Assembly (NCBI RefSeq): GCF_008000755.1
Contig: NZ_CP041690.1
Span: 1,178,001-1,242,000, forward strand
Direction: 5' to 3'
From: Youhaiella tibetensis
Lineage (GTDB): Bacteria > Pseudomonadota > Alphaproteobacteria > Rhizobiales > Devosiaceae
Length of the DNA: 64,000 nt
The notes below the pieces were generated by a model. The model had not been told where the DNA came from and made no database searches. It saw only the letters and a list, made by a program, of their open reading frames with translations. Below are positions 1 through 64,000 of the stretch, piece by piece. Positions within the stretch are counted from its first letter, which is position 1; every line of letters begins with the position of its first letter. The position numbers and the translations under genes are program-made.

Positions 1-431
1 CCATTGCCATCCGCGTAGACGAGCGTTGCCCCGCAAAGGCCGATCCGGCCGTCTTCGGCCACCCTCCGACGCAACCAGTCGAGCGCGTCCGGCGCCGGCT
101 CGCAATCGTTGTTGAGGATCCAGAAATGCGCGAAGCCGCGCGTCAGCGCGTGGCGCAGTCCCACATTGTTGCCTCCGGCATAGCCGAGGTTTCCACCGGT
201 CTCGAGCAGCGTCACCTCGATCGGCTGCCGGCCGCAACCCTGGCGTTGCGCATTGAGCGATGGCAGCGACCGCGCGATCCAGCGCCGTAACCTCTCCGGC
301 GAGCCGTCGCTCGAAGCGTTGTCGCAGACGATGATGGAATAGTCGTCGGCATCAAGCCGGAGCAGGCTGTGCAGGCACCGTTCGGTGTCGGCCCAGCCGT
401 TCCAGTTCAGTACGATGACCGCCGTCTCCAA
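1..431 (-). CDS. Glycosyltransferase family 2, C-terminus cut by window edge
   Basis: About 143 N-terminal codons of a GT-A-fold glycosyltransferase that would move a sugar from a nucleotide donor onto a growing surface glycan. The N-terminus reads AVIVLNWNGW, followed by a VCDNASSDGS nucleotide-binding loop, GNLGYAGGNN, and a WILNNDCEP segment holding the region of the DxD-like metal site. This pattern is typical of rhamnosyltransferase-like GT2 enzymes. No ATG is available between the upstream in-frame stop and the first conserved strand. A TTG at 431 preceded by a GGGGG stretch is the best start, and a TTG at 443 is the alternative. It is transcribed divergently from the glycosyltransferase starting at 565. 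The acceptor cannot be told from sequence. Confidence 0.85.
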   Translation of the reverse strand, partial: METAVIVLNWNGWADTERCLHSLLRLDADDYSIIVCDNASSDGSPERLRRWIARSLPSLNAQRQGCGRQPIEVTLLETGGNLGYAGGNNVGLRHALTRGFAHFWILNNDCEPAPDALDWLRRRVAEDGRIGLCGATLVYADGN

Positions 432-564
432 GATGGCCCCCAAGCCGTCAATTCCGGCAAAGCCTAGCGCGCTGCCATTGCCTCTGGCTCTTGTGATTTA
501 TGCCAATTGTGGCCCGGGTCGATCGGTTGTCCCCTGAGCGCGCGAGCATGCCAAGGGGGCGGAA

Positions 565-1713
565 ATGCCCGAAATCTGCCTGAGCACCAAGACGTGGCGG
601 TCCGGCGCGGCCTGGTTCAACCAGGCGCTGGCGCAGGCCATCGCCGGGGCAGGTGGCACCATCGCCTACATCGCGCCCCTGTCGCTTCCCGAGGATCGCG
701 AGCCGCGTCACCCCAACCTCACCCGCATCGTCATTTCGCGCGAACGCGTGGGGGAGGGCGGCCGGATGACCCGCGGCCTCGCCTCGCTGCGCCGGATCGT
801 GACGGGAACCCTCGCGACGCTGGCCCAGCGCCGGCACACCCGCACATTCCTCTTCTCCATCCCCGAGCCGCTGCTGTTCTCGCTGCCGCTCTTCGCGCTC
901 CTCCGCCTGTCAGGGGCGAGTGTCGTCCTCATCGTCCACGATGCCGAGCCGCACCTCTGGCGACTCCCCGCGCCTCTGCGCGCGCTCGAACGCGCCGCCC
1001 TCGCCGCAAGCTACCGCCTGGCCACCGATCTCGTCTGTCTCACCGCCACCACCCGCGACGCGCTGATTGCCCGCTTCGCGGCTCCAAAGGCCAAGCTCCG
1101 CGTCATCCCGCACGGCGCCTTTGCCACGCGCGCTGCCACCCCCATCCCCGGGTCCGGCCGCCTCCTCGCCTTCGGCTCCATCCGTCCGAACAAGTCGCTG
1201 CTCGAAGTGATCGGCGCCGTTGTCCGCTGTCGGCAGGCAGGTCGCGACGTCACCCTCACCATCGCCGGGGAGCCGCTCGACGGCCCCTATTGGCAGCGCT
1301 GCCTGGCACTCATCGCCGAGGACACGAGCGGGTTCGACCTTCGTCCCGGCTTCGTGCCGGACGATGCCCTTCCCGAACTCATCGCGCGCAGCGATGCCCT
1401 GGTGCTCGCTTATCGCGACTTCGCCTCCCAGAGCGGGGTCGCAGTCCTCGCCGCCCTTGCGGCCCGCCCAGTCATCGCAACCGCCGCTGGCGGCATTGGC
1501 GAGCTCATGGCCGAAGGCCTTGCCTGCCAGCCCATCCCCGCCGATCCGGACGCCCGGGCCATAGCGAGCGCCATCTCGGCCTTCTACGACCAGCCGCCCG
1601 AGGCCTGGCGCGATGCCGCGAGCTCGGCCCGCGATCATTTCGCGACTGCCCTCGCCTGGGGACCCATCGGCGAGCGTTACCTGTCCTTTGCCCGGGAGTC
1701 CTCCGATGCGTGA
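565..1713 (+). CDS. Glycosyltransferase family 1/4 (GT-B fold)
   Basis: A 382-residue cytosolic GT-B glycosyltransferase, probably acting in exopolysaccharide or LPS assembly together with the neighbouring GT2 and acyltransferase. The C-terminal half carries the usual GT4 donor-site layout: a conserved strand near residue 215 (LLAFGSIRPNKS), then DALVLAYRDFASQSG near residue 285, where the donor-binding acidic residue is expected, and AARPVIATAAGGIGE. The ATG at 565 follows an AAGGGGG ribosome binding site. The stop lies 8 nt inside the next gene, so the two are probably translated together. Donor and acceptor are unknown. Confidence 0.85.
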   Translation: MPEICLSTKTWRSGAAWFNQALAQAIAGAGGTIAYIAPLSLPEDREPRHPNLTRIVISRERVGEGGRMTRGLASLRRIVTGTLATLAQRRHTRTFLFSIPEPLLFSLPLFALLRLSGASVVLIVHDAEPHLWRLPAPLRALERAALAASYRLATDLVCLTATTRDALIARFAAPKAKLRVIPHGAFATRAATPIPGSGRLLAFGSIRPNKSLLEVIGAVVRCRQAGRDVTLTIAGEPLDGPYWQRCLALIAEDTSGFDLRPGFVPDDALPELIARSDALVLAYRDFASQSGVAVLAALAARPVIATAAGGIGELMAEGLACQPIPADPDARAIASAISAFYDQPPEAWRDAASSARDHFATALAWGPIGERYLSFARESSDA

Positions 1714-2755
1714 GGCGCCCTCGCGCCTCGAAGGCATCCAGGCCCTCCGCGCCCTGGCGGCCCTGCTCGTTGTCCTCGACCATTGCCTGCTCAAGTTCAC
1801 TGCCGCCGGCCACCTGCCGCTTTGGGTCGAGCCCTTTGCCTACCGTTCCGGCTCGGCCGGCGTGGCCCTGTTCTTCGTCATCAGCGGCTTCATCATGGCG
1901 CGCACCGCCAGCCACCCGCGCGGCCGCGGGGCGGCGCGCCGCTTTATCGCCCGCCGTCTTCTCCGCATCGCTCCGCTCTATTGGCTGGCGACCCTCATCT
2001 ATGCCGCCCGCCTCGCCGCGGGCGGGGAAGCCGTCGCGCCCCTCGACCTCCTGCGCAGCGTGCTTTTCGTGCCCTATTTCGACGCCGACCAGGCGTTGCG
2101 CCCGGTGCTCGGCGTGGGCTGGACGCTCAATTTCGAGATGTATTTCTATCTCGTCTTCGCCGTCTCGCTTCTGCTGCCGGCCCGCCTCGGTCTTGCAGCC
2201 ATCGCCGCGTTCCTCGTCGCCAGCGCCACGTTCGGGGCGCTCGCCGCCGCGCCCGACAACGCCCTTGCGACCCTCCTCACCAGCCCCATGCTCCTCTATT
2301 TCCTCGCCGGCCTCGCACTCCACGCGTTGGCCGCCAAACGCCCGCTCCCCGCCCTGACCGCTCGAACAGCCACGCTGCTCGGCCTACCGGCCGTGGCGGC
2401 AATGCTCATCGACAGCGCAACCATTCCATTCCTCGCCCCCGCCCTCGTGCTGGCCGCCGCCTGGCTGCGACCCGGCCGCGTCGGCGCCCCCGTCCTCGCG
2501 CTCGGCGATGCCTCCTACAGCACCTACCTTTTCCACGGCTTTCTCCTCGGCCCGCTCGCGACCCTCATGCTCGCATCACAAACCTCGCCATGGGCAACCG
2601 CCGCCTTCCTCATCCTCGCCGTCTCCGGCTCTCAGCTCTGCGGTCTTGCCGTCCATCTCGCCATCGAACGCCCCATGCTCCGCGCCGTCCGCACCTACCT
2701 GCCGCCGCGCACGCCTCTGCGAACGCAGGTTTCCGCCCGCGACCAGGTGGTATAG
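1706..2755 (+). CDS. Acyltransferase family 3 membrane protein
   Basis: A 349-residue integral membrane O-acyltransferase of the OafA/NodX type, which decorates surface sugars with acetyl or similar acyl groups. The N-terminus has the signature RLEGIQALRALAALLVVLDH with the conserved family histidine, then SAGVALFFVISGFIM, RFIARRLLRIAPLYWLAT and about ten hydrophobic segments. A reading frame extends upstream to 1613, but that extension is shadow sequence of the glycosyltransferase. The ATG at 1706 gives the family-typical N-terminus and an 8-nt overlap with the preceding gene. The context supports modification of the glycan made by the adjacent glycosyltransferases. Confidence 0.9.
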   Translation: MREAPSRLEGIQALRALAALLVVLDHCLLKFTAAGHLPLWVEPFAYRSGSAGVALFFVISGFIMARTASHPRGRGAARRFIARRLLRIAPLYWLATLIYAARLAAGGEAVAPLDLLRSVLFVPYFDADQALRPVLGVGWTLNFEMYFYLVFAVSLLLPARLGLAAIAAFLVASATFGALAAAPDNALATLLTSPMLLYFLAGLALHALAAKRPLPALTARTATLLGLPAVAAMLIDSATIPFLAPALVLAAAWLRPGRVGAPVLALGDASYSTYLFHGFLLGPLATLMLASQTSPWATAAFLILAVSGSQLCGLAVHLAIERPMLRAVRTYLPPRTPLRTQVSARDQVV

Positions 2756-2791
2756 TCCCAGCGCCGACTCGCAATTATGGACGCAGGGCCG

Positions 2792-3478
2792 ATGGCTGAC
2801 CTCGATCAACTCGACAATCCCGTCTGGAGTTCGCTCCACGCCGGCCACCGCTCCATGGCGCTGCTCAACGGCAATGCCGCGCGCTATCCGCGCGACATCT
2901 CCCCGCTCGCCGCCCTCGCCGAACCCAATGCCCAGGCTTTTGCCGATCTGCGCGAACTGGTCGAAGCCGGCGAGACCGTCGGGCTCGTCTCCCCCGTAGT
3001 CGCCGAGCCACCGGCCGGCTGGGAGGTCAAGCGCGCCCGCTTCATCGACCAGATGGTCTGCACCCGTGTCCTCGTCGAGGCCGACCTGCCGCTCATCGAT
3101 CTGGGTGAAGAGGACGTCCCCGAAATGGTCGCGCTCGCCGCAGCCACCGAGCCCGGCCCCTTCGTCGCCGGCACGCATCGCATGGGCCGTTTTCGTGGCA
3201 TCAAGTCTCCGGAAGGCAGCCTGATGGCCATGGCCGGCGAGCGCATGCACCTGCGCGGCCTTACCGAGATCAGCGCCGTGTGCACCTGGCCGCAATATCG
3301 CGGGCAGGGGCTGGCCAAGGCCCTGGTCGTCGCCGGTGCCAACCGCATCATCGCCGAAGGCGATATTCCCTTCCTTCACGTCAAGGGCGAGAACGCCGCC
3401 CGCCAGCTCTACGAGAAGATCGGCTTCCGCACCCGCCGCCAGGTGTACTTTACCGTCATGACTGCGCTTCCCGCCTGA
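2792..3478 (+). CDS. GNAT family N-acetyltransferase
   Basis: A roughly 228-residue acetyltransferase of the FR47-like GNAT class. The acetyl-CoA site is visible near residues 165-180 as VCTWPQYRGQGLAKAL, matching the Q/RxxGxG/A motif. A C-terminal NAARQLYEKIGFRTRRQVYF segment is the usual GNAT beta-strand 6/7 region. The N-terminal 110 residues form a second, less conserved half. The ATG at 2792 has a GCAGGG stretch about 6 nt upstream and is preferred to the ATG at 2777. It lies 36 nt after the acyltransferase stop, probably in the same transcript. The substrate is unknown. Confidence 0.82.
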   Translation: MADLDQLDNPVWSSLHAGHRSMALLNGNAARYPRDISPLAALAEPNAQAFADLRELVEAGETVGLVSPVVAEPPAGWEVKRARFIDQMVCTRVLVEADLPLIDLGEEDVPEMVALAAATEPGPFVAGTHRMGRFRGIKSPEGSLMAMAGERMHLRGLTEISAVCTWPQYRGQGLAKALVVAGANRIIAEGDIPFLHVKGENAARQLYEKIGFRTRRQVYFTVMTALPA

Positions 3479-3572
3479 TCGGACCCGCGTCCGCATTTCC
3501 GGCATCGCCCCGGCTTTACCATGACAGCCCGACCCAATAAGATGGTGGTGGGGCAAGCACTTGAGGGTTGAT

Positions 3573-6500
3573 ATGCGGAACGTACTTCGGTCTGCCTGGG
3601 GGCTTTGCATTGCGCTTTGCCTCCTTTTGGGAACCTCCTCGGCCATGGCGGCGGATCGCAGCGTGACGCGACTGCCCGGCACCGACCTCCCCGGATTCGA
3701 CTATTCGGTGATCAAGGACACGTCCGAAAAGGCGTGCCAGCAGGCCTGCGTGGATGACCGCGCCTGTCGCGCCTATACCTTCAACACCAAGGCCAAGTGG
3801 TGCTTCCTCAAGAGCGGCATGGACCAGGAGCAGGTGTTTGCCGGCGCCAATTCCGGCCGCATCGACCTGGCGCCTCGCGCCGATGTCACCGCCGCCGCCC
3901 GCATCGCCGAATTGCCGTTCCCGGCTTCGGACCTGGTGACCTCGGCAAGGAATTTCGCCGCCGAACTCCCCAACACCGATCCCGCGCCCACCGATGTCGG
4001 CTATGCCGATCTCGTCGCCTCGGGCGATGAGGCGCTGCGCCAGTCCAATCCTGATGGCGCTACCGCTTCCTACCGGCAGGCCCTGGCGATTTCGCCCAAC
4101 GATCCGGCCGTCTGGCTCAAGCTCGCCCGCGCCGCCATCGCCCAGGGCGATGCGCGTCTGGCCCAGGACGACACCAGCAGCGCCTACGACGTCGGCACCA
4201 CCGCCGCTTACGCGGCCCTCAACGGCTACCTGCTTTCCGACGAAGTTGCCGAGCGCGCCGAAATGCTCGGCGTGCTGGCGCGCGCGCTCGATTTCCGCCA
4301 GATGTGGAAGGAATCCATTGCCACCTACCGCGCCAGCCTCGCCCTCGTCGATGACGCTACCCTCCAGGAGCAACTCGACACCGTGGTTGCCCAGCACGGT
4401 TTCCGCGTCGTCTCCAACCAGGTGGATGCTGAATCGGCGACGCCGCAGATCTGCGCCGTCTTCTCCGATACGCTCCCCAATACCGATCTGTCCGGCTACG
4501 TCGTGGTCGAAGGCGCGCCCAAGGTCGCCGTCGAAACCCAGCAGAGCCAGATCTGCATCCAGGGCGTCGAGCATGGCCAGAGCTACAAGGTCAAGCTGCG
4601 CGCCGGCCTGCCTTCCGCCAACGGCGAGACCCTGCGCAAGGACGTGGAACTCTCCATGTTCGTGCCCGATCGCTCGCCCTTCGTGGGCTTCGCCAACAAT
4701 GCCTATGTGCTGCCTGCCGGCCTCGGCGGCGGCCTACCGATTTCCTCGGTCAACGCCAAGACGGCCGATGTCGCCATCTACCGGATCGGCGATCGCTCGA
4801 TCGCCGTGGCGGTCCGCAACGGCGTCTTCCAGGGCACCCTGTCCACGTCCTCGGCCGATGACATCGCCAATTCCACCGGTGAAAAGACCTGGGAAGGGCA
4901 GGTGGACCTTGCCGAGGGCAAGCCCAACGTCATGACCACGACGGCGATCCCCATCGCCGATGTGCTGACCGATATCGAGCCGGGCGTCTACGTTATCACC
5001 GCCAAGGTGGCGGGCGATGACAACCAGGATTACTGGTCGAGCGTCGCCACCCAGTGGTTCATCGTCACCGATCTCGGCCTCGCCACCGTTTCGGGCGAGG
5101 ATGGCGTCCATGGCTTCGTGCGTTCGCTGACCAGCGCGCAGCCGGTCGCCGGCGCCAAGGTCAAGCTCGTCGCCGTCAACAACGAGATTCTGGGCGAGAC
5201 CGTCTCGGCCGCCGATGGGCGCGTCGATTTCGCGCCGGGCCTGGCGCGCGGCACCGGCGGACGCGCGCCGCAACTGCTCGTTGCCGAGACCGATGGCGGC
5301 GACTATGCCTTCCTCGATCTCACCAAGCCCGCCTTCGACCTCACCGATCGCGGCGTTGATGGGCGCCCGACGCCCGGGCCGCTCGACCTCTTTGCCACCA
5401 CCGAACGCGGCGTCTATCGCCCGGGCGAAACCGTCTACCTCACCGCGCTCCTGCGCGACACGCACGCCAAGGCCGTCACGGGCCTGCCGCTGACCATGGA
5501 GCTGGAGCGTCCCGATGGCGTGGTGAGCTCGCGCACCGTGCTCAATGACAAGGGCGCCGGCGGCTATTACGCCGAGCTGGCCATGGTCAAGGAAGCCATG
5601 CGCGGCTCCTGGACCGTCCGGCTCTATGCCGATCCCAAGGCGAGTGCGCTCGCCACCGTCAATTTCCTCGTCGAGGATTTCGAGCCCGAGCGCCTGGCCT
5701 TCGAGGTCAGCGCCCCGCCGGGCCCGATGGCCACCGAGGAAGTGACCCCGATCTCGGTCACCGCCAAATACCTCTATGGCGCCACCGCACCCGGGCTCGA
5801 TGTCGAGGCCGATGTGGTGCTGCGCGCCACCTCCTCGCTCGCGGGCTTTGCCGGCTACACCTTCGGGCGCGAGGACGACACCTTCGAGCCCGATCGCGAG
5901 CCCTTGGGCGTCGTCGGCACCACCGATGAATCCGGCAATGCCACCGCCGAAGTCACGGTACCGGCTTCCCAGCAGACGACGCGCCCCCTCGAGGCCCAGG
6001 TCATCCTGCGCCTGGTTGATTCCAACGGGCGCACGGTCGAGCGCAATCTCACCCGGCCGGTGCTGGCCGATACCGTCCGCATCGGCATCCGTCCCCAGTT
6101 CTCCGGGAGCGATGGGCTCGGTGAAGACAGCCAGGCCGGCTTCGATATCGTCACCGTCTCGCCGGACGGCGAGGCCGTAGCCACCTCGGGCCTCAAGTGG
6201 ACCCTCTCGCGCGTCGAAACCAACTACCAGTGGTACCGCGACAACGGCACCTGGAAGTGGGAGGCCGTAACCACCAACCGCAAGGTTGCCGATGGCACGC
6301 TCGATACGCCCGCAGACGGCCCGGCCTCCATCGCCGCCCAGGTCGATTACGGCCAGTACCTGCTCGAGGTGGATTCTGAGGATACGTCCTCGAGCTACTC
6401 GTTCTATGCCGGCTACTACTACGCCCAGGCCGGGTCGGACACGCCCGACACCCTCAAGGTGGCGCTGGACAAGCCCGCCTACCGGATCGGGGATACCGCC

Positions 6501-9056
6501 ACCCTGCGGCTCGATCCGCAGTTCGCCGGCACCGCCGTCATCATGGTGGTCGATGATCGCGTCATCGACATGAAGGCCGTCGAAGTGCCTGAAGGCGGCA
6601 CGTCCGTGGAACTGCCCGTTACCGAGAACTGGGGGCCGGGCGCCTATGTCACGGCCATGCTCTATCGCCCGTCCGACGCCGCCGAGAAGCGGATGCCGGC
6701 ACGCGCCATCGGACTCGCCTTTGCCGATGTCGAGCCGGGCGACATGAAGCTCCAAACCAGTATCGAGGCCCCGGCCGAATCCCGTCCGCGCCAGAAGTTC
6801 ACCGCCAAGGTGGCGCTGGGCAACGTCGCGGCCGGTGAAAAGGCCTATGTCGCGCTTATGGCGGTCGATCTGGGCATTCTCAACCTCACCAATTTCAAGG
6901 TGCCCGATCCCGATGGCTGGTATTTTGGTCAGCGCCAGCTCGGCATGGATATCCGTGATCTCTATGGCCAGTTGATCGATCCGACCCAGGGCATCCCCGG
7001 GGCCGTGCGTTCGGGTGGCGATGGTGCCTCCTCGCGCCTCGGCACCCCGCCGGCGACGTCGGTTCTCGTTGCCATGCATTCCGGCGTGGTCGAGGTCGGC
7101 GCCGACGGCACCGCCGAAGTCACCTTCGACATGCCCGATTTCAACGGCACCGTCCGCCTGATGGCGGTGGCATGGTCCGACAATGCCGTCGGCCATGCCT
7201 CCAGGGACGTGATCGTGCGCGACCCCGTCGTCGTCACGCTCAGCCCGCCGCGGCTGCTGCGCGTCGGCGACCAGTCGCGCCTGCTGGTCGAACTCAACAA
7301 TGTCTCGGGCGAGGCTGGCACCTATAAGGTCGAACTCGTCACCGGCGCCGGTCTCGGCACCGACGCGGCGCAGACGACGTTCGATCTCGCCGTCGGCGAG
7401 CGCAGGGCGCTCAACCTCGGTCTCACCGGCACCGCGCTCGGAGACAACGACTTGCGCCTGCTCGTCACCATGCCGAACGGCGACACCCAGATTAAGGAAC
7501 TCAAGCTCGGCGTCCGCGCCACCAGCGCCCCCCAGACCAGCAGCCAGCTTCTGCCGCTCCCTCCGGGTGGTTCGATCACGCTCGATGACAGCCTCTTCGC
7601 CGGCATGCTCCCGCACACCGGCACCGTGACCCTGGCTATCGGCCCGGTTGCCCGTCTCGACGTGCCGGGCCTGCTCCTCCAGCTCGACCGCTACCCCTAT
7701 GGTTGCTCCGAGCAGCTCTCCAGCCGCGCCCTGCCGCTCCTCTACCTCAACGAAGTGGCCCACGCGATCGGGCTGGGTTCGGATGAGGAAATCGAGCAGC
7801 GCGTGCGCGACGCCATCCGGGACCTGCGCTCCAAGCAGACCTCCAATGGCGGCTTCGGCCTCTGGGACGCCTACAGTTCCTCGGACCTGTGGCTCGATGC
7901 CTATGTCACCGACTTCCTGCTCCGCGCCAAGGCCAAGGGTTTCGACATCCCGGCCGAGGCCGTGACCATGGCGCTCGACAACCTCTCCAACCAGGTCTCC
8001 TACGCCTCCGACTTCACCAAGGGCGGCGAAGACATCGCTTACGCCCTTTACGACCTGGCCCGAGCCGGCCGCGCCGCCATGGGTGACCTGCGCTACTACA
8101 TGGAAGCCCGGCTCGATGCCTTTGGCTCGCCCCTGGCCAAGGCCCAGATCGGCGCTGCCCTCGCGCTCTATGGCGACCGCACCCGCGCCGACAAGGCGTT
8201 CGCCGCCGCCGTGGCGGACCTCAAGGGACCCGAGGACCGCAAGCGCTACCGGTCCGATTATGGCAGCCGCCTGCGCGATGTCGCGGCCGTCCTGGCGCTG
8301 GCCGCCGAGTTCAAGCCCGCCAGCGTCGACATCGCCGCCCTCACCGCGCAACTCGCCGACATGCGCGACCATGTCACCTGGACCTCGACCCAGGAAGACA
8401 CCTGGACGCTCGTTGCCGCTGCCAGCCTTGCCAAGGACGCGGGCAATGGTAGCGTCACCGTCGATGGCGAGGCCCTTGAGGGTTCGGTCTACCGGCGCTT
8501 CGACCAGGAGCATTTCGATGCCGCCAGCGTCGAGATCGTCAACAACGCCAACCAGCCCACCGAGGCCAAGGTGACCGTTGTCGGCATCCCGGCCACGCCG
8601 CCCGCCGCCACCAGCGACGGCTTCACCATCGAGCGCACCTATTACCTGCCCGATGGCACGGAGGCCGATCTTTCCGACGTGCGCCAGAACGATCGTTTCG
8701 TGGTCGTGCTCAACGTCTGGCCGGATGCGCTGGGCTCGGGTCAGTATGTCGTCGCCGATCCGCTGCCGGCCGGCTTCGAGATCGAGAACCCCGATCTGCT
8801 TTCCGGCGCCGGGGTTGGCGATCTCTCCTGGCTCAGCGTGGATTCCCCGGTGCATACGGAATCGCGGACCGACCAGTTCGTCGCCGCCTTCCGCTATTCC
8901 TCGGCCGTCCAGGGCTTCACGACCGCCTACATGGTTCGCGCCGTTTCGCCCGGCACCTTCGCCATGCCGGGTGCCACCGTCGAGGACATGTACCGGCCCG
9001 AACTTCGTGCCAATACGGACGCGGGCACCATCGAGGTGGCTGTGACCGGGCCGTGA
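3573..9056 (+). CDS. Bacterial alpha-2-macroglobulin with PAN-like and TPR-like N-terminal regions
   Basis: An exported protein of about 1827 residues that traps proteases in the periplasm and works beside PBP1C in envelope defence and repair, by analogy with E. coli YfhM. The ATG at 3573 follows TTGAGGG and starts a signal peptide ending AMA-AD; there is no lipobox cysteine at the cleavage site. Next come a cysteine-rich PAN/apple-like segment (about residues 45-95, CQQACVDDRACRAYTF), a helical TPR-like stretch (about 145-250), repeated macroglobulin beta domains, and a thioester motif GCSEQ near residue 1378 within the alpha-helical toroid region. Many family members are lipoproteins with CLEQ, so the soluble form and N-terminal additions are notable. 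The stop overlaps the start of pbpC by 4 nt. Confidence 0.93.
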   Translation: MRNVLRSAWGLCIALCLLLGTSSAMAADRSVTRLPGTDLPGFDYSVIKDTSEKACQQACVDDRACRAYTFNTKAKWCFLKSGMDQEQVFAGANSGRIDLAPRADVTAAARIAELPFPASDLVTSARNFAAELPNTDPAPTDVGYADLVASGDEALRQSNPDGATASYRQALAISPNDPAVWLKLARAAIAQGDARLAQDDTSSAYDVGTTAAYAALNGYLLSDEVAERAEMLGVLARALDFRQMWKESIATYRASLALVDDATLQEQLDTVVAQHGFRVVSNQVDAESATPQICAVFSDTLPNTDLSGYVVVEGAPKVAVETQQSQICIQGVEHGQSYKVKLRAGLPSANGETLRKDVELSMFVPDRSPFVGFANNAYVLPAGLGGGLPISSVNAKTADVAIYRIGDRSIAVAVRNGVFQGTLSTSSADDIANSTGEKTWEGQVDLAEGKPNVMTTTAIPIADVLTDIEPGVYVITAKVAGDDNQDYWSSVATQWFIVTDLGLATVSGEDGVHGFVRSLTSAQPVAGAKVKLVAVNNEILGETVSAADGRVDFAPGLARGTGGRAPQLLVAETDGGDYAFLDLTKPAFDLTDRGVDGRPTPGPLDLFATTERGVYRPGETVYLTALLRDTHAKAVTGLPLTMELERPDGVVSSRTVLNDKGAGGYYAELAMVKEAMRGSWTVRLYADPKASALATVNFLVEDFEPERLAFEVSAPPGPMATEEVTPISVTAKYLYGATAPGLDVEADVVLRATSSLAGFAGYTFGREDDTFEPDREPLGVVGTTDESGNATAEVTVPASQQTTRPLEAQVILRLVDSNGRTVERNLTRPVLADTVRIGIRPQFSGSDGLGEDSQAGFDIVTVSPDGEAVATSGLKWTLSRVETNYQWYRDNGTWKWEAVTTNRKVADGTLDTPADGPASIAAQVDYGQYLLEVDSEDTSSSYSFYAGYYYAQAGSDTPDTLKVALDKPAYRIGDTATLRLDPQFAGTAVIMVVDDRVIDMKAVEVPEGGTSVELPVTENWGPGAYVTAMLYRPSDAAEKRMPARAIGLAFADVEPGDMKLQTSIEAPAESRPRQKFTAKVALGNVAAGEKAYVALMAVDLGILNLTNFKVPDPDGWYFGQRQLGMDIRDLYGQLIDPTQGIPGAVRSGGDGASSRLGTPPATSVLVAMHSGVVEVGADGTAEVTFDMPDFNGTVRLMAVAWSDNAVGHASRDVIVRDPVVVTLSPPRLLRVGDQSRLLVELNNVSGEAGTYKVELVTGAGLGTDAAQTTFDLAVGERRALNLGLTGTALGDNDLRLLVTMPNGDTQIKELKLGVRATSAPQTSSQLLPLPPGGSITLDDSLFAGMLPHTGTVTLAIGPVARLDVPGLLLQLDRYPYGCSEQLSSRALPLLYLNEVAHAIGLGSDEEIEQRVRDAIRDLRSKQTSNGGFGLWDAYSSSDLWLDAYVTDFLLRAKAKGFDIPAEAVTMALDNLSNQVSYASDFTKGGEDIAYALYDLARAGRAAMGDLRYYMEARLDAFGSPLAKAQIGAALALYGDRTRADKAFAAAVADLKGPEDRKRYRSDYGSRLRDVAAVLALAAEFKPASVDIAALTAQLADMRDHVTWTSTQEDTWTLVAAASLAKDAGNGSVTVDGEALEGSVYRRFDQEHFDAASVEIVNNANQPTEAKVTVVGIPATPPAATSDGFTIERTYYLPDGTEADLSDVRQNDRFVVVLNVWPDALGSGQYVVADPLPAGFEIENPDLLSGAGVGDLSWLSVDSPVHTESRTDQFVAAFRYSSAVQGFTTAYMVRAVSPGTFAMPGATVEDMYRPELRANTDAGTIEVAVTGP

Positions 9057-11182
9057 CCACCGGCGTCCAACCCGCCCCCAGGCTATCGCCGCGCTGGCGG
9101 CGATGGCTGGCCGGGGGCGCCCTGGCCGCAGTGGTTCTCGCCGCGGCGGGTGGCCTCTATGCCAGCCAGGTCGTTGGCGACATCCGGGCCCATCTGCCGC
9201 CGACGCCGGGCATCGAGACCCTGCCGGTCTCGACTTCGGTCGTCGACCGCGACGGCCTGCTCCTGCGTGCCTTCACCACCGATGGCGGGCGCTGGCGGTT
9301 GCCCGTCACCGTCGATCAGGTGGATCGTCACTTCATCGCGATGCTCATCGCCTACGAGGACCAGCGCTTCACCGAACACCACGGCATCGACTGGACCTCG
9401 ATGGTCCGCGCCGCCGGTCAGTTCGTCGGGGCAGGGGGTCACATCGTCTCCGGCGGCTCCACACTCACCATGCAGGTCGCGCGCCTCATCGAGCAGGAGC
9501 GGACCCGCAGCCTCTGGGCCAAGATACGCCAGATCGTTCACGCCGATACGCTCGAGCGCGAGCTGACCAAGGAGCAGATTCTCACCCTCTATCTCTCGCT
9601 CGCCCCCTATGGCGGCAATATCGAGGGCATCCGCGCCGCCAGCCTCGCCTATTTCGGCAAGGAGCCGGCGCGTCTCACCACTGCCGAGGCGGCCCTGCTC
9701 GTGGCCCTGCCGCAATCGCCCGAGGCGCGCCGCCCCGACCGCGACCCCAAGGCCGCCGAAGCGGGGCGCAACCAGGTGCTCGACCGGCTCGTATCCCAGG
9801 GCGTGATCGCCCCTGAGGAGGCAGAAGCCGCCAGGCTTGAACCCATCCCGACCGCGCGCCGCGAGTTTCCCATGCTCGCCGCCCACCTGGCCGAAAAGGC
9901 CGTCAAGGCTCAGCCCAACGCGCGTCAGGTCGCGCTCACCGTCGATCGCCGCCTGCAGGGCGCGCTCGAAAAGCTCGGCGCCACCCGCGCGGCCCGTCTG
10001 GGTCCCACCGTCTCGGTGGCCATCGTCGTCGCCGACCAGGCGAGCGGCGATATCCTTGCTTCCGTCGGCTCGGCCGGCTTCCTCTCCGAGCAGAGCGCCG
10101 GTTTCGTCGACATGACCCAGGCCCTGCGCTCGCCCGGCTCCACCCTCAAGCCCATGATCTACGGTCTCGCCTTCGAGCTCGGCATGGCCAATCCCGAAAG
10201 CCTCATCGAGGATCGCCCCACCGCCTTCAACCGCTACGTCCCGGTCAATTTCGACGGCTTCAGCCGTGGCACCGTCACCATTCGCCAGGCCCTCACCGAG
10301 TCCCTCAACGTGCCCGCCGTCGTCGTGCTCGATGCCGTGGGCACCGCCCGGCTCGTCGCGCGCCTCAAGCGCGCCTATGCCAATCCCGTGCTGCCCGATG
10401 ATACGGCCCCCGGCCTCGCCGTTGGCCTTGGTGGCGTCGGCGTGACGCTGCGCGATCTCGTTTCGATCTACGCCTCGATCGCGCGCGGCGGCACGCCCGT
10501 GCACCTGCGCGATGGTGTGTCCCCCGAGCCCGCGACCGACATCGATCCTGCCCCGGTGCTCGATCCCACCGCCGCCTGGTACGTCACCGATATCCTGCGC
10601 GACGTGCCACCACCGCTGAACGGCTCCCCCGGGCGCATCGCCTATAAGACCGGCACGTCCTACGGCTACCGCGACGCCTGGGCCATTGGCTATGATGGCA
10701 AGACCGTCATCGGGGTCTGGGTCGGCCGCCCCGATGGCGCGCCCGTGCCCGGCATCTCGGGCATCACAGCTGCCGCCCCCATCCTCTTTGAAAGCTTCGA
10801 TCGCCTCGGCATGCAGGCCGCGCCGTTCAGGCCCGCCCCGCCGGGCGTCATCGTCGCCGCCAATTCCGACCTGCCCGAGCCCCTGAAGCGCTTCCGCCAC
10901 CCCAACGACACCATGGTGGCGCGCGACGCGCCCCCCCAGATTGCTTTCCCCGGCGATGGCGTGGATGTGGACCTTGGCCTGGCCTCCGGCTCCGGTCGCC
11001 CCCTGACGGTCAAGGTGCGCAACGGTTCGCCCCCCTTCACCTTCTTTGCCAACGGCGCGCCGTTCGGGCGCACGGCCTTTGCGCGCCAGAACAACTGGCG
11101 GCCCGATGGTCCCGGCTACGTCACGCTCTCGGTGGTCGATGCAAAGGGTCGCTCGGACCTGGTGCGGGTATTCGTCGAATAG
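9053..11182 (+). CDS. pbpC: Penicillin-binding protein 1C, bifunctional peptidoglycan synthase
   Basis: A 709-residue inner-membrane glycosyltransferase/transpeptidase that polymerises and crosslinks peptidoglycan. It has a single N-terminal membrane anchor (about residues 15-35) and a GT51 domain with EDQRFTEHHGIDW near residue 100. The transpeptidase domain shows SxxK in SPGSTLKPM, SxN in TESLNVPA and KTG in AYKTGTSYG. A C-terminal PBP1C-type beta domain (BiPBP_C) follows. The GTG start at 9053 overlaps the alpha-2-macroglobulin stop (GTGA), so the pair is translationally coupled. This gene order is widely conserved in proteobacteria. Confidence 0.95.
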   Translation: MTTGVQPAPRLSPRWRRWLAGGALAAVVLAAAGGLYASQVVGDIRAHLPPTPGIETLPVSTSVVDRDGLLLRAFTTDGGRWRLPVTVDQVDRHFIAMLIAYEDQRFTEHHGIDWTSMVRAAGQFVGAGGHIVSGGSTLTMQVARLIEQERTRSLWAKIRQIVHADTLERELTKEQILTLYLSLAPYGGNIEGIRAASLAYFGKEPARLTTAEAALLVALPQSPEARRPDRDPKAAEAGRNQVLDRLVSQGVIAPEEAEAARLEPIPTARREFPMLAAHLAEKAVKAQPNARQVALTVDRRLQGALEKLGATRAARLGPTVSVAIVVADQASGDILASVGSAGFLSEQSAGFVDMTQALRSPGSTLKPMIYGLAFELGMANPESLIEDRPTAFNRYVPVNFDGFSRGTVTIRQALTESLNVPAVVVLDAVGTARLVARLKRAYANPVLPDDTAPGLAVGLGGVGVTLRDLVSIYASIARGGTPVHLRDGVSPEPATDIDPAPVLDPTAAWYVTDILRDVPPPLNGSPGRIAYKTGTSYGYRDAWAIGYDGKTVIGVWVGRPDGAPVPGISGITAAAPILFESFDRLGMQAAPFRPAPPGVIVAANSDLPEPLKRFRHPNDTMVARDAPPQIAFPGDGVDVDLGLASGSGRPLTVKVRNGSPPFTFFANGAPFGRTAFARQNNWRPDGPGYVTLSVVDAKGRSDLVRVFVE

Positions 11183-11190
11183 CAGGCGTC

Positions 11191-11775
11191 TCAGCGCGCC
11201 AGTTGCACGAGGCGTGAGGAGGTCACTTCCAGCCCCCGGTCTTCGCGCGCCTCGACCCCTTCGGGCGGGCGATGTGCGTCCAGCACCACGTCGCGTTCGC
11301 GGATCAGGGCTTCGATCTCCGGCTGGAAATGGCGCACCACCGCCGTCAGCCAGCGGTTGACCAGGTAGGACGGCTTGGCGTGATGCACGTCGAATCGGGG
11401 CAGCAGCGCGATCGTCGGCTCCGCTGCCAGCCAAGCATCGCCCACCACCCACTGGTTTACCGTAAAGAGCCTGTGCAGTCGCCCATAAGGGTCCACGCCC
11501 ACCGCGATCAGGTGATGCACCGGCCCCTTGGCGCCCTCGGGTCGCACGAAGCAGTGGAAATGCCCGTGCTCCACATCGTCAGCCGGGGGCAGGTGGCAAT
11601 GGTAGTACCATTGCGCGCCCGTATCGGGGTCGAACACGTCCCCGCTCGGATAGTGCGACCAGGCCGCCACCGGTGCCCCGCGCAGCGTTTCGCTAAGGAC
11701 ATTCTCGCCGGATTTGGCGAGGACGCTTTCGCAAAACAGTGCTTCCTGCAGGGCCCGCTGGCGATCCTCGTCCAT
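11191..11775 (-). CDS. Uncharacterised His-rich protein downstream of the Cys-repeat gene
   Basis: A 194-residue soluble protein with no signal peptide. Its most conspicuous feature is WYYHCHLPPADDVEHGHFHCF near residues 55-76, a cluster of histidines and two cysteines that could bind metal. A long-chain-like VNQWVVGDAWL region and a charged C-terminus follow. It resembles proteins grouped as DUF6969, but that recollection is unverified. The ATG at 11775 is chosen because the frame upstream of it is shadow of the repetitive gene. Its start lies only 10 nt after the Cys-repeat gene stop, so it is the last gene of the minus-strand sulfur arm. The function is unknown. Confidence 0.7.
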   Translation of the reverse strand: MDEDRQRALQEALFCESVLAKSGENVLSETLRGAPVAAWSHYPSGDVFDPDTGAQWYYHCHLPPADDVEHGHFHCFVRPEGAKGPVHHLIAVGVDPYGRLHRLFTVNQWVVGDAWLAAEPTIALLPRFDVHHAKPSYLVNRWLTAVVRHFQPEIEALIRERDVVLDAHRPPEGVEAREDRGLEVTSSRLVQLAR

Positions 11776-11785
11776 TCGCTCGCTC

Positions 11786-12232
11786 CTATTGCGCGCCCGC
11801 CGCGCAAGGGTTGGCCGCCGCACACGGAGCCGCCGCCGCGCAAGGCGCGCCAGCCGCACAGGGGTTGGCTGCCGCCGCCGGGGCTGCTGCAGCGCATGGC
11901 GCACCAGCCGCACAGGGGTTGGCTGCTGCAGCGCATGGCGCACCAGCCGCACAGGGGTTGGCTGCTGCGACCGGGGCCGCCGCCGCGCACGGCGCGCCAG
12001 CGGCGCAAGGGTTGGAGGCCGCGCACGGCGAAGCCGCCGCGCAGGGCGCCCCGGCGGCGCAAGGGTTCCCCGCGGCGCACGGATTGCCGGCAGCGCAAGG
12101 GTTCGCTGCCGCTGCCGCGGCTGCCGGTACCGGCGCCGGTGCGCGGGCCGCCGAGGCCACGTGGTCGGCCGCTACCGCTGCGGTTGCGACGAGGAAGGCG
12201 CTGCCGAAAAGCAGGGTGTTGCGCGCGCTCAT
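11786..12232 (-). CDS. Exported Pro-Cys pentapeptide repeat protein
   Basis: A 148-residue protein with an apparent Sec signal peptide (SARNTLLFGSAFLVATAAVA, cleavage before AD). The mature chain is composed almost only of Ala, Gly, Pro, Asn and Cys in units such as NPCAAG, APCAA and SPCAAS. Fifteen cysteines all follow proline, mostly spaced every five residues, with a few spacer insertions. Such a chain has no hydrophobic core and would be an extended periplasmic polythiol able to carry metal ions or sulfane sulfur. The start overlaps the YeeE/YedE stop (ATGA at 12229-12232), indicating translational coupling. The DNA holds two perfect 39-bp tandem copies, so repeat number may vary. Comparable low-complexity NPCAA proteins exist in other proteobacteria, but I know of no assigned role. 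Confidence 0.75.
   Translation of the reverse strand: MSARNTLLFGSAFLVATAAVAADHVASAARAPAPVPAAAAAAANPCAAGNPCAAGNPCAAGAPCAAASPCAASNPCAAGAPCAAAAPVAAANPCAAGAPCAAAANPCAAGAPCAAAAPAAAANPCAAGAPCAAAAPCAAANPCAAGAQ
11883..11960 (-). repeat. Two perfect 39-bp tandem repeats inside the Cys-repeat gene
   Basis: Positions 11883-11921 and 11922-11960 are identical, and the first 8 bases of a third copy follow. Each unit is 13 codons (read on the minus strand as NPCAAGAPCAAAA with permutation). The perfect identity suggests recent duplication or slippage, while the rest of the repeat region (about 11795-12120) is diverged at synonymous positions. Confidence 0.9.
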
Positions 12233-13440
12233 TTCTTGAACCCATCCATGCCGAAGACCGGGCGCAGGTAGACGCCGGCCAGGCTCCCCACGAACGCCGA
12301 TGCGAACCAGAGCCAGCCATGCAGGCTCCCCGAGGCGATGCCGCTGAACAGCGCCCCGATATTGCAGCCGAACGACAGCCGCGCCCCGTAGCCCATCAGC
12401 ACGCCGCCGATGGCAGCCGCCAGGAGCGAGAGGAACGGCACCGCCACCTTGGGCGCAAACTTGCCGGCCAGCCCCGCCGCCAGCGCCGCACCCAGTATGA
12501 TGCCGAAATCCATGACCGAGGTCGCGTCCTCCAGCACGCTGCTCTGCAGCGCCTTGGCCTGCGCCGGCCAGGTCCAGAATTCCCACGAAGCCACCGGCAC
12601 GCCGACCGCCTGCGCGATCTTGGCGCCCCACAGGCCAAAGCCATAGGTGATCGACCAGGGATGACCGGCGATGAGGAGCGTCGCGATGTTGAGCCCCGCC
12701 AGAGCCAGTCCGGCCCCGATGAGCGGCCAGGGTCCACGCAGCACCCGCTGCCAGCCCGCCACCGCCGGTGCCTTGCGCTTTTCGAGGCTGCCATGGGCGC
12801 GCCGCTCGATGATCGCGGTGACCCAGGCGACCGCGCCGAGACCGGCCAGCGTCACCACGAGCGCCAGCGGCACACCCAGGCTCGTACCCAGGCTCATGGC
12901 CGGGAGCGACGGTTGGGTCAGCCACCAGGGCAGGTGCGCGGTGCCCAGCACGGCGCCCACGATGAAGAACAGCAGCGTCACCAGCATGCGCGAAGAGCCG
13001 CCGCCGACCGTGAACAGCGTGCCCGAGCCGCACCCGCCGCCCAGTTGCATGCCCAGCCCGAAGATCGCAGCTCCGATCAGCACCGAAACCCCCACCGGCG
13101 CCGTGGCGCCCGCCAGCGGCTGGCCGAAGGGATTGCCGAGCGTCAGCAGGGGAATGAAGGCCAGGGCCGCCACCGCGATCATGAGCATCTGGGCGCGCAT
13201 GGCCCCGCCGCGCTTCTCCACCACCATCCGGCGCCACCCGCCGGTGAAGCCGAAGGAGGCATGGTAGAGGGTCAGCCCCATCAGGGCGCCCACGAGAAAC
13301 AGCACGGCCTGGCGCAGGTCGACCAGTTGGGCGATCGCGAACGTGCCCACCACGAGCGCCGCTCCGGCAAACGCCACCGGCCCCCTGTCGAACTGGATCA
13401 GCGGCTTTTGGGCAAACGCGCCCGCGGCAGCATCGGTCAT
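12229..13440 (-). CDS. YeeE/YedE family sulfur-compound transporter
   Basis: A 403-residue polytopic membrane protein of the TsuA/YeeE family, known to move thiosulfate or related sulfur compounds through conserved cysteines. Hallmarks are LGGGCGSGTLFTVGGG near residue 130 and RLSFGCNIGALFSG near residue 355, plus about ten hydrophobic segments. The ATG at 13440 has AGGA 8 nt upstream and is preferred to the ATG at 13458. It lies 103 nt after the rhodanese gene in the same direction, and its stop overlaps the Cys-repeat gene start. The pairing with a periplasmic sulfurtransferase and a polythiol suggests it takes sulfur delivered in the periplasm. The actual substrate is not determined by sequence. 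Confidence 0.88.
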   Translation of the reverse strand: MTDAAAGAFAQKPLIQFDRGPVAFAGAALVVGTFAIAQLVDLRQAVLFLVGALMGLTLYHASFGFTGGWRRMVVEKRGGAMRAQMLMIAVAALAFIPLLTLGNPFGQPLAGATAPVGVSVLIGAAIFGLGMQLGGGCGSGTLFTVGGGSSRMLVTLLFFIVGAVLGTAHLPWWLTQPSLPAMSLGTSLGVPLALVVTLAGLGAVAWVTAIIERRAHGSLEKRKAPAVAGWQRVLRGPWPLIGAGLALAGLNIATLLIAGHPWSITYGFGLWGAKIAQAVGVPVASWEFWTWPAQAKALQSSVLEDATSVMDFGIILGAALAAGLAGKFAPKVAVPFLSLLAAAIGGVLMGYGARLSFGCNIGALFSGIASGSLHGWLWFASAFVGSLAGVYLRPVFGMDGFKK

Positions 13441-13509
13441 TGCAATATTCCTGAACAAATCGGTCCGAGCCTGTCGGCCCGGACGCTACTTGGCTGGTTA
13501 TGGATATGT

Positions 13510-13535
13510 CCACCCGCCGGTGCCCCGGCGGGTGG
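13510..13535 (-). other. GC-rich hairpin between rhodanese and YeeE/YedE genes
   Basis: A perfect 11-bp stem (13510-13520 with 13525-13535) with a 4-nt loop lies just after the rhodanese stop. There is no T-tract on the minus strand, so it more likely tunes downstream expression or protects the upstream message than acts as a full terminator. Confidence 0.6.
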
Positions 13536-13543
13536 CAAAGGCC

Positions 13544-14464
13544 TTAGTTGCTTGCGACGACCGGACGCGACGGGTCGGCGGTCCACTGCGACATGGAGCC
13601 GTCATAGAGCCGCACGTTCTTGAGCCCCTCCACTTCCGAAAGGCCGAACCAGGCGATCGAGGCCAGGTGCCCGGTGTTGCAGAAGGCGATGAGGCCCTTG
13701 TCGGTGGCCGCGCCCGAAGCCTTGACGAATTCGGCGATCTCGGCGGCCGAGGCGAAGGACGGGTTCTCCGGATGGTAGAACTTGTCGAAGTTGATGTTGA
13801 CGGCCGTCGGCACGGTGCCGAGCTTCTGGACGGTGTTGGTCTTTTCCTTGCCGATGAACTGGGCCACCGAGCGGGCATCGATCAGGTTCGTATCGCTTTC
13901 GATGGCGTCCTGCACTTCTTTGACGTCGGCCAGCAGTTCGGGGCGGAACTCCGCCTTGAAGTCGCCCGCGGCCGGAGTTACCGCGTCGGTCGAAACCTGC
14001 GCATTGGCCTTGGTCCAGGCTGCGTAGCCGCCATCCAGAATCGTTACGGCGTCATGGCCGAGCACCTTGAACGTCCAGTAGACGCGGGTGGCGCCACCGA
14101 ATTCTGAGGCATTGGTGCCGGCCGGGATGATCACCACCTGGCTGTCATCGTTGACGCCCAGCTTGGCGATCAACGCCTCGAGCTGCTCGGGGGCGGGCAG
14201 CATGCCGGGAATGTCGTTGACCTTCGTGCGCCAGCCATATTCCGAATAGCGGGCATTGACTGCGCCCGGCACGTGGCCGGCATCGTACGGGTTCTTGCCT
14301 TCGACCGCGTCGCGGATGTCGATGACGACCAGGCTCGGGTTGCCGAGCTGGCTGGTGAGCCAGGCGGAATCGACGAGCGGCTTGTCGGTCAGCCGTTCGG
14401 CCTGGGCCGGCAGAACCGACACCAGGGCTGCCGCGGCGAGGGTGCCCAGAAAAGACAGGCGCAT
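13544..14464 (-). CDS. Exported double-domain rhodanese/sulfurtransferase
   Basis: A 306-residue thiosulfate or 3-mercaptopyruvate sulfurtransferase with a signal peptide (LGTLAAAALVSVLPAQA) that places it in the periplasm. The first rhodanese domain (about residues 28-150) is inactive-like (VIDIRDAVEGKNPYDAGHVPGA). The second (about 170-300) has IDARSVAQFIG and the active loop CNTGHLAS near residue 265, with the persulfide-forming cysteine. The start at 14464 is the only one giving a signal peptide. It heads the minus-strand arm of the sulfur island and faces the thioredoxin gene divergently. The likely role is generating or transferring sulfane sulfur outside the inner membrane, for uptake by the next-encoded transporter. 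Confidence 0.9.
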   Translation of the reverse strand: MRLSFLGTLAAAALVSVLPAQAERLTDKPLVDSAWLTSQLGNPSLVVIDIRDAVEGKNPYDAGHVPGAVNARYSEYGWRTKVNDIPGMLPAPEQLEALIAKLGVNDDSQVVIIPAGTNASEFGGATRVYWTFKVLGHDAVTILDGGYAAWTKANAQVSTDAVTPAAGDFKAEFRPELLADVKEVQDAIESDTNLIDARSVAQFIGKEKTNTVQKLGTVPTAVNINFDKFYHPENPSFASAAEIAEFVKASGAATDKGLIAFCNTGHLASIAWFGLSEVEGLKNVRLYDGSMSQWTADPSRPVVASN

Positions 14465-14672
14465 GAACTTTGTCCCTATATGGAAGAAATGTTGACCTGC
14501 ATTGTGCCAGAACGGGCTTTCGCGTTCGGCTGATAGCCATCCAAAGGAACGCGCCGCCGGGAAAAATCCATCTATCAGGTCGAGATTGAAGCGAAGGATT
14601 ATCCTCTCGCCCCGATTTCCAGTTTCCGGTCCGGCTGGAATAATGCGAGTCAACATCTTCGGAACCCGCCCT

Positions 14673-15095
14673 ATGTCCAGGTTATTGCTCCGCTTCGTCC
14701 TCGTTCTTGTTGCAACCTTCGGGTTGCACGTTACGGCCTTCGCGCAGGATGCCTCCACGCCATCCGCCGAGACGCAGGCCGGTGCGATGGTGACGTCCTT
14801 CGAAAACGAGGCGCAGCTCGACGCCCTCGCGGCCAAGGGCAAGACGGTGGTTTTCTTCTTTGCGAGCTGGTGCCCCAACTGCCGCGCCACGGTCGCCGAG
14901 CTCAATGCCCGCTGGGCCGAGGTCAATCCGGACCTGACCCTCGTCATCGCCGACTACGACAAGGAGACGGCGCTCAAGGGTCGCTACGGGGTAACCTACC
15001 AGGATACCTTCGTCCTGCTCGACAGCCATGGCGAAGGCATCAAGTCCTGGAATGCGGGCGGGGTCGACGGCCTCAACGCCAACACCGCTTCGTGA
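14673..15095 (+). CDS. Exported thioredoxin-fold protein with CPNC motif
   Basis: A 140-residue small periplasmic thiol reductase. It has a signal peptide (LLLRFVLVLVATFGLHVTAFA), then a thioredoxin fold with FFFASWCPNCRATVAEL near residue 65 (CxxC active site), and a C-terminal half with YGVTYQDTFVLLDSHGE including the cis-Pro-equivalent region. The start at 14673 gives a compact signal peptide; an in-frame ATG at 14643 is possible. The stop overlaps the start of the CcdA-like gene by one base (TGATG), so CcdA probably feeds electrons to this protein. In this island it may reduce persulfides or disulfides on the rhodanese or the Cys-repeat protein. That role is inferred from context. Confidence 0.82.
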   Translation: MSRLLLRFVLVLVATFGLHVTAFAQDASTPSAETQAGAMVTSFENEAQLDALAAKGKTVVFFFASWCPNCRATVAELNARWAEVNPDLTLVIADYDKETALKGRYGVTYQDTFVLLDSHGEGIKSWNAGGVDGLNANTAS

Positions 15096-15811
15096 TGCTG
15101 CCCCAGGTCGCGCTGGCATTCCTCGCCGGCATCATCACGGTTCTCTCGCCCTGCGTGCTGCCGCTCCTGCCGATCATCCTGGCAACGGCGGCGCAGGAGG
15201 GCAGGGCGCGTCCCTTCGGCGTCATCCTCGGCTTCGTTGGCGCCTTCACGCTCGCCACGCTCTCGCTCAGCTTCCTCGTGCGCGCCCTCGGCGTGCCGCC
15301 CGATCTCAACCGCACGCTCGCCGCGTCCATACTGGTCGTGCTCGGGCTGGTGCTGATCGTTCCCGCCTTCCACCACGCCTTCGAGCGTCTTGCGAGCGCG
15401 CTCGTCGCGCGCCTGCCGGTAGGGCAGGCGGGCAATGGCTTCGGTGGCGGCCTGGCAGTGGGGGCGGGGCTGGGGCTCGCCTGGAGCCCATGCGTCGGTC
15501 CCGTCATGGCTTCCGTCATCACCCTGGCGCTCAACCAGCAGGTCAATGCCGGAGCGGTGGCGATCACGCTGGCCTTTTCGCTGGGTACGGCCCTGCCCAT
15601 GGCCGCCATCATCCTGGGCGGCCGCAACCTCGTGCGGCGTCTCTCCTGGTTCCAGGCCAACGCCACACGCATCCAGCAGCTCATGGGCGGCCTGCTGGTG
15701 CTGACCGGGCTCGCCATCTTCCTGGGCTGGGACCGCGCGATCCAGGTCCAGCTCCTCACCTGGTTCCCTGATTGGGAACTGGCGCTTACCGGCTGGGAGC
15801 CCAGGCCCTAG
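15095..15811 (+). CDS. CcdA/DsbD-like membrane thiol-reductant carrier
   Basis: A 238-residue six-helix membrane protein that passes electrons from cytosolic thioredoxin to the periplasm. The two functional cysteines sit in TM1 (VLSPCVLPLLP, about residue 19) and TM4 (WSPCVGPVMA, about residue 130), as in CcdA. The ATG at 15095 overlaps the thioredoxin stop. The stop codon overlaps that of the convergent ArsR gene by 4 nt (CTAG). Its partner here is the CPNC thioredoxin rather than a cytochrome c maturation gene set, so the job is probably sulfur- or thiol-related. Confidence 0.88.
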   Translation: MLPQVALAFLAGIITVLSPCVLPLLPIILATAAQEGRARPFGVILGFVGAFTLATLSLSFLVRALGVPPDLNRTLAASILVVLGLVLIVPAFHHAFERLASALVARLPVGQAGNGFGGGLAVGAGLGLAWSPCVGPVMASVITLALNQQVNAGAVAITLAFSLGTALPMAAIILGGRNLVRRLSWFQANATRIQQLMGGLLVLTGLAIFLGWDRAIQVQLLTWFPDWELALTGWEPRP

Positions 15812-16110
15812 GCGCAGTAGATGCGATAGAGCGTCTCGAGGATCTGGCGCACGTCTTCCGAAGCAATGGAATAGTAGACCTGCTGCGCCTCGCGGCGGGT
15901 CTTGACCATGTTCCAGGCCCGGAGCTTGGAGAGATGCTGGGAGAGTGGCGACTGGGCCAGCGCCACGCGGTCTCCCAGCTCCGTCACGTTCTTCTCCCCC
16001 TCGAGCAGCTCGCACAGGATCAGCAGCCGCTTCGGGTTGGCCATGGCCGTCAGCAGAATTGTTGCTTCCTCGGCCTTGCTTTCCAGCTTTGCGATTTCCA
16101 TCTTGATCAT
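15808..16110 (-). CDS. bigR: ArsR-family persulfide sensor, BigR/SqrR-like
   Basis: A 100-residue winged-helix repressor. It has a DNA-recognition helix AQSPLSQHLSKLRAW (about residues 53-67) and two cysteines: one in LLILCELLEGE (about residue 34) and one in the last residues, RIYCA. That pairing matches BigR and SqrR, where the two thiols form a tetrasulfide or disulfide with persulfide and release DNA. The start at 16110 is uncertain, because a second ATG is at 16101 and neither has a strong ribosome binding site. A near-perfect palindrome at 16109-16128 overlaps the start, consistent with autorepression and control of the divergent pmpAB-blh genes. The symbol is assigned by similarity. 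Confidence 0.83.
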   Translation of the reverse strand: MIKMEIAKLESKAEEATILLTAMANPKRLLILCELLEGEKNVTELGDRVALAQSPLSQHLSKLRAWNMVKTRREAQQVYYSIASEDVRQILETLYRIYCA

Positions 16111-16128
16111 ATTCGAACGTTCTAATAT
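16109..16128. promoter_or_regulatory. Probable BigR/ArsR operator palindrome
   Basis: A 20-bp inverted repeat reading ATATTCGAACGTTCTAATAT, symmetric except for one base pair. It sits between the ArsR regulator and the divergent PmpA gene. Position, AT-rich flanks and symmetry fit published BigR/SqrR-type operators. Binding by the neighbouring regulator is inferred. Confidence 0.7.
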
Positions 16129-16184
16129 ACGAATGGGCGTGTGAGCAATATCACCCCGATCGGCCGCACTTTCAAGGAGCAATG

Positions 16185-16733
16185 ATGAATCGCATGGCAC
16201 AGGCTTGGAAAGCGGAGGCGGCGCTGCCGGCCCGCCGGCCCGGTCAGGCGGCATTTGCTCCGAACGCCGCCGGTCGGCTTTCCATCCATCCAGGTTCTTG
16301 TTCAATGACGGAATTCACCCCCCTGATGTCGCTTGCGGGCGGCTCACTGATCGGCCTTTCCGCCGTGCTGCTTATGGCCTTCCATGGCCGCATCGCCGGC
16401 ATGACCGGCATTCTCACCGGCATGCTGCCGCCGGTCGCTACCGATTGGCCCTGGCGCATCGCCTTCCTTGCCGGCGCAGTTGCCGCTCCGGCCCTGATCC
16501 TGGCCGCTACCGGCCAGTCGGTCGATTTCTCCAGCCCCGTGCCCGCTCCCTGGCTCGTGCTGGGCGGCCTGGTCGTGGGCATTGGCGTCTACTTCGGCGG
16601 TGGCTGCACCTCCGGCCACGGCGTCTGCGGCATAGCGCGTCTTTCGCCGCGCTCGATCGTAGCCACGCTCACCTTCATGGCGACCGCCGCTGCCTCCGTT
16701 TTCGTCCTCCGTCACGTGCTGGGGGCCTTCTGA
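16185..16733 (+). CDS. YeeE/YedE half-transporter, PmpA-like
   Basis: A membrane protein with five hydrophobic segments and the cysteine motif [17 protein letters not shown], typical of the N-terminal half of split YeeE/YedE (PmpA-like) sulfur transporters. The conserved part begins at an ATG at 16305 (MTEFTPLMS, 142 residues). However, an AAGGAG site at 16174-16179 sits 5 nt before the ATG at 16185 and would add a 40-residue polar N-terminus. I give the longer form because of that site; the shorter form is a real possibility. The stop overlaps the start of the second half by one base (TGATG). It is expected to act with PmpB in moving sulfur compounds across the inner membrane. Confidence 0.83.
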
Positions 16734-17173
16734 TGACCCGCGTTCTCACCGCCGCCTTCATCGGCCTCATATTCGGTACCGGCATCGCGCTTTCCGGTAT
16801 GATCAACCCGGCCAAGGTTCTAAACTTCTTCGACCTTGCCGGGGCATGGGATCCTTCGCTGGCCTTCGTCATGGCCGGCGCGCTGGTCGTGACCGCCCTT
16901 GGCTACCGCTTTGTGCTCAAGCGCAGCCGGCCGGCGCTCGATACGCGCTTCCACCTGCCGGCCAAGCGCAGGCTCGATGTTCCGCTGGTGGCCGGTTCGG
17001 CCGCGTTCGGCATCGGCTGGGGGATGACCGGTTTCTGCCCGGGGGGCGCCATTCCGGCGCTTGGCCTGGGTGAAAGTTCAGCCTGGCTCTTCGTTGCCTC
17101 GATGGCCGTAGGCATCGCAGCAGCCCGATTGGTGAGGAACGCGCTCGTGGCGCGCGTGCCTCAGACTGCCTGA
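16733..17173 (+). CDS. YeeE/YedE half-transporter, PmpB-like
   Basis: A 146-residue membrane protein forming the second half of the split YeeE/YedE transporter. Motifs are GTGIALSGMINPAKVLNFF near residue 15 and GIGWGMTGFCPGGAIPALG near residue 90, with the conserved cysteine in the latter. It follows pmpA with a one-base overlap and precedes the BLH gene by 15 nt. Such PmpAB-BLH-BigR sets are known from plant-associated and marine alphaproteobacteria, in sulfide detoxification. Here the locus also holds a full-length YeeE/YedE gene 3 kb away, so two transporters of the family coexist. Confidence 0.88.
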   Translation: MTRVLTAAFIGLIFGTGIALSGMINPAKVLNFFDLAGAWDPSLAFVMAGALVVTALGYRFVLKRSRPALDTRFHLPAKRRLDVPLVAGSAAFGIGWGMTGFCPGGAIPALGLGESSAWLFVASMAVGIAAARLVRNALVARVPQTA

Positions 17174-17188
17174 CCCAAGGAGAATGAA

Positions 17189-18082
17189 ATGACCTCGGTT
17201 CCCTTTACCCCTGATCTCTCGATCAAGCCCGAAGTCGTCGCGTTCTTTGACGCGCCGACCAACACCATCAGCTACATTGTGCACGATCCGTCGTCCGATG
17301 CCTGCGCGGTCGTCGATTCCGTGATGGATATCGACTACGCCGCCGGCCGCATCACCTATGACGGCGCCGACCGCATCGTCGAGTACATCAAGGCGCACGG
17401 CTGGAAGCTGGAATGGCTGATCGAGACGCATGTCCATGCCGATCACCTCTCGGGTGCTCCCTATATCCAGAGCAAGCTGGGCGGCAAGCTCGGCATCGGC
17501 GAGAACATCACCATCGTCCAGGACACCTTCGGCAAGATCTTCAACGAAGGCACCGAATTCCAGCGCGATGGCTCCCAGTTCGACCGCCTGTTCAAGGATG
17601 GCGACAGCTACACGATCGGCAACATGACGGCCTATGCCATGCACACGCCCGGCCATACCCCGGCCTGCATGACCCATGTCATCGGTGACGCCGCCTTCGT
17701 GGGCGACACCCTGTTCATGCCCGATGGCGGCTCGGCCCGTGCCGATTTCCCCGGCGGCGATGCGCGCACGCTCTACCGCTCCATCCAGCGCGTGCTCTCG
17801 CTACCGCCCGAGATGCGGCTCTTCATGTGCCACGACTACGGCCCGAACGGTCGCGACATCCGTTGGGAAACCACGGTTGCCGACGAGCGCGAGCACAACA
17901 TCCATGTCGGCCACGGCACCACCGAGGACGATTTCGTGGCCATGCGCGAAGCGCGCGACGCCACCCTCGCCATGCCCAAGCTCATCATTCCCTCCCTGCA
18001 GGTGAACATGCGCGCGGGCAAGCTTCCGCCCAAGGACGAGGACGGCAAGGTGTTCCTCAAGGTCCCCGTCAACGGGCTCTAG
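17189..18082 (+). CDS. blh: Persulfide dioxygenase, beta-lactamase-like hydrolase (BLH)
   Basis: A 297-residue non-heme iron dioxygenase of the metallo-beta-lactamase fold that oxidises glutathione persulfide to sulfite. The metal site is visible: ETHVHADHLSG (about residues 78-88), HTPGHTPAC (about 153), FVGDTLF with its aspartate (about 170) and MCHDYG (about 215). A strong AAGGAGAATGAA site precedes the ATG at 17189. It lies between pmpB and a DUF442 gene; in some BLH proteins the DUF442 domain is fused, so the two products probably cooperate. Expression is probably controlled by the BigR-like regulator upstream. Confidence 0.93.
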   Translation: MTSVPFTPDLSIKPEVVAFFDAPTNTISYIVHDPSSDACAVVDSVMDIDYAAGRITYDGADRIVEYIKAHGWKLEWLIETHVHADHLSGAPYIQSKLGGKLGIGENITIVQDTFGKIFNEGTEFQRDGSQFDRLFKDGDSYTIGNMTAYAMHTPGHTPACMTHVIGDAAFVGDTLFMPDGGSARADFPGGDARTLYRSIQRVLSLPPEMRLFMCHDYGPNGRDIRWETTVADEREHNIHVGHGTTEDDFVAMREARDATLAMPKLIIPSLQVNMRAGKLPPKDEDGKVFLKVPVNGL

Positions 18083-18103
18083 CCGAACGAAAGACTTGAC
18101 CAA

Positions 18104-18430
18104 ATGAATATCCGCAAGATCGACGACCAGTTCTCCATCGCGGGCCAGATCGCCCCTGAAGACGTCAAGGCGCTCGCCGAGGCTGGCTATAAGGCCATCC
18201 TGTGCGCGCGCCCCGACGATGAGGACCCGGGCCAGCCCAGCTTCGCCGCCATCGCGGCCGAGGCTGAGCGGCACGGGCTCAAGGCCGCGCACGTGCCGGT
18301 CTCCGGCATGCTCGGGGAGGGGCAGCTTATCCGCTTCGAGCAGGCCATGGCCGAGTTCGAGCGCCCCGTTTTGGGCTATTGCCGGTCCGGTGGCCGGGCT
18401 GGTTCCCTCTACGCTGCCCTCAGCGAGTAG
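18104..18430 (+). CDS. DUF442/TIGR01244 sulfurtransferase-like protein
   Basis: A 108-residue cytosolic protein of the DUF442 group, related to dual-specificity phosphatases and rhodaneses. The catalytic loop is YCRSGGRAGS near residue 93, with a second cysteine in ILCARPDDE near residue 35. In BLH proteins this domain is joined N-terminally to the dioxygenase; here it is a separate gene 21 nt downstream of blh. The likely role is thiosulfate or persulfide sulfur transfer supplying or draining the dioxygenase. It shares the transcript with the SulP gene that follows after 5 nt. Confidence 0.85.
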   Translation: MNIRKIDDQFSIAGQIAPEDVKALAEAGYKAILCARPDDEDPGQPSFAAIAAEAERHGLKAAHVPVSGMLGEGQLIRFEQAMAEFERPVLGYCRSGGRAGSLYAALSE

Positions 18431-18435
18431 TCTCG

Positions 18436-20166
18436 ATGCTCAAGACCTACTTCCCCATCCTCGATTGGGGCCGACGCTATGATCGGCAGGCGTTCGGCAG
18501 CGATCTCATCGCTGCCCTGATCGTCACGATCATGCTCATTCCCCAATCCCTGGCCTATGCCCTCCTGGCGGGGTTGCCGCCAGAAGTGGGTCTTTACGCC
18601 TCGATCCTGCCGCTCATAGCCTACGCGATCTTCGGCACCTCCTCGGCCCTGGCCGTCGGACCGGTGGCGGTGGTCTCCCTGATGACCGCCGCCGCGGTCG
18701 GACGCCTGGCGGCCGAGGGCACTGCCGACTATGCCAGCGCCGCCATCGTGCTGGCGCTGCTCTCGGGCGGCATGCTGGCGCTGATGGGCCTCTTCCGGCT
18801 CGGCTTCATCGCCAATTTCCTCTCGCACCCGGTGATCTCCGGCTTCATCACCGCCTCGGGCCTCATCATCGCCACCAGTCAGATCGGTGGGCTGCTGGGC
18901 ATCAAGGCCGATGGCCACGCGCTGCCCGATCTCGTGACCTCGATCCTTTCCAATCTCGGTCATATCAACCTTTACACCCTCGCCATCGGCGCCCTCTCGC
19001 TCGGCCTGCTCCTCTGGATCCGGCTCGATCTCAAGAACTGGCTCGATCGCTTCGGCGTCGCCAAGGGCGTGGCCAAGATCGTCGTGCGCGCCGGCCCCGT
19101 CTTCGTCATCGCCCTCACCATGACCCTCTCGGTGGTCTTCGATTTGGGAGGCAAGGGCGTGGCGCTGGTGGGTGATGTGCCCCAGGGGCTGCCGATTCTC
19201 GCCATCCCCGGCATTTCGCTCGATATGATCGAGGCCCTGGCGCTGCCCGCGCTCATCATCTCGATCGTCGGCTTCGTCGAATCGATCTCGGTGGCTCAGA
19301 CCCTGGCCGCCAAGCGCCGCGAGCGCATCGAGCCCAATCAGGAACTCATCGCCCTGGGCGCCTCCAACCTTGCCGCAGGCATTGGTGGCGGCTATCCGGT
19401 CACCGGCGGTTTCGCCCGGTCCGTGGTCAATTTCGATGCCGGCGCCGCCACGCCCGCCGCCGGCGCCTTCACCGCCATCGGCATTGCCGGGGCCACCTTG
19501 CTGCTCACCCCGTTCCTGGCCGTTCTCCCCAAGGCGACGCTTTCCGCCACCATCGTCATCGCCGTCCTCACCCTGGTTGATTTCGGCATGCTCAAGCGCG
19601 CCTGGGCCTATTCGCGGGCTGATTTCGCCGCCGTGGCGGCCACCATTGCCGGCACGCTCCTGCTCGGGGTGGAAGTCGGCATCCTGCTGGGTGTCGGCAC
19701 CTCGATCCTCGTCTTCCTCTATCGTTCCTCCAAGCCCCATGCCGCCATCGTCGGCAAGGTGCCGGGCACCGAGCACTACCGCAACGTCAAGCGCCATGCC
19801 GTCGAGACCGTGCCGGGCGTGCTCTCCATCCGCGTCGATGAGAGCCTCTACTTCGCCAATGCGCGCTACCTCGAGGACCTGATCTACAACCAGGTTGCCT
19901 CCAACCCCGAGGTCACCGACGTGGTCCTCATGTGCTCGGCCATCAACGCCGTGGACATGTCGGCGCTCGAAAGCCTCGAGGCCATCCGCGTGCAACTGGG
20001 CGACATGGGCGTGCGGCTGCACCTGTCCGAGGTCAAGGGCCCGGTCATGGACCGACTCGTCGGCACCGAATTTCTCGAGCACCTTTCGGGCCGCGTCTAC
20101 TTGAGCCAGCACCAGGCGATGCAGGCTCTCGTCGCCGAGCCGTCACGGCAGCACGAACCCGCCTGA
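18436..20166 (+). CDS. SulP-family anion permease with STAS domain
   Basis: A 576-residue inner-membrane transporter with the SLC26/SulP layout: IVTIMLIPQSLAYALLAGLPPEVGLYAS near residue 30, about twelve to fourteen hydrophobic segments, the NLAAGIGGGYPVTGGFARS region near residue 320, and a C-terminal cytosolic STAS domain (about 440-560) with VDMSALESLEAI. The ATG at 18436 gives a family-typical N-terminus. As the last gene of the persulfide operon it would move sulfate, or export sulfite or sulfate formed by the dioxygenase. The direction of transport is not shown by sequence. Confidence 0.92.
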   Translation: MLKTYFPILDWGRRYDRQAFGSDLIAALIVTIMLIPQSLAYALLAGLPPEVGLYASILPLIAYAIFGTSSALAVGPVAVVSLMTAAAVGRLAAEGTADYASAAIVLALLSGGMLALMGLFRLGFIANFLSHPVISGFITASGLIIATSQIGGLLGIKADGHALPDLVTSILSNLGHINLYTLAIGALSLGLLLWIRLDLKNWLDRFGVAKGVAKIVVRAGPVFVIALTMTLSVVFDLGGKGVALVGDVPQGLPILAIPGISLDMIEALALPALIISIVGFVESISVAQTLAAKRRERIEPNQELIALGASNLAAGIGGGYPVTGGFARSVVNFDAGAATPAAGAFTAIGIAGATLLLTPFLAVLPKATLSATIVIAVLTLVDFGMLKRAWAYSRADFAAVAATIAGTLLLGVEVGILLGVGTSILVFLYRSSKPHAAIVGKVPGTEHYRNVKRHAVETVPGVLSIRVDESLYFANARYLEDLIYNQVASNPEVTDVVLMCSAINAVDMSALESLEAIRVQLGDMGVRLHLSEVKGPVMDRLVGTEFLEHLSGRVYLSQHQAMQALVAEPSRQHEPA

Positions 20167-20188
20167 CCCCCGGTAATCCGGGCACTGT

Positions 20189-20216
20189 GGCGGGCGCGCA
20201 ACCATTTGCGCCCGCC
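20189..20216 (+). terminator. Hairpin after the sulfur operon
   Basis: A perfect 9-bp GC stem (20189-20197 with 20208-20216) with a 10-nt loop, 22 nt after the SulP stop. No T-tract follows, so termination is plausible but not certain. A second inverted repeat (8-bp arms, 20297-20304 and 20310-20317) lies in the autotransporter leader. Confidence 0.5.
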
Positions 20217-20296
20217 TCCTGCGGCCCCGTTTGAACGAACGGCGCGGCTGCCAAAAGCCTCTCCTAGAACCAGCGACACAACACCGAGCTTCACCT

Positions 20297-20317
20297 CGGG
20301 CAATCGCGCATTGCCCG
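20297..20317 (+). other. Inverted repeat in the autotransporter 5' region
   Basis: Arms of 8 bp (CGGGCAAT and ATTGCCCG) are separated by 5 nt, ending 45 nt before the autotransporter ATG. It could be an operator or an RNA stem in the leader; nothing in the sequence chooses between them. Confidence 0.4.
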
Positions 20318-20362
20318 TCGCCGGCTGCGCTCGCCGTCGGCTGACCTGACCTGGAGAAATGC

Positions 20363-23300
20363 ATGTCGCAGCAGTCCTTTGGATGTCTCAGTCCCTATAT
20401 CGTCGCGCGCCGCCGCCGCCGGCACGTGCTGCTGCTCGGCGGCGTGTCGCTGGCGGCCGTCATGCTCGCCGTTCCGTCCCGCGCGGCGTCCTACACCTAT
20501 AACGACGGGGATGAGGAGACCAATCCGATCGCCCTTTCGGCTGGCGGCGACAGCTTCACCACTGGCGTCGACGTCTCCGCCACCATTTCCGGCGTCGTTT
20601 CCGGCGTCGGCGCGTTCAGCAAGCTCGGCGATGGCGTGCTCACCCTTTCAGGGGACAACACCTATTCGGGCGGCACCAATCTCAATGCCGGCGTGCTCGA
20701 CCTCAAGCACGACAATGCCCTGGGCACCGGCATCGTCGTCTTCAACGGCGGCGCTCTCAGGTTCTCCGCTGCTGCCCCGATGACGCTCGCCAACGACATG
20801 TTCTTCAGCGCCAGCGGCACCGCCATGGACACAACGCAGAACACCACCCTGACCGGCGTAATGGCCGGTACGGCCACGTTGTACAAGCGCGGCTCGGGCA
20901 CCCTCGCCCTGTCCGGCGCCAATACGTTCACCGGCGGCGTGATTGTCCAGGGCGGACAGCTCCATCTTCTCAATGACAACGCGCTGGGTACGGGAACCCT
21001 CTACAACTCCAACGTCGCATCCACCATTGGCTTTGCCGACGGCGTGAACATCGCAAACAACATCGTTGCCAATGCCGGTACCTATCTGTGGGTTGGCCCG
21101 GGCGTCGCTACCTATTCCGGCATTGTCTCCAGCACCGCGGGCGCCTTCTATTTGTCCAAGTCGGGCGCCGGGGAACTCGTCCTCACCGGCAAGGTAGGCT
21201 CGAACATAACCGTCAACGTTAACCAGGGCACCCTGACGGCGGGCGCGGAAAATGTGCTCAACGAGGGCGGCCTCTATACGCCTTCGGCCGGCGCGACCTT
21301 GCGGCTCTACGCCAATCAGCGCGTCGCGGCGATCACCGGCGAAGGCACCATTGATCTTGGTTCGAGCAAGCTTGAGATATCCTCCGGTCCGTTGGGCATG
21401 GACTTCAAGGGTGCCCTGGTGGGCGACGTGGATGCCGAACTGGTCAAGAGCGGCATGAGCAGCCTGACACTGTCCGGCAACGGCTCCGGCTATGGCGGAC
21501 GCATCAGCCTCCAGGGTGGCTACTTGCATGTGGAGGGCGATTTCGCCGGCACGCCAGTCTTTGTCACCGGAGGCCGTTTCCAGGGCAGTGGCACCGTCGG
21601 CGATGTCTTCATCGATGCTGGCACGCTTTACGGCGTCGATGGCAGCACCCTGTCGATGCGCGATCTCTCGATGACCGGGAACACCATCGTTGATGCGCGC
21701 CTGGGAGCCGAGAACGCCACCGCGCTCTTCGATGTCGCCGGCGACCTCACGCTCGATGGCACCATCAACGTCACCAACGTCGGCGGCTTCGGGCAGGGCA
21801 TCTATCGCATCTTCACCTATGGCGGCGCGCTGGACGACCGTGGTCTCGAACTCGGCACGATCCCGGAGGGCTATGACGCCGACAATCTCGCTGTCCAGAC
21901 TTCCGTTGCCGGCCAGGTGAATCTTGTGGCCGACTCGCCCGACTACGGCCCGGTGGTCTTCTGGGACGGCGACGACGTCGCCAACCACAACAATCGCCGC
22001 GTGGATGGCGGCGACGGCGTCTGGCGTCGCGGCGGCAACGCCTTCACCGACGCCAACGGCATTGCCAACGGGTCGATGAATCCTCACCCGGGCTTCGTCG
22101 TCTTCACCGGCCAGGCCGGCAACGTCAGCGTCGTTACCGGGTTCGGTGAAATCCACCCCGACGGCATGCAGTTCGCCGTCGATGGCTACCGCATCTCGGG
22201 CGAACTGATCTCCTGGGACGCCGGTGATCGCATCGTCCGCGTTGGCGACGGCACCACTGCAGGCGCCGGCTACACCGCTGAGATCGCCAACCACATCGGC
22301 GGCCCCGGCCGCCTGGTCAAGACCGACCTGGGCACCCTTATCCTCTCGGGTGAAAGTGACTACGGCGGCGGCACGCTGGTCCAGGACGGCACGCTCCTGG
22401 TCAACGGCTCCATCCTCGATGTCGAAGTCGGCGTCGACGGACGCCTGGGCGGCACCGGCACCATCGAGAACGACGCCAACGTGCTGGGCACGCTTGCCGC
22501 CGGTAACTCCATCGGCACCCTCACCATCGAGGGCGACCTGACCATGGCCGCCGGCTCGCGCCTCGAAGTCGAGGTCGACGCCCTGGGCAATGCCGACCGC
22601 ATCGACGTCACCGGCGTCGCCCATCTCGAAGGCGGCGAAGTCGTGACCCTCGCCAGCGGCGGCGACTATGCGGACGCCACCACCTACACCATCCTCACCG
22701 CCGAGGGCGGCGTGGAAGGTGAGTTCGAGGGTGTCAGCTCCAACCTGGCCTTCCTCGACGCCGCCCTTGCCTATGGCGACAAGGACGTCCAGCTCACGCT
22801 GACCCGCAACGGCGTCACCTACGGCAATGTCGGGGAGACCCGAAATCAGGTCGCCACCGGCGAGGCAGTCGAAGCCCTGGCCGCCGGCAACGGCATCTAT
22901 GATCGCGTCCTGACCCTGAGCGCCGCAGACGCCCGCATGGCCTTCGATCGCCTCTCGGGCGAAGTCCACGCTTCCGCCAAGGGCGTCCTCGCCGTCCAGA
23001 GTCGCGACCTGCGAGACGCAATGTCCGATCGCGTCGGTGCCGCGTTCGAAGCGCTCGGCCTGCCCGAGCAGAGCCAGGCCTTCGGTCCCGCCTTCTGGAC
23101 CGCGGGTTCGGCTTCTGCGGGCAGCCTCAAGAGCGACGGCAACGCCGCCGGTCTCACCTACAATGCCGGCAACCTCTTCATGGGCGCCGACGCCATGTTC
23201 AATCAGGATTGGCTGCTCGGCTTCGCGGTCGGCTACGGCCAGACCTCGCTGGGCATCGGTGACCGTTCCTCGACGGCGTCTTCGGGCAACTACCACGTCG

Positions 23301-23908
23301 GCGTCTATGGCGGCGGCGAGGTCGGCGACTTCACCTTCAAGTTCGGCGCCGGCTACACCCACCACGACATCAAGACTTCGCGCGATGTCGAGTTCGCCGG
23401 GTTCGATGAAACCCTCACCGCCAAGTACAATGGCGGCACCGGCCAGGTCTTTGGTGAAGTGGGCCACAAGTTCCGCTTCGACAGCGGCCTGATCGTCGAG
23501 CCTTATGCCAACCTGGCCCTGGCCAACGTCTACACCGGCTCCTACGCCGAAGAGGGCGGCTCGGCTGCGCTCGCCTCCAGCGGCGGCAGCTTCACGGCGG
23601 CCACGGTTACCCTCGGCGTTCGCGGTTCCCAGCAGTTCGTCATCGGCGATGGCACCAAGGCCAACGTCACCGGCGCCATCGGCTGGACCCATACCGCGGC
23701 CACCACGCCTCAGACCGAGCACGCCTTCGCCGGTGGTAACACCTTCACCGTTGCCGGTGCCCCGATCCAGGGTGACAGCCTCTTCCTCAAGGCCGGCGTC
23801 GGCATCGAGCTGAGCGAGAATGCCGATCTCAACATCGGTTACGCCGGCCAGTTCGGATCGCAGGGACAGAGCCACGGCATCAAGGGCGGAATTTCAGTCA
23901 AATTTTAA
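20363..23908 (+). CDS. Autotransporter with beta-strand-repeat passenger
   Basis: A 1181-residue type V secreted surface protein. An Arg-rich N-terminus (ARRRRRHVLLLGGVSLAAVMLA) leads to a signal peptide ending SRA-AS. The passenger (about residues 45-870) contains autotransporter-associated strand repeats of the GxLTLSGxNTYSGGT kind near residues 95, 180 and 670. The C-terminal beta-barrel (about 900-1181) starts around FWTAGSASAG and ends in the outer-membrane signature GGISVKF with terminal Phe. No protease or lipase catalytic motif was noticed, so adhesion or aggregation is more likely. It is a single-gene unit with a strong terminator downstream. Confidence 0.93.
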   Translation: MSQQSFGCLSPYIVARRRRRHVLLLGGVSLAAVMLAVPSRAASYTYNDGDEETNPIALSAGGDSFTTGVDVSATISGVVSGVGAFSKLGDGVLTLSGDNTYSGGTNLNAGVLDLKHDNALGTGIVVFNGGALRFSAAAPMTLANDMFFSASGTAMDTTQNTTLTGVMAGTATLYKRGSGTLALSGANTFTGGVIVQGGQLHLLNDNALGTGTLYNSNVASTIGFADGVNIANNIVANAGTYLWVGPGVATYSGIVSSTAGAFYLSKSGAGELVLTGKVGSNITVNVNQGTLTAGAENVLNEGGLYTPSAGATLRLYANQRVAAITGEGTIDLGSSKLEISSGPLGMDFKGALVGDVDAELVKSGMSSLTLSGNGSGYGGRISLQGGYLHVEGDFAGTPVFVTGGRFQGSGTVGDVFIDAGTLYGVDGSTLSMRDLSMTGNTIVDARLGAENATALFDVAGDLTLDGTINVTNVGGFGQGIYRIFTYGGALDDRGLELGTIPEGYDADNLAVQTSVAGQVNLVADSPDYGPVVFWDGDDVANHNNRRVDGGDGVWRRGGNAFTDANGIANGSMNPHPGFVVFTGQAGNVSVVTGFGEIHPDGMQFAVDGYRISGELISWDAGDRIVRVGDGTTAGAGYTAEIANHIGGPGRLVKTDLGTLILSGESDYGGGTLVQDGTLLVNGSILDVEVGVDGRLGGTGTIENDANVLGTLAAGNSIGTLTIEGDLTMAAGSRLEVEVDALGNADRIDVTGVAHLEGGEVVTLASGGDYADATTYTILTAEGGVEGEFEGVSSNLAFLDAALAYGDKDVQLTLTRNGVTYGNVGETRNQVATGEAVEALAAGNGIYDRVLTLSAADARMAFDRLSGEVHASAKGVLAVQSRDLRDAMSDRVGAAFEALGLPEQSQAFGPAFWTAGSASAGSLKSDGNAAGLTYNAGNLFMGADAMFNQDWLLGFAVGYGQTSLGIGDRSSTASSGNYHVGVYGGGEVGDFTFKFGAGYTHHDIKTSRDVEFAGFDETLTAKYNGGTGQVFGEVGHKFRFDSGLIVEPYANLALANVYTGSYAEEGGSAALASSGGSFTAATVTLGVRGSQQFVIGDGTKANVTGAIGWTHTAATTPQTEHAFAGGNTFTVAGAPIQGDSLFLKAGVGIELSENADLNIGYAGQFGSQGQSHGIKGGISVKF

Positions 23909-23917
23909 CGATTGAGA
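23896..23917 (+). repeat. 22-nt sequence at the autotransporter stop, near-copy at 59146-59167
   Basis: This stretch includes the last codons and stop of the autotransporter gene. It differs at one base from 59146-59167, which lies in gene-free AT-rich DNA beside the sulfatase pseudogene. Flanks do not match. It may be a relic of a related gene end, or chance. Confidence 0.5.
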
Positions 23918-23933
23918 CACCCCCGAATGCAGG

Positions 23934-23960
23934 AAAGGCGGCCGTTTGGCCGCCTTTTTT
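23934..23960 (+). terminator. Intrinsic terminator of the autotransporter gene
   Basis: A 10-bp stem (AAAGGCGGCC at 23934-23943 with its complement at 23948-23957), a GTTT loop, and a run of T to 23960. It begins 26 nt after the stop and could also serve the convergent response-regulator gene because the stem has A-rich and T-rich ends. Confidence 0.9.
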
Positions 23961-23989
23961 CGTTCTCCAGCACTGTCGGAAACGGGCGA

Positions 23990-25045
23990 CTAATCCCCAC
24001 CCTCGACCTGCACCACCACCGCGCTGCGCGCCAGCAGCGCCACCAGCTCCTGCTGGCGGCTGACCTGTGCCTTGCGGAAGATGTTGCGCAGGTGGAACGC
24101 GAAGGTGGTCGTGGTGATCCCCATGTCCGCCAGGATCTGGTTGGCCTGGTGCCCTCGCGCCAGCGCCGTCGCCACCCGAGCTTCGGTTGGCGTGAACCCG
24201 TAGAGCCGGGCCACCAGCCGCTCCGACAGCGGAGCAGGGGCGTTGGTATCGATCAGGAAGGCCGCAGCGCTCGCGCCGCTCGGCGTTCCGCCCCGGCCCA
24301 GGCTGATGAACTGGACGATGAGCGGATGCTCGGCATCCTGGGAAATCGTGAGGAACTCGGAGTTCTCCCCTTCGTCGATCGCCTTGGCCAGCGCCGCCCG
24401 CAGCAGGCTCGCCTCGGCGGGCGATTGCACCTGCAGCTTGCTGTTCGAGATCGCCAGGCCCTTGCCGAGCACGCCCTTCGATTGCGGGTTGGCGTAGATG
24501 ACGTTCCTGCCCGCATCGAACAGCAGCACGCCCATGGACACCCGGTCGAACGCCGTCGTCAGGTCGTTGAGGCCCCGCTGCAGGGCCCGCGCCACCTCTT
24601 GCGCCCGCCGTTGCTCGGCCTGCGCGTTGGCGGAAGCCTTGACGCGATCGACCTGGTCGAGCCGCGACTTGACGGTGATCAGCATGAGGTCGAAATCGAC
24701 CGGCTTGGTCAGGTAGTCGTCCGCCCCGGCGCTCCGCCCCTCGATCACGGCGATCCGGTCCGAGAGGGCGGTCAGGAAGACGAAGGGAACGTCGGCCAGT
24801 TCGGGCCCGCGCGCACGCACCTCGCGCAGCAGCTCATAGCCCCCCATCCGCGGCATGGTGATGTCGCAGAGCACCAGGTCCGGCACGCACGTCTCCAGCA
24901 CCGCCAGAGCCGCGACGCCGTCATCGGCCTCGACCACCTCGTAGCCCGCCTCGACCAGCTCCTCCACCACGTTGGTGCGCAGCTGGCGCTCGTCCTCCAC
25001 GCAAAGGATCAACCGACGCTCGGCGGGCGCGCTTTGGACAGTCAT
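23990..25045 (-). CDS. Response regulator with PAS-like middle and LuxR-type HTH
   Basis: A 351-residue transcriptional regulator. The N-terminal receiver domain (about residues 10-130) shows the acidic pocket CVEDERQ, phospho-acceptor Asp in VLCDITMPRMGG, Thr in FVFLTAL and Lys in YLTKPVD. The middle (about 165-270) resembles a PAS fold (MGVLLFDAGRNVIYANP). The C-terminus is a GerE/LuxR helix-turn-helix (LYGFTPTEARVATALARG, then FAFHLRNIFRK). The ATG at 25045 overlaps the sensor kinase stop (ATGA), so the two are translated together. It presumably responds to the signal sensed by the kinase and the exported protein encoded upstream. Confidence 0.9.
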   Translation of the reverse strand: MTVQSAPAERRLILCVEDERQLRTNVVEELVEAGYEVVEADDGVAALAVLETCVPDLVLCDITMPRMGGYELLREVRARGPELADVPFVFLTALSDRIAVIEGRSAGADDYLTKPVDFDLMLITVKSRLDQVDRVKASANAQAEQRRAQEVARALQRGLNDLTTAFDRVSMGVLLFDAGRNVIYANPQSKGVLGKGLAISNSKLQVQSPAEASLLRAALAKAIDEGENSEFLTISQDAEHPLIVQFISLGRGGTPSGASAAAFLIDTNAPAPLSERLVARLYGFTPTEARVATALARGHQANQILADMGITTTTFAFHLRNIFRKAQVSRQQELVALLARSAVVVQVEGGD

Positions 25046-26733
25046 GCTATGGCCTCGGCAGGTGCAATCGACAAGGGAAGGCGAAGCGTAAAGACCGTGC
25101 CCCCATCCGGTCCGTCGGAAACGGCGATATCGCCACCGTGCAGGCGCGCGATCTGGCGCGACACGTAAAGGCCTACGCCCGTTCCCGGAAAAGTCGTGGT
25201 GTTGCTGGCGCGGAAGAAGCGCTCGAAAAGCCGGTCCCGGTCCTCGACCGGTATCCCGACGCCCCGGTCCGCGACGCTGATCGTCACCCAGCCGTCCGCC
25301 TCCGCGGCGGTAACAGTAACGGGCTCGTCGGCCGGCGAATACTTGAGCGCGTTCCCCACCAGGTTCGTGATCACCTGGTCGAGCAGCAGCGCGTCGCACG
25401 TCACGGTCGCGCCGAGCCCGGATGCATCGAGCTGGATGTCGCGCGCCGGCTCCACTACCGCAAAGCGGGTCCGCACCTGTTCGAGCAACCCGGCCAGGTC
25501 CACTTCGTGCAGCGACAGCGCCATCTCGCCCGAGTCCAGCCGCGCGGCGCTGAGCGTGCTGTCCATCAGTTGCGCCAGGCCCGTCACCGCCTGCCGGATG
25601 GTCCCGGCGCGCCCCAGCAACTCCTCGCGGTCCATCTGCGCATGGCGGCGCATGATGCGCTGGACCGTGGAATCGATGATGGCCAGCGGCGTGCGGAACT
25701 GGTGGGACACCATCGAGATGAAGTCGCGATAGACCTCGCGCAGCTGCCGCTCGCGCAGCGCCTCGTAGCGCTGCGTCACGTCCCGGACGATGATGATCCC
25801 GCCGATCGTGTTCCCCTTGAGCTGGATCGGGCAGATCGTGTGCTCGAGATAGGCCCCGCTCTCGGAAAGCTGGGCGGGAAGGTAGGTCGTGCCGCCTTCG
25901 AGCGTTGCGGCGAGCAGCTCGGCCGTCAGCGCCCCGTCCGGCGAAAATCCCTCACGCAGCAGAGGCTTGCCTAGTATGTCCGCCGCCTCGACGCCGAACA
26001 TCTTGGTCATGCCCTCGTTCCAGTGCGTGCAGTTGCACTGTCCGTCGAAGGCGCAGATGCCTTCCCCGCTCGATTCGAGCAGCAGCGACAGGAAGTTCTT
26101 TTCCCGCCGCAGCGTCGCCTCCGCGCGGTCCGCCTGGCGCAGGCTGCCGATCAGCCGGAACACCAGGAAGCTGCCGGTCAGCGTGATCCCGAGGACGGCG
26201 ATGATGACTTCGCCCAGCGTCTGGCTGTAGCGGGCCCGCCGGTCGCCTTCCTCGACGCTGCTCTTGATCATCAGTTCGTTGCCGACCGACCCGAGCGAAA
26301 CCACGTGCTGCGGCATGATCCTGGCGAGCCGCCGGTTGTAGCGGTCCACCTCGTTGCCCGAGCTCAGGATCAGCGGCTCCATGCTCAGGAGACTTGCCTT
26401 CGCCCGCTCGATGACGCTCGAACCGCCGATCTCGGCGATCCGCTCGCCGAACGCCCCTTCCTCGAGCAGTTGCAGGCGGCTGAGCGCCACGTCGAAACGC
26501 AGGCTCACCTCTTCGCCCGAGGGGGCGTTCAGTGGATTGGTGGCGTTGAGCAGGCGCTGGATTTCGTACTGGGCCTGGCCCACCGCCCAGACCACGCCCT
26601 CCTTGGAGCCCGCATGGGTGTCGCGCTCGACCTCGACCAGGCGCAGCAGTGCAAACACCAGCAGCACGGCGAAGGCCGATACGGCCAGCGCCACGCCAAC
26701 GACTTCGACCGTGCGACCGCCCGGCAGCCTCAC
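25042..26733 (-). CDS. Membrane sensor histidine kinase with PAS domain
   Basis: A roughly 563-residue hybrid-free sensor kinase. TM1 is at about residues 8-32 (VVGVALAVSAFAVLLVFALL), a periplasmic domain of about 145 residues follows, and TM2 is around EVIIAVLGITLTGSFLVF. A PAS domain (GEGICAFDGQCNCTHWNEGM) comes before HisKA with phospho-His in MVSHQFRTPLAIID, and HATPase_c with NLVGNALKYSP and GTGVGLYVSRQIARLHGG. The GTG at 26733 overlaps the upstream gene stop (GTGA) and is preferred to the GTG at 26760. The tight coupling to an exported SUOX-fold protein suggests that protein is part of signal detection. Confidence 0.9.
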   Translation of the reverse strand: MRLPGGRTVEVVGVALAVSAFAVLLVFALLRLVEVERDTHAGSKEGVVWAVGQAQYEIQRLLNATNPLNAPSGEEVSLRFDVALSRLQLLEEGAFGERIAEIGGSSVIERAKASLLSMEPLILSSGNEVDRYNRRLARIMPQHVVSLGSVGNELMIKSSVEEGDRRARYSQTLGEVIIAVLGITLTGSFLVFRLIGSLRQADRAEATLRREKNFLSLLLESSGEGICAFDGQCNCTHWNEGMTKMFGVEAADILGKPLLREGFSPDGALTAELLAATLEGGTTYLPAQLSESGAYLEHTICPIQLKGNTIGGIIIVRDVTQRYEALRERQLREVYRDFISMVSHQFRTPLAIIDSTVQRIMRRHAQMDREELLGRAGTIRQAVTGLAQLMDSTLSAARLDSGEMALSLHEVDLAGLLEQVRTRFAVVEPARDIQLDASGLGATVTCDALLLDQVITNLVGNALKYSPADEPVTVTAAEADGWVTISVADRGVGIPVEDRDRLFERFFRASNTTTFPGTGVGLYVSRQIARLHGGDIAVSDGPDGGTVFTLRLPLSIAPAEAIA

Positions 26734-27242
26734 GGCAGCAACAGCCGGTTCATCTGCCACACCCAGCGATGCTCGAGCCGTTCATCGGCCAGCTCGGGGA
26801 CGGCGTCGCGCGGATAGATTATCCAGAGCGGGCCCTTGTCGCGGCGGGTGAGGGGAACGCCATCCATGCTCCAGGCAAAGATCACGTCATAGTTCTCGAA
26901 GTCGGAAATCGGGATGCTCGCCGTATAGTCGTTGAGCGCCCGCGCCACGACCGAGGTTGAGCCGACGGGCCCCATTTCCGCCAGCACCGCGCGCGCCAGC
27001 ACGCCCTCGAAGCGATGAACGCCCGTCGTCCAGCTCGTGCTGGTCTCGATTGTGGTCACGCCCAGTGCCATCAGGTCCGAGCGTGTGAAGAACCGCGAGT
27101 TCGCGACCCGGCCGCTGACCTCCAGGATCACCGGGTCGGCATTGCCGGCCGCAGCCAGGCCGCTCCCCGCCGGGAGCGCGCCGGCGCAGGCCAGGGCCGT
27201 CAGTCGTGCCAGCAACCAGCGACGGTCGACCTGCTCGAACAT
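26730..27242 (-). CDS. Exported molybdopterin-oxidoreductase-like (SUOX-fold) protein
   Basis: A 170-residue secreted protein with a Tat- or Sec-like signal peptide (DRRWLLARLTALACAGALPAGSGLAAA). The mature part matches the oxidoreductase molybdopterin-binding fold seen in sulfite oxidase and YedY relatives: FTRSDLMALG near residue 58, STSWTTGVHRFEGVLARAVL near 75, and YDVIFAWSMDGVPL / GPLWIIYPRD near 125-145. The mature region contains no cysteine, so the usual Mo-coordinating Cys is absent and catalysis is doubtful. A GGAAGGA site precedes the ATG at 27242. It overlaps the sensor kinase start by 4 nt and may act as a ligand-binding accessory to that kinase. The 169-nt gap to the divergent gene at 27412 shows no clear motif. 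Confidence 0.8.
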   Translation of the reverse strand: MFEQVDRRWLLARLTALACAGALPAGSGLAAAGNADPVILEVSGRVANSRFFTRSDLMALGVTTIETSTSWTTGVHRFEGVLARAVLAEMGPVGSTSVVARALNDYTASIPISDFENYDVIFAWSMDGVPLTRRDKGPLWIIYPRDAVPELADERLEHRWVWQMNRLLLP

Positions 27243-27411
27243 CGATGTCCTTCCAGAGGGCGGTGCGAAGGCACCGTAGTAGTCGGGCGACATTGGGATC
27301 AATGCCCGCCGAGCATAGACGAGAAAAATTGTGCCCAACCCGTCAGGAACAACGGGGCGCCTGCCGATTGGCCCTGCCTATGTGCCCCCGACAAGAATTC
27401 GGAGACGACAA

Positions 27412-27780
27412 ATGGTTCTCGGTATCGGCTGGGCGACCTGGCTGACCTGGCTGCTGGTGGCTTTCTTCATCGGCGATGGCATCATGAGCGCAATCGGGCC
27501 GGAGCCCATGCGCGCTTCTTTCGTTAATTGGGGCTTCCCCTCCTGGTGGCACCTGGTCAATGCGGTGGTCTGCCTGGCGGTGGGCCTGCTGCTGCTCTTT
27601 CCTGCAACGCGCCCGTTCGGCTTCCTCCTGGGTTTCCTCGAGTGCTTCGCCGTCTTTGCCACGCTCATCCGCCACGGCGAATATGCCCACCTGCCGCCGG
27701 GCGTTGTGCTCTTTGCAGTGCTGGTCCTGGCCTATTGGGGCAATTACGGGCTCAAGCTGCCTGCTAACGCGGCTGTGTAG
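27412..27780 (+). CDS. Small four-helix membrane protein, DoxX-like
   Basis: A 122-residue integral membrane protein with four hydrophobic segments (WLTWLLVAFFIGDGIM, WWHLVNAVVCLAVGLLLLFP, FGFLLGFLECFAVFATLI, GVVLFAVLVLAYWG). Length and helix spacing suit DoxX-like proteins, but no residue-level motif proves membership. GGAG at 27401-27404 lies 7 nt before the ATG at 27412. It faces the SUOX-like gene divergently and is followed after 73 nt by a peptide-binding protein gene. The function is unknown. Confidence 0.7.
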   Translation: MVLGIGWATWLTWLLVAFFIGDGIMSAIGPEPMRASFVNWGFPSWWHLVNAVVCLAVGLLLLFPATRPFGFLLGFLECFAVFATLIRHGEYAHLPPGVVLFAVLVLAYWGNYGLKLPANAAV

Positions 27781-27853
27781 GCCGGGGCGCTTCACAACCA
27801 CTGAAATCTCGACAAATATCGGCGCGTACCTGCCCTCAGCACGATGGTCCCCG

Positions 27854-29440
27854 TTGAAGCGCGTCGCCCCCTTTATCATCGCCTTTAGCGCGGCCGGCCT
27901 CACCATGGGGCCGGCCGCAGCCATGACCCTGAACGTGGCGACCTTCGCCGAAGCCATCACCGTGTTCCCCAAGGCCTTCGAGGGTTGGGATGTCGTTGCC
28001 ATCGGCGACTGCCTGGAAGGTCTCGTGACCGAAGACGCGGCGGGCCGGGCCATACCCGGCCAGGCGCAGTCCTGGACGGTTTCGGACGATGGGCTCACCT
28101 ATACTTTCCGCCTGCGCCCGGATGCCATGTGGTCCGACCACACGCCGGTGGTGGCGCAGGATTTCGTCACTGCGTTCCGCTGGCTTTTCGATCCTTCCAA
28201 TGCTGTCGAATATGCCAGCCTGCAGTTCCAGATCCGCAACGCCGCCGCCCTCGCGCAGGGAACCATCGCGGATATGTCCCAGCTCGGCGTTTCGGCGCCC
28301 GACGAGCATACCCTGGTGCTCCAGCTCGATAGCCCCACCCCTTATTTCCTCGAGGCCCTGACGCATTACTCGGCCTACCCGGTCCCCACCGCCCGGTTCG
28401 AGCGGCTCGGCGAAGCCTGGCTCACGCCCGAGAACGTCGTCTGCAACGGCCCTTTCACCATCCAGGAGAAGCAGCCCGGCGGGGTCATTCATTCCCTCAG
28501 GTCGACCACCTATTACGACCGCGCCAACGTCGCCGCCGACGAGGTCTACTACCACTCCTTCACCGACCTATCGCGAGGCCTTGAGATGTTCGAGAAGGGC
28601 GATATCGATCTCGTCATCGCCCTGCCGCGCGAGGCCAATGCCTGGGTCCAGGCTCACGTGCCCGATGAGAGCCGGGTGGAGCCGTTCCTCGGGGTCTATT
28701 ATTTCGTCCTCAACCAGGACAAGCCGCCCTTCGACAAACCCGAGATCCGCCGGGCCCTGTCGATGGCCATCGACCGCGACCGCATCGATCCCTTCGGCCT
28801 CGATACGCCCGAACTCTCGGCCTATGGCTGGGTTCCCGAAGGCACCGCCGGCTACCCGGCCTTGCCGCCCTTCGAGCCCGACTGGGCCGGCTGGCCGATG
28901 GATCAGCGCCGGGTCTGGGCCACCGCGGCCCTCGCCAAATATGGCTATACGTCCGCTCATCCCCTCACCGTCCAGCTCCGCTACAGCACGGTGAGCGATG
29001 ACAGCCATCAGCGCATCGCCATGGCCGTCGCCGCCATGTGGGACGCCATCGGCGTGCGCACCGAACTGGTGAGCGCCAGCGTCGAAGATCACTTCAACGC
29101 CCTGCGGACGGGCAATTTCGACGTCGGCCGCGCCAGTTGGCTGCTCGATATCTCCGACCCCTCGGACGTGCTCGATATCATGTCGAAGCACTCCGACTAC
29201 AACTTCGGCGGCTACTCCAACCCCGACTACGAGGCGCTGCTCGCGTCTGCCGCAAATGAGCGGAATCTGAGCAAGCGCGCCGATCTGCTTCGCAGCGCCG
29301 AGGAACTGGCGGTCGCCGACACGGCGGCGATCCCCATCTACTGGTTCTCGATCCAGAACCTGGTGTCGCGCTCGCTCGAGGGGGTCGTCCACAACCCCAA
29401 GAACGTCCACCGCAGCCGCTGGATCAGCAAGAAGGACTAG
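27854..29440 (+). CDS. Peptide ABC transporter substrate-binding protein (SBP family 5), orphan
   Basis: A roughly 528-residue periplasmic oligopeptide-binding protein. A TTG at 27854 gives a signal peptide (KRVAPFIIAFSAAGLTMGPAAA). The mature chain shows VVAIGDCLEGLVTEDAAG, QSWTVSDDGLTYTFRLRPDAMWSDHTPV near residue 75, FTAFRW/LFDPSNAVEY, and the RRALSMAIDRDRI block near residue 300, all standard for OppA-type proteins. The TTG start has only a weak ribosome binding site; an ATG at 27923 would delete the signal peptide. No permease or ATPase genes are adjacent, so it must use a transporter encoded elsewhere or serve in sensing. Confidence 0.85.
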   Translation: MKRVAPFIIAFSAAGLTMGPAAAMTLNVATFAEAITVFPKAFEGWDVVAIGDCLEGLVTEDAAGRAIPGQAQSWTVSDDGLTYTFRLRPDAMWSDHTPVVAQDFVTAFRWLFDPSNAVEYASLQFQIRNAAALAQGTIADMSQLGVSAPDEHTLVLQLDSPTPYFLEALTHYSAYPVPTARFERLGEAWLTPENVVCNGPFTIQEKQPGGVIHSLRSTTYYDRANVAADEVYYHSFTDLSRGLEMFEKGDIDLVIALPREANAWVQAHVPDESRVEPFLGVYYFVLNQDKPPFDKPEIRRALSMAIDRDRIDPFGLDTPELSAYGWVPEGTAGYPALPPFEPDWAGWPMDQRRVWATAALAKYGYTSAHPLTVQLRYSTVSDDSHQRIAMAVAAMWDAIGVRTELVSASVEDHFNALRTGNFDVGRASWLLDISDPSDVLDIMSKHSDYNFGGYSNPDYEALLASAANERNLSKRADLLRSAEELAVADTAAIPIYWFSIQNLVSRSLEGVVHNPKNVHRSRWISKKD

Positions 29441-29446
29441 CGGGCG

Positions 29447-30274
29447 CTAGAGGCTGTGCTGGCTCGGGGGAACGTCCGCCACCATCAGCAGGTTGCCGTC
29501 CGGGTCTTTGAAGGTGAAGAACATCCCGTCCACGATCGGGCCGAGCGCATCGACGCCCAACGCCGCGCATTTCGCATGGGCCGCTGGCAGGTCGCGGCTG
29601 TTGAAGTGAAAGGCCGGCTTGCCGTCATGGGGGCCGCCGAAATCCTTGCTGTCGAGCACCAGCCCGCTCCCCGCCCGCATCGGAACCACCCAGAGGTGGC
29701 CGAAAAGGATATCGCCGGTCGGCTCACGGCCCAGGAGGGCGCAATACCAGTCGCGAGCCGCGGCAATGTCGCTGACCGGGATGAAAATCGCCCCGATTTC
29801 GTTGTGAACGGGGCTGGATAGGCTTTCGAGGAATGCATCCATCTCGGGGGTCGAGATGCCCAGGAAGAGCTGGTGCGGCGCTGCGGACAACGCCGGGTCA
29901 TAGCCGAAATCGAGCTTGAGATCGTTCGCCGCAAGGCCGTTCGCCTCGGCATGGGCATAGAGCTCGCCGAACGCCCCGGCGATGCCCTCGAGCGGGCCCA
30001 CATGGGTCTGGGTCAGGAAGCGGCCGGCGGGCAAGGCCAACTGGACCGTGCCCGGGGGCAGGGGTGTCGAGCCGTCGGCTAGAAAGCCGACGATTTCGCG
30101 AAACTGCCCCTCGCGTGGCGGCAGGCTGACCTCGACGAACTGCACTTCGCCTTCGACGGCGGCGAACAATTGGCGCCATGCCCGCGGAACGAATTGCGAC
30201 AGCTGCTCGAATCGAGCGTCGACCGGGAGGCCCACGATCGTTTGGGCCGGAAAATCCACGAGAGTAATCGCCAT
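29447..30274 (-). CDS. GyrI-like effector-binding domain fused to VOC domain
   Basis: A 275-residue cytosolic protein in two halves. Residues 1-150 resemble the GyrI-like small-molecule-binding fold (TIVGLPVDARFEQLSQFVPRAW, then LPAGRFLTQTHVGPLEGIAGAFGELYAHAEANG). Residues 155-275 are a vicinal oxygen chelate domain (IFIPVSDIAAARDWYCALLG and a C-terminal MFFTFKDPDGNLLMVAD). The C-terminal Glu expected as a VOC metal ligand is not in the usual place, so binding or sequestration is as likely as catalysis. It is convergent with the peptide-binding protein gene, with a 6-nt gap. No DNA-binding region is present. Confidence 0.8.
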   Translation of the reverse strand: MAITLVDFPAQTIVGLPVDARFEQLSQFVPRAWRQLFAAVEGEVQFVEVSLPPREGQFREIVGFLADGSTPLPPGTVQLALPAGRFLTQTHVGPLEGIAGAFGELYAHAEANGLAANDLKLDFGYDPALSAAPHQLFLGISTPEMDAFLESLSSPVHNEIGAIFIPVSDIAAARDWYCALLGREPTGDILFGHLWVVPMRAGSGLVLDSKDFGGPHDGKPAFHFNSRDLPAAHAKCAALGVDALGPIVDGMFFTFKDPDGNLLMVADVPPSQHSL

Positions 30275-30388
30275 AACCTGCTCCGGCTCCGAGGTGCGCT
30301 GACCCTGCCGCTAGTCGCCGGGAATGACGAAAACATTACGTAAAACAGGCCGCTAGGCAACGGCCTCGTTCAACCTTGATGCCCGCCC

Positions 30389-30532
30389 TTACCTGGCGGA
30401 TTCGTCCAGGCCCAGCTTGGCCAGGGTGGCCTGGCTCGGCCGGCGATGCTGGCGGGCCGCAGCGGTGGCCTCACGTGCACCCTCGAGGACATTGAGCGCC
30501 GAGCGCAGCTTTTCCATCAGCGGATTGGTCAT
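30389..30532 (-). CDS. Small basic protein of 47 residues
   Basis: A short cytosolic protein (MTNPLMEKLRSALNVLEGA, then EATAAARQHRRPSQATLAKLGLDESAR), predicted to be helical and positively charged. Support comes from an AGGAG site 10 nt upstream of the ATG at 30532 and a clean stop. It resembles the C-terminal tail style of DUF1127-type small proteins in basic content, but no family is recognised. It is transcribed away from the SDR gene at 30689. Confidence 0.5.
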   Translation of the reverse strand: MTNPLMEKLRSALNVLEGAREATAAARQHRRPSQATLAKLGLDESAR

Positions 30533-30656
30533 TTGTGAATGTCTCCTAACACGCTGAAATCTGGGGCCAATCGCGGGGCGGGAGAAGGGCCGATTGCGCG
30601 CCTCAGCCATTCCGCTCGCGCATGGCCGCTTGACTCGCGAAATCCACTTAGGACAT

Positions 30657-30670
30657 ATGACATATGTCAT
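30657..30670. promoter_or_regulatory. Perfect 14-bp palindrome upstream of the SDR-GntR-RraA operon
   Basis: ATGACATATGTCAT is its own reverse complement and ends 18 nt before the SDR start. It contains a tandem GACATAT at 30652-30665. The second gene of the operon encodes a FadR-type GntR regulator, whose family binds short palindromes in such positions. It is a candidate autoregulatory operator. Confidence 0.55.
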
Positions 30671-30688
30671 GAGTCAGAAGGGGCAGTT

Positions 30689-31507
30689 ATGGCCAACTTG
30701 TTTAGCGTTGAGGGCAAGGTCGCGATCGTTACGGGAGGACTTGGCCAGTTGGGGCGGTCGTTCGTTGCGTCCCTGGCCGATGCCGGTGCGAAAGTGGCGG
30801 TGTTCAGCCGTCGCCCGATCGAGCAGGAAGCGCTGGCCGAATTGTTTCCCGATCATCTCGACAACATCCGCGTCTACGTCGCCAGCGTGACCGACAAGGA
30901 AGCGCTCGAGGCGGCGACCGAAGCGCTCTGCGCCGAATGGGGCGTGCCGCACATCCTGGTCAACAATGCCGGCATCGACTCCAAGCCCAACGGCGCGGCC
31001 GAGCAGAACGGTCCCTTCGAGACCTATCCCCAGAAGTACTGGGATGAGATCATCGACGTGAACCTGACCGGCGTGATGCTGTGCTCCCAGGTCGTGGGTG
31101 CGCGCATGGCTGCCGAAGGGCGCGGCAGCATCATCAATGTCGGCTCCATCTACGGGCTCGTCTCGCCCAACCAGGCGCTCTATGCCTACCGCGAGAAGCG
31201 CGATGGCGTGCCGTTCTTCAAGGCGGTTTCCTACGCCGCCTCCAAGTCCGGCCTGCTCAACCTCACCCGCTACGTGGCAACCTATTGGGCGCCCAAGAAC
31301 GTGCGCTGCAACCTGATCTCGTTCGGCGGCGTCAAGACCGGCAGCTTCGACAAGGAATTCATCGATGCGTTCCTCGAGCGCGTGCCGATGGGCCGACAGG
31401 CCCAGGTCTCCGAGTATAACGGGGTGATCCAGTTCCTCGGCTCGGACGCGTCTTCCTACATGACCGGCTCGAACGTGGTCGTGGATGGCGGGTTTACCGC
31501 ATGGTGA
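30689..31507 (+). CDS. Short-chain dehydrogenase/reductase
   Basis: A 272-residue NAD(P)-dependent oxidoreductase. The Rossmann motif is TGGLGQLG (about residue 14), with a basic FSRRPIEQ that could favour NADP, NNAG near residue 93, catalytic Ser in NVGSIYG near 150, and YAASK near 179. The spacing from catalytic Ser to Tyr is about 29 residues, some 16 longer than usual, with an insert rich in charged and aromatic residues that may shape the substrate pocket. The ATG at 30689 is preferred to upstream starts. The stop overlaps the GntR start by 7 nt. It is likely to oxidise a hydroxyl of the sugar acid or polyol handled by this island. Confidence 0.9.
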   Translation: MANLFSVEGKVAIVTGGLGQLGRSFVASLADAGAKVAVFSRRPIEQEALAELFPDHLDNIRVYVASVTDKEALEAATEALCAEWGVPHILVNNAGIDSKPNGAAEQNGPFETYPQKYWDEIIDVNLTGVMLCSQVVGARMAAEGRGSIINVGSIYGLVSPNQALYAYREKRDGVPFFKAVSYAASKSGLLNLTRYVATYWAPKNVRCNLISFGGVKTGSFDKEFIDAFLERVPMGRQAQVSEYNGVIQFLGSDASSYMTGSNVVVDGGFTAW

Positions 31508-32256
31508 GCGAACCCGCGCCGTTCCCGGATCGAGGCAAGCTTCATGCTGCCGTGGTTGCGGCATTCGAGGCGCGGATTCTTTCCGGCGAGCTCAAGGTGG
31601 GAGATCGTCTCCCATCCGAAGCCGAGATCGGCCGGCAATACAACATCAGCACGCGCTCGGTGCGCGAAGGGTTGCAGATCCTTGAGACCAAGGGTCTGGT
31701 GCGGCGGCGCCATGGCGAGCGGGCTGAGGTAGTGCGCGACGATGTCGGGCAGTTCCTCGGCTCGCTCGCAGAGACGGTGCGCGCGCTCTTCGCCCGCGAT
31801 GCCGACTACCTCGTCCAGCTCATGGATGTGCGGCGCATGTTCGAGCTCGAAGTCGTCGGGCGGCTCGCCGCGGGCGAGGGGGTGCTGGACGGCGACATCG
31901 CCAAGGCCCTCGAAAGCATGCGCGACGCGGCCGAACGCCAGGACTTCACCGACTACGCTACCGGCGACGCGGCCTTCCACAAGGCCCTCGTCCAGGCGTT
32001 AGGCAACGAAATTCTCTCTACCGTCTACGGCAATCTCTACGCGCTGATCACCGACGTCATCCGCGTCACCAGCCGCGTTCCGAGCAAGACCATGCGCGAA
32101 GGCGTGGCCGAGCACGAGCACATCTTCGCCCTCATCAAGGCAGGAAACGCCGCCGGCAGCCAGAGTGCCATGCGCGAGCACATCGACAACAGCACCGCCT
32201 ATCTCCAGCAGGCGATAAGCGCTGCCAAGAACCAGCAGAACGGACCAACCAAATGA
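31501..32256 (+). CDS. FadR-subfamily GntR transcriptional regulator
   Basis: A 251-residue regulator. An N-terminal winged helix (about residues 12-75) has GDRLPSEAEIGRQYNISTRSVREGLQILETKGLV. A C-terminal all-helical FCD domain follows, with likely metal/ligand residues in MDVRRMFELE, GDAAFHKALVQALGN and EHEHIFALI. It overlaps the SDR gene at its start and the RraA-like gene at its end (ATGA), so all three are translated as one unit. It probably represses the operon through the palindrome at 30657-30670 until the pathway substrate binds. Confidence 0.9.
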   Translation: MVSEPAPFPDRGKLHAAVVAAFEARILSGELKVGDRLPSEAEIGRQYNISTRSVREGLQILETKGLVRRRHGERAEVVRDDVGQFLGSLAETVRALFARDADYLVQLMDVRRMFELEVVGRLAAGEGVLDGDIAKALESMRDAAERQDFTDYATGDAAFHKALVQALGNEILSTVYGNLYALITDVIRVTSRVPSKTMREGVAEHEHIFALIKAGNAAGSQSAMREHIDNSTAYLQQAISAAKNQQNGPTK

Positions 32257-32927
32257 GTGACTACGACTACAACAACGTGGACTGGGCCGCGATCAAGCGC
32301 CTGTCGCAGTGGTATTCCGGCGACATCCACGATGTGCTCGACGACTACACCTACGGCTACCTCGCCGGGATCACCCCGTTCGGCGTTCTCAAGCCCGGTC
32401 AGGTTGTCTGCGGGCCCGTCTCGACGGTCCTCTACGAACCCAGCACTCGCAAGGGCCAGCCCCAGGACGTCTACCACGGCGCCATCGATGCGGTGGTTCC
32501 CGGCGGCATCCTGATGGTGGATTCCTCCTGCGCCGAAGGCTCGGGTACCGGTGAGCTGATGTCCACGGGCGCCAAGACCAGGGGCGCTGTCGCCACCATC
32601 GTCAACGGCACCGTTCGCGATCTCGCCGAGGTCCGCAAGCTCGACTACCCTCTCTTCGCCAAGGGCATGAGCCCGGTGGGCGTCTCCGGGCGCATGGAGC
32701 CCGCCAGGGCGCAGATCGAACTCGATATCGGCGGCGTGCGCGTGCGTCCGGGAGACGTGATCTTTGCCGACGTCACCGGCGTGGTCGTCATCCCGCACGA
32801 ACTGGTGGGCGTCATCGCCGATGCCGCTGACAGGAACGGGCAGGGCGAGGCTGTTGCGCGCCAGCGCATTCTCTCGGGCGAAAAGCTCCGCGACGTGTGG
32901 CCGGTCGGCTCGACCGGTCCCGTCTGA
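32253..32927 (+). CDS. RraA-fold protein, possible aldolase/decarboxylase
   Basis: A 224-residue member of the RraA/HMG-aldolase fold. Typical elements are SGDIHDVLDDY at the N-terminus, GPVSTVLYE, VVPGGILMVDSSC near residue 85, GTVRDLAEVRKLDYPLFAKG near residue 120 (with the Arg-Asp pair used for metal-assisted keto-acid chemistry) and RPGDVIFADVTGVVVIP. In this catabolic setting a 4-hydroxy-2-oxoacid aldolase or oxaloacetate decarboxylase role is more likely than RNase E regulation. The specificity is unknown. It is the third gene of the SDR-GntR-RraA unit. Confidence 0.85.
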   Translation: MSDYDYNNVDWAAIKRLSQWYSGDIHDVLDDYTYGYLAGITPFGVLKPGQVVCGPVSTVLYEPSTRKGQPQDVYHGAIDAVVPGGILMVDSSCAEGSGTGELMSTGAKTRGAVATIVNGTVRDLAEVRKLDYPLFAKGMSPVGVSGRMEPARAQIELDIGGVRVRPGDVIFADVTGVVVIPHELVGVIADAADRNGQGEAVARQRILSGEKLRDVWPVGSTGPV

Positions 32928-32936
32928 TCAGGGCCC

Positions 32937-32954
32937 GGGGCGGCTTGCCGCCCC
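32937..32954. terminator. GC hairpin between convergent rraA-like and iclR genes
   Basis: GGGGCGG and CCGCCCC arms with a 4-nt loop start 10 nt after the RraA-like stop and precede the end of the convergent IclR gene. It lacks a T-tract on either strand. A bidirectional terminator is plausible. Confidence 0.5.
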
Positions 32955-32988
32955 TTCGGCCGCTCGGCGGAGGAGCCGGATGGTTGGA

Positions 32989-33807
32989 CTAGCGAACATA
33001 GCCCAGGCGCTGGGAAATCAGGTTGGCGTGGTAGATCACCACCTTGTTGAGCTCGTCGATCTCGCTCAGCGGAAGTTGCCAGGCGGGGCTGCTGACGCTG
33101 ATTGCGGCGAACACGGCTCCGGACTGGTTGCGGATCGGCGCGCCGACGCAGCGCAGTCCCGGCTGGTGCTCGCCCTCGTCGATGGCAAATCCCCGTTCGC
33201 GCGTCGTCGCCAGTTCGCGTTCGAGGCTGGCCCGGTCGGTTATCGTGGTTTCGGTGTAGCGCTTGAGCCCCGCGTCCACGACGCGCTCGAGCACTTCCAG
33301 GGGCTGGTAGGCGAGAATGGCCTTGCCCACGCTCGTGCAATAGGCCGGGGAATTCTCGACCATCGTAGCCGGCACGCTGCCGTCGGCATGGGATTCGGTG
33401 CGCTGGATGACCACCGCGCTCAACCCGTCGAACACCGCCAGGTGCACCGCGTGACCGGTCAGTCGGTTGAGGGCGTCGACGATGGCGCGCCCCTCGCGGT
33501 GAAGTTCGAGATTGGCCAGGACGATGTTGCCGAACTCGAAGAGCCGCAGGCCCAGCCGGTAATGGTCGCGTTCCCGGTCCTGTTCGACGAACCCGACTTC
33601 CCGCATGGCGGCGAGCAGCCGGTGCGTGGTCGACCGGGGGTATCCGGTCCGGGCGCAGATATCGGCAAGCGAGAGGGTGCGATGGCTCGTCGAGAAGCAC
33701 TCGAGGATGCGGACGACCTTGTTGAGCGACTTGAGGCTTTCATCGCCCGAGCCCGCGCTTCGGGCGGTCGGCTTCGCCTTGACCGAAAGACCGTTCTGCT
33801 CAGTCAT
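32989..33807 (-). CDS. IclR-family transcriptional regulator
   Basis: A 272-residue regulator. An N-terminal helix-turn-helix (about residues 25-85) has LNKVVRILECFSTSHRTLSLADICARTGYPRSTTHRLLAAM in three pieces, and the effector domain contains YCTSVGKAILAY near residue 155 and GFAIDEGEHQPGLRCVGAPI near 215. It lies between the SDR operon and the DhaL-DhaK-DapA genes and is likely to control the tct importer and the lyase/kinase operon, probably from the ATTCC-rich region at 36620-36754. The effector is probably an aromatic or hydroxy acid, as for most of the family. This is inferred. Confidence 0.9.
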   Translation of the reverse strand: MTEQNGLSVKAKPTARSAGSGDESLKSLNKVVRILECFSTSHRTLSLADICARTGYPRSTTHRLLAAMREVGFVEQDRERDHYRLGLRLFEFGNIVLANLELHREGRAIVDALNRLTGHAVHLAVFDGLSAVVIQRTESHADGSVPATMVENSPAYCTSVGKAILAYQPLEVLERVVDAGLKRYTETTITDRASLERELATTRERGFAIDEGEHQPGLRCVGAPIRNQSGAVFAAISVSSPAWQLPLSEIDELNKVVIYHANLISQRLGYVR

Positions 33808-33909
33808 CTAGAAACCCTCGATACCGGCCCCAACCTGCGGCCGCTGGGCGGTGCACCCGCGTTTGGACCGCATAGCCGAAACTCCAACCTGCCTCAAGTC
33901 GCACCCCTT

Positions 33910-34521
33910 TCACGCATCGCCCGTCATGGCGCCGGTCAGCCGGGCCATGGCCAGCATGCCCGGGTCATCCAGGCTGATGCTCTTTTGTGCGAACATGCGT
34001 GCCCGTCCCATGCCGCAGGGGCGGTCACGGAAGTCGTCGAGGGCCTGCGCGAGGGCGGCCTGCGCCTGTTCCGCCACCTCTCCGGCCTCGCTGCTCCCTT
34101 CGATGGCGCGCGCCAGGTAGGTGAGGCTGTCGATGACGGTCTTGTCGCCGAGCGCGGCCTTGCCGCGCGCCATCGCCGCGTCGCGGATGGCGATGATAAC
34201 CGCGCCCAGCTCCTGCCAGGGAAGCTCGGTCCTGCCCTTGGTCGCCTTGCCCGCCGTCATCAGGCCGGTCACGACGAGCGTGCCAAGGCTCGATCCCGTA
34301 GAGGAGGCGCCGCTTTTGGCAAGCGCCAGGAAAGCGGCGCCGAGATCGGTTTCGCTTGCAAGATCGACCGCGGCCAGCGCGTCCACCAGTCGCGCGAGCA
34401 TCGTGCCGGTATCGCCGTCGCCAAGCTTGGCGTCCGCCGCGTTGAGCGTATGCTCCAGCTCGCCCATTGCGCCCTGCAGGCGCGTGAGCGCATTGCGCAG
34501 ATCCGTTACGGTCAGGCCCAT
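33910..34521 (-). CDS. dhaL: DhaL-type dihydroxyacetone kinase nucleotide-binding subunit
   Basis: A 203-residue all-helical ATP/ADP-binding subunit of the DAK family. The metal-binding aspartates are in AADAKLGDGDTGTML near residue 35, followed by SGASSTGSSLGTL and the C-terminal DPGMLAMARL. It starts 3 nt after the DhaK gene stop and forms the kinase with it. No DhaM phosphotransferase protein is encoded nearby, so the pair probably uses free ATP. The substrate may be dihydroxyacetone, erythrulose or a related short ketose or keto-acid. The exact sugar cannot be assigned. Confidence 0.88.
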   Translation of the reverse strand: MGLTVTDLRNALTRLQGAMGELEHTLNAADAKLGDGDTGTMLARLVDALAAVDLASETDLGAAFLALAKSGASSTGSSLGTLVVTGLMTAGKATKGRTELPWQELGAVIIAIRDAAMARGKAALGDKTVIDSLTYLARAIEGSSEAGEVAEQAQAALAQALDDFRDRPCGMGRARMFAQKSISLDDPGMLAMARLTGAMTGDA

Positions 34522-34524
34522 GGC

Positions 34525-35520
34525 TCAGTTCACCTTCCAGAACGGGCAATCGGCGGGCGCCGAGAGCAGGCCCTCGATCTCGTCGTCGAGGAAGCACAGG
34601 CTGATGGACGCGCCGCCCATTTCCATGGACGTGACGTAAGGGCCGACCAGCCGCTGCGCGATCTCGAGCCCTGCCTCCCCGAGGCGGGTGGCGAGGCGCC
34701 GGTAGAGAATGAAGAGTTCTTCGAAGGGGGTGGAGCCGAGGCTGTTCACCAGCACGGCCACGCGCGTCGCCCCTTGCGGACGTTCCTTGAGAAGCATGTC
34801 CGTCATTTCGTCAACCAGGGCATCGGCCGGCTGCATCTGCTTGCGCCAGATACCGGGTTCGCCGTGAATGCCCATGCCCATTTCGATCTCGTTTTCGCCC
34901 AGCGTGAAGCTGGGCGCGGCAGCGCCGGGGATCAGGCACGGCGAAACCGCAACCCCTACGGTGCGCGTGCGATCCACGGTGCGCTGGGCAATGTCGGCAA
35001 CGCCCGCGAGGTCGGCCCCACGCGCCGCCATGGCGCAGGCGGCCTTGTAGGCGAAAATCAGCCCGGCGACGCCCCGGCGCTTGGCGCGCTCCTCGTAGGA
35101 GGCGCTGGCAATGTCGTCATTGCCCAGGACCGTCCGCGTCTCGATGCCCTCGAGGTCGGCAAATTCGCACGCCATCTCGAAATTCATCCGGTCGCCGCCG
35201 TAGTTTCCGAACAGGCACAGCACGCCCGCTCCGCCGTTGGCCGCGGCAATCGCGTCCTGGCAGGCATTGATGGTTGGTCCTTCGAACACGTTGCCGATGG
35301 CGCAGGCGTCGAGCAGACCCTCCCCGACATAACCCGTGAACAGCGGCAGATGCCCCGATCCGCCTCCGGAAACCACGCCGACCTTGCCGGCCTTGGCCGG
35401 TGCGTTACGCGCTATGGCGCGCCGGTCATCGCCTACACGCACGAGCCCCGGATGGGCCAGACACAGGCCGTCGAGCATCTCGTCCACGTAGTTGCGCGGG
35501 TCATTGATAAGCTTGGTCAA
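34525..35520 (-). CDS. dhaK: DhaK-type dihydroxyacetone kinase substrate-binding subunit
   Basis: A 331-residue kinase subunit that binds the ketose covalently as a hemiaminal. The catalytic histidine is in MGMGIHGEPG near residue 215. Other hallmarks are VSGGGSGHLPLFTGYVGEGLLDACAIGNVF near residue 55 (in two parts) and LCLFGNYGGDRMNFEMA near 105. A TTG at 35520, 7 nt after GGGAGG, fits the usual N-terminus TKLINDPRNYVDEML. The operon order is DapA-family lyase, dhaK, dhaL, suggesting that the lyase releases a C3 or C4 ketone or aldehyde that this kinase phosphorylates. Confidence 0.9.
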   Translation of the reverse strand: MTKLINDPRNYVDEMLDGLCLAHPGLVRVGDDRRAIARNAPAKAGKVGVVSGGGSGHLPLFTGYVGEGLLDACAIGNVFEGPTINACQDAIAAANGGAGVLCLFGNYGGDRMNFEMACEFADLEGIETRTVLGNDDIASASYEERAKRRGVAGLIFAYKAACAMAARGADLAGVADIAQRTVDRTRTVGVAVSPCLIPGAAAPSFTLGENEIEMGMGIHGEPGIWRKQMQPADALVDEMTDMLLKERPQGATRVAVLVNSLGSTPFEELFILYRRLATRLGEAGLEIAQRLVGPYVTSMEMGGASISLCFLDDEIEGLLSAPADCPFWKVN

Positions 35521-35570
35521 TTCGTCCTCCCGAAAAGGCGGCCGCAGCAATGCCGCAGCCGCCTGGCGCA

Positions 35571-36506
35571 TCAGGCCGCAGAGCGACCGCGTACGTCAAC
35601 GAGTTCGAGCACGGGGCCGAGCGCGGCATCCATGAGAACCTTCTGCTCTTCGGTCACGCGCTCCATCGGCGCGCGCGGGTGGAAGAACTGGAGGCCCTGC
35701 TTGTGCTGAACGTATTTGACGCAGGCGGGCAGGTTGTCGTGCCGCATCGCATTCCACAGGGCATTGAGCTTGAAGTGAATGTCGCGGGCCGTTGCGTGGT
35801 CGCCGCGCTGCACGGCGTTGAAGAGCTTTACGGTCACGCCGGGCACCGCGCAGGTGAGCGCGCTGATCGCGCCATGGGCGCCGATCGAGAAGGCGGAGTA
35901 GAGCAGGGCGTCGATGCCGCTGAGCACCAGGTTCTCGGGCTTGGCGCGCAGCATCAGGTCGGACACCGACTTGAGGTCGCCCGAGCTCTGCTTCATGCCA
36001 ACCACGCCGGGAACGGCGTCCATGATCGCCAGCATGGCGTCCACGCTCAGGTAGTTCCAGGGAATGACGTTGTAGATGAGGATGGGCGTGCGGGTTTCTT
36101 CCCAGATCGCGCGGAAATGCTCGATCGTGGCTTCCAGGCCGGGCTTGAAGAGGTAGTGCACCGGGGTGACCTGGAGCGCGGCGATCTTCATGTCGCCCAG
36201 CGCCTTGACGCGGTCGATGGCCTCGCGGGTCGAGTTCACGATAAGGCCGGCAACGAAGGGAACGCGGTTCTCGGTGGCCTCGTAGGCCTCCTTCATGGCG
36301 GTGACGAATTCCTCGGTCGAGAGGGTGTGGCCTTCGCCGGTGGAACCGCCCACCACCACGCCGCGCACACCGGACTCCACCATGAAGTCGACCTGCGGAC
36401 GCAGGGCGCCCTTGACCAGGTTGCCCTGCTCGTCGAACGGCATCGACAGGGGCGGCAGGATGCCCGTGAGCGTGTCGCGCACGGACTGGGCTATGGGATT
36501 GGGCAT
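35571..36506 (-). CDS. DapA/NAL-family class I aldolase or dehydratase
   Basis: A 311-residue TIM-barrel lyase. The family Thr/Ser region is VVVGGSTGEGHTLSTEEF near residue 50, the catalytic Tyr is in PILIYNVIPW near residue 145 and the Schiff-base Lys is in VVGMKQSSGD near residue 175. The G-S-T-G-E motif is the usual pyruvate-carboxylate site. In the context of a TTT importer, an SDR and a DHA-type kinase, cleavage or dehydration of a 2-keto-3-deoxy sugar acid is more likely than lysine synthesis. The start at 36506 fits the family N-terminus. It opens the minus-strand operon facing tctC. Confidence 0.9.
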   Translation of the reverse strand: MPNPIAQSVRDTLTGILPPLSMPFDEQGNLVKGALRPQVDFMVESGVRGVVVGGSTGEGHTLSTEEFVTAMKEAYEATENRVPFVAGLIVNSTREAIDRVKALGDMKIAALQVTPVHYLFKPGLEATIEHFRAIWEETRTPILIYNVIPWNYLSVDAMLAIMDAVPGVVGMKQSSGDLKSVSDLMLRAKPENLVLSGIDALLYSAFSIGAHGAISALTCAVPGVTVKLFNAVQRGDHATARDIHFKLNALWNAMRHDNLPACVKYVQHKQGLQFFHPRAPMERVTEEQKVLMDAALGPVLELVDVRGRSAA

Positions 36507-36835
36507 CTCGTTCCTCCAACAAGGGGCGGGCGCGCAGCTCCGCTGCCTCCCTCATGCCCCGAAAAAGCTCTTGCCGCGCCGGAGAAATCGTCCCGGCTTC
36601 GGCGAGAGGCATTCAAATCCCACAATGTGGAATTGCCTCCCGACTATCTTCTAGCGATTCCTTTCGCGGAAAGTCAACACCGCTGCAAAAGCGCGGCACG
36701 AGGGCGATTCCGAAACGCATTGTCATTCCTGAATTCAGATGATAATTCCGGAATGCGGTACAAGATCACCAACAGTGGCGTGCCACAATCGTTCACGACC
36801 GGACATTCGGGCCGGTTCAACAGGGAGGAACTCTC
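36507..36835. promoter_or_regulatory. Divergent promoter region with clustered ATTCC/GGAAT motifs
   Basis: This 329-nt gap between the DapA-family gene and tctC holds no gene. It contains several short symmetric elements: CCACAATGTGG at 36620-36630, ATTCC-N6-GGAA at 36657-36671, CTGAATTCAG at 36729-36738 and ATTCCGGAAT at 36745-36754. They are candidates for binding by the IclR regulator encoded at 32989-33807. An AGGGAGGAA ribosome binding site precedes tctC. Confidence 0.5.
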
Positions 36836-37804
36836 ATGAAGTTCATCAAGCGGGCTGCCTTGGCGGCCCTGACACTGGCTTTGGCTACCGGCGGCGCGCT
36901 GGCGGAATATCCCGATCGCCCGATCACCCTGATCGTGCCGTGGTCCGCCGGCGGCGGCACCGATGCCACCGGCCGCATCATCGCGACCATGCTCGAGGAA
37001 AAGCTCGGTCAGCCGATCAACGTGGTCAATCGCACGGGCGGTGGCGGTGTCGTCGGGCACGAGGAAATCAAGGCGGCAACGCCTGATGGCTACACCCTGG
37101 GCATCATCACCACCGAACTGTCGATGTATAAGGCCGTCGGCTCGGCCGACATGACCTACCAGGATTTCACGCTGCTCGGTCTCTACAACGCCGATCCCTC
37201 GGCTGTCTTCGTCAAGGCGGATTCGCCCTACAAGACCATCGAGGAACTGGCTGACGCCATCAAGAAGGCGCCCAACAGCATCAAGGCCAGCGGTGCCAAT
37301 TTCGGCGGCCTCAATCACCTGTCGTGGGTGAGCCTCGTCCAGCAGCTCGGCGCTCCCGCCGACCAGGCGTTCTGGGTTCCGACCGACGGCGCGACCCCGT
37401 CCCTGCAGCTTCTGGCCTCCGGTGCGATCGACGTTGCCGTCTCGCAGTTCCCCGAAGCCCAGCCGCTTGTCGATGCCGGTGAAATCCGTCCGCTCGCTTA
37501 CCTCGGCAACGAAGCCAACCCCAAGCAGCCGGACGTTCGCCCCGTCAAGGAAGCCCTGGGCATCGACTTCGCCATCGCCGGCTGGCGTGGTGTCGGCGCC
37601 CCCAAGGGCCTGCCGGAAGACGTGACCAAGAAGATTTCGGCCGCGCTCGAAGAAATCGTCAACAGCGCCGAATTCAAGACCTTCATGGACGGCCGCAACT
37701 ACGGCGTCGTCTGGGCAGGTGGCGCTGACTTCGAGGATTACCTCAAGACCCGCGGCGAGGCCTTCCAGCAGGCCATCACCAGCGCCGGCCTGGCAGGCAA
37801 GTAA
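36836..37804 (+). CDS. Tripartite tricarboxylate transporter binding protein (TctC family)
   Basis: A 322-residue periplasmic receptor that captures a carboxylate and hands it to TctAB. The signal peptide ends GALA-EYPDRP, and the mature start YPDRPITLIVPWSAGGGTDATGR is the family signature. Further hallmarks are VVNRTGGGGVVGHEEIKAA near residue 65 and a C-terminal half with GWRGVGAPKGLPEDV. A strong ribosome binding site precedes the ATG. It begins the importer operon, with a hairpin between it and tctB. The ligand is presumably the acid degraded by the flanking enzymes. Confidence 0.93.
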   Translation: MKFIKRAALAALTLALATGGALAEYPDRPITLIVPWSAGGGTDATGRIIATMLEEKLGQPINVVNRTGGGGVVGHEEIKAATPDGYTLGIITTELSMYKAVGSADMTYQDFTLLGLYNADPSAVFVKADSPYKTIEELADAIKKAPNSIKASGANFGGLNHLSWVSLVQQLGAPADQAFWVPTDGATPSLQLLASGAIDVAVSQFPEAQPLVDAGEIRPLAYLGNEANPKQPDVRPVKEALGIDFAIAGWRGVGAPKGLPEDVTKKISAALEEIVNSAEFKTFMDGRNYGVVWAGGADFEDYLKTRGEAFQQAITSAGLAGK

Positions 37805-37822
37805 GCTCAGGCGCAAATCTTG

Positions 37823-37848
37823 GGTTCCGGGGCGCAAGTCCCGGAACC
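37823..37848 (+). other. Hairpin between tctC and tctB
   Basis: A perfect 9-bp stem (37823-37831 with 37840-37848) with an 8-nt loop, flanked by further complementary bases. Such structures after a binding-protein gene usually protect its message and lower transporter-gene expression. Confidence 0.65.
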
Positions 37849-37871
37849 TGCGCTTCTAGGAGGAGGAAATC

Positions 37872-38375
37872 GTGAAGCCGAACAATGTCGGAGATTTTTG
37901 GTTGGGAGTGGTCTTTACGGCCGCAGGGTCGTTCATCCTGATCCAGGCTCTCGGTTTTCGCCCGATGCCTGGAATGCCGGTTGGACCTGGCCTGTTCCCC
38001 AGCATCACCGGAGGCGCCATGGCGCTCTTCGGGCTGGTCCTGGCCCTGCAGGGCTGGTTCGCCAAGGCTGGCGATGATCTCAGCCTCGTGCCCGAGGAAG
38101 GCGAGGTGGCGGCAGAAACAGCGCCTGTCCGCGCCGATTTCTGGTCGCGCATCCCCTTCATTCCGGGCCTGTTGGCCGCCATCGTGGCGACCATCCTGAT
38201 CATGCCCCATCTCGGTTTCCTCATCACGGGCGCCGTTCTCACGGCCTTCCTTGTCGTCCTCGGCGGCGGCGGTTGGAAAAGCGCCGTCATCTTCAGCCCG
38301 ATCGTGACCGTCGCGGTCTACGCACTTTTCTTCTACGGCCTGCGGGTTCCGCTGCCGCACGGACTCCTGGGGTAG
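37872..38375 (+). CDS. TctB small membrane subunit of the TTT importer
   Basis: A 167-residue protein with four hydrophobic segments, the poorly conserved small subunit of the tripartite tricarboxylate transporter. Recognisable elements are FWLGVVFTAAGSFILIQALGF, MPVGPGLFPSITGGAMALFG and a C-terminal FSPIVTVAVYALFFYGLRVPLPHG. It starts with GTG after AGGAGG. It lies 3 nt before tctA and works only with it. Confidence 0.88.
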   Translation: MKPNNVGDFWLGVVFTAAGSFILIQALGFRPMPGMPVGPGLFPSITGGAMALFGLVLALQGWFAKAGDDLSLVPEEGEVAAETAPVRADFWSRIPFIPGLLAAIVATILIMPHLGFLITGAVLTAFLVVLGGGGWKSAVIFSPIVTVAVYALFFYGLRVPLPHGLLG

Positions 38376-38378
38376 ATC

Positions 38379-39884
38379 ATGGACGCCATTGCTCAGGGCC
38401 TTGCCCTCGTCTTCAATTTCGAAACCCTCATCGTCATCCTCGCTTCGGCGATCTTCGGCCTCTTCGTGGGCGCCTTGCCGGGTTTGACGGCAACCATGGC
38501 GACCGCGCTGCTGGTGCCGCTGACCTTCTACATGCAGCCCATCCCCGCCGTTGCCGCCATCATCGCCAGTACGGCGATGGCGATCACTGCCGGTGACCTT
38601 CCCGGCACGCTGCTGCGCATTCCGGGCACGCCTGCCTCGGCGGCCTATGTCGAGGATTCCTATCGCATGGCGCAGAAAGGCCAGGCGGGCCTTGCCATCG
38701 GCATCGGCGTCATCGGTTCGACGCTCGGCGGGCTCTTCGGCTTCATCGTCCTGCTGATTTCGGCCCCGGCGCTGGCCAAGTTCGCGCTCGGTTTCTCCAG
38801 CTTCGAATACTTCTGGCTCGCTGCGCTCGGCCTCAGCTGCGCCGCGCTCATCTCCTCGGGCGGCGTCGCCAAGGGTGCGCTTTCGCTCCTGATCGGCCTC
38901 TTCCTCTCCCAGGTCGGCCGCGATCCGCTGCTCGGGGCCGCCCGCTTCACCTTCGGTTCGGTCGAGCTGGCGGGCGGCATCAGCTTCATCCCGGCGATGA
39001 TCGGCATGTTCGCCCTGGCCGAAGTCATGCGCACCGGGCGCAACTTCCGCCTCGGCACGCCCCAGGCCAACGTCAACAACCCCTTCAAGGGCGTGCTCAA
39101 GGTCATCTGGCAGTATCGCAAGAACCAGGTTCGCGGCTCCATCATCGGCAGCCTTCTCGGGGCGCTCCCCGGCGTCGGTGGGGACCTGGCGGCCTGGATC
39201 ACCTATTCGCTGGCCAAGCGGACTTCCAAGACCCCCGAGAAGTTCGGCACCGGCCACCCCGAGGGATTGGTCGAGGCTGGCGCCACCAACAACGCGGCGC
39301 TCAGCGCCTCGTGGATTCCGGCCATGGTCTTCGGCATTCCGGGCGACGCGGTCACCGCGATTGCCGTCGGCGTACTCGTCATGAAGGGCATGGAGCCGGG
39401 TCCCCAGCTGCTCACCGTCAACGCGCAGAACTTCTACGCCGTGATGTTCGTCTTCGTCATCGCCAACATCCTGATGCTGCCGCTCGGCTACATCGCCGCC
39501 CGGTCCTCGCGCTGGATCTTCGAGGTACCGCGAGCCCTGCTCAACGCCGCGATCCTGCTCTTCTGCATCGTGGGCTCGTTCTCGATCAACAACACCATGT
39601 TCGGCGTCATCGTGATGGTCATCCTCGGCGTCATGGCGTTCATCCTCGAAAAGCACCGCTTCGCCATCGCCCCGATCATCCTGGGCATGGTGCTCGGGCC
39701 GCTGGTCGAGCAGAACTTCATCACCTCCATGACCATTTCCGGTGGCGACCTGCTCGGTCTCTTCAGCAGGCCCATCGCAGCGGGCATCGGCATCGTGACG
39801 CTCGCGATCTGGGCCCTGGCCATCGGTGGCACCGTCTACAAGGCCATCCAGGACCGGCGCGGCACGGCCAACGTCCCCGCATAG
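38379..39884 (+). CDS. TctA large permease of the TTT importer
   Basis: A 501-residue membrane transporter with about twelve helices, which uses the proton or sodium gradient. Family motifs are FGLFVGALPGLTATMATALLVP near residue 25, PGTPASAAYVEDSY near residue 85, and the second repeat SLLGALPGVGGDLAAWITYSLAKRTS near residue 260, with FGTGHPEGLVEAGATNNA. It is the last gene of tctCBA. Confidence 0.93.
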   Translation: MDAIAQGLALVFNFETLIVILASAIFGLFVGALPGLTATMATALLVPLTFYMQPIPAVAAIIASTAMAITAGDLPGTLLRIPGTPASAAYVEDSYRMAQKGQAGLAIGIGVIGSTLGGLFGFIVLLISAPALAKFALGFSSFEYFWLAALGLSCAALISSGGVAKGALSLLIGLFLSQVGRDPLLGAARFTFGSVELAGGISFIPAMIGMFALAEVMRTGRNFRLGTPQANVNNPFKGVLKVIWQYRKNQVRGSIIGSLLGALPGVGGDLAAWITYSLAKRTSKTPEKFGTGHPEGLVEAGATNNAALSASWIPAMVFGIPGDAVTAIAVGVLVMKGMEPGPQLLTVNAQNFYAVMFVFVIANILMLPLGYIAARSSRWIFEVPRALLNAAILLFCIVGSFSINNTMFGVIVMVILGVMAFILEKHRFAIAPIILGMVLGPLVEQNFITSMTISGGDLLGLFSRPIAAGIGIVTLAIWALAIGGTVYKAIQDRRGTANVPA

Positions 39885-39949
39885 CGTCCCAGACTTTGTC
39901 GCAACTCACCTGGACGCGCCGCTCGGCGCGTTCAGCATTTTCGGGCCTT

Positions 39950-40120
39950 TCAGTGCTTGTCCCGGGATCGCCTCGTTTCGAGGTAGTGCAAGCCCCCGGC
40001 CGCCAAGGTTCCCGCCGCGATGCAGATCGCGACCCCGATTCCCGTGTTGCCGAACAGGGCTCCGAAGGCCGTGCCGATCACGACACCGAAGAGTATCCCC
40101 CACACGATCTTGATGGTCAT
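39950..40120 (-). CDS. Small two-helix membrane protein of 56 residues
   Basis: A short protein with hydrophobic segments WGILFGVVIGTAFGALFG and GIGVAICIAAGTLAAGG, with glycine-zipper spacing and a basic tail (LETRRSRDKH). An AGAGGAG site before the ATG at 40120 supports translation. It follows the DUF1028 gene in the same direction with a 37-nt gap. No family is recognised. Confidence 0.6.
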   Translation of the reverse strand: MTIKIVWGILFGVVIGTAFGALFGNTGIGVAICIAAGTLAAGGLHYLETRRSRDKH

Positions 40121-40157
40121 TGGCGTCTCCTCTGTTTCTGAAACCCGGGTCGCGCCG

Positions 40158-40805
40158 CTACCGCGCGCGCCGGGGCAGCGTGGCGAAGAACTCGGCATAG
40201 GAGCCGGCGGTTGCCCGGTGAAGCAGCGCTTCCAGCTCGGCAATCGGAGCCTCCGACCAGTCCACCCGAAGGTCGACCTCCGCATAGGCTTCGTCGCCCT
40301 GGACGCGCAGCGCCGCCGAGCCGACGCCCCGCTTATCCCCGCCCGCCGCCGCTCCCGCCTTGAGGGCATGCAGCAGGCACGAGGCGAAATCGGATTTGCC
40401 CCGGTGCGATCGATAAGCCGCCAGCATCTGGGCGAGGACCTCTTCGCCCACGAGCATGTTGCCGGCAACCGCCACGCCTTCCTCGGTCAGGTGTCCGGCA
40501 AAGGGCACGCAACTCGGGCCCGTCCACCCGGCCGTTCGCCCTGCGCGGTCGATGACGATGGCTTGCCTGAGCGCCGCCTCCTGGTCCCTCGATAGCGCTG
40601 CGGCCAATGCCCCGTGGGCATCGGTTCCATCGATCAGCGCCAGCGCGTCGATGGCCAGGTAGGGATTGGTCATCGCCTGCGTGGCGGCTGCGCCGAACCC
40701 GGCTCGCGTATGGGGCACCAATGCGCCGACCATGGGCCCGGCCGTCGCCGTTGCGACGCCGAACGCGCCGGTTTCCGGATCGCGGGCGACTATCGAAAAA
40801 GTCAT
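40158..40805 (-). CDS. DUF1028 family protein (Ntn-hydrolase-like)
   Basis: A 215-residue cytosolic protein with the DUF1028 signature start TFSIVARDPETGAFGVATATAGPMVG and GAAATQAMTNPYLAIDAL. The family has an Ntn-hydrolase-like fold and is often found beside peptide transporters and amidohydrolases, so cleavage of an amide in the imported substrate is possible. It is divergent from the peptide ABC operon and shares with it the inverted repeat at 40825-40869. The exact reaction is unknown. Confidence 0.87.
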   Translation of the reverse strand: MTFSIVARDPETGAFGVATATAGPMVGALVPHTRAGFGAAATQAMTNPYLAIDALALIDGTDAHGALAAALSRDQEAALRQAIVIDRAGRTAGWTGPSCVPFAGHLTEEGVAVAGNMLVGEEVLAQMLAAYRSHRGKSDFASCLLHALKAGAAAGGDKRGVGSAALRVQGDEAYAEVDLRVDWSEAPIAELEALLHRATAGSYAEFFATLPRRAR

Positions 40806-40824
40806 GCACAGTCCTTCCTTCGAT

Positions 40825-40869
40825 ATTTATCATCATAAATTGACAGGTGGCGAATTTATGATGATAAAT
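40825..40869. promoter_or_regulatory. Perfect 17-bp inverted repeat in the DUF1028/ABC divergent promoter
   Basis: ATTTATCATCATAAATT at 40825-40841 is the exact reverse complement of 40853-40869, with an 11-nt spacer. Each arm is itself nearly palindromic (ATTTAT-N4-ATAAAT), so there are probably two operator sites. The FadR-type regulator at the end of the ABC operon (46132-46944) is the natural candidate binder. Confidence 0.75.
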
Positions 40870-40937
40870 CATCGATGCCTTCTTCCACGTCAGACGCGGA
40901 AGGGCAAGTGCGAGGGAACGCAAGGAGAGGTTTCAAC

Positions 40938-42506
40938 ATGATCCGCAAATGGAAAGGCATCGCGCCGCTGCTCTTGGCCGCAACTGCCCTGGCGCTGGTT
41001 TCGCCGGCCATGGCGCAGACGCCACCCAACATCCTGGTCATCGGCCAGATCGCCGAGCCGGCATCGCTCGATCCGCACGTTTCGACGGCGGCCAACGATT
41101 TCCGCATCGCCGTCAACCTCTATGACGGCCTGGTGCGCAACAAGCCCGGCACGCTCGAGATCGAGCCGGCCCTGGCCACCGACTGGACCATTTCCGAGGA
41201 CGGGCTGGAGTACACCTTCAATCTCCGCAAGGACGTCAAATTCCACGACGGCACGCCGTTCAATGCCGAGGCGGTCAAGTTCAATTTCGACCGGATGCTC
41301 AAGGAAGATAGCCCCTACGCCTCGACCGGACCTTTCCCGCTCGCCTTCTTCTTCTCCTCGGTGAAGGATGTCAGCGTCGTGGACGAACTGACGGTCAAGT
41401 TCACGCTCAACGAGCCTTTCGCGCCGTTCATGTCGAACCTGGCTTCGCCCACCGGCCTCATCGTTTCGCCGGCAGCGGTCGAAAAGTACGGCAAGGACTA
41501 TGGCCGCCATCCGGTAGGCACGGGGCCCTTCAAGTTCGAGGAATGGCAGTCCAACACCAGCGTCGTCGCCTCGCGCAATGATGCCTATTGGGATGGCGCT
41601 CCCGAGCTCGAGGCCGTGATCTTCCGCCCGATCACCGATGCCAACACCCGCGTCGCCGAAATGCTCTCGGGCGGCATCGACGTCCTGCTCGAAACGCCGC
41701 CGGACAACGTCGCCCAGTTCCGCAACGACGGCAATTATCACGTCGTCGAAGCCGTCGGCCCGCACGTCTGGTACGTCATGCTCAACGCCAAGAACGGCCC
41801 CTTCGCCGACAAGCGTGTCCGCCAGGCGGTCAACTACGCGGTCAACAAGGAAAGCCTCGTCAATGACGTGCTCCAGGGCACGGCCGACGTTTCCTCCGGT
41901 CCGATTCCGCCTGCCTTCAACTGGGCCTATAACCAGGATGTGGCGCCTTACCCCTATGATCCCGCCAAGGCCAAGGAGCTTCTCGCCGAAGCCGGGGCCG
42001 AGGGCGCCAAGCTCACCTTCCTCGTCACCGAGGGTGGTTCGGGCATGCTCGATCCGGTGCCGATGGGCACCGCCATCCAGGCTGATCTGGCCGCCGTCGG
42101 TCTTGATGTCGAGATCAAGACCTACGAGTGGAACACTTTCCTCTCCGAAGTGAACCCGGGCCTCGAGGGCAAGGGCGACATGGCCGAAATGGCCTGGATG
42201 ACCTCCGATCCGGACACTTTGCCCTTCCTCACCCTGCGCACGGCCGCCTGGCCCGCCGAGGGCGGTTTCAACTCGTCCTACTATTCCAACCCGGAAGTGG
42301 ACGACCTGCTGAACAAGGCCCGGCTCTCGACCGACCCGCAGGAGCGCGGCGCGCTCTACAAGCAGGTGCAGGCCATCACCCACGACGATGCCCCCTGGCT
42401 CTTCGTCGCCAACTGGAAGCAGAATGCGGTCGTTGCCAGCAGCGTCGGCAATTTCGAGCTCCAGCCGGACTTTTCGCTGGTCCTCCGGGACGTGACCAAG
42501 CAGTAA
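40938..42506 (+). CDS. Peptide/nickel-type ABC substrate-binding protein
   Basis: A 522-residue periplasmic receptor of SBP family 5. The signal peptide ends PAMA-QTPP. The mature chain has IAEPASLDPHVSTAAND, DWTISEDGLEYTFNLRKDVKFHDGTPFNAEAVKFNFDR (in parts) near residue 85, GRHPVGTGPFKFEEWQ near residue 190 and KRVRQAVNYAVNKESLV near 290. A strong AAGGAGAGG site precedes the ATG at 40938. It opens an operon encoding two permease genes, ATPases, a regulator and an M42 peptidase, pointing to import and hydrolysis of a small peptide or amino-acid conjugate. Confidence 0.93.
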   Translation: MIRKWKGIAPLLLAATALALVSPAMAQTPPNILVIGQIAEPASLDPHVSTAANDFRIAVNLYDGLVRNKPGTLEIEPALATDWTISEDGLEYTFNLRKDVKFHDGTPFNAEAVKFNFDRMLKEDSPYASTGPFPLAFFFSSVKDVSVVDELTVKFTLNEPFAPFMSNLASPTGLIVSPAAVEKYGKDYGRHPVGTGPFKFEEWQSNTSVVASRNDAYWDGAPELEAVIFRPITDANTRVAEMLSGGIDVLLETPPDNVAQFRNDGNYHVVEAVGPHVWYVMLNAKNGPFADKRVRQAVNYAVNKESLVNDVLQGTADVSSGPIPPAFNWAYNQDVAPYPYDPAKAKELLAEAGAEGAKLTFLVTEGGSGMLDPVPMGTAIQADLAAVGLDVEIKTYEWNTFLSEVNPGLEGKGDMAEMAWMTSDPDTLPFLTLRTAAWPAEGGFNSSYYSNPEVDDLLNKARLSTDPQERGALYKQVQAITHDDAPWLFVANWKQNAVVASSVGNFELQPDFSLVLRDVTKQ

Positions 42507-42512
42507 GCTCCG

Positions 42513-42542
42513 GGCCGGATGGGGCATCGACCTCATCCGGCC
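42513..42542 (+). other. Hairpin between binding-protein and permease genes
   Basis: A 9-bp perfect stem (42513-42521 with 42534-42542), with extra pairs possible in the loop, starts 6 nt after the binding-protein stop. It has no T-tract. It is likely to reduce read-through into the permease genes or protect the upstream message. Confidence 0.65.
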
Positions 42543-42600
42543 GTTCGGGCCGGCCAATGGCCGTCGCCGCAAAGTCCGAAATGACAGGAGGGCCCCACAA

Positions 42601-43548
42601 TTGACCGCCTATATCGGCAAGCGGCTGCTTGCCGCCATTCCCGTCATCCTCGGCCTTTCGATCATCGTCTTTCTGGTGATGAAGCTCATCCCGGGCGATC
42701 CGGCCCAGGCCCTGCTCGGCTCCTACGCCACTCCGGAAAACGTCGAGCGCATCAATCGTGCCCTCGGTCTCGACCGGTCCTGGCCCGAGCAATACGTTAT
42801 CTGGATCGGCAACCTGCTGCACGGCGACTTCGGCCGCTCCTACATCCTCAACCGCCCGGTGCTCGATGAAGTGCTCGAGCGGTTCGGCGCGACCCTGATC
42901 CTGGCGGGCGCCTCGCTCGTCCTGTGCTCGGTGCTCGGCATTCTCGCCGGTATCGCCTCGGCCGTCCGCCAGTTCGGCTGGACCGACCGCATCATCACCT
43001 TCTTCGTGCTCATCGGCATTTCCATGCCGGCCTTCTTTTTGGGGCTGGTGTTCATCCTGTTCTTTGCGGTGCAGTGGCGGCTGCTTCCGGCCTCGGGCAT
43101 GTATGCGGTCTATGGCGGGGGCGATCTGCTCGATCTGCTGCGCCATCTCATCCTGCCGGCAACCACCCTGGCCATCGTCGCCACCGGCGTCGTCGCCCGC
43201 CTGACCCGCGCCGCCATGCTCGAAGTCTTGCGGCAGGATTTCATCCGCACGGCCCGCGCCAAGGGGCTTACGGAGAACAAGGTCATCTACCGCCACGCCT
43301 TCCGCGCCGCCCTTGTCTCCATCATCCCCGTGCTGGGCATCCAGGCCGGCTTCGTGCTCGGCGGCGCCGTCTATATCGAAACAGTGTTCCAGTGGCCCGG
43401 CCTCGGGCAGATGCTGGTCAAGGCCGTCTCCACCCGCGACCTGTTGCTGGTGCAGGGCGGCGTGCTCGTGGCGGCAACTGTCTATGTGCTCGTCAACCTC
43501 CTGGCCGACGTCGCCCAGGCCATGCTCGATCCGAGGCTCAAGGCATGA
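42601..43548 (+). CDS. DppB-type ABC transporter permease
   Basis: A 315-residue inner-membrane permease with six hydrophobic segments. Characteristic parts are the N-terminus GKRLLAAIPVILGLSIIVFLVMKLIPGDPA, GLDRSWPEQYVIWIGNLLHGDFGRS near residue 55, and the EAA loop VLRQDFIRTARAKGLTENKVIYRHAFR near residue 210. The TTG start at 42601 follows AGGAGG at about 9 nt and gives the family N-terminus. The stop overlaps the next gene (ATGA). Confidence 0.92.
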   Translation: MTAYIGKRLLAAIPVILGLSIIVFLVMKLIPGDPAQALLGSYATPENVERINRALGLDRSWPEQYVIWIGNLLHGDFGRSYILNRPVLDEVLERFGATLILAGASLVLCSVLGILAGIASAVRQFGWTDRIITFFVLIGISMPAFFLGLVFILFFAVQWRLLPASGMYAVYGGGDLLDLLRHLILPATTLAIVATGVVARLTRAAMLEVLRQDFIRTARAKGLTENKVIYRHAFRAALVSIIPVLGIQAGFVLGGAVYIETVFQWPGLGQMLVKAVSTRDLLLVQGGVLVAATVYVLVNLLADVAQAMLDPRLKA

Positions 43549-45332
43549 CCGACCTCTCCGTCTCCGCTCCGCCCGTCTCCCGCAAGCGCCGCAGCGGCTG
43601 GGACCTGCTGATGGCCAATCGCCTCGCGGCGGCGGGGCTCTTCATCTTCGGCTTCATCGTCGTCGTGGCCCTGCTGGCCCCGTTCCTGCCGCTCGCCAAT
43701 CCGGACATAACCGACCAGCCCAACCGCCTGCTGCCGCCGTTCAGTGACGGGCACCTGCTGGGCACCGATCACCTCGGCCGCGATATCCTCTCGCGCCTCA
43801 TCTGGGGCACGCGGGTTTCGCTGCTCGTCGGCATCAGCGCCACCGCGATCGCGGCGCTTTTCGGCTCGCTCATCGGGCTCGTCGCCGGCTATGCCCGTGG
43901 CGCGACCGACAGCGTGCTCATGCGCTTCGTCGATATGCTGATGGCCTTCCCCTACATTCTTCTCGCCATCGCCATCGTGGCCGCGCTCGGGCCCGGGCTC
44001 CTCAACGCGCTCTACGCCATCGCGTTGGTCAACATCCCGTTCTTCGCCCGCAACATCCGCGGCGTCACCGTCTCGATCCGCAATCGCGAGTTCGTCGATG
44101 CCGCGCGCCTCTCCGGCAAGGGGCACGCCGCAATCCTCTTCACCGAGGTGTTGCCCAACGTCCTGCCGGTCATCGTCATCACCATGTCCACCACCGTGGG
44201 CTGGATGATCCTCGAGACGGCCGGCCTGTCCTTCCTCGGCCTCGGCGCGCAGCCGCCGACTTCCGACCTCGGCTCCATGCTCGGCCAGGCCCGCGCGCAG
44301 CTCTTTACCGCCCCGCATGCGTCGATCATTCCCGGCATCATGATCTTCGTGCTGGTCATGAGCATCAACCTCCTGGGCGATGGCATCCGTGACGTGCTCG
44401 ATCCGCGCCTGCGCTCGGGCGCGCTCGATCGGCCCATGCCGGTGACCAGGATCGACCGCAAGACCAGGCCGGCTCCGGTCCTTTCCGATGCCCCCGCTCT
44501 CGTGGTGGAGAACCTTTCGACCGGCTTCGATACCGGCAGGGCCGTCACGCCCGCCGTCCGCGACATCGGCTTCCGCCTGGCCAAGGGCGAGTGCCTGGGC
44601 CTCATCGGTGAAAGCGGCTCGGGCAAGTCGGTCACGGCCCTTTCCATCATGGGCCTGGTCGCTTCCCCGCCGGGTGTCATCACCTCCGGTGGCGTCTATG
44701 TCGATGGCCGGGACGTATTGTCGATGCGTGAACAGGAACTGATCGGCCTGCGCGGCGCCCGGGTCGCCTATGTGTTCCAGGACCCGCTGACCACGCTCCA
44801 TCCGTTGCTTCCGGTCGGCCGCCAGATCGCCGAAGCCATTCTCGCCCACGAGCCGGTAGGCAAGCACGCCGCCCATGCGCGTGCCGTCGAATTGATGGAA
44901 ACCGTCGGCATCCGCGATGCGGCTGTCCGCGCCGGCGCCTTTCCCCACGAACTCTCCGGTGGCCAGCGCCAGCGCATCGGCATCGCCATGGCGCTCGCCA
45001 ATGATCCGGACATCATCATCGCCGATGAACCCACCACGGCGCTCGACGTAACCGTCCAGGCGCGCATCCTCGAGCTGTTGCAGGACCTGCGGCGCGAGAG
45101 GGGCCTTGCCCTTCTCCTCGTCACCCACGATTTCGGCGTCGTGGCCGAGGTCTGCGACCGGGTCGCAGTGATGAAGAACGGCCAGATCGTCGAGCAGGGC
45201 GACACACGAGACGTCCTGCACGCGCCCCAGCACGACTACACCAAGCGCCTCATCGCCTGCGTCCCGGCGCTGGGCGAAGGCCATGGCTTCCTCGATCGCG
45301 TGCGACCGCTCTTTGAGGAGGCCCGGGCATGA
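43545..45332 (+). CDS. Fused DppC permease and DppD ATPase
   Basis: A 595-residue single polypeptide joining two ABC subunits that are usually separate. Residues 1-285 form a DppC permease (six hydrophobic segments, EAA loop EFVDAARLSGKGHAAILFTEVLPN near residue 185). Residues 310-595 form an ATPase with Walker A GESGSGKS (about 362), Q-loop FQDP, signature LSGGQRQRIGIAMALA (about 467), Walker B IIIADEP and the H-loop VTHD. A linker of about 25 residues joins them. No stop or frameshift is seen at the junction. Such permease/ATP-binding fusions occur in some alphaproteobacteria. It overlaps both neighbours by 4 nt. Confidence 0.92.
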   Translation: MTDLSVSAPPVSRKRRSGWDLLMANRLAAAGLFIFGFIVVVALLAPFLPLANPDITDQPNRLLPPFSDGHLLGTDHLGRDILSRLIWGTRVSLLVGISATAIAALFGSLIGLVAGYARGATDSVLMRFVDMLMAFPYILLAIAIVAALGPGLLNALYAIALVNIPFFARNIRGVTVSIRNREFVDAARLSGKGHAAILFTEVLPNVLPVIVITMSTTVGWMILETAGLSFLGLGAQPPTSDLGSMLGQARAQLFTAPHASIIPGIMIFVLVMSINLLGDGIRDVLDPRLRSGALDRPMPVTRIDRKTRPAPVLSDAPALVVENLSTGFDTGRAVTPAVRDIGFRLAKGECLGLIGESGSGKSVTALSIMGLVASPPGVITSGGVYVDGRDVLSMREQELIGLRGARVAYVFQDPLTTLHPLLPVGRQIAEAILAHEPVGKHAAHARAVELMETVGIRDAAVRAGAFPHELSGGQRQRIGIAMALANDPDIIIADEPTTALDVTVQARILELLQDLRRERGLALLLVTHDFGVVAEVCDRVAVMKNGQIVEQGDTRDVLHAPQHDYTKRLIACVPALGEGHGFLDRVRPLFEEARA

Positions 45333-46135
45333 CGAACGCCATCCAGATCCGCGATCTCGTCAAGACCTTCGGGGGCGGCCGGTCGCTCTTTGGCCGCGTG
45401 GGCGCAACGGTGCAGGCAGTAAAGGGGATCTCCCTCGACCTGGAGCGCGGCGAGACACTCGGCATCGTCGGCGAAAGCGGCTCGGGCAAGTCCACTCTCG
45501 CCCGCATGCTGGTGGGCCTGGAGCACCCCACCTCTGGCACCATGCTCATCGACAACAAGCCATGGGCCGAACTCGCCGCCGCCGGTACCCGCGCCTTCGG
45601 CCGCACCATTCAGTATGTCTTCCAGGACCCGGTCGCCTCGCTCAATCCGCGCAAGACCATCGGGGACATTCTCGATGTCCCGTTGCGCCTGCTGTGCGAC
45701 TACGACAGTGCCGCGCGGGCAAGGCGGAAGCGGGAACTGGTCGATGCCGTGCAGATGCCCGTCGATACGCTCGAGCGCTACCCGCATGAATTTTCCGGCG
45801 GCCAGGCGCAGCGCATCGCCATAGCCCGCGCCCTTGCAGCCGAAGCGAGCATCCTGGTGCTGGATGAACCCGTCAGCGCCCTCGATGTCTCGGTGCAGGC
45901 TCAGGTTCTCCTGCTGCTCCAGCAGCTTCGCGATGACCTGGGGCTTTCCTACCTCTTCATCAGCCACGACCTGGCGGTGGTCGAATCGATTTCCGATCGC
46001 GTCGCCGTCATGTATCTCGGTGAGGTGGTGGAGGTCGGCCCCGCGGCCCAGCTCTTCGCCAATCCGCAGCATGACTACACGCGGTCGCTCATCGCCAGCG
46101 CGCCGCGCCTTATCGCACCGGACAGCGCCGCATGA
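45329..46135 (+). CDS. DppF-type ABC transporter ATPase
   Basis: A 268-residue cytosolic ATPase pairing with the ATPase half of the preceding fusion. Walker A is GESGSGKST near residue 49, Q-loop VFQDPVASLNPRKT near 95, signature FSGGQAQRIAIARALA near 153, Walker B ILVLDEPVSALD and H-loop ISHDLAVVES. The C-terminus has the usual oligopeptide extension HDYTRSLIAS. It starts and ends with 4-nt overlaps in the operon. Confidence 0.92.
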   Translation: MTNAIQIRDLVKTFGGGRSLFGRVGATVQAVKGISLDLERGETLGIVGESGSGKSTLARMLVGLEHPTSGTMLIDNKPWAELAAAGTRAFGRTIQYVFQDPVASLNPRKTIGDILDVPLRLLCDYDSAARARRKRELVDAVQMPVDTLERYPHEFSGGQAQRIAIARALAAEASILVLDEPVSALDVSVQAQVLLLLQQLRDDLGLSYLFISHDLAVVESISDRVAVMYLGEVVEVGPAAQLFANPQHDYTRSLIASAPRLIAPDSAA

Positions 46136-46944
46136 GCGAGACCGACCCCATCGCCCCCTCCAGCCCTTCGGGCCAGCCGCGCCGCAAGCGCACCGACGAG
46201 ATCGTGGACGCCATCAAGCGCATGATCGTCGAGCACGGCTTGGGGCCCGGCGACCGCTTGCCCCAGGAGCGCGACCTGATCGTCCAGTTCTCCGCCAGCA
46301 AGGGTACGGTGCGCGAGGCGCTCAAGGCGCTCGAAGTTCAGGGTCTGATTTCGGTGCGGACCGGGCCGGGCGGCGGCGCATTCATCGAGCGCATGTCGGA
46401 GGGGCGGGCCATGAGCCTGCTCTCCAATTTCCTCTTCGCCAAGAATCTCTCCATCGCCAACATCTACGAGATGCGCAAGGTCCTCGAGCCGCAGCTCGCG
46501 GCCAGCGCCACGCCCCATATCGACGAGGCCGGCCTCCAGCGCCTCGAAGCCATCATCCGCATCTACGACCACGAACCGGTCGATGCCGCCGAGCGCTGGA
46601 ACCAGCGCATGGCCGAACTCGATTTCCATGGCGTGGTCGCCGAATATTCCGACAATCCCATCCTCGCCTTCACCTGCCGCTTCCTGCAGCGCCTGCTCAA
46701 GGACCTCACCATCGCGCAGGACATCTACGTCCAGCCGGAGCCGGTCTCCCGTCAAAGCGGCATCCAGCACCAGCGCGACCTCATCGCGGTCATGCGTCGG
46801 CGCGATCCGGCGGCCGCCGCCGCCATCCTTGCCCAGCACATGAGCGAGGCCGAGCAGCACATGCTCGGGCTCGAGGCCAGGCTCGAGGACCGCTTCCTCG
46901 AGGAAGTGTCCCCCACGCGAACCAGGAAGCGCCGTTCCGCATGA
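46132..46944 (+). CDS. FadR-subfamily GntR regulator of the peptide operon
   Basis: A 270-residue regulator. A winged helix (about residues 18-85) includes GDRLPQERDLIVQFSASKGTVREALKALEVQGLI. An FCD effector domain follows, with MRKVLEPQLAASATPHID, ELDFHGVVAEYSDNPIL and HQRDLIAVMRRRDPAAAAAILAQHM. It is embedded between the ATPase and peptidase genes with ATGA overlaps, so its level follows that of the transporter. The AT-rich double palindrome at 40825-40869 is its probable operator. Confidence 0.9.
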   Translation: MSETDPIAPSSPSGQPRRKRTDEIVDAIKRMIVEHGLGPGDRLPQERDLIVQFSASKGTVREALKALEVQGLISVRTGPGGGAFIERMSEGRAMSLLSNFLFAKNLSIANIYEMRKVLEPQLAASATPHIDEAGLQRLEAIIRIYDHEPVDAAERWNQRMAELDFHGVVAEYSDNPILAFTCRFLQRLLKDLTIAQDIYVQPEPVSRQSGIQHQRDLIAVMRRRDPAAAAAILAQHMSEAEQHMLGLEARLEDRFLEEVSPTRTRKRRSA

Positions 46945-47975
46945 TCGACCAGGACTACCTCCTCGACCGCCTGCTGAAGCTGGTGAACACGCCGAGCCCT
47001 GTCGGCATGACCGGGCGTGCCGTGGCGCTGGTCGATGGCTGGCTGCGGGAGCTGGGCTACGAGCCAAGGTACACCCGGCGCGGCGTGCTCTTTGTCGAGG
47101 TCGGGGAGGGGGCGCCCCGGCGCGCTCTCGCCGCTCATCTCGACACGCTCGGAGCCATGGTCACCGAGCTCAAGCCCAATGGCCGACTGGCGCTGCGGAA
47201 TACCGGCACCTGGGCTGCCCGCTTCGCCGAGGGCGCCCGCGTCACCGTCTTCTCCGACCAGCGCGAGCATCGTGGCACCATCCTGCCGCTAAAGGCCTCG
47301 GGGCACCGCTTCAACACCGAAGTCGATACGCAGGCCGCCGACTGGGACAACCTCGAAATCCGCGTCGACGCCATGCTGGCCGACCGCCCGGCTCTGGTGG
47401 CGGCCGGCTTCAATGTCGGGGACATGGTGGCCGTGGACGCCCAGCCCGAAGTGGTGGACGGCTTCATCGTCTCGCGGCACCTCGATGACAAGGCCGGCTG
47501 CGCCACGCTGCTCGCCGTTCTCAAGGCCGTAGCCGAGGGCGCCATCAAGGTCGCCGTGCCCTTCCAGGCCATGTTCACCATCGCCGAGGAGATCGGCATC
47601 GGCGGCACTCACGGTTTCGACCCGCAGGTCGAGGAACTGCTCGCCATCGATAATGCCGTGACGGCCCCCAACCAGGCCTCGCGCGACGATGCGGTGACCA
47701 TTGCCATGCGCGACCGCCAGGGGCCCTTCGATGCCCGCATGACGCGCCAGATGCTCGAAATCTGCGCGCGCAAGGGCATCACCCATGTCAGGGACACGTT
47801 CCGCCACTACCGCTCCGACAGCGCAGCCGCAGTCGAGGCGGGCTGGGACATAAGGGTTGGGCTCATCTGCTTTTCGCTCGATAGCTCCCACGGTTGGGAG
47901 CGCACCCACATGGCCTCGCTCACCGCGCTCGGGGAAACCCTGGCCGGATACCTCGAACTGCCCATGGCCGATTGA
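46941..47975 (+). CDS. M42-family metallopeptidase
   Basis: A 344-residue cytosolic aminopeptidase with two metal ions. Ligand motifs are AAHLDTLGAMV (about residue 63), SRHLDDKAGC (about 177), catalytic AEEIGIGGTHG (about 213), LLAIDNAV (about 235) and a final SSHGWERTH (about 316). It resembles M42 peptidases found with osmoprotectant dipeptide (NAGGN) systems, though those synthesis genes are absent here. Its place at the end of the peptide ABC operon suggests it hydrolyses the imported substrate. The ATG at 46941 overlaps the regulator stop. Confidence 0.9.
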   Translation: MIDQDYLLDRLLKLVNTPSPVGMTGRAVALVDGWLRELGYEPRYTRRGVLFVEVGEGAPRRALAAHLDTLGAMVTELKPNGRLALRNTGTWAARFAEGARVTVFSDQREHRGTILPLKASGHRFNTEVDTQAADWDNLEIRVDAMLADRPALVAAGFNVGDMVAVDAQPEVVDGFIVSRHLDDKAGCATLLAVLKAVAEGAIKVAVPFQAMFTIAEEIGIGGTHGFDPQVEELLAIDNAVTAPNQASRDDAVTIAMRDRQGPFDARMTRQMLEICARKGITHVRDTFRHYRSDSAAAVEAGWDIRVGLICFSLDSSHGWERTHMASLTALGETLAGYLELPMAD

Positions 47976-47992
47976 TCTTCGGCCCGGCTCCC

Positions 47993-48520
47993 CTAGCTGG
48001 GCTCGTAGGGCGCATCTCCGGCCAGTTCGGCGACGTGGTCGATAACCGCCGCCGCGTCGAGTTCGGACATGTCGAGCATGTCCGCGACCCGCTCGAGCGC
48101 CGCCACCAGCATGATCTGCTCCCAGTCCTTGAGGCTGGAGAACTTCTCCTGAAACCGGGCGTGCACGCCGTCGGGGGCGATCGCCAGGGCCTTCTTCCCG
48201 CTCTCGGTCAGCGACAGGAAGACCTGACGCCGGTCTCTCTCACCGCGCCGGCGCTGGATCATGCCCGCCGATTCCAGCTTCTGCAGGAGTGCGGTTGTCG
48301 TTGCCTGGGTTATCCCCATGCGGCTGGCCACTTGCCCGGCCGTGACTTCCTGCCCGCCCTCGAGAATCTGCATGAAGATGAGCTGGGAGGGTGTCAGTCC
48401 CGTTTCGCGCATCAATTGCTTGGAGTTCGACTCGGTCGCGCGCAGAATCTTGCGCATCGCCGTCAACGCCAGTTTGGTCCGATCTTCCAATAGCGCACCC
48501 CAGAAATCTCTCGGCGGCAT
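47993..48520 (-). CDS. ectR: MarR-family regulator of the ectoine cluster (EctR-like)
   Basis: A MarR-type repressor of about 175 residues. The winged helix contains TPSQLIFMQILEGGQEVTAGQVASRMGITQATTTALLQKLESAG (in parts, about residues 45-90) and the wing RRGERDRRQVFLSLTESGKKAL. It is divergent from ectA, as ectR genes commonly are. Inverted repeats ATTTAG-N6-CTAAAT at 48573-48590 and a related one at 48741-48768 flank the promoters. The ATG at 48520 or an upstream GTG/ATG-like start at 48547 are both possible. The symbol is assigned from context and family. Confidence 0.82.
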   Translation of the reverse strand: MPPRDFWGALLEDRTKLALTAMRKILRATESNSKQLMRETGLTPSQLIFMQILEGGQEVTAGQVASRMGITQATTTALLQKLESAGMIQRRRGERDRRQVFLSLTESGKKALAIAPDGVHARFQEKFSSLKDWEQIMLVAALERVADMLDMSELDAAAVIDHVAELAGDAPYEPS

Positions 48521-48572
48521 ACTATCCGCAGTGCCCGGCGAACCCAAGCATTCTGCGCCAACTCACGAATGT

Positions 48573-48590
48573 ATTTAGCAGAATCTAAAT
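48573..48590. promoter_or_regulatory. Candidate EctR site 1 (ATTTAG-N6-CTAAAT)
   Basis: Inverted repeat with 6-bp arms about 50 nt upstream of the MarR gene start, in an AT-rich patch. It shares the ATTTAG/CTAAAT half-sites with the element upstream of ectA. Binding by the MarR protein is inferred. Confidence 0.55.
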
Positions 48591-48740
48591 GATAATGCAC
48601 GTCACGCGCCGTTCACAAGCGCGGTGGATAACTTTTGCCACTTCCGAGAGTCTGAGTAAGTATCTGATAAAGCGTGATTAATTCCGGATGTGTGTCGGGA
48701 ATGTGTCGCTCGCCAGCCATTTTCTGGCATCAAGCGGGTT

Positions 48741-48768
48741 GAAATTTAGTTTTAGCGAGCTAAATTTC
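48741..48768. promoter_or_regulatory. Candidate EctR site 2 upstream of ectA
   Basis: GAAATTTAG at 48741-48749 is the exact reverse complement of 48760-48768 with a 10-nt spacer, and it ends 6 nt before the ectA ATG. It uses the same ATTTAG/CTAAAT half-sites as the element at 48573-48590. It would block initiation or ribosome access when occupied or folded. Confidence 0.65.
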
Positions 48769-48774
48769 ATCCCC

Positions 48775-49350
48775 ATGATCTATGGCAATTCAGTGTTGTT
48801 CGACGCCTCTGCCCTTATGCGGCAGCCGGCAGCGAACCCGAGAACGACCATACGCAGGCCGACAAGTGCGGATGGCGAGAAGGTATGGTCGCTCGTCGGA
48901 GCGACCGGTTCGCTCGATGACAATTCGCTCTACTGCAACCTGCTGCAGGCCACCCACTTTGCCTCGACCTGCGCCATTGCGGAGCAGAACGGCCAGGTGG
49001 TTGGCTGGGTCTCGGGCTACATCCTGCCCGAGCAGCCCGACACCTACTTCGTCTGGCAGGTGTGCGTGGGCGAGGCGGCACGGGGCAGGGGCCTTGGTCG
49101 TCGCCTCATCGGCGACGTGCTGACCCGGCCCGAATGCCGCGCCGTCACCACGCTCCAGTGCACCATCACTCACGACAACGAGCCCAGCTGGGGCCTGTTC
49201 CGAGCCATCGCTGGCAAGCTCGACGCGCAGTTGCGCCAGCTCGAGCTGTTCGAAAAGGACACCCATTTCGGCGGCCGGCACGAAAGCGAATACGTCGTCA
49301 GCATCGGTCCCTTCAGCCCGGCGCAGGCGACGGCCCTTACGCGCGCCTGA
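48775..49350 (+). CDS. ectA: L-2,4-diaminobutyrate N-gamma-acetyltransferase
   Basis: A roughly 191-residue GNAT enzyme that acetylates diaminobutyrate, the second committed step of ectoine synthesis. The fold shows IRRPTSADGEKVWSLV, LDDNSLYCNLLQATHFASTC (substrate region), VCVGEAARGRGLGRRLI (acetyl-CoA loop, about residue 105) and THDNEPSWGLFRAIA. The ATG at 48775 places the start just after the operator-like repeat; an in-frame ATG at 48817 would give a shorter form. It starts the ectABCD-ask operon. Confidence 0.95.
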   Translation: MIYGNSVLFDASALMRQPAANPRTTIRRPTSADGEKVWSLVGATGSLDDNSLYCNLLQATHFASTCAIAEQNGQVVGWVSGYILPEQPDTYFVWQVCVGEAARGRGLGRRLIGDVLTRPECRAVTTLQCTITHDNEPSWGLFRAIAGKLDAQLRQLELFEKDTHFGGRHESEYVVSIGPFSPAQATALTRA

Positions 49351-49398
49351 TCGCGCGTCGACGACAAGCCCTTTCGACTACCCAGGAGGAATGCTCCC

Positions 49399-50688
49399 AT
49401 GGCCACCACGGCAACCATCACGCCCATCAACACCTTCGAGCGCGTCGAAAGCCGTGTGCGGTCCTATTCGCGCAGCTTTCCCAAAGTGTTCGACCGGGCG
49501 CTGGGCGCAACCATCTACGACACCAACGGGCGGGGCTTCATCGATTTCCTCTCCGGTTGCTCCTCGCTCAACTACGGCCACAACGATCCGGACCTCAAGT
49601 CGGCACTGATCGACTACATCGCCAATGACGGGATTGCCCACGGCCTCGACATGTTCACCGACGCCAAGGAGAATTTCCTGGCGACCTTCGAGCGGCTGAT
49701 CCTGCGCCCGCGCGGCATGTCCCATCAGCTCCAGTTCACCGGTCCCACCGGCGCCAACGCCGTGGAAGCGGCCATGAAGCTTGCCCGCAAGGTCACGGGG
49801 CGCACCAACGTCATCGCCTTCACCAATGGCTTTCATGGCGTGACCCTCGGCGCGCTCGCTGCGACCGGCAACGGCAAGCACCGCGGCGGCGCCGCGATGC
49901 CGCTTTCCGGGGTGACCCGCGCCGCCTATGACGGCTACCACGGCCCCGACATCAACACCGCCGGCCTGCTGGACCGCGAGCTCAGCGATCCCTCGAGCGG
50001 CATCGATGCGCCTGCCGCCATCATCGTGGAAACGGTGCAGGGCGAAGGCGGTCTCAATGCCGCCTCGCCCGAATGGCTGCGCCAGATCCAGGCCATCGCC
50101 GCCAAGCATGGCGCCCTCTTCATCATCGATGACATCCAGGCCGGGTGCGGCCGCACGGGCGGGTTCTTCTCGTTCGATGGCATGGGCCTTTCGCCCGACA
50201 TCGTCACCATGGCCAAGTCGCTCTCGGGCATGGGCCTGCCGCTCGCCATGACGCTGATCAAGCCCCAGTACGACATCTGGAAACCGGCCGAACACAACGG
50301 CACGTTCCGTGGCAACAACCACGCCTTCGTCACCGCCGCCGCCGCGCTTGAGAAGTTCTGGGACGATGATCGCTTCGCGTCCGAAGTGAACGAAAAGGCC
50401 CGCTATCTCGGGGATCGCCTCGGCGCCATTGCCGACCAGCACGGTCTTTCCGTCAAGGGGCGCGGCATGATGGTGGGCATCGATGCCGGCTCGGGCGAGA
50501 GCGCCGCCGCCATCTGCAAGGCCTGCTTCGCCAAGGGCCTGATCATCGAGACCTCGGGCAGCTTTGACGAAGTCGTCAAGGTGCTCTGCCCCCTCACCAT
50601 TTCCCTCGAACAGCTCACCGCCGGCATCGACATCATGGAAAGCGCCTTCGACGCTGTCCTGGGGTCCCGCCGCGCGGCTGCCGAATAA
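49399..50688 (+). CDS. ectB: Diaminobutyrate-2-oxoglutarate transaminase
   Basis: A 429-residue PLP class III aminotransferase that makes L-2,4-diaminobutyrate from aspartate semialdehyde. Motifs are [19 protein letters not shown] at the N-terminus, [21 protein letters not shown] near residue 115, [10 protein letters not shown] near 212, [13 protein letters not shown] near 240 and PLP-lysine in [15 protein letters not shown] near 270. An AGGAGG site precedes the ATG at 49399. It lies 48 nt after ectA. Confidence 0.97.
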
Positions 50689-50701
50689 GGAGATCCGAGC
50701 A

Positions 50702-51094
50702 ATGATCGTACGCGAACTCGAGTCCGCCCGCATGGGCGATCGCCTCGTCAAGGCCGAAGGCTGGGACAGCACGCGCCTGCTTCTGGCCGGAGACGACATG
50801 GGCTTCAGCTTCCACATCACCCGCATCCACGCGGGCACCAGCCACGTCTTCCACTACAAGCATCACTTCGAGAGCGTCTATTGCATCTCCGGTGAAGGCT
50901 CGATCGAGGAACTCGATACCGGCGTCGTCCACCAGATCCGTCCGGGCGTGATGTATGCGCTCAATCTCAACGACAGGCATCGCCTCTCGGCCACCAGCGA
51001 GATGGTGATGGCGTGCTGCTTCAATCCGCCGGTCACCGGCCAGGAAGTGCATCGCGAGGACGGCTCCTACGCCCCGATGCCCGCAGACGCCTGA
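50702..51094 (+). CDS. ectC: L-ectoine synthase
   Basis: A 130-residue cupin enzyme that closes N-gamma-acetyl-diaminobutyrate into ectoine. The sequence matches the family end to end: [70 protein letters not shown] and [33 protein letters not shown] site lies before the ATG, 13 nt after ectB. Confidence 0.97.
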
Positions 51095-51129
51095 GCCTCT
51101 TCCCAAGACACAAACTGAAAGGCGAGAAC

Positions 51130-52059
51130 ATGACCCAGTCAGCTTTCGACACCGCCAATCATGATGATTATCCCACCCGCCTGGCCGCCGAGAAGTGGCA
51201 GGAGCGCAAGGACCCCGTGGTCTGGGGGCAGTGGACCCCGGAGGCGCCGCTGACGCGCGCCCAGACCGAGAGCTTCGAGAAGAACGGCTACCTGATCCTG
51301 CGCGACGTCTTCACCCCCGGCGAGGTCGCTGCGCTTCAGAAGGAGTCCGCCCTCCTGCGTTCGGGCGATACCGGGATCGCCGAGGACAATGTCATCACCG
51401 AGCCCGGCTCGAACGAGATCCGCACCGTCTTCCGGCTCGATGAGCAGAACGCCCTCTTCGACCGCCTGGCGCGCGATCGGCGCATCGCCGGCGCCGTGAG
51501 CTTCCTGCTCGATGACGACGTGTATCTCCATCAGTCCCGGCTCAACTACAAGCCCGGCTTCACCGGCAAGGAGTTCTACTGGCACTCCGACTTCGAGACC
51601 TGGCACGCCGAGGACGGCATGCCACGCATGCGCGCCATCTCGGCCTCGATCCTGCTCACGGACAATGACGCCCTCAACGGCCCGCTGATGCTGATGCCCG
51701 GCACGCACCGGAACTTCATCGCCTGCGCCGGTGAAACGCCCGAGGACAACCACAAAACCTCGCTCAAGAAGCAGGAGGTCGGCGTGCCGTCCCATGACGC
51801 CCTCACGCGCATGGCCAAGGAGCATGGCATCGACTACGCCTCGGGTTCGGCCGGGACCGTCGTGCTTTTTGACTGCAACACCATGCATGGCTCGAACGGC
51901 AACATCACGCCATTCCCGCGCTCGAACGCCTTCTTCGTCTACAACGCCTGGTCCAACCGGGTGGTGGAACCGTTCGCCGCCAAGGCGCCGCGACCCGCTT
52001 TCCTGAGCTCGCGTGATCCCAAGGGCCCGATCGCCATCGAGGCCGGCACGATCGGCTGA
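51130..52059 (+). CDS. ectD: Ectoine 5-hydroxylase
   Basis: A 309-residue 2-oxoglutarate/Fe(II) dioxygenase that converts ectoine to 5-hydroxyectoine. The iron site is in FYWHSDFETWHAEDGMPRMR (His and Asp near residue 155) and CNTMHGSNGN (His near residue 257). Substrate residues appear in YLHQSRLNYKPGFTG and in PLMLMPGTHRNFI. The ATG at 51130 follows a GGCGAG stretch. It lies 35 nt after ectC, so the strain should make both compounds. Confidence 0.96.
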   Translation: MTQSAFDTANHDDYPTRLAAEKWQERKDPVVWGQWTPEAPLTRAQTESFEKNGYLILRDVFTPGEVAALQKESALLRSGDTGIAEDNVITEPGSNEIRTVFRLDEQNALFDRLARDRRIAGAVSFLLDDDVYLHQSRLNYKPGFTGKEFYWHSDFETWHAEDGMPRMRAISASILLTDNDALNGPLMLMPGTHRNFIACAGETPEDNHKTSLKKQEVGVPSHDALTRMAKEHGIDYASGSAGTVVLFDCNTMHGSNGNITPFPRSNAFFVYNAWSNRVVEPFAAKAPRPAFLSSRDPKGPIAIEAGTIG

Positions 52060-52129
52060 GGCCGAGATGAGCTCCGAACGACAATCCAACCGGTTCCCGC
52101 TCCCTCGAAAGGGGGCGGACGGAGATTTC

Positions 52130-53587
52130 ATGACCATGGAAAGCCCGCTCCATACCGTCGAGAAGATCGGCGGCACTTCGATGTCCCGCACCGAGGAACT
52201 GCTCGACACCGTGCTCATCGGCGGCCGCAAGGGCGCCGATCTCTATCAGCGCATCTTCGTGGTTTCGGCCTATGCCGGAATGACCGACGACCTGCTTGAG
52301 CACAAGAAATCGGGGAAGCCCGGTGTCTACGCCCTGTTCTCCAGCGCCGAAGGCGGCTGGGTCTGGGGCGATGCGCTGACCGCCGTCGCCGACAAGATGT
52401 ACGCCCACAACGAGCGCATCTTTGCCGACGAAAGCGCCCGCCAGACCGCCAATCGCTTTGCGCGCGAGCGCGTGGAAGGGGTGCGCTCCTGCCTGATCGA
52501 CCTGTCGCGCCTGTGCTCCTTCGGGCACTTCCAGCTCGAGCAGCACCTGCTCACGGTGCGCGAAATGCTGGCTTCGCTGGGTGAAGCGCACTCGGCTTTC
52601 AACACGGCCCTGCTGCTTAACCTTCACGGCGTGCGCGCGCGCATGATCGACCTTACCGGCTGGCGCGACGAGGCCCGCTACACCCTTGATGAAGCCATCG
52701 AGCGCGGCCTGGCCGATGTCGATCTGGCCACCGAACTGCCCATCGTCACCGGCTACGCGCAATGCAGCGAGTCCCTGATGGGCACCTATGACCGCGGCTA
52801 TTCCGAAGTCACGCTGTCCCGCCTGACGGTGCTGACCAGGGCGCGCGAGGCCATCATCCACAAGGAGTTCCACCTCTCGAGCGCCGATCCGCGCCTCGTG
52901 GCTCCCGAGGCGGTGCGCGTCATCGGCGAGACCAACTACGACGTGGCCGACCAGCTCTCCAACATGGGGATGGAAGCCATCCACCCCCGCGCCGCCAAGA
53001 GCCTGCGCCAGGCCGGTATCCCGCTGCGGGTCAAGAACGCCTTCGAGCCCGAACACCCGGGCACCGTCATCCGCTCGGACCTGCCCGCCCAGTCCGCGCA
53101 GGTGGAAATCGTCACCGGCCTCAAGAACGTCTACGCCTTCGAGTTCTACGACCAGGACATGGTCGGGGTGAAAGGCTACGACTCCGAAATCCTCGAGGCA
53201 CTCAAGCGCCACAAGGTCTGGATCATCGCCAAGACCTCCAACGCCAACACCATCACCCACTACCTCAAGGGGTCGATGAAGGCGATCAAGCGCGTCGAGA
53301 ACGACCTGTCCAAGGCCTTCCCGGCCGCCGACATCACACTGCGCAAGATCGCGCTGGTCTCGGCCATCGGCCGCGATCTGGGGTCCACGCGCGTCCTCAC
53401 CCAGGCCATCCGCGCGCTGTCGGACGCGGGCATCGAGCCTCTCGGTGTCCACGACCTGCTGCGCAAGGTCGACCTGCAGGTCGTCGTCGAGCCCGATCAG
53501 TTCGAAGCCACCATCGCCGCCCTGCACAAGGGCCTCATCGAAGACTGGACCGCCGCGCCCCAGGCACGGTTGCACGCGGCAGCCTGA
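52130..53587 (+). CDS. ask: Ectoine-cluster aspartate kinase
   Basis: A 485-residue aspartokinase of the Ask_Ect group that phosphorylates aspartate to feed diaminobutyrate synthesis. The N-terminal VEKIGGTSMS is the KxGGTS nucleotide motif. SYAQCSESLMGTYDRGYSEVT-like sequence near residue 210 (seen as GYAQCSESLMGTYDRGYSE) and FHLSSADPRLV near 250 form the substrate site, with ACT-type regulatory regions C-terminally. The ATG at 52130 has GGAG 7 nt upstream and matches usual Ask_Ect N-termini; an ATG at 52067 would add 21 residues. Ask_Ect enzymes avoid normal lysine/threonine feedback. Confidence 0.94.
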   Translation: MTMESPLHTVEKIGGTSMSRTEELLDTVLIGGRKGADLYQRIFVVSAYAGMTDDLLEHKKSGKPGVYALFSSAEGGWVWGDALTAVADKMYAHNERIFADESARQTANRFARERVEGVRSCLIDLSRLCSFGHFQLEQHLLTVREMLASLGEAHSAFNTALLLNLHGVRARMIDLTGWRDEARYTLDEAIERGLADVDLATELPIVTGYAQCSESLMGTYDRGYSEVTLSRLTVLTRAREAIIHKEFHLSSADPRLVAPEAVRVIGETNYDVADQLSNMGMEAIHPRAAKSLRQAGIPLRVKNAFEPEHPGTVIRSDLPAQSAQVEIVTGLKNVYAFEFYDQDMVGVKGYDSEILEALKRHKVWIIAKTSNANTITHYLKGSMKAIKRVENDLSKAFPAADITLRKIALVSAIGRDLGSTRVLTQAIRALSDAGIEPLGVHDLLRKVDLQVVVEPDQFEATIAALHKGLIEDWTAAPQARLHAAA

Positions 53588-53660
53588 TCCATTGCCGGCT
53601 GCGGGGTTTGGGCAGCAGTCGGTTTCAACCGCCCGAAGACAAAGAAACAGGAGAACACAC

Positions 53661-54527
53661 ATGACCAAACTCGGACAAACCGCAGTCATGGCGCTGTCCG
53701 CCATCCTCGCCTCGGCCCTGGCCTCGACCGCCGTCAGCGCCGCGTCCCTCGAGGACATCAAGAAGTCCGGCTCGATCCGCATCGCCGTGGCCAACGAGAT
53801 TCCCTATGGCTACGTCGATCCCAATGGCGATGCCAAGGGTGCGGGCCCGGATGTGGCCAAGGCCATCATGGACAAGCTCGGCGTCGACAAGATCGAGTGG
53901 GTGACCACCAACTTCTCTTCGCTGATCCCCGGCCTCCAGGCCGACCGTTTCGATATGGTCGCGGCCGAAATGGCCATCCGTCCCGATCGCTGCAAGCAGG
54001 TGCTCTTCTCCGAGCCCAACAGCTCCTATGGTGAGGGCCTGCTGGTCGCCGCCGGCAATCCGAAGGGCGTCCACGCCTATTCCGATTTCGCCGACAAGCC
54101 CGATCTCAAGGTCGCCATCATGGCCGGCGCCGACCAGCTCGAAATGATGCAGAAGCTCGGCGTCTCCGAAGGCAACCTGGTGACCATCGCCGCCAATGCC
54201 GACGCCATCTCGACCGTCTCGACCGGCCGCGCCGACGCCTATGCGGCCACGGGCCTCACCGTCAGCGGGCTTGCCGGCCAGAATGACGGCGTGGAAGTGG
54301 CCGGCGATTTCGTCGACCCGGTCGTCGATGGCCAGGAGGTGCGCTCCTGGGGTGGCTTCACCTTCGCCTCGGGCAATGAGGAGTTGCGCGACGCGGTGAA
54401 CGAAGCCCTGGCCGAGTTCAAGAAGACCGACGACTGGTCCAAGATCCTGACCGGTTACGGCTTCACCCAGGCCGACGTTGACGGCTCGGGCCAGCGCACC
54501 ACCGAACAGCTCTGCACCGCCGGGTAA
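53661..54527 (+). CDS. ehuB: Ectoine/hydroxyectoine ABC binding protein
   Basis: A 288-residue periplasmic receptor of amino-acid SBP family 3. The signal peptide ends VSA-ASLEDIKKSG. The binding region reads SIRIAVANEIPYGYVDPNGDAKGAGPDV near residue 30 (in parts), FSSLIPGLQADRFDMVAAEMAIRPDRC near residue 80 and a C-terminal FTFASGNEELRDAVNEALAEFK. Identity as EhuB comes from similarity and from its place directly downstream of ectABCD-ask. A hairpin separates it from ehuC. Confidence 0.92.
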   Translation: MTKLGQTAVMALSAILASALASTAVSAASLEDIKKSGSIRIAVANEIPYGYVDPNGDAKGAGPDVAKAIMDKLGVDKIEWVTTNFSSLIPGLQADRFDMVAAEMAIRPDRCKQVLFSEPNSSYGEGLLVAAGNPKGVHAYSDFADKPDLKVAIMAGADQLEMMQKLGVSEGNLVTIAANADAISTVSTGRADAYAATGLTVSGLAGQNDGVEVAGDFVDPVVDGQEVRSWGGFTFASGNEELRDAVNEALAEFKKTDDWSKILTGYGFTQADVDGSGQRTTEQLCTAG

Positions 54528-54550
54528 TCCGGCGCCGCGGGCGAAGTTCT

Positions 54551-54574
54551 GGGCGGGTGCTCCGGCGCCCGCCC
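54551..54574 (+). other. Hairpin between ehuB and ehuC
   Basis: A 10-bp stem with one G-T pair (54551-54560 with 54565-54574) and a TCCG loop starts 23 nt after the ehuB stop. There is no T-tract. It is the third example in this window of a stem between a binding-protein gene and its membrane partners. Confidence 0.65.
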
Positions 54575-54609
54575 AATACGCGTCTCAACCACTGCGCGAA
54601 AGCTGACAC

Positions 54610-55281
54610 ATGCATTGGACTCAATATTTGCCACCCCTCATCGAGGGCGCGTGGGTAACCGTACAGCTCACCATCTACTCCACCGTCCTGGGGGCGGTGC
54701 TGGCGTTTGCGTTCGGCATCGGCAAGTTGTCCTCAAACTGGGCCATCAAGGCCGTTTCGGTCGCCTATATCGAGGTGTTCCGCGGAACGTCCCTGTTGGT
54801 GCAGTTGTTCTGGCTCTACTTCGCCCTGCCTCTGGCCGGCATGGCCATCGGGGTGGATCTGCGCCTGCCGCCGGTCGTTGCCGGCGTCCTCGCCCTGGGT
54901 CTGAACATCGGGGCTTACGGCGCCGAGGTCGTGCGGGGCGCCATCCAGTCGGTGCACCAGGACCAGCTCGAGGCCGCCCGGGCCCTCAACTTCACCCCGC
55001 GCCAGACCCTCTGGAACGTCACCATTCCCCAGGCCGTGCCCGAGATGATGCCATCCTTCGGCAACCTGGCGGTCCAGAACCTCAAGGATACGGCGCTGGT
55101 TTCCCTGATCAGCCTGGGTGATCTCACCTTCCGGGCCGAGCAGATCCGCAATTTCACCCAGGACAGCACCACCATCTACTCGATGCTGCTGGTGACCTAT
55201 TTCGGCATGGCGCTGGTGCTGACCGGCCTCATGCGCGCGCTCGAAGCCTATGTGAGCCGCTGGCGCACCGCGAGGAGCTGA
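54610..55281 (+). CDS. ehuC: Ectoine/hydroxyectoine ABC permease
   Basis: A 223-residue HisM/GlnP-type permease with five hydrophobic segments. Family features are LIEGAWVTVQLTIYSTVLGAVLAF near residue 10, YIEVFRGTSLLVQLFWLYFALP near residue 52 and the EAA loop [33 protein letters not shown] (in parts) near residue 120. It forms a heterodimer with EhuD, encoded 4 nt downstream. Confidence 0.92.
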   Translation: MHWTQYLPPLIEGAWVTVQLTIYSTVLGAVLAFAFGIGKLSSNWAIKAVSVAYIEVFRGTSLLVQLFWLYFALPLAGMAIGVDLRLPPVVAGVLALGLNIGAYGAEVVRGAIQSVHQDQLEAARALNFTPRQTLWNVTIPQAVPEMMPSFGNLAVQNLKDTALVSLISLGDLTFRAEQIRNFTQDSTTIYSMLLVTYFGMALVLTGLMRALEAYVSRWRTARS

Positions 55282-55285
55282 CACG

Positions 55286-55978
55286 ATGCTTTTTGGATAT
55301 GAATGGGACCTTTCCAGTCCACTCGCTTTTGCTATTTCCATCCTGCCCATTCTGCTCACGGGCATGGTGGTCACCATCCAGGCGACCGTGCTCGGCTTTT
55401 TCGTCGCGCTGGTTCTGGGGCTGGTCTGGGCCGTGCTCAAGGCCGCGCCTTCGCGCTTCATCGCCTGGCCGGCGCGGGTCGTCACCGAGTTCATTCGCGA
55501 TACGCCGCTGCTCGTGCAGCTCTTCTTTCTCTATTACGTGCTGCCCGAATACGGCATCGTGCTGCCCGCCTTCCTCACCGGCGCGCTGGCGCTGGGCATC
55601 CAGTACAGCGCCTATACGTCCGAGGTGTACCGCGCCGGACTCGAAGCGGTCGGCGCCGACCAGCGCGAAGCGGCGCGCGCGCTCAATTTCTCGGCCGTGC
55701 ATACCTTCACCCACGTCGTGGTCCCGCAGGCCATTCCGCGCATCGTCCCGGCCATGGGCAACTACCTGGTCTCCATCATGAAGGACGTGCCGGTGCTGTC
55801 CGTGGTGACCGTGCTCGAAATGCTCAACGTCGCCAAGATCGTGGGCGACCGCACGTTCGATTACCTGGTGCCGCTTTCCTTGGTCGGCGCCCTCTACCTC
55901 ATCATGACTCTGCTGGCCTCGGGGGGCGTGCGCCTGCTCGACACCTGGCTGCCCAAACAGGGGATACCCTTGAAATGA
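55286..55978 (+). CDS. ehuD: Ectoine/hydroxyectoine ABC permease
   Basis: A 230-residue permease of the same class as EhuC, with [24 protein letters not shown] near residue 20, [23 protein letters not shown] near residue 70 and the EAA loop [31 protein letters not shown] (in parts) near residue 130. The stop overlaps the ehuA start (ATGA). Confidence 0.92.
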
Positions 55979-56751
55979 CCGAAGAACCGATCATCAAATT
56001 CGACAAGGTCGTCAAACGCTTCGGCGACCTGACCGTGCTCAACAAGCTCGATTTCGAGGTAAAGAAGGGCGAGAAGGTCACCATCATCGGCCCCTCGGGT
56101 TCGGGCAAGTCGACCGTGCTGCGCATCCTGATGACCCTCGAGGGCATCGATGGCGGCGTCGTCACCGTCGGCGGGGAGCCACTCTGGCACGAGCGTGCGC
56201 CCGATGGCAGCCTCGTCCCGGCCAGCGAGGCGCACCTGCACAAGATGCGCTCGCAACTGGGCATGGTCTTCCAGCAGTTCAATCTCTTCCCGCACATGAC
56301 CGTGCTGCGCAACATCACCGAGGCGCCGGTCAAGGTCCTCGGATTGTCCCGCAAGGAAGCGCGCGAGCGCGGCGAGGAACTCCTCGAACTGGTCGGCCTC
56401 GCCGACCAGGCTCAGAAATACCCGCACCAGCTTTCCGGCGGCCAGCAGCAGCGCGTCGGCATCGCCAGGGCCCTGGCCATGCGCCCCAACATCCTCCTTT
56501 TCGACGAGCCGACGTCCGCGCTCGATCCGGAGCTGGTCGGCGAAGTGCTCAATGTCATCGGCAAGCTTGCCGAGGAGCACGACCTGACCATGCTTCTGGT
56601 CACTCACGAAATGCGCTTCGCCCGGGAAATCTCCGATCGCGTCTGCTTCTTCGATCGCGGCCGCATTCGTGAGGAAGGCTCCCCCGAGGAACTCTTCACT
56701 GACCCCACCGAGGATCGCACCCGAGAGTTCCTTCAGGCCGTACTGGACTAG
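55975..56751 (+). CDS. ehuA: Ectoine/hydroxyectoine ABC ATPase
   Basis: A 258-residue ATPase energising the importer. Walker A is GPSGSGKST near residue 42, Q-loop [17 protein letters not shown] near 97, signature [16 protein letters not shown] near 153, Walker [15 protein letters not shown] and H-loop VTHEMRFA. The last gene of ehuBCDA. No eut degradation genes follow, so uptake here serves osmoprotection, at least as far as the window shows. Confidence 0.93.
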
Positions 56752-56820
56752 GCGCGCGGAACGCGCGCGCCTCTCGCTGCATTTCCCGATAGGTTCGAAG
56801 TCACAGCGAGGGGACGAACG

Positions 56821-57300
56821 ATGGCGATCGCCAAGAACACCATCTGCATCTGGTACGACAAGGAAGCCGAGGAGGCCGCGCGCTTTTATGCCGAGGTCTT
56901 CCCCGATAGCGAGGTGACGGCCGTGCGCCGCGCGCCCGGCGACAATCCCTCGGGAAAGGCCGGCGAGGTGCTCACCGTCGAGTTCACCGTCTGTGGCGTG
57001 CCCTGCATCGGCCTCAACGGCGGTCCGGCCTTCAAGCACAGCGAAGCCTTCTCCTTCCAGATCGCCACCGACGATCAGGCGGAAACCGACCGCTACTGGA
57101 ATGCCATCGTCGGTAATGGCGGGGAGGAAAGCGCCTGCGGCTGGTGCAAGGACAAGTGGGGCCTTTCCTGGCAGATCACGCCGCGCACCCTGAGCGAAGC
57201 CATGATCGCCGGTGGCGAGGAGGCCAAACGCGCCTTCGATGCCATGATGCAGATGAACAAGATCGACGTCGCCGCCATCGACGCGGCCCGTCGCGGCTAG
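56821..57300 (+). CDS. VOC/PhnB-like protein
   Basis: A 159-residue protein of the PhnB/YdcE-like glyoxalase-fold group. Motifs are CIWYDKEAEEAARFYAEVFPDSEV, FTVCGVPCIGLNGGPAFKHSEAFSFQI, ESACGWCKDKWGLSWQITPR and a C-terminal AFDAMMQMNKIDVAAID. Catalytic metal residues are not preserved, as is usual in this group. The stop overlaps that of the convergent LysR gene by 4 nt (CTAG). The function is unknown. Confidence 0.88.
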   Translation: MAIAKNTICIWYDKEAEEAARFYAEVFPDSEVTAVRRAPGDNPSGKAGEVLTVEFTVCGVPCIGLNGGPAFKHSEAFSFQIATDDQAETDRYWNAIVGNGGEESACGWCKDKWGLSWQITPRTLSEAMIAGGEEAKRAFDAMMQMNKIDVAAIDAARRG

Positions 57301-58163
57301 CCCAGCATCTCCGCCAGGAAGTCGAACACCAGCCGGATGCGGCGGCTGGTGTGCAGTTCGGCATGGGTGGCGAGCCACACCGGGATCGTGAAGGGCTCGA
57401 GCTGGGGCATGACCTGGACGATATCGTCATGCCGTTCGGCCGCCTCGCGCTGCACGACCCCGATCCCCAGGCCCTGCCGCACCATTTCGAGCGCGACCAC
57501 GAAGCTGTTGGCGCTCCAGCGGAAGTTCTCGAGCGAGAGCGGCAACCCGCGCTCGTCGCGCAGCACCGCTACCAATTCCTCCACCCTGATGAAACCGACG
57601 AAGTCCGCCCTCGCCAGATCCTCGATCCGCTCCGGCCGGCCATGCGCATCGAGATAGGAGCGTGCTGCATAAAGATGGGCCGCGCTGTCGCGGCAGCGCC
57701 GGGCGACGAGGTCGGGCTGGGCGGGACGGACGTGGCGAATGGCGATGTCGGCCTCGCGGCGCAGGATGTCGCTCAGCCCATTGGAGGCCACGACCTCAAC
57801 GCTGATGCCCGGCTCGCGCTCGTGCAATTTCCGCAGGAGCGGTGGCAGCACATAGGCGGCGACAATGTCACTGGCCGAAATCTTGACCAGGCCTTCCACC
57901 GATTGCGCCTGTCCCGACGCCATCAGCGCCAGGTCCTCCGCGGCCTGGCCCATGCGCCGGACATGGACCAGAAGCTCCCTGCCGGAGGGCGTCAGCACCA
58001 GCGAGCGGCCCACGCGGTCGAAGAGCAGGATGCCCAGGCTCGCTTCGAGCGCGCTCACCTGCCGGCTGAGCGTCGGCTGTGTCAGCTTGAGTTCGCGTGC
58101 CGCCGCCGACAGCGATCCCGCCTCGGCGGTCGCGAGGAATGCCCTGATCAGGTTCCAGTCCAT
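57297..58163 (-). CDS. LysR-family transcriptional regulator
   Basis: A 288-residue regulator. The N-terminal helix-turn-helix reads WNLIRAFLATAEAGSLSAAARELKLTQPTLSRQVSALEASLG (in parts) and is followed by a periplasmic-binding-like effector domain with LVKISASDIVAAYVLPPLL near residue 92. It is divergent from a methyltransferase gene, and a TTATGC-N6-GCATAA inverted repeat at 58173-58190 lies just upstream of its start. The inducer is unknown. Confidence 0.92.
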   Translation of the reverse strand: MDWNLIRAFLATAEAGSLSAAARELKLTQPTLSRQVSALEASLGILLFDRVGRSLVLTPSGRELLVHVRRMGQAAEDLALMASGQAQSVEGLVKISASDIVAAYVLPPLLRKLHEREPGISVEVVASNGLSDILRREADIAIRHVRPAQPDLVARRCRDSAAHLYAARSYLDAHGRPERIEDLARADFVGFIRVEELVAVLRDERGLPLSLENFRWSANSFVVALEMVRQGLGIGVVQREAAERHDDIVQVMPQLEPFTIPVWLATHAELHTSRRIRLVFDFLAEMLG

Positions 58164-58172
58164 GCCGGCTCC

Positions 58173-58190
58173 TTATGCGCCAATGCATAA
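58173..58190. promoter_or_regulatory. LysR-type inverted repeat, TTATGC-N6-GCATAA
   Basis: Perfect 6-bp arms with a 6-nt spacer, 9 nt upstream of the LysR start and 86 nt upstream of the divergent methyltransferase gene. Position and spacing suit a LysR autoregulatory site. This is inferred. Confidence 0.55.
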
Positions 58191-58276
58191 AGCTGCTGCG
58201 CTTTTCGGCAATTTAACACCGATCGGCGTATATGTAATGTCGCTCAGGTCAGCACTAAGCGGCGAGGTTTGTCAGG

Positions 58277-58909
58277 ATGGATACGGTGAGCACTGAAAGT
58301 CGGTTCTGGGACAGGCTTGCGGAGCGCTATTCGCGCCAGCCGGTTGCCGACGAGGCGGCCTATCAGCACAAGCTGCGCATCACGCGCGGCTTTCTCAAGC
58401 CCGACATGCAACTGCTCGAATTCGGCTGCGGTACCGGCAGCACGGCGCTCGTCCATGCAACCCATGTCGCCCATATCCGCGCCATCGATTTCTCCGAGAA
58501 GATGGTCGCCATCGCCCGCGGCAAGGCGGCGGAGGCGGGCATCGCCAACGTCACCTTCGAGCAGGCCGATATCGCCAGCCTCGATGTGCCCGACGCCACC
58601 TACGACATGGTGCTGGGCCTGAGCATCCTCCATCTCCTCCACGACAAGCAGGCGGTGATCGACAAGGTCGCGCGCATGCTCAAGCCCGGCGGTCTTTTCA
58701 TCAGCAGCACGGCGTGCCTCGGCGACACCATGGCGGTGTTCAAGTACCTGGCCCCGCTCGGCAAGGCCCTGCGCCTGCTTCCGCAACTCGATGTCATGAC
58801 CACCGCCGAGTTACGGCGCGGCATGGAGCAGGGCGGCTTTGTCATCGACCAGCTCTGGCAACCCAAGCGCGGCGCCGCCGTCTTCATCGTCGCCCGTAAG
58901 CCCGACTAA
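58277..58909 (+). CDS. SAM-dependent class I methyltransferase
   Basis: A 210-residue methyltransferase. Motif I is QLLEFGCGTGSTALVHA near residue 40, followed by the acidic end of strand 2 (IRAIDFSEKMVAIARGKA) and LDVPDATYDMVLGLSILHLLHDK near residue 105. The C-terminal half resembles UbiE/Methyltransf_11 relatives (RMLKPGGLFISSTACLGD). The substrate is unknown. It may be the target of the divergent LysR regulator. Confidence 0.88.
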   Translation: MDTVSTESRFWDRLAERYSRQPVADEAAYQHKLRITRGFLKPDMQLLEFGCGTGSTALVHATHVAHIRAIDFSEKMVAIARGKAAEAGIANVTFEQADIASLDVPDATYDMVLGLSILHLLHDKQAVIDKVARMLKPGGLFISSTACLGDTMAVFKYLAPLGKALRLLPQLDVMTTAELRRGMEQGGFVIDQLWQPKRGAAVFIVARKPD

Positions 58910-59298
58910 TCCCCGCGACCCCGCGGCGGGCCGGTCGTGGTTGGCGCCGAGATCAAGCTTTGCCGGATGGCAGGGGGAAGTGAGGGCAGGGCGCTAAGGG
59001 GGTAGGTCGCTCCACCCCCCACCCCGATCTTCCCCGGCCGCAGAGCCGCGCCCACGGATGCCTCCACTCGAGTGGCTGCAATTCGTCCTGGGCTCCGCCC
59101 AAGGAAAATAGGAGCGGGGCCGCGCTTATTGAGGCACCGAAAATGAGTCAAATTTTATCGATTGAGAGCAATCGATATGTAAAATAATATAGTAATATCA
59201 AATATTTACATCAATTTCTTCCGGTCAGTGGCCGAAATCACCCACTTCACCGGGAGAAATCCCCGGTCCCCTAATACAGCCCCACGCTCCCTCCGCTC
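58910..59298. other. Gene-free spacer with an AT-rich stretch
   Basis: A 389-nt gap without a supported gene. The first part is GC-rich. From about 59143 to 59222 it becomes strikingly AT-rich and contains an inverted repeat, ATCGATTG-N4-CAATCGAT at 59157-59176, and a 22-nt near-match to the end of the autotransporter gene (23896-23917). It borders a decayed sulfatase and may be remnant DNA. Confidence 0.6.
59157..59176. repeat. Inverted repeat ATCGATTG-N4-CAATCGAT
   Basis: Perfect 8-bp arms separated by AGAG in the AT-rich patch. It could be an operator or a relic of a mobile element end. No adjacent intact gene explains it. Confidence 0.5.
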
Positions 59299-60091
59299 CT
59301 ATCCCCCGCGATACCAGTTCCGCGGCGCTGTCTTGGGCAGATACTTCGCGCGTGGCAGCGGGTCCTCGGTTCGGACTGTCCAGTAGAGCAGTTCCTCAAG
59401 CATCTCGGTCTTCCGCGCGGCATGGGCCGGATCGTCGTAGAGGTTGTCGAGTTCCCCCGGATCGGCCGCGAGGTCATAGAGCTCGGCCCGACCCATCAAC
59501 TCGTAGACCAGCTTCCAGTCTCCCTTGCGCACCATCTTGATGCTGCCGCTCTGGGTAACGCTGTTGAGCTCATCATAGGTCGGCCCCTCATAGGGGAAGT
59601 GCAGCGGCGGCCGCTCTTCCGGGCCATAGGGCAGGCTGCCGAAACCGATCTCGCTGTAGATGCTCGAAAACTCCTCGGCCGGATAGGCCTCTCCCGCCAG
59701 TATCGGCCAGAAGCTGCGGCCCTGGCAGCCGAAGGGGATTTCCGCCCCGATCGCTTCGCAGAGGGTCGGCATCACGTCGACCAGCGAGATGAAGTCGGTG
59801 CGGTCGTCGTGCGGCCGGATGCCCGGCCCCGTCGCGAGGAACGGTATCCGCACCAGGGACGCGCGTCGCCTTGGCATAGCGCAAGGTCAGCATCGAGGTG
59901 CGCGCCGGCGAGCAGATCGGGATCGGCGTATAGGCGCGCGAAAAGCGGGTGCCGCTCCGCCCGAGCGATTCCACGAACGGCATGGTGTCGACCGGGAAGC
60001 CCTCGGACGCGAAGAAATCGGCGCGCTGCTGATCGGTCATGATCGGCACGATGTTGGGTTTGGGAGCAGCCAAGGGGATCCCCTGGATCAA
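59299..60091 (-). pseudogene. Sulfatase with large internal deletion and frameshift
   Basis: Two pieces of one arylsulfatase-type gene. The 5' piece (from a TTG at 60091) reads NIVPIMTDQQRADFFASEG and then YTPIPICSPARTSML, which contains the CxPxR motif whose cysteine becomes formylglycine. It then runs at about 59880 directly into the C-terminal half in another frame (RIPFLATGPG, DFISLVDVMPTLCEAIG, MVRKGDWKLVYE, AELYDLAADPGELDNLYDDP). The roughly 250 residues normally lying between, with several metal ligands, are absent, and the frame changes at the junction, so no active enzyme is expected. Sequencing error cannot explain the missing middle. Confidence 0.85.
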
Positions 60092-60204
60092 GGACGATGC
60101 CCCCGGCCGGTTGCCAGCCGGAGGTCCTGGCGAAAGTCCTGAAGCGCTGCCCGGAAGGCGGGAGGTTGCCGCCGGGCAGGCTCGGGGGTCTGGGCTGAGG
60201 AGCG

Positions 60205-60636
60205 TCAGCCCAGGATTCGGCCCGCTTCCGAAAGGAAGTTGTCCGCCGCCGCGTCCGGCGTCGTCTGGCCGAAACCGATCGAGGCATTGAGGCGACCCAT
60301 CAGCGCTTCGAGCTCGCCGTGCCCGCTGATCCAGCGCGGCGTGGCGCTGGGCGCGTTCTTGCGCAGCTCGGTCAGGTAGTTGAGCACCTTTGTGCTCGGC
60401 GCATCGGCAGTCTTGGCGAGGACCGCCGTGGCCCTGTCCGAGGCGGGGCCGCCCAGGGTGAGGCCGAGGACGCCCAGCGCTTCTTCGTCGGGGCGTAGCT
60501 CCGCCAGCAGGGTCTCGATATCGAGCGGAAACTGCGCCCCGCGCTCGGAGCGCAGCAACTCGATGGCTCGGATCGGGTGTGTTTCATTGCAGCTGCCATG
60601 GTGGCAGCAATTGGAAAGCCTTATTGCGCACAACAC
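60205..60636 (-). pseudogene. Possible C-terminal remnant of an extracellular solute-binding protein
   Basis: About 143 codons without a good start (TTG at 60636) or signal peptide. The last 45 residues (WISGHGELEALMGRLNASIG, then TTPDAAADNFLSEAGRIL) resemble the C-terminal helices of family 1 solute-binding proteins, where TPEEAL-type helices end the fold. Upstream residues (HPIRAIELLRSERGAQFP) are not recognised. It lies upstream of the broken sulfatase, consistent with a decayed sulfate-ester uptake operon. The identification is tentative. Confidence 0.4.
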
Positions 60637-60669
60637 AAGCCCACGGAACGTTGACCGCCGCAGATCCAG

Positions 60670-61098
60670 CTAGCCGGCCTGCGAAATCCCCGCAACGAGG
60701 GAAACCTCCACCGGTGCCCCGCCGGGAAGCGAATTGACGCCAATGGCGGCCCTGCTGGGAACGGACCCAAAAACCTCGGCAAGAACCGCCGAGGCAAAGT
60801 CGGCGACTCGAGCATGCGCTGTAAATTCTGGAGTGGTGTTGAGATAGACCGTGAGCGAAACCGCTTCCGCAATTACTTCGCCGCTTGCCAGCACGGTTTC
60901 TGCGGCTTGCAGAGCGTTTCGCGTCGCGAGCTCTACCGCCGCCTTGTAGCGTTCGAGCGGCTCTCCCTCGACGATCTTGCCTACCTGTTTGAGCACCCCG
61001 TTCTCGCGGGGCGTCATGCCCGAAACGAAGACCAGGTTTCCGAAACGCTTGGCCGGAACGTAATTGCCTTGTGGCACGGGGCCGGAAGCTGGAGTCAT
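60670..61098 (-). CDS. RidA-family (YjgF/UK114) protein
   Basis: A 142-residue trimeric enamine/imine deaminase-like protein. Family elements are PQGNYVPAKRFGNLVFVSGMTPREN at the N-terminus, ATRNALQAAETVLASGE near residue 80, VSLTVYLNTTPEFTAHARVADFAS near residue 92 and a C-terminal SRAAIGVNSLPGGAPVEVSLVAG. The catalytic Arg is in PSRAAIGV. It starts 3 nt after the aminotransferase stop, so it probably clears reactive enamines made by that PLP enzyme. Confidence 0.9.
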   Translation of the reverse strand: MTPASGPVPQGNYVPAKRFGNLVFVSGMTPRENGVLKQVGKIVEGEPLERYKAAVELATRNALQAAETVLASGEVIAEAVSLTVYLNTTPEFTAHARVADFASAVLAEVFGSVPSRAAIGVNSLPGGAPVEVSLVAGISQAG

Positions 61099-61101
61099 CG
61101 C

Positions 61102-62313
61102 TTACACCTTGTAGGTCTTGGCCATCTGCACGATACGGTGGGCAGCGGCCACCGCCGCGTTTCGATCCTGCGAGAAATTGAGCCGGATGCTGTTCGGATG
61201 CGGGCCGAACTCGGTGCCCGGCGTCACGATGACCTGCGCCTGGATGCGCAGCAGCTTGACGAAATCGGCCAGCGACACGGCAAGTTCGGGCAGGGTCGGA
61301 AACACGTAGCTGCCCGCCTGCGGAACGCGCGTCGCCATGCCTTCGGCCCTGAAGATCGCGACGATATCGTCGCGGATGGCCTGGTGCTGGACGATGCGCT
61401 CGTCCATCCAGCCCGCGGGCTCGCGGAACCAGGTCTTGAGCACGGCCTGGTTGTAGCCGGCGGCGCGAAGCGACACGATGGCCTGCAGCTTTTCCATCCG
61501 CGCGATGATCGAAGGCGAACCGAAGCCGATGCCGAGCCGGTATCCGCTCAGGGATTCCGTCTTGGACGGCCCCATGATCGTTAGCACCTGGTCTTCGGGC
61601 AGGCCGGCGGCGCGCATATGGGTGTAGGCGGTGTTTTCGTAGCGCAGGCGCGAATAGAGCTGGTCGGCGATGACGGTCACGCCGAACTCCCGGGCGAGGT
61701 CGGCAATAGCCGCGATCTCTGTGGCCGAATAGACTGCGCCCGTCGGGTTGTTGGGGTTCGAGAACAGGAACGTCTTCGCGCCCGCTTCGAAAGCCGCGCG
61801 CAGTTGCGCCAAGTCGAGCCCGGCCTCTTCCTCGGAGCCCAGATAATCGAGCGCCACCGGCATGATCTTGCCGCCGAAGAATTCGACGAGCTTGCGGTTG
61901 GCGAAATAGTCGGGCTGGACGATTGCGACCTTGTCGCCATCTCCCACCGTCGCCGCCACCGCCAGGAACAGGGCGCCCTGCGTGCCGGGCGTGATGATGA
62001 CGCCGAGGTCCGGCTGTACCGGCGCGCCGGTGAAGCTGGCGAGATCGGCGGCGAGTTCGGCGCGGATGGCTGCGGCCCCGCGATATTCCGTGTAGGCCTG
62101 CCTGCCGCCGATCGCCACCGCCTCGGCGAACTCGTCGAAGGAGCCGGGGGTGGGCAGGAAGGCGTCGACATCGCCATGCGAAAAGTCGACGAGTGTCCCC
62201 GTCATGACCGGACCACGCTGCAGGCGGGTGACATCGTCGGCGTTCTGGCGAACCTCCTGGCCGGGCGCGTTGTCGATACCCAGGGTCCGGAATTTGTCTT
62301 CTATCGATGCCAT
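61102..62313 (-). CDS. PLP-dependent class I/II aminotransferase
   Basis: A 403-residue fold-type I aminotransferase. Motifs include TPGTQGALFLAVAATVGDGDKVAIVQPDYFA near residue 110 (in parts), FLFSNPNNPTGAVYS near residue 187 with the PLP-binding Asn, VIADQLYSRLRYE near 213 and the Schiff-base lysine in MGPSKTESLSGYRLGIGFGSP near 247, ending in a substrate-carboxylate Arg in NSIRLNFSQD. It is coupled to a RidA gene and preceded by a GcvA-like LysR gene with a shared 20-nt repeat. The amino donor is unknown. Confidence 0.92.
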   Translation of the reverse strand: MASIEDKFRTLGIDNAPGQEVRQNADDVTRLQRGPVMTGTLVDFSHGDVDAFLPTPGSFDEFAEAVAIGGRQAYTEYRGAAAIRAELAADLASFTGAPVQPDLGVIITPGTQGALFLAVAATVGDGDKVAIVQPDYFANRKLVEFFGGKIMPVALDYLGSEEEAGLDLAQLRAAFEAGAKTFLFSNPNNPTGAVYSATEIAAIADLAREFGVTVIADQLYSRLRYENTAYTHMRAAGLPEDQVLTIMGPSKTESLSGYRLGIGFGSPSIIARMEKLQAIVSLRAAGYNQAVLKTWFREPAGWMDERIVQHQAIRDDIVAIFRAEGMATRVPQAGSYVFPTLPELAVSLADFVKLLRIQAQVIVTPGTEFGPHPNSIRLNFSQDRNAAVAAAHRIVQMAKTYKV

Positions 62314-62505
62314 CGTGGTTCCTGCGTGTGCATGGTCAATGCGGATTGTCTGGGCGCTTCACTTGGAGCGGAGCCGCTTCCCGCGCTCCTCGCCGGTCGG
62401 CCCGGCAGGAGGAGGACCACAATTCGCACTCATGGGTCCGAGGCAGGGAAGTCTTCCCGACCCCAGCCCGGTTTTTCGGAAAACTAACGACTCGTCCGCC
62501 TCCGG

Positions 62506-62525
62506 CAAGGCGCATAAAGATCGCC
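62506..62525. repeat. 20-nt element, left copy of an inverted pair flanking lysR
   Basis: Identical to the reverse complement of 63493-63512. The core is GGCGCATAAAGATCGCC. It lies 193 nt upstream of the aminotransferase start and 49 nt after the LysR stop. A shared regulator-binding site is the simplest explanation. Confidence 0.7.
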
Positions 62526-62573
62526 GTTCCATGAGATGAAAGAATGCACGAAGCCGGGCGTATGCGTTTCGCC

Positions 62574-63464
62574 CTACTGTAATTGCGAGATAAGCCACCG
62601 GCGGAATGCCAGTACCCTGGGCAGTTGCGCCTTGGATGCCGGGGTGACGAGGTAGTAGGCGCCCGGCCCCGAAACGCGCTCGTGGATGGGGGCGACGAGG
62701 CTCCCGTCGCGCAGTTCGTTCTCGATCAGGAAGGTCGGCAACAGCGCCACCCCGAGCCCGGCCTTGACCGCCTCGATGATCATGAAGAAGTGCTCGAGGC
62801 TCGGTCCCCATTGTATGTCGCGGAGCGAATTCTCGGTCGTCTGGAACCAGTGGTCCCATGAATGCGGGCGCGTCGAGTGCCGGATCAGCCGGTGATGGCG
62901 CAGCGATGAAGCGTCCACGATCGGGTGCGGTCCGGCCATGAGCTGGGGCGTGCACACGACCTGCACCTCCTCGCTCATCAACGGGTCGATCACGGCATCG
63001 GGCCATTGCCCGGGGCCGAACCGGATCGCCACGTCGATCCGCTCCTTGACGAAATCGAGCTCGCCGTCACTCGACACGATGTTGATGGCGATCTCCGGAT
63101 GCGCCTCCTGGAACGAGGGCAGGCGCGGGACCAGCCAGCGCGTGCCGAAAGTTGGCAGCATGCCGATCGAGAGCGTACCGCGCCCTTCCTGCGACGAGAT
63201 CAGCTCGACCGTCCCCGCCTCGATGAGGTCGAGCGACTTGCTCACCAGCCCGCTGTAATAGCGCCCCTGGTCGGTCAGCTCGATGCGCCGCGACCGTCGG
63301 GTGAACAGGGGCACCTGCAGGTATTCCTCCAGGCTGTGCACCAGGCGGCTGGCCGCGCTCTGCGTCACGTTGAGCTCTTCGGCGGCGCGGGTGAACGAGT
63401 TGTGGCGGGCCACCGCCTCGAAAGTCCGCAATGCGTTCAGGGAAGGGAGGAGGCGTCCACGCAC
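62574..63464 (-). CDS. GcvA-like LysR-family transcriptional regulator
   Basis: A 296-residue regulator. The N-terminal RLLPSLNALRTFEAVARHNSFTRAAEELNVTQSAASRLVHSLEEYL (in parts) is the GcvA-type helix-turn-helix. The effector domain has GTLSIGMLPTFGTRWLVPRLPSF near residue 92 and DVAIRFGPGQWPDA near residue 132. The repeats at 62506-62525 and 63493-63512 flank it and are candidate sites. The likely target is the aminotransferase-ridA pair downstream and itself. Confidence 0.92.
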   Translation of the reverse strand: MRGRLLPSLNALRTFEAVARHNSFTRAAEELNVTQSAASRLVHSLEEYLQVPLFTRRSRRIELTDQGRYYSGLVSKSLDLIEAGTVELISSQEGRGTLSIGMLPTFGTRWLVPRLPSFQEAHPEIAINIVSSDGELDFVKERIDVAIRFGPGQWPDAVIDPLMSEEVQVVCTPQLMAGPHPIVDASSLRHHRLIRHSTRPHSWDHWFQTTENSLRDIQWGPSLEHFFMIIEAVKAGLGVALLPTFLIENELRDGSLVAPIHERVSGPGAYYLVTPASKAQLPRVLAFRRWLISQLQ

Positions 63465-63492
63465 GAGTTTTCATTCCTTCAGGTCATGCAAG

Positions 63493-63512
63493 GGCGATCT
63501 TTATGCGCCTTG
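63493..63512. repeat. 20-nt element, right copy upstream of lysR
   Basis: Exact reverse complement of 62506-62525. It lies 29 nt upstream of the LysR start and 96 nt before the next plus-strand gene, as expected for an operator governing a divergent pair. Confidence 0.7.
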
Positions 63513-63607
63513 TGGGGCCGCGCCAAGTGGGTAGCGTGACGATTGAAAAAAGTTGCCCCGGGCGCTGTGGCGATCCGGGCACGTCGATCAATCCGGGGGG
63601 AAACCTC

Positions 63608-64000
63608 ATGAATTCGCATGAAATCGGTCGGGAGCTGACCGCGATCACCATGGGCATGGATGCGTTCGAGCGCCGCCAGCCCGCCGACCGCAGCCTCATG
63701 GGTGGAGAGGGCCTAGTTCCCATCTACCTGGGGGATTCTTCCCTTGAGCAAAGGCACTACGACGACATCGAGACGGTCAAGGCCGACCTCGCCGCCCTGG
63801 GCGGGAAGATCGACGCGCTGCCCGAGGGGCCGCGCAAGGTCTTCCTCTCCGGCATGCTCAGGTCGCTGCGCGTCGCCGCCAAGATGCTCGCCGGAGCGAG
63901 CCCGTCCTTCGAGGAAAAAGTCATCGATCTGGTCGGCGCGCCCGCTGGCAGGGAAGACCCCGCGGTGATCGAGGATGCCCGCTCCAAGCTCGACGTGCTG
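63608..64000 (+). CDS. Unidentified protein, C-terminus beyond window
   Basis: 131 codons are open to the window edge from the ATG at 63608, which follows a GGGGGGAAA stretch. The protein is soluble and helical in character (KADLAALGGKIDALPEGPRK, then SGMLRSLRVAAKMLAGASPSFEEKVIDLVG), with no signal peptide or membrane segment. Around residues 30-45 it reads MGGEGLVPIYLGDSSLEQRH. I do not recognise the family. It is divergent from the GcvA-like regulator and may be regulated by it. Confidence 0.6.
   Translation, partial: MNSHEIGRELTAITMGMDAFERRQPADRSLMGGEGLVPIYLGDSSLEQRHYDDIETVKADLAALGGKIDALPEGPRKVFLSGMLRSLRVAAKMLAGASPSFEEKVIDLVGAPAGREDPAVIEDARSKLDVL

Follow-up and report, generated by a model that had tools for sequence, protein, structure and literature searches.

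Regulators of the FadR subfamily, as set out in the survey by Suvorova et al. (2015, PMC4494728), recognize sites with TKGT/ACMA boxes, which in FadR are read by Arg45 and Arg35 (positions 38 and 28, respectively); BioR (TTATMKATAA) and NanR are given there as exceptions. The same source reads a near-constant distance between two sites, at varying intergenic length, as joint control of both operons. BioR has tandem sites and possibly regulates itself in Paracoccus, according to PMC4554459, and a MarR repressor controls the genes of the NAGGN osmolyte system in Pseudomonas aeruginosa, according to PMC8070244.

Here we analyze a 64,000-nt stretch of the Youhaiella tibetensis genome (the window) in which a FadR-type regulator is encoded with a peptide-type importer, opposite a gene for a DUF1028 protein. 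The literature searched, largely outside subscription journals, gave no paper on DUF1028 (COG3342) and nothing relevant to the operator motif described below or to the S. meliloti loci; the motif may be recorded in RegPrecise. A regulator, a likely DNA address and target genes are now proposed for an importer and a DUF1028 family.

Gene organization of the locus

The locus comprises one divergent gene and a plus-strand operon with the following order of genes.

40158 to 40805, minus strand: DUF1028 protein, divergent target (Pfam PF06267, 7.8e-64; PDB relative 2imh)
40938 to 42506, plus strand: ABC importer substrate-binding protein, SBP_bac_5, dipeptide/oligopeptide type (family search)
42601 to 43548, plus strand: ABC permease (family search)
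43545 to 45332, plus strand: fused ABC permease/ATP-binding protein (start set by the 4-nt overlap; halves searched separately)
45329 to 46135, plus strand: ABC ATP-binding protein (family search)
46132 to 46944, plus strand: FCD-domain GntR (FadR-subfamily) regulator, proposed binder (FCD PF07729, 3e-18; GntR PF00392, 1e-15)
46941 to 47975, plus strand: M42 peptidase, "osmoprotectant NAGGN system" type (TIGR03106, 433.8 bits, cut-off 397.75; searched as 46944 to 47975)

From the first permease onward, adjacent genes overlap by 4 nt (the starts of the fused gene and the M42 gene were placed by hand), and the regulator is therefore probably translationally coupled to the transporter. The fused permease/ATP-binding architecture is likewise annotated in relatives. 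The substrate-binding protein is similar to binding proteins for glutathione, dipeptides and nickel, and it scored above no NCBIfam cut-off.

The initial annotation had placed a FadR-type regulator within the controlled operon, and the protein encoded at 46132 to 46944 indeed combines an N-terminal GntR winged-helix domain (PF00392, 57.6 bits, cut-off 27) with a C-terminal FCD effector domain (PF07729, 66.9 bits, cut-off 24.3), the domain pair of the FadR subfamily. In an alignment, the FCD domain keeps two of the histidines usual at the metal site and apparently carries Glu and Gln where Asp and a third His are common, so that effector binding may differ.

Several neighboring genes deserve mention. 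A 56-aa membrane-protein-like open reading frame (39950 to 40120, minus strand) follows the DUF1028 gene on the same strand and may be cotranscribed with it. A gene for a MarR-type regulator (47993 to 48547) adjoins the M42 gene in convergent orientation, 17 bp past the operon end, and beyond it (48688 to 50688) lie genes for an acetyltransferase and an EctB-like aminotransferase, which by eye point to ectoine synthesis; among the other loci, just distant EctB matches (24 to 30%) were seen, in L024, L113 and L114.

Two palindromic sites in the divergent region

The 132 bp between the DUF1028 and substrate-binding-protein genes hold both predicted sites.

40825 to 40840, no strand assigned: predicted operator site 1, ATTTATCATCATAAAT, DUF1028 start codon 19 bp away
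40854 to 40869, no strand assigned: predicted operator site 2, ATTTATGATGATAAAT, substrate-binding-protein start codon 68 bp away

As the initial annotation had claimed, the region contains an exact 17-bp inverted repeat, with arms at 40825 to 40841 and 40853 to 40869 that are 100% complementary and separated by 11 nt, and each arm is nearly palindromic, enclosing a near-palindromic 16-mer. Its figures for the spacing had to be revised: the sites were put about 28 nt, or nearly three helical turns, apart, and they measure 29 bp start to start, or 2.8 turns, with 27 to 32 bp in relatives. Three-turn phasing was rejected on these values, and the 27- to 32-bp range also disfavors strict phasing.

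These two sites are the only ones in the window at up to three mismatches (shuffles held 0.04 on average, and none of 100 held two) and the only ones in the 4.43-Mb single-contig, Devosia-like genome at up to two. From the comparisons below, the best reading of the repeat is a palindromic operator, ATTTAT-N4-ATAAAT, present twice with a TTGACA box between the copies. That the arms mirror each other is then largely a by-product of two palindromic sites: the arms are fully complementary in just 11 of 39 locus pairs, and the outer ATTTAT/ATAAAT blocks are largely kept.

Conservation across relatives

One scan of named genomes identified 22 regulator relatives, from Devosia, Pelagibacterium and MAGs, and 19 orthologous loci could be compared, the contigs of L011, L019 and L021 ending short of the region. 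The initial annotation had proposed looking for the motif in genomes with the same cluster, and both sites are present in all 19 loci, with an unchanged gene order from DUF1028 to the regulator. Both sites match the pattern ATTTATNNNNATAAAT exactly in 17 of these loci, and site 1 has one mismatch in the other 2. The M42 gene follows the regulator in 12 of the 19 and is missing from 7. Across 29 family loci, the outer blocks hold 1.8 to 2.0 bits per column and the 4-nt core 0.7 to 1.1 bits in site 1 and 1.0 to 2.0 in site 2; the 18 columns ahead of site 1 hold 0.1 to 0.5 bits and those of the spacer no more than 1.3. Directly after site 2, one column holds 1.6 bits before values drop to 0.1 to 0.9.

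Of 46 transporter-bearing loci, 42 have the regulator. A site pair with at most two mismatches per site occurs in 39 of those 42 loci versus none of the 4 loci lacking the regulator, and its spacing is 30 bp in 20 pairs, 29 bp in 10, 31 bp in 4, 27 bp in 4 and 28 bp in 1. One of the 39 pairs is weak, with two mismatches in each site (L080), and L079, L110 and L117 hold a single acceptable site. In five distant loci (L108, L109, L110, L112 and L117), the divergent gene encodes an M20-type allantoate/N-carbamoyl-amino-acid hydrolase in place of DUF1028, and a gene of this type follows DUF1028 in L114 to L116 (L108, L110 and L115 were assigned by family search and the remaining loci by eye). The earlier description of the repeat as belonging to a divergent transporter/DUF1028 pair therefore fits the window but is too narrow for its relatives, where the sites track the regulator and DUF1028 can be replaced.

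The sites follow the regulator gene

Among 136 family genomes searched, in which the regulator was counted at E ≤ 1e-40, the exact pair was present in 42 and the regulator in 52. All 42 genomes with the exact pair encode the regulator, and none of the 84 genomes without the regulator has the pair (Fisher p = 7e-26, a nominal value as the genomes are related); a reversed control pattern gave no match in any of the 136. The exact pair is absent from 10 of the 52 regulator-positive genomes, of which eight were inspected (all but G103 and G136). Five of these (G073, G093, G145, G023 and G137) have near-exact pairs with one or two mismatches, at 27-bp spacing in G023 and G137, G003 has weak sites only, and in G079 and G118 the regulator relative lies away from the transporter.

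The association extends to more distant relatives. A search for transporter relatives in 385 genomes across the class gave 14 matches, 13 of them beyond the window, and these 13 loci, together with L079 to L081 and L087 (one at order level, three distant ones of the family), formed a held-out set of 17. A matrix trained on the 29 family loci found a site in all 13 regulator-bearing loci of this set, each beating at least 991 of 1,000 Markov shuffles, and in none of the 4 loci without the regulator (L114 and L118 to L120), for which 424, 728, 853 and 645 of 1,000 shuffles were as good; the test was held out but not blind, as the stretches had been inspected by eye beforehand. No regulator relative was found genome-wide at E ≤ 1e-25 in the genomes of these four loci, and the other nine class-level genomes have one. 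Since L114 retains both the transporter and DUF1028, it is the regulator that the site follows. We consider it very likely, on this comparative evidence, that the sites are docking sites of the operon-encoded FCD-GntR regulator.

A probably dedicated, self-regulating and mobile module

Exact sites were counted in 16 whole genomes. Each of the 11 regulator-positive genomes has exactly two, adjacent to each other and 5 to 6 kb from the regulator gene, and the five regulator-negative genomes have none. The regulator thus looks dedicated to one locus, and a wider regulon was rejected since no extra exact sites occurred in the 16 genomes. One-mismatch extras numbered 11 in total (0 to 2 per genome), compared with 18 (0 to 6 per genome) for reversed-pattern controls.

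An informative rearrangement occurs on the Salipiger plasmid unnamed3, where the regulator gene forms a separate unit convergent with DUF1028. A one-mismatch site, ATTTCTCATGATAAAT, lies 66 bp upstream of the regulator gene there (none of 5,000 shuffles of the 200-bp stretch equaled it), and a site pair also precedes the transporter, with two mismatches and none. This arrangement makes direct autoregulation by the FCD-GntR protein very likely.

The transporter was found in 86 plasmid records, and the pair occurs at up to two mismatches per site in 8 of the 10 plasmid loci that were read; of these eight, the Peteryoungia locus (L158) has a weak pair, and the two S. meliloti loci each combine one exact site with one three-mismatch site. 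Klebsiella, Enterobacter and Rahnella plasmids carry pairs spaced by 32 bp, which indicates that the module extends beyond Alphaproteobacteria. IS26 copies flank the DUF1028-importer-regulator-M42 block at both ends on the Klebsiella plasmid and at its DUF1028 end on the Enterobacter plasmid (loci L156 and L160), where DUF1028 appears shortened in the latter. These IS26 copies are a sign of recent mobility.

Divergent promoter region and proposed mechanism

A candidate promoter for the transporter operon, identified by eye, lies among the sites.

40840 to 40845, plus strand: candidate -35 box TTGACA, beginning at the last base of site 1
40863 to 40868, plus strand: candidate -10 box GATAAA, inside site 2 (17-nt spacer, 4/6 match)

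TTGAC occupies the candidate -35 position in 21 of the 39 locus pairs. A sigma-70 scan did not report the candidate TTGACA promoter, its sole listing being another, weak match at 40805 to 40833. The site spacing is near constant (27 to 31 bp in 39 pairs) versus intergenic lengths of about 100 to 159 bp, for which some start codons were estimated from BLAST, a pattern expected of a divergon under joint control.

Taken together, these features make it probable that the repeat is a double operator through which the FCD-type GntR regulator represses both divergent units until a ligand releases it. One dimer of the regulator would occupy each 16-bp palindrome (consensus ATTTAT-N4-ATAAAT), and with both in place the likely promoter that serves the importer and regulator genes would be covered. 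Because the sites overlap this promoter and site 1 lies 19 bp from the DUF1028 start codon, binding would shut off transcription on both sides, and the regulator would thereby repress its own operon (negative autoregulation). An imported or metabolized ligand held by the FCD domain would then release the regulator from DNA. Sequence comparison establishes the sites, their conservation, their link with the regulator gene and their confinement to this locus; that the regulator binds them directly, that it represses, and which ligand it senses are inferred. The original idea of two dimer sites in the transporter/DUF1028 divergent region, serving the operon-encoded FadR-type regulator, thus receives support from comparative genomics.

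Several other explanations have to be weighed against this double operator. Were the repeat an RNA hairpin (a terminator, attenuator or transcript stabilizer) rather than protein-binding DNA, strong folding would be expected, and the repeat of the window does fold as RNA at -23.1 kcal/mol (z = -5.0; z = -5.7 for the other strand). Core complementarity between the arms also averages 2.31 of 4, versus 1.83 with shuffled partners, a level reached by a fraction of 0.0012 of shuffles, but the relatedness of the sequences and their shared palindromy can yield such an excess. The folding is not general, being reduced in L008 (z = -2.4) and no better than in shuffles in L022 (z = -0.75); one-sided core changes are seen, for example in L008 and L015, and full complementarity is limited to the minority of pairs given above. 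Further, transcripts from the likely promoter would begin downstream of both arms, and presence of the repeat tracks the regulator gene, not the transporter. A hairpin is thus highly improbable, and it was rejected as the main function because the arms diverge independently. Recognition by another regulator is also very unlikely, although the genome offers candidates, with 31 GntR-domain matches and the convergent MarR gene 17 bp past the operon, for which the MarR repressor of NAGGN genes in P. aeruginosa (PMC8070244) sets a precedent. However, the sites accompany the FCD regulator and are absent in the four genomes without it, and the MarR protein was rejected as the binder because a relative was found beside the operon in one other genome alone (G010; L030 and L077).

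The data bear less directly on the sign and reach of control. The FCD regulator could bind but activate the operon, or each site could control its own side only, and the association data are blind to sign; DUF1028 is closer to site 1, the transporter to site 2. On the other hand, the sites share sequence with the likely core promoter, and the spacing is near constant despite varying intergenic length, which PMC4494728 takes as joint control. We therefore regard activation or one-sided control as unlikely, and repression of both units from a double operator as the preferred reading.

The recognition helix

At position 38, where Arg is typical of the subfamily but not strictly defining, Lys occurs in 45 of 47 aligned regulator relatives and Arg in 2 (the 47 include L085 and L086, encoded away from the transporter), and just 28 of the 47 have Arg at position 28. 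Arg occupies position 38 in 19 of the 26 further GntR proteins aligned from this genome, none of which has Lys there (30 loci were examined and 27 aligned, the window's own regulator among them), and four PDB relatives, including NanR and PdhR, have Arg. The half-sites ATTTAT/ATAAAT lie around 4 nt and contain no GT/AC, in place of the common but not universal TKGT/ACMA boxes 2 to 3 nt apart. A helix with Lys for Arg fits a changed specificity, as judged from these alignments, and could also reflect shared ancestry. As an example of altered GntR recognition, with Lys for Arg and A/T for G/C, the locus is a clean one. The distant regulators of L110 and L117 have Trp at position 28, and their drifted sites contain a ATTGATCAT half, possibly a case in which regulator and site changed together.

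The transported substrate

An NAGGN-type M42 peptidase (TIGR03106) scored above the cut-off in six of eight genomes, including that of the window. The asnO-type NAGGN amidotransferase (TIGR03104) was positive in one of the eight, with none above the cut-off in the window's genome, so scavenging of NAGGN is possible. In Sinorhizobium, genes for N-acetylglutaminylglutamine amidotransferase and synthetase come next after the importer-regulator operon, in the same orientation, and the NAGGN-type M42 gene lies on the opposite side of the operon; no operator-like site was found upstream of the amidotransferase gene. DUF1028, importer, regulator and NAGGN-type M42 genes occur together in Agrobacterium, Devosia neptuniae and the Klebsiella and Enterobacter plasmids. 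Among the 13 class-level genomes, five have the NAGGN amidotransferase, each time away from the transporter.

Less firmly than the regulator assignment, this gene context suggests that the importer handles NAGGN or a similar blocked dipeptide. A blocked dipeptide is the likeliest substrate class and NAGGN the best named candidate, although that NAGGN itself is the substrate seems rather doubtful. NAGGN was rejected as a firm label in view of the close loci without the M42 gene, the amidotransferase genes located elsewhere and the distant loci with an M20-type hydrolase. More speculatively, this may be a single-locus module that occurs in Alphaproteobacteria and on some plasmids of Enterobacterales and whose FadR-subfamily regulator, its recognition helix changed by Lys for Arg, would act at a GT-less ATTTAT-N4-ATAAAT double operator to control NAGGN uptake and breakdown; nonproducers such as Devosia would scavenge the osmolyte of their neighbors, and DUF1028 would be one of the enzymes. 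Both the cargo of the importer (NAGGN or another blocked dipeptide) and the role of DUF1028 proteins become directly testable.

Comparison with known systems

The locus shares with the NAGGN osmolyte system (asnO-ngg-M42) the NAGGN-type M42 peptidase in the window operon and, in Sinorhizobium, a position adjoining the synthesis genes. It differs in that the window's genome lacks an amidotransferase above the cut-off, and the link to uptake is one that we propose from gene context. Its architecture is close to that of the FadR-subfamily double-site divergons of Suvorova et al. (2015, PMC4494728): the regulator combines a GntR winged helix with an FCD domain, the palindrome is A/T rich, and two sites at a near-constant distance lie between divergent units, one of which is the operon of the regulator gene. 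Unlike the subfamily as characterized there, the window sites have a 4-nt center and no TKGT/ACMA boxes, and the regulator has Lys for Arg at the main G-contact position. A parallel for such a site is BioR of Alphaproteobacteria, which also belongs to the FadR subfamily and has a TTAT/ATAA palindrome in place of GT/AC (site quoted in PMC4494728) and, in Paracoccus, tandem sites and possible self-regulation (PMC4554459). As described in these sources, BioR sites have a center of 2 nt, compared with 4 nt here, and the targets of BioR are biotin genes, whereas the proposed targets here are an importer operon and DUF1028.
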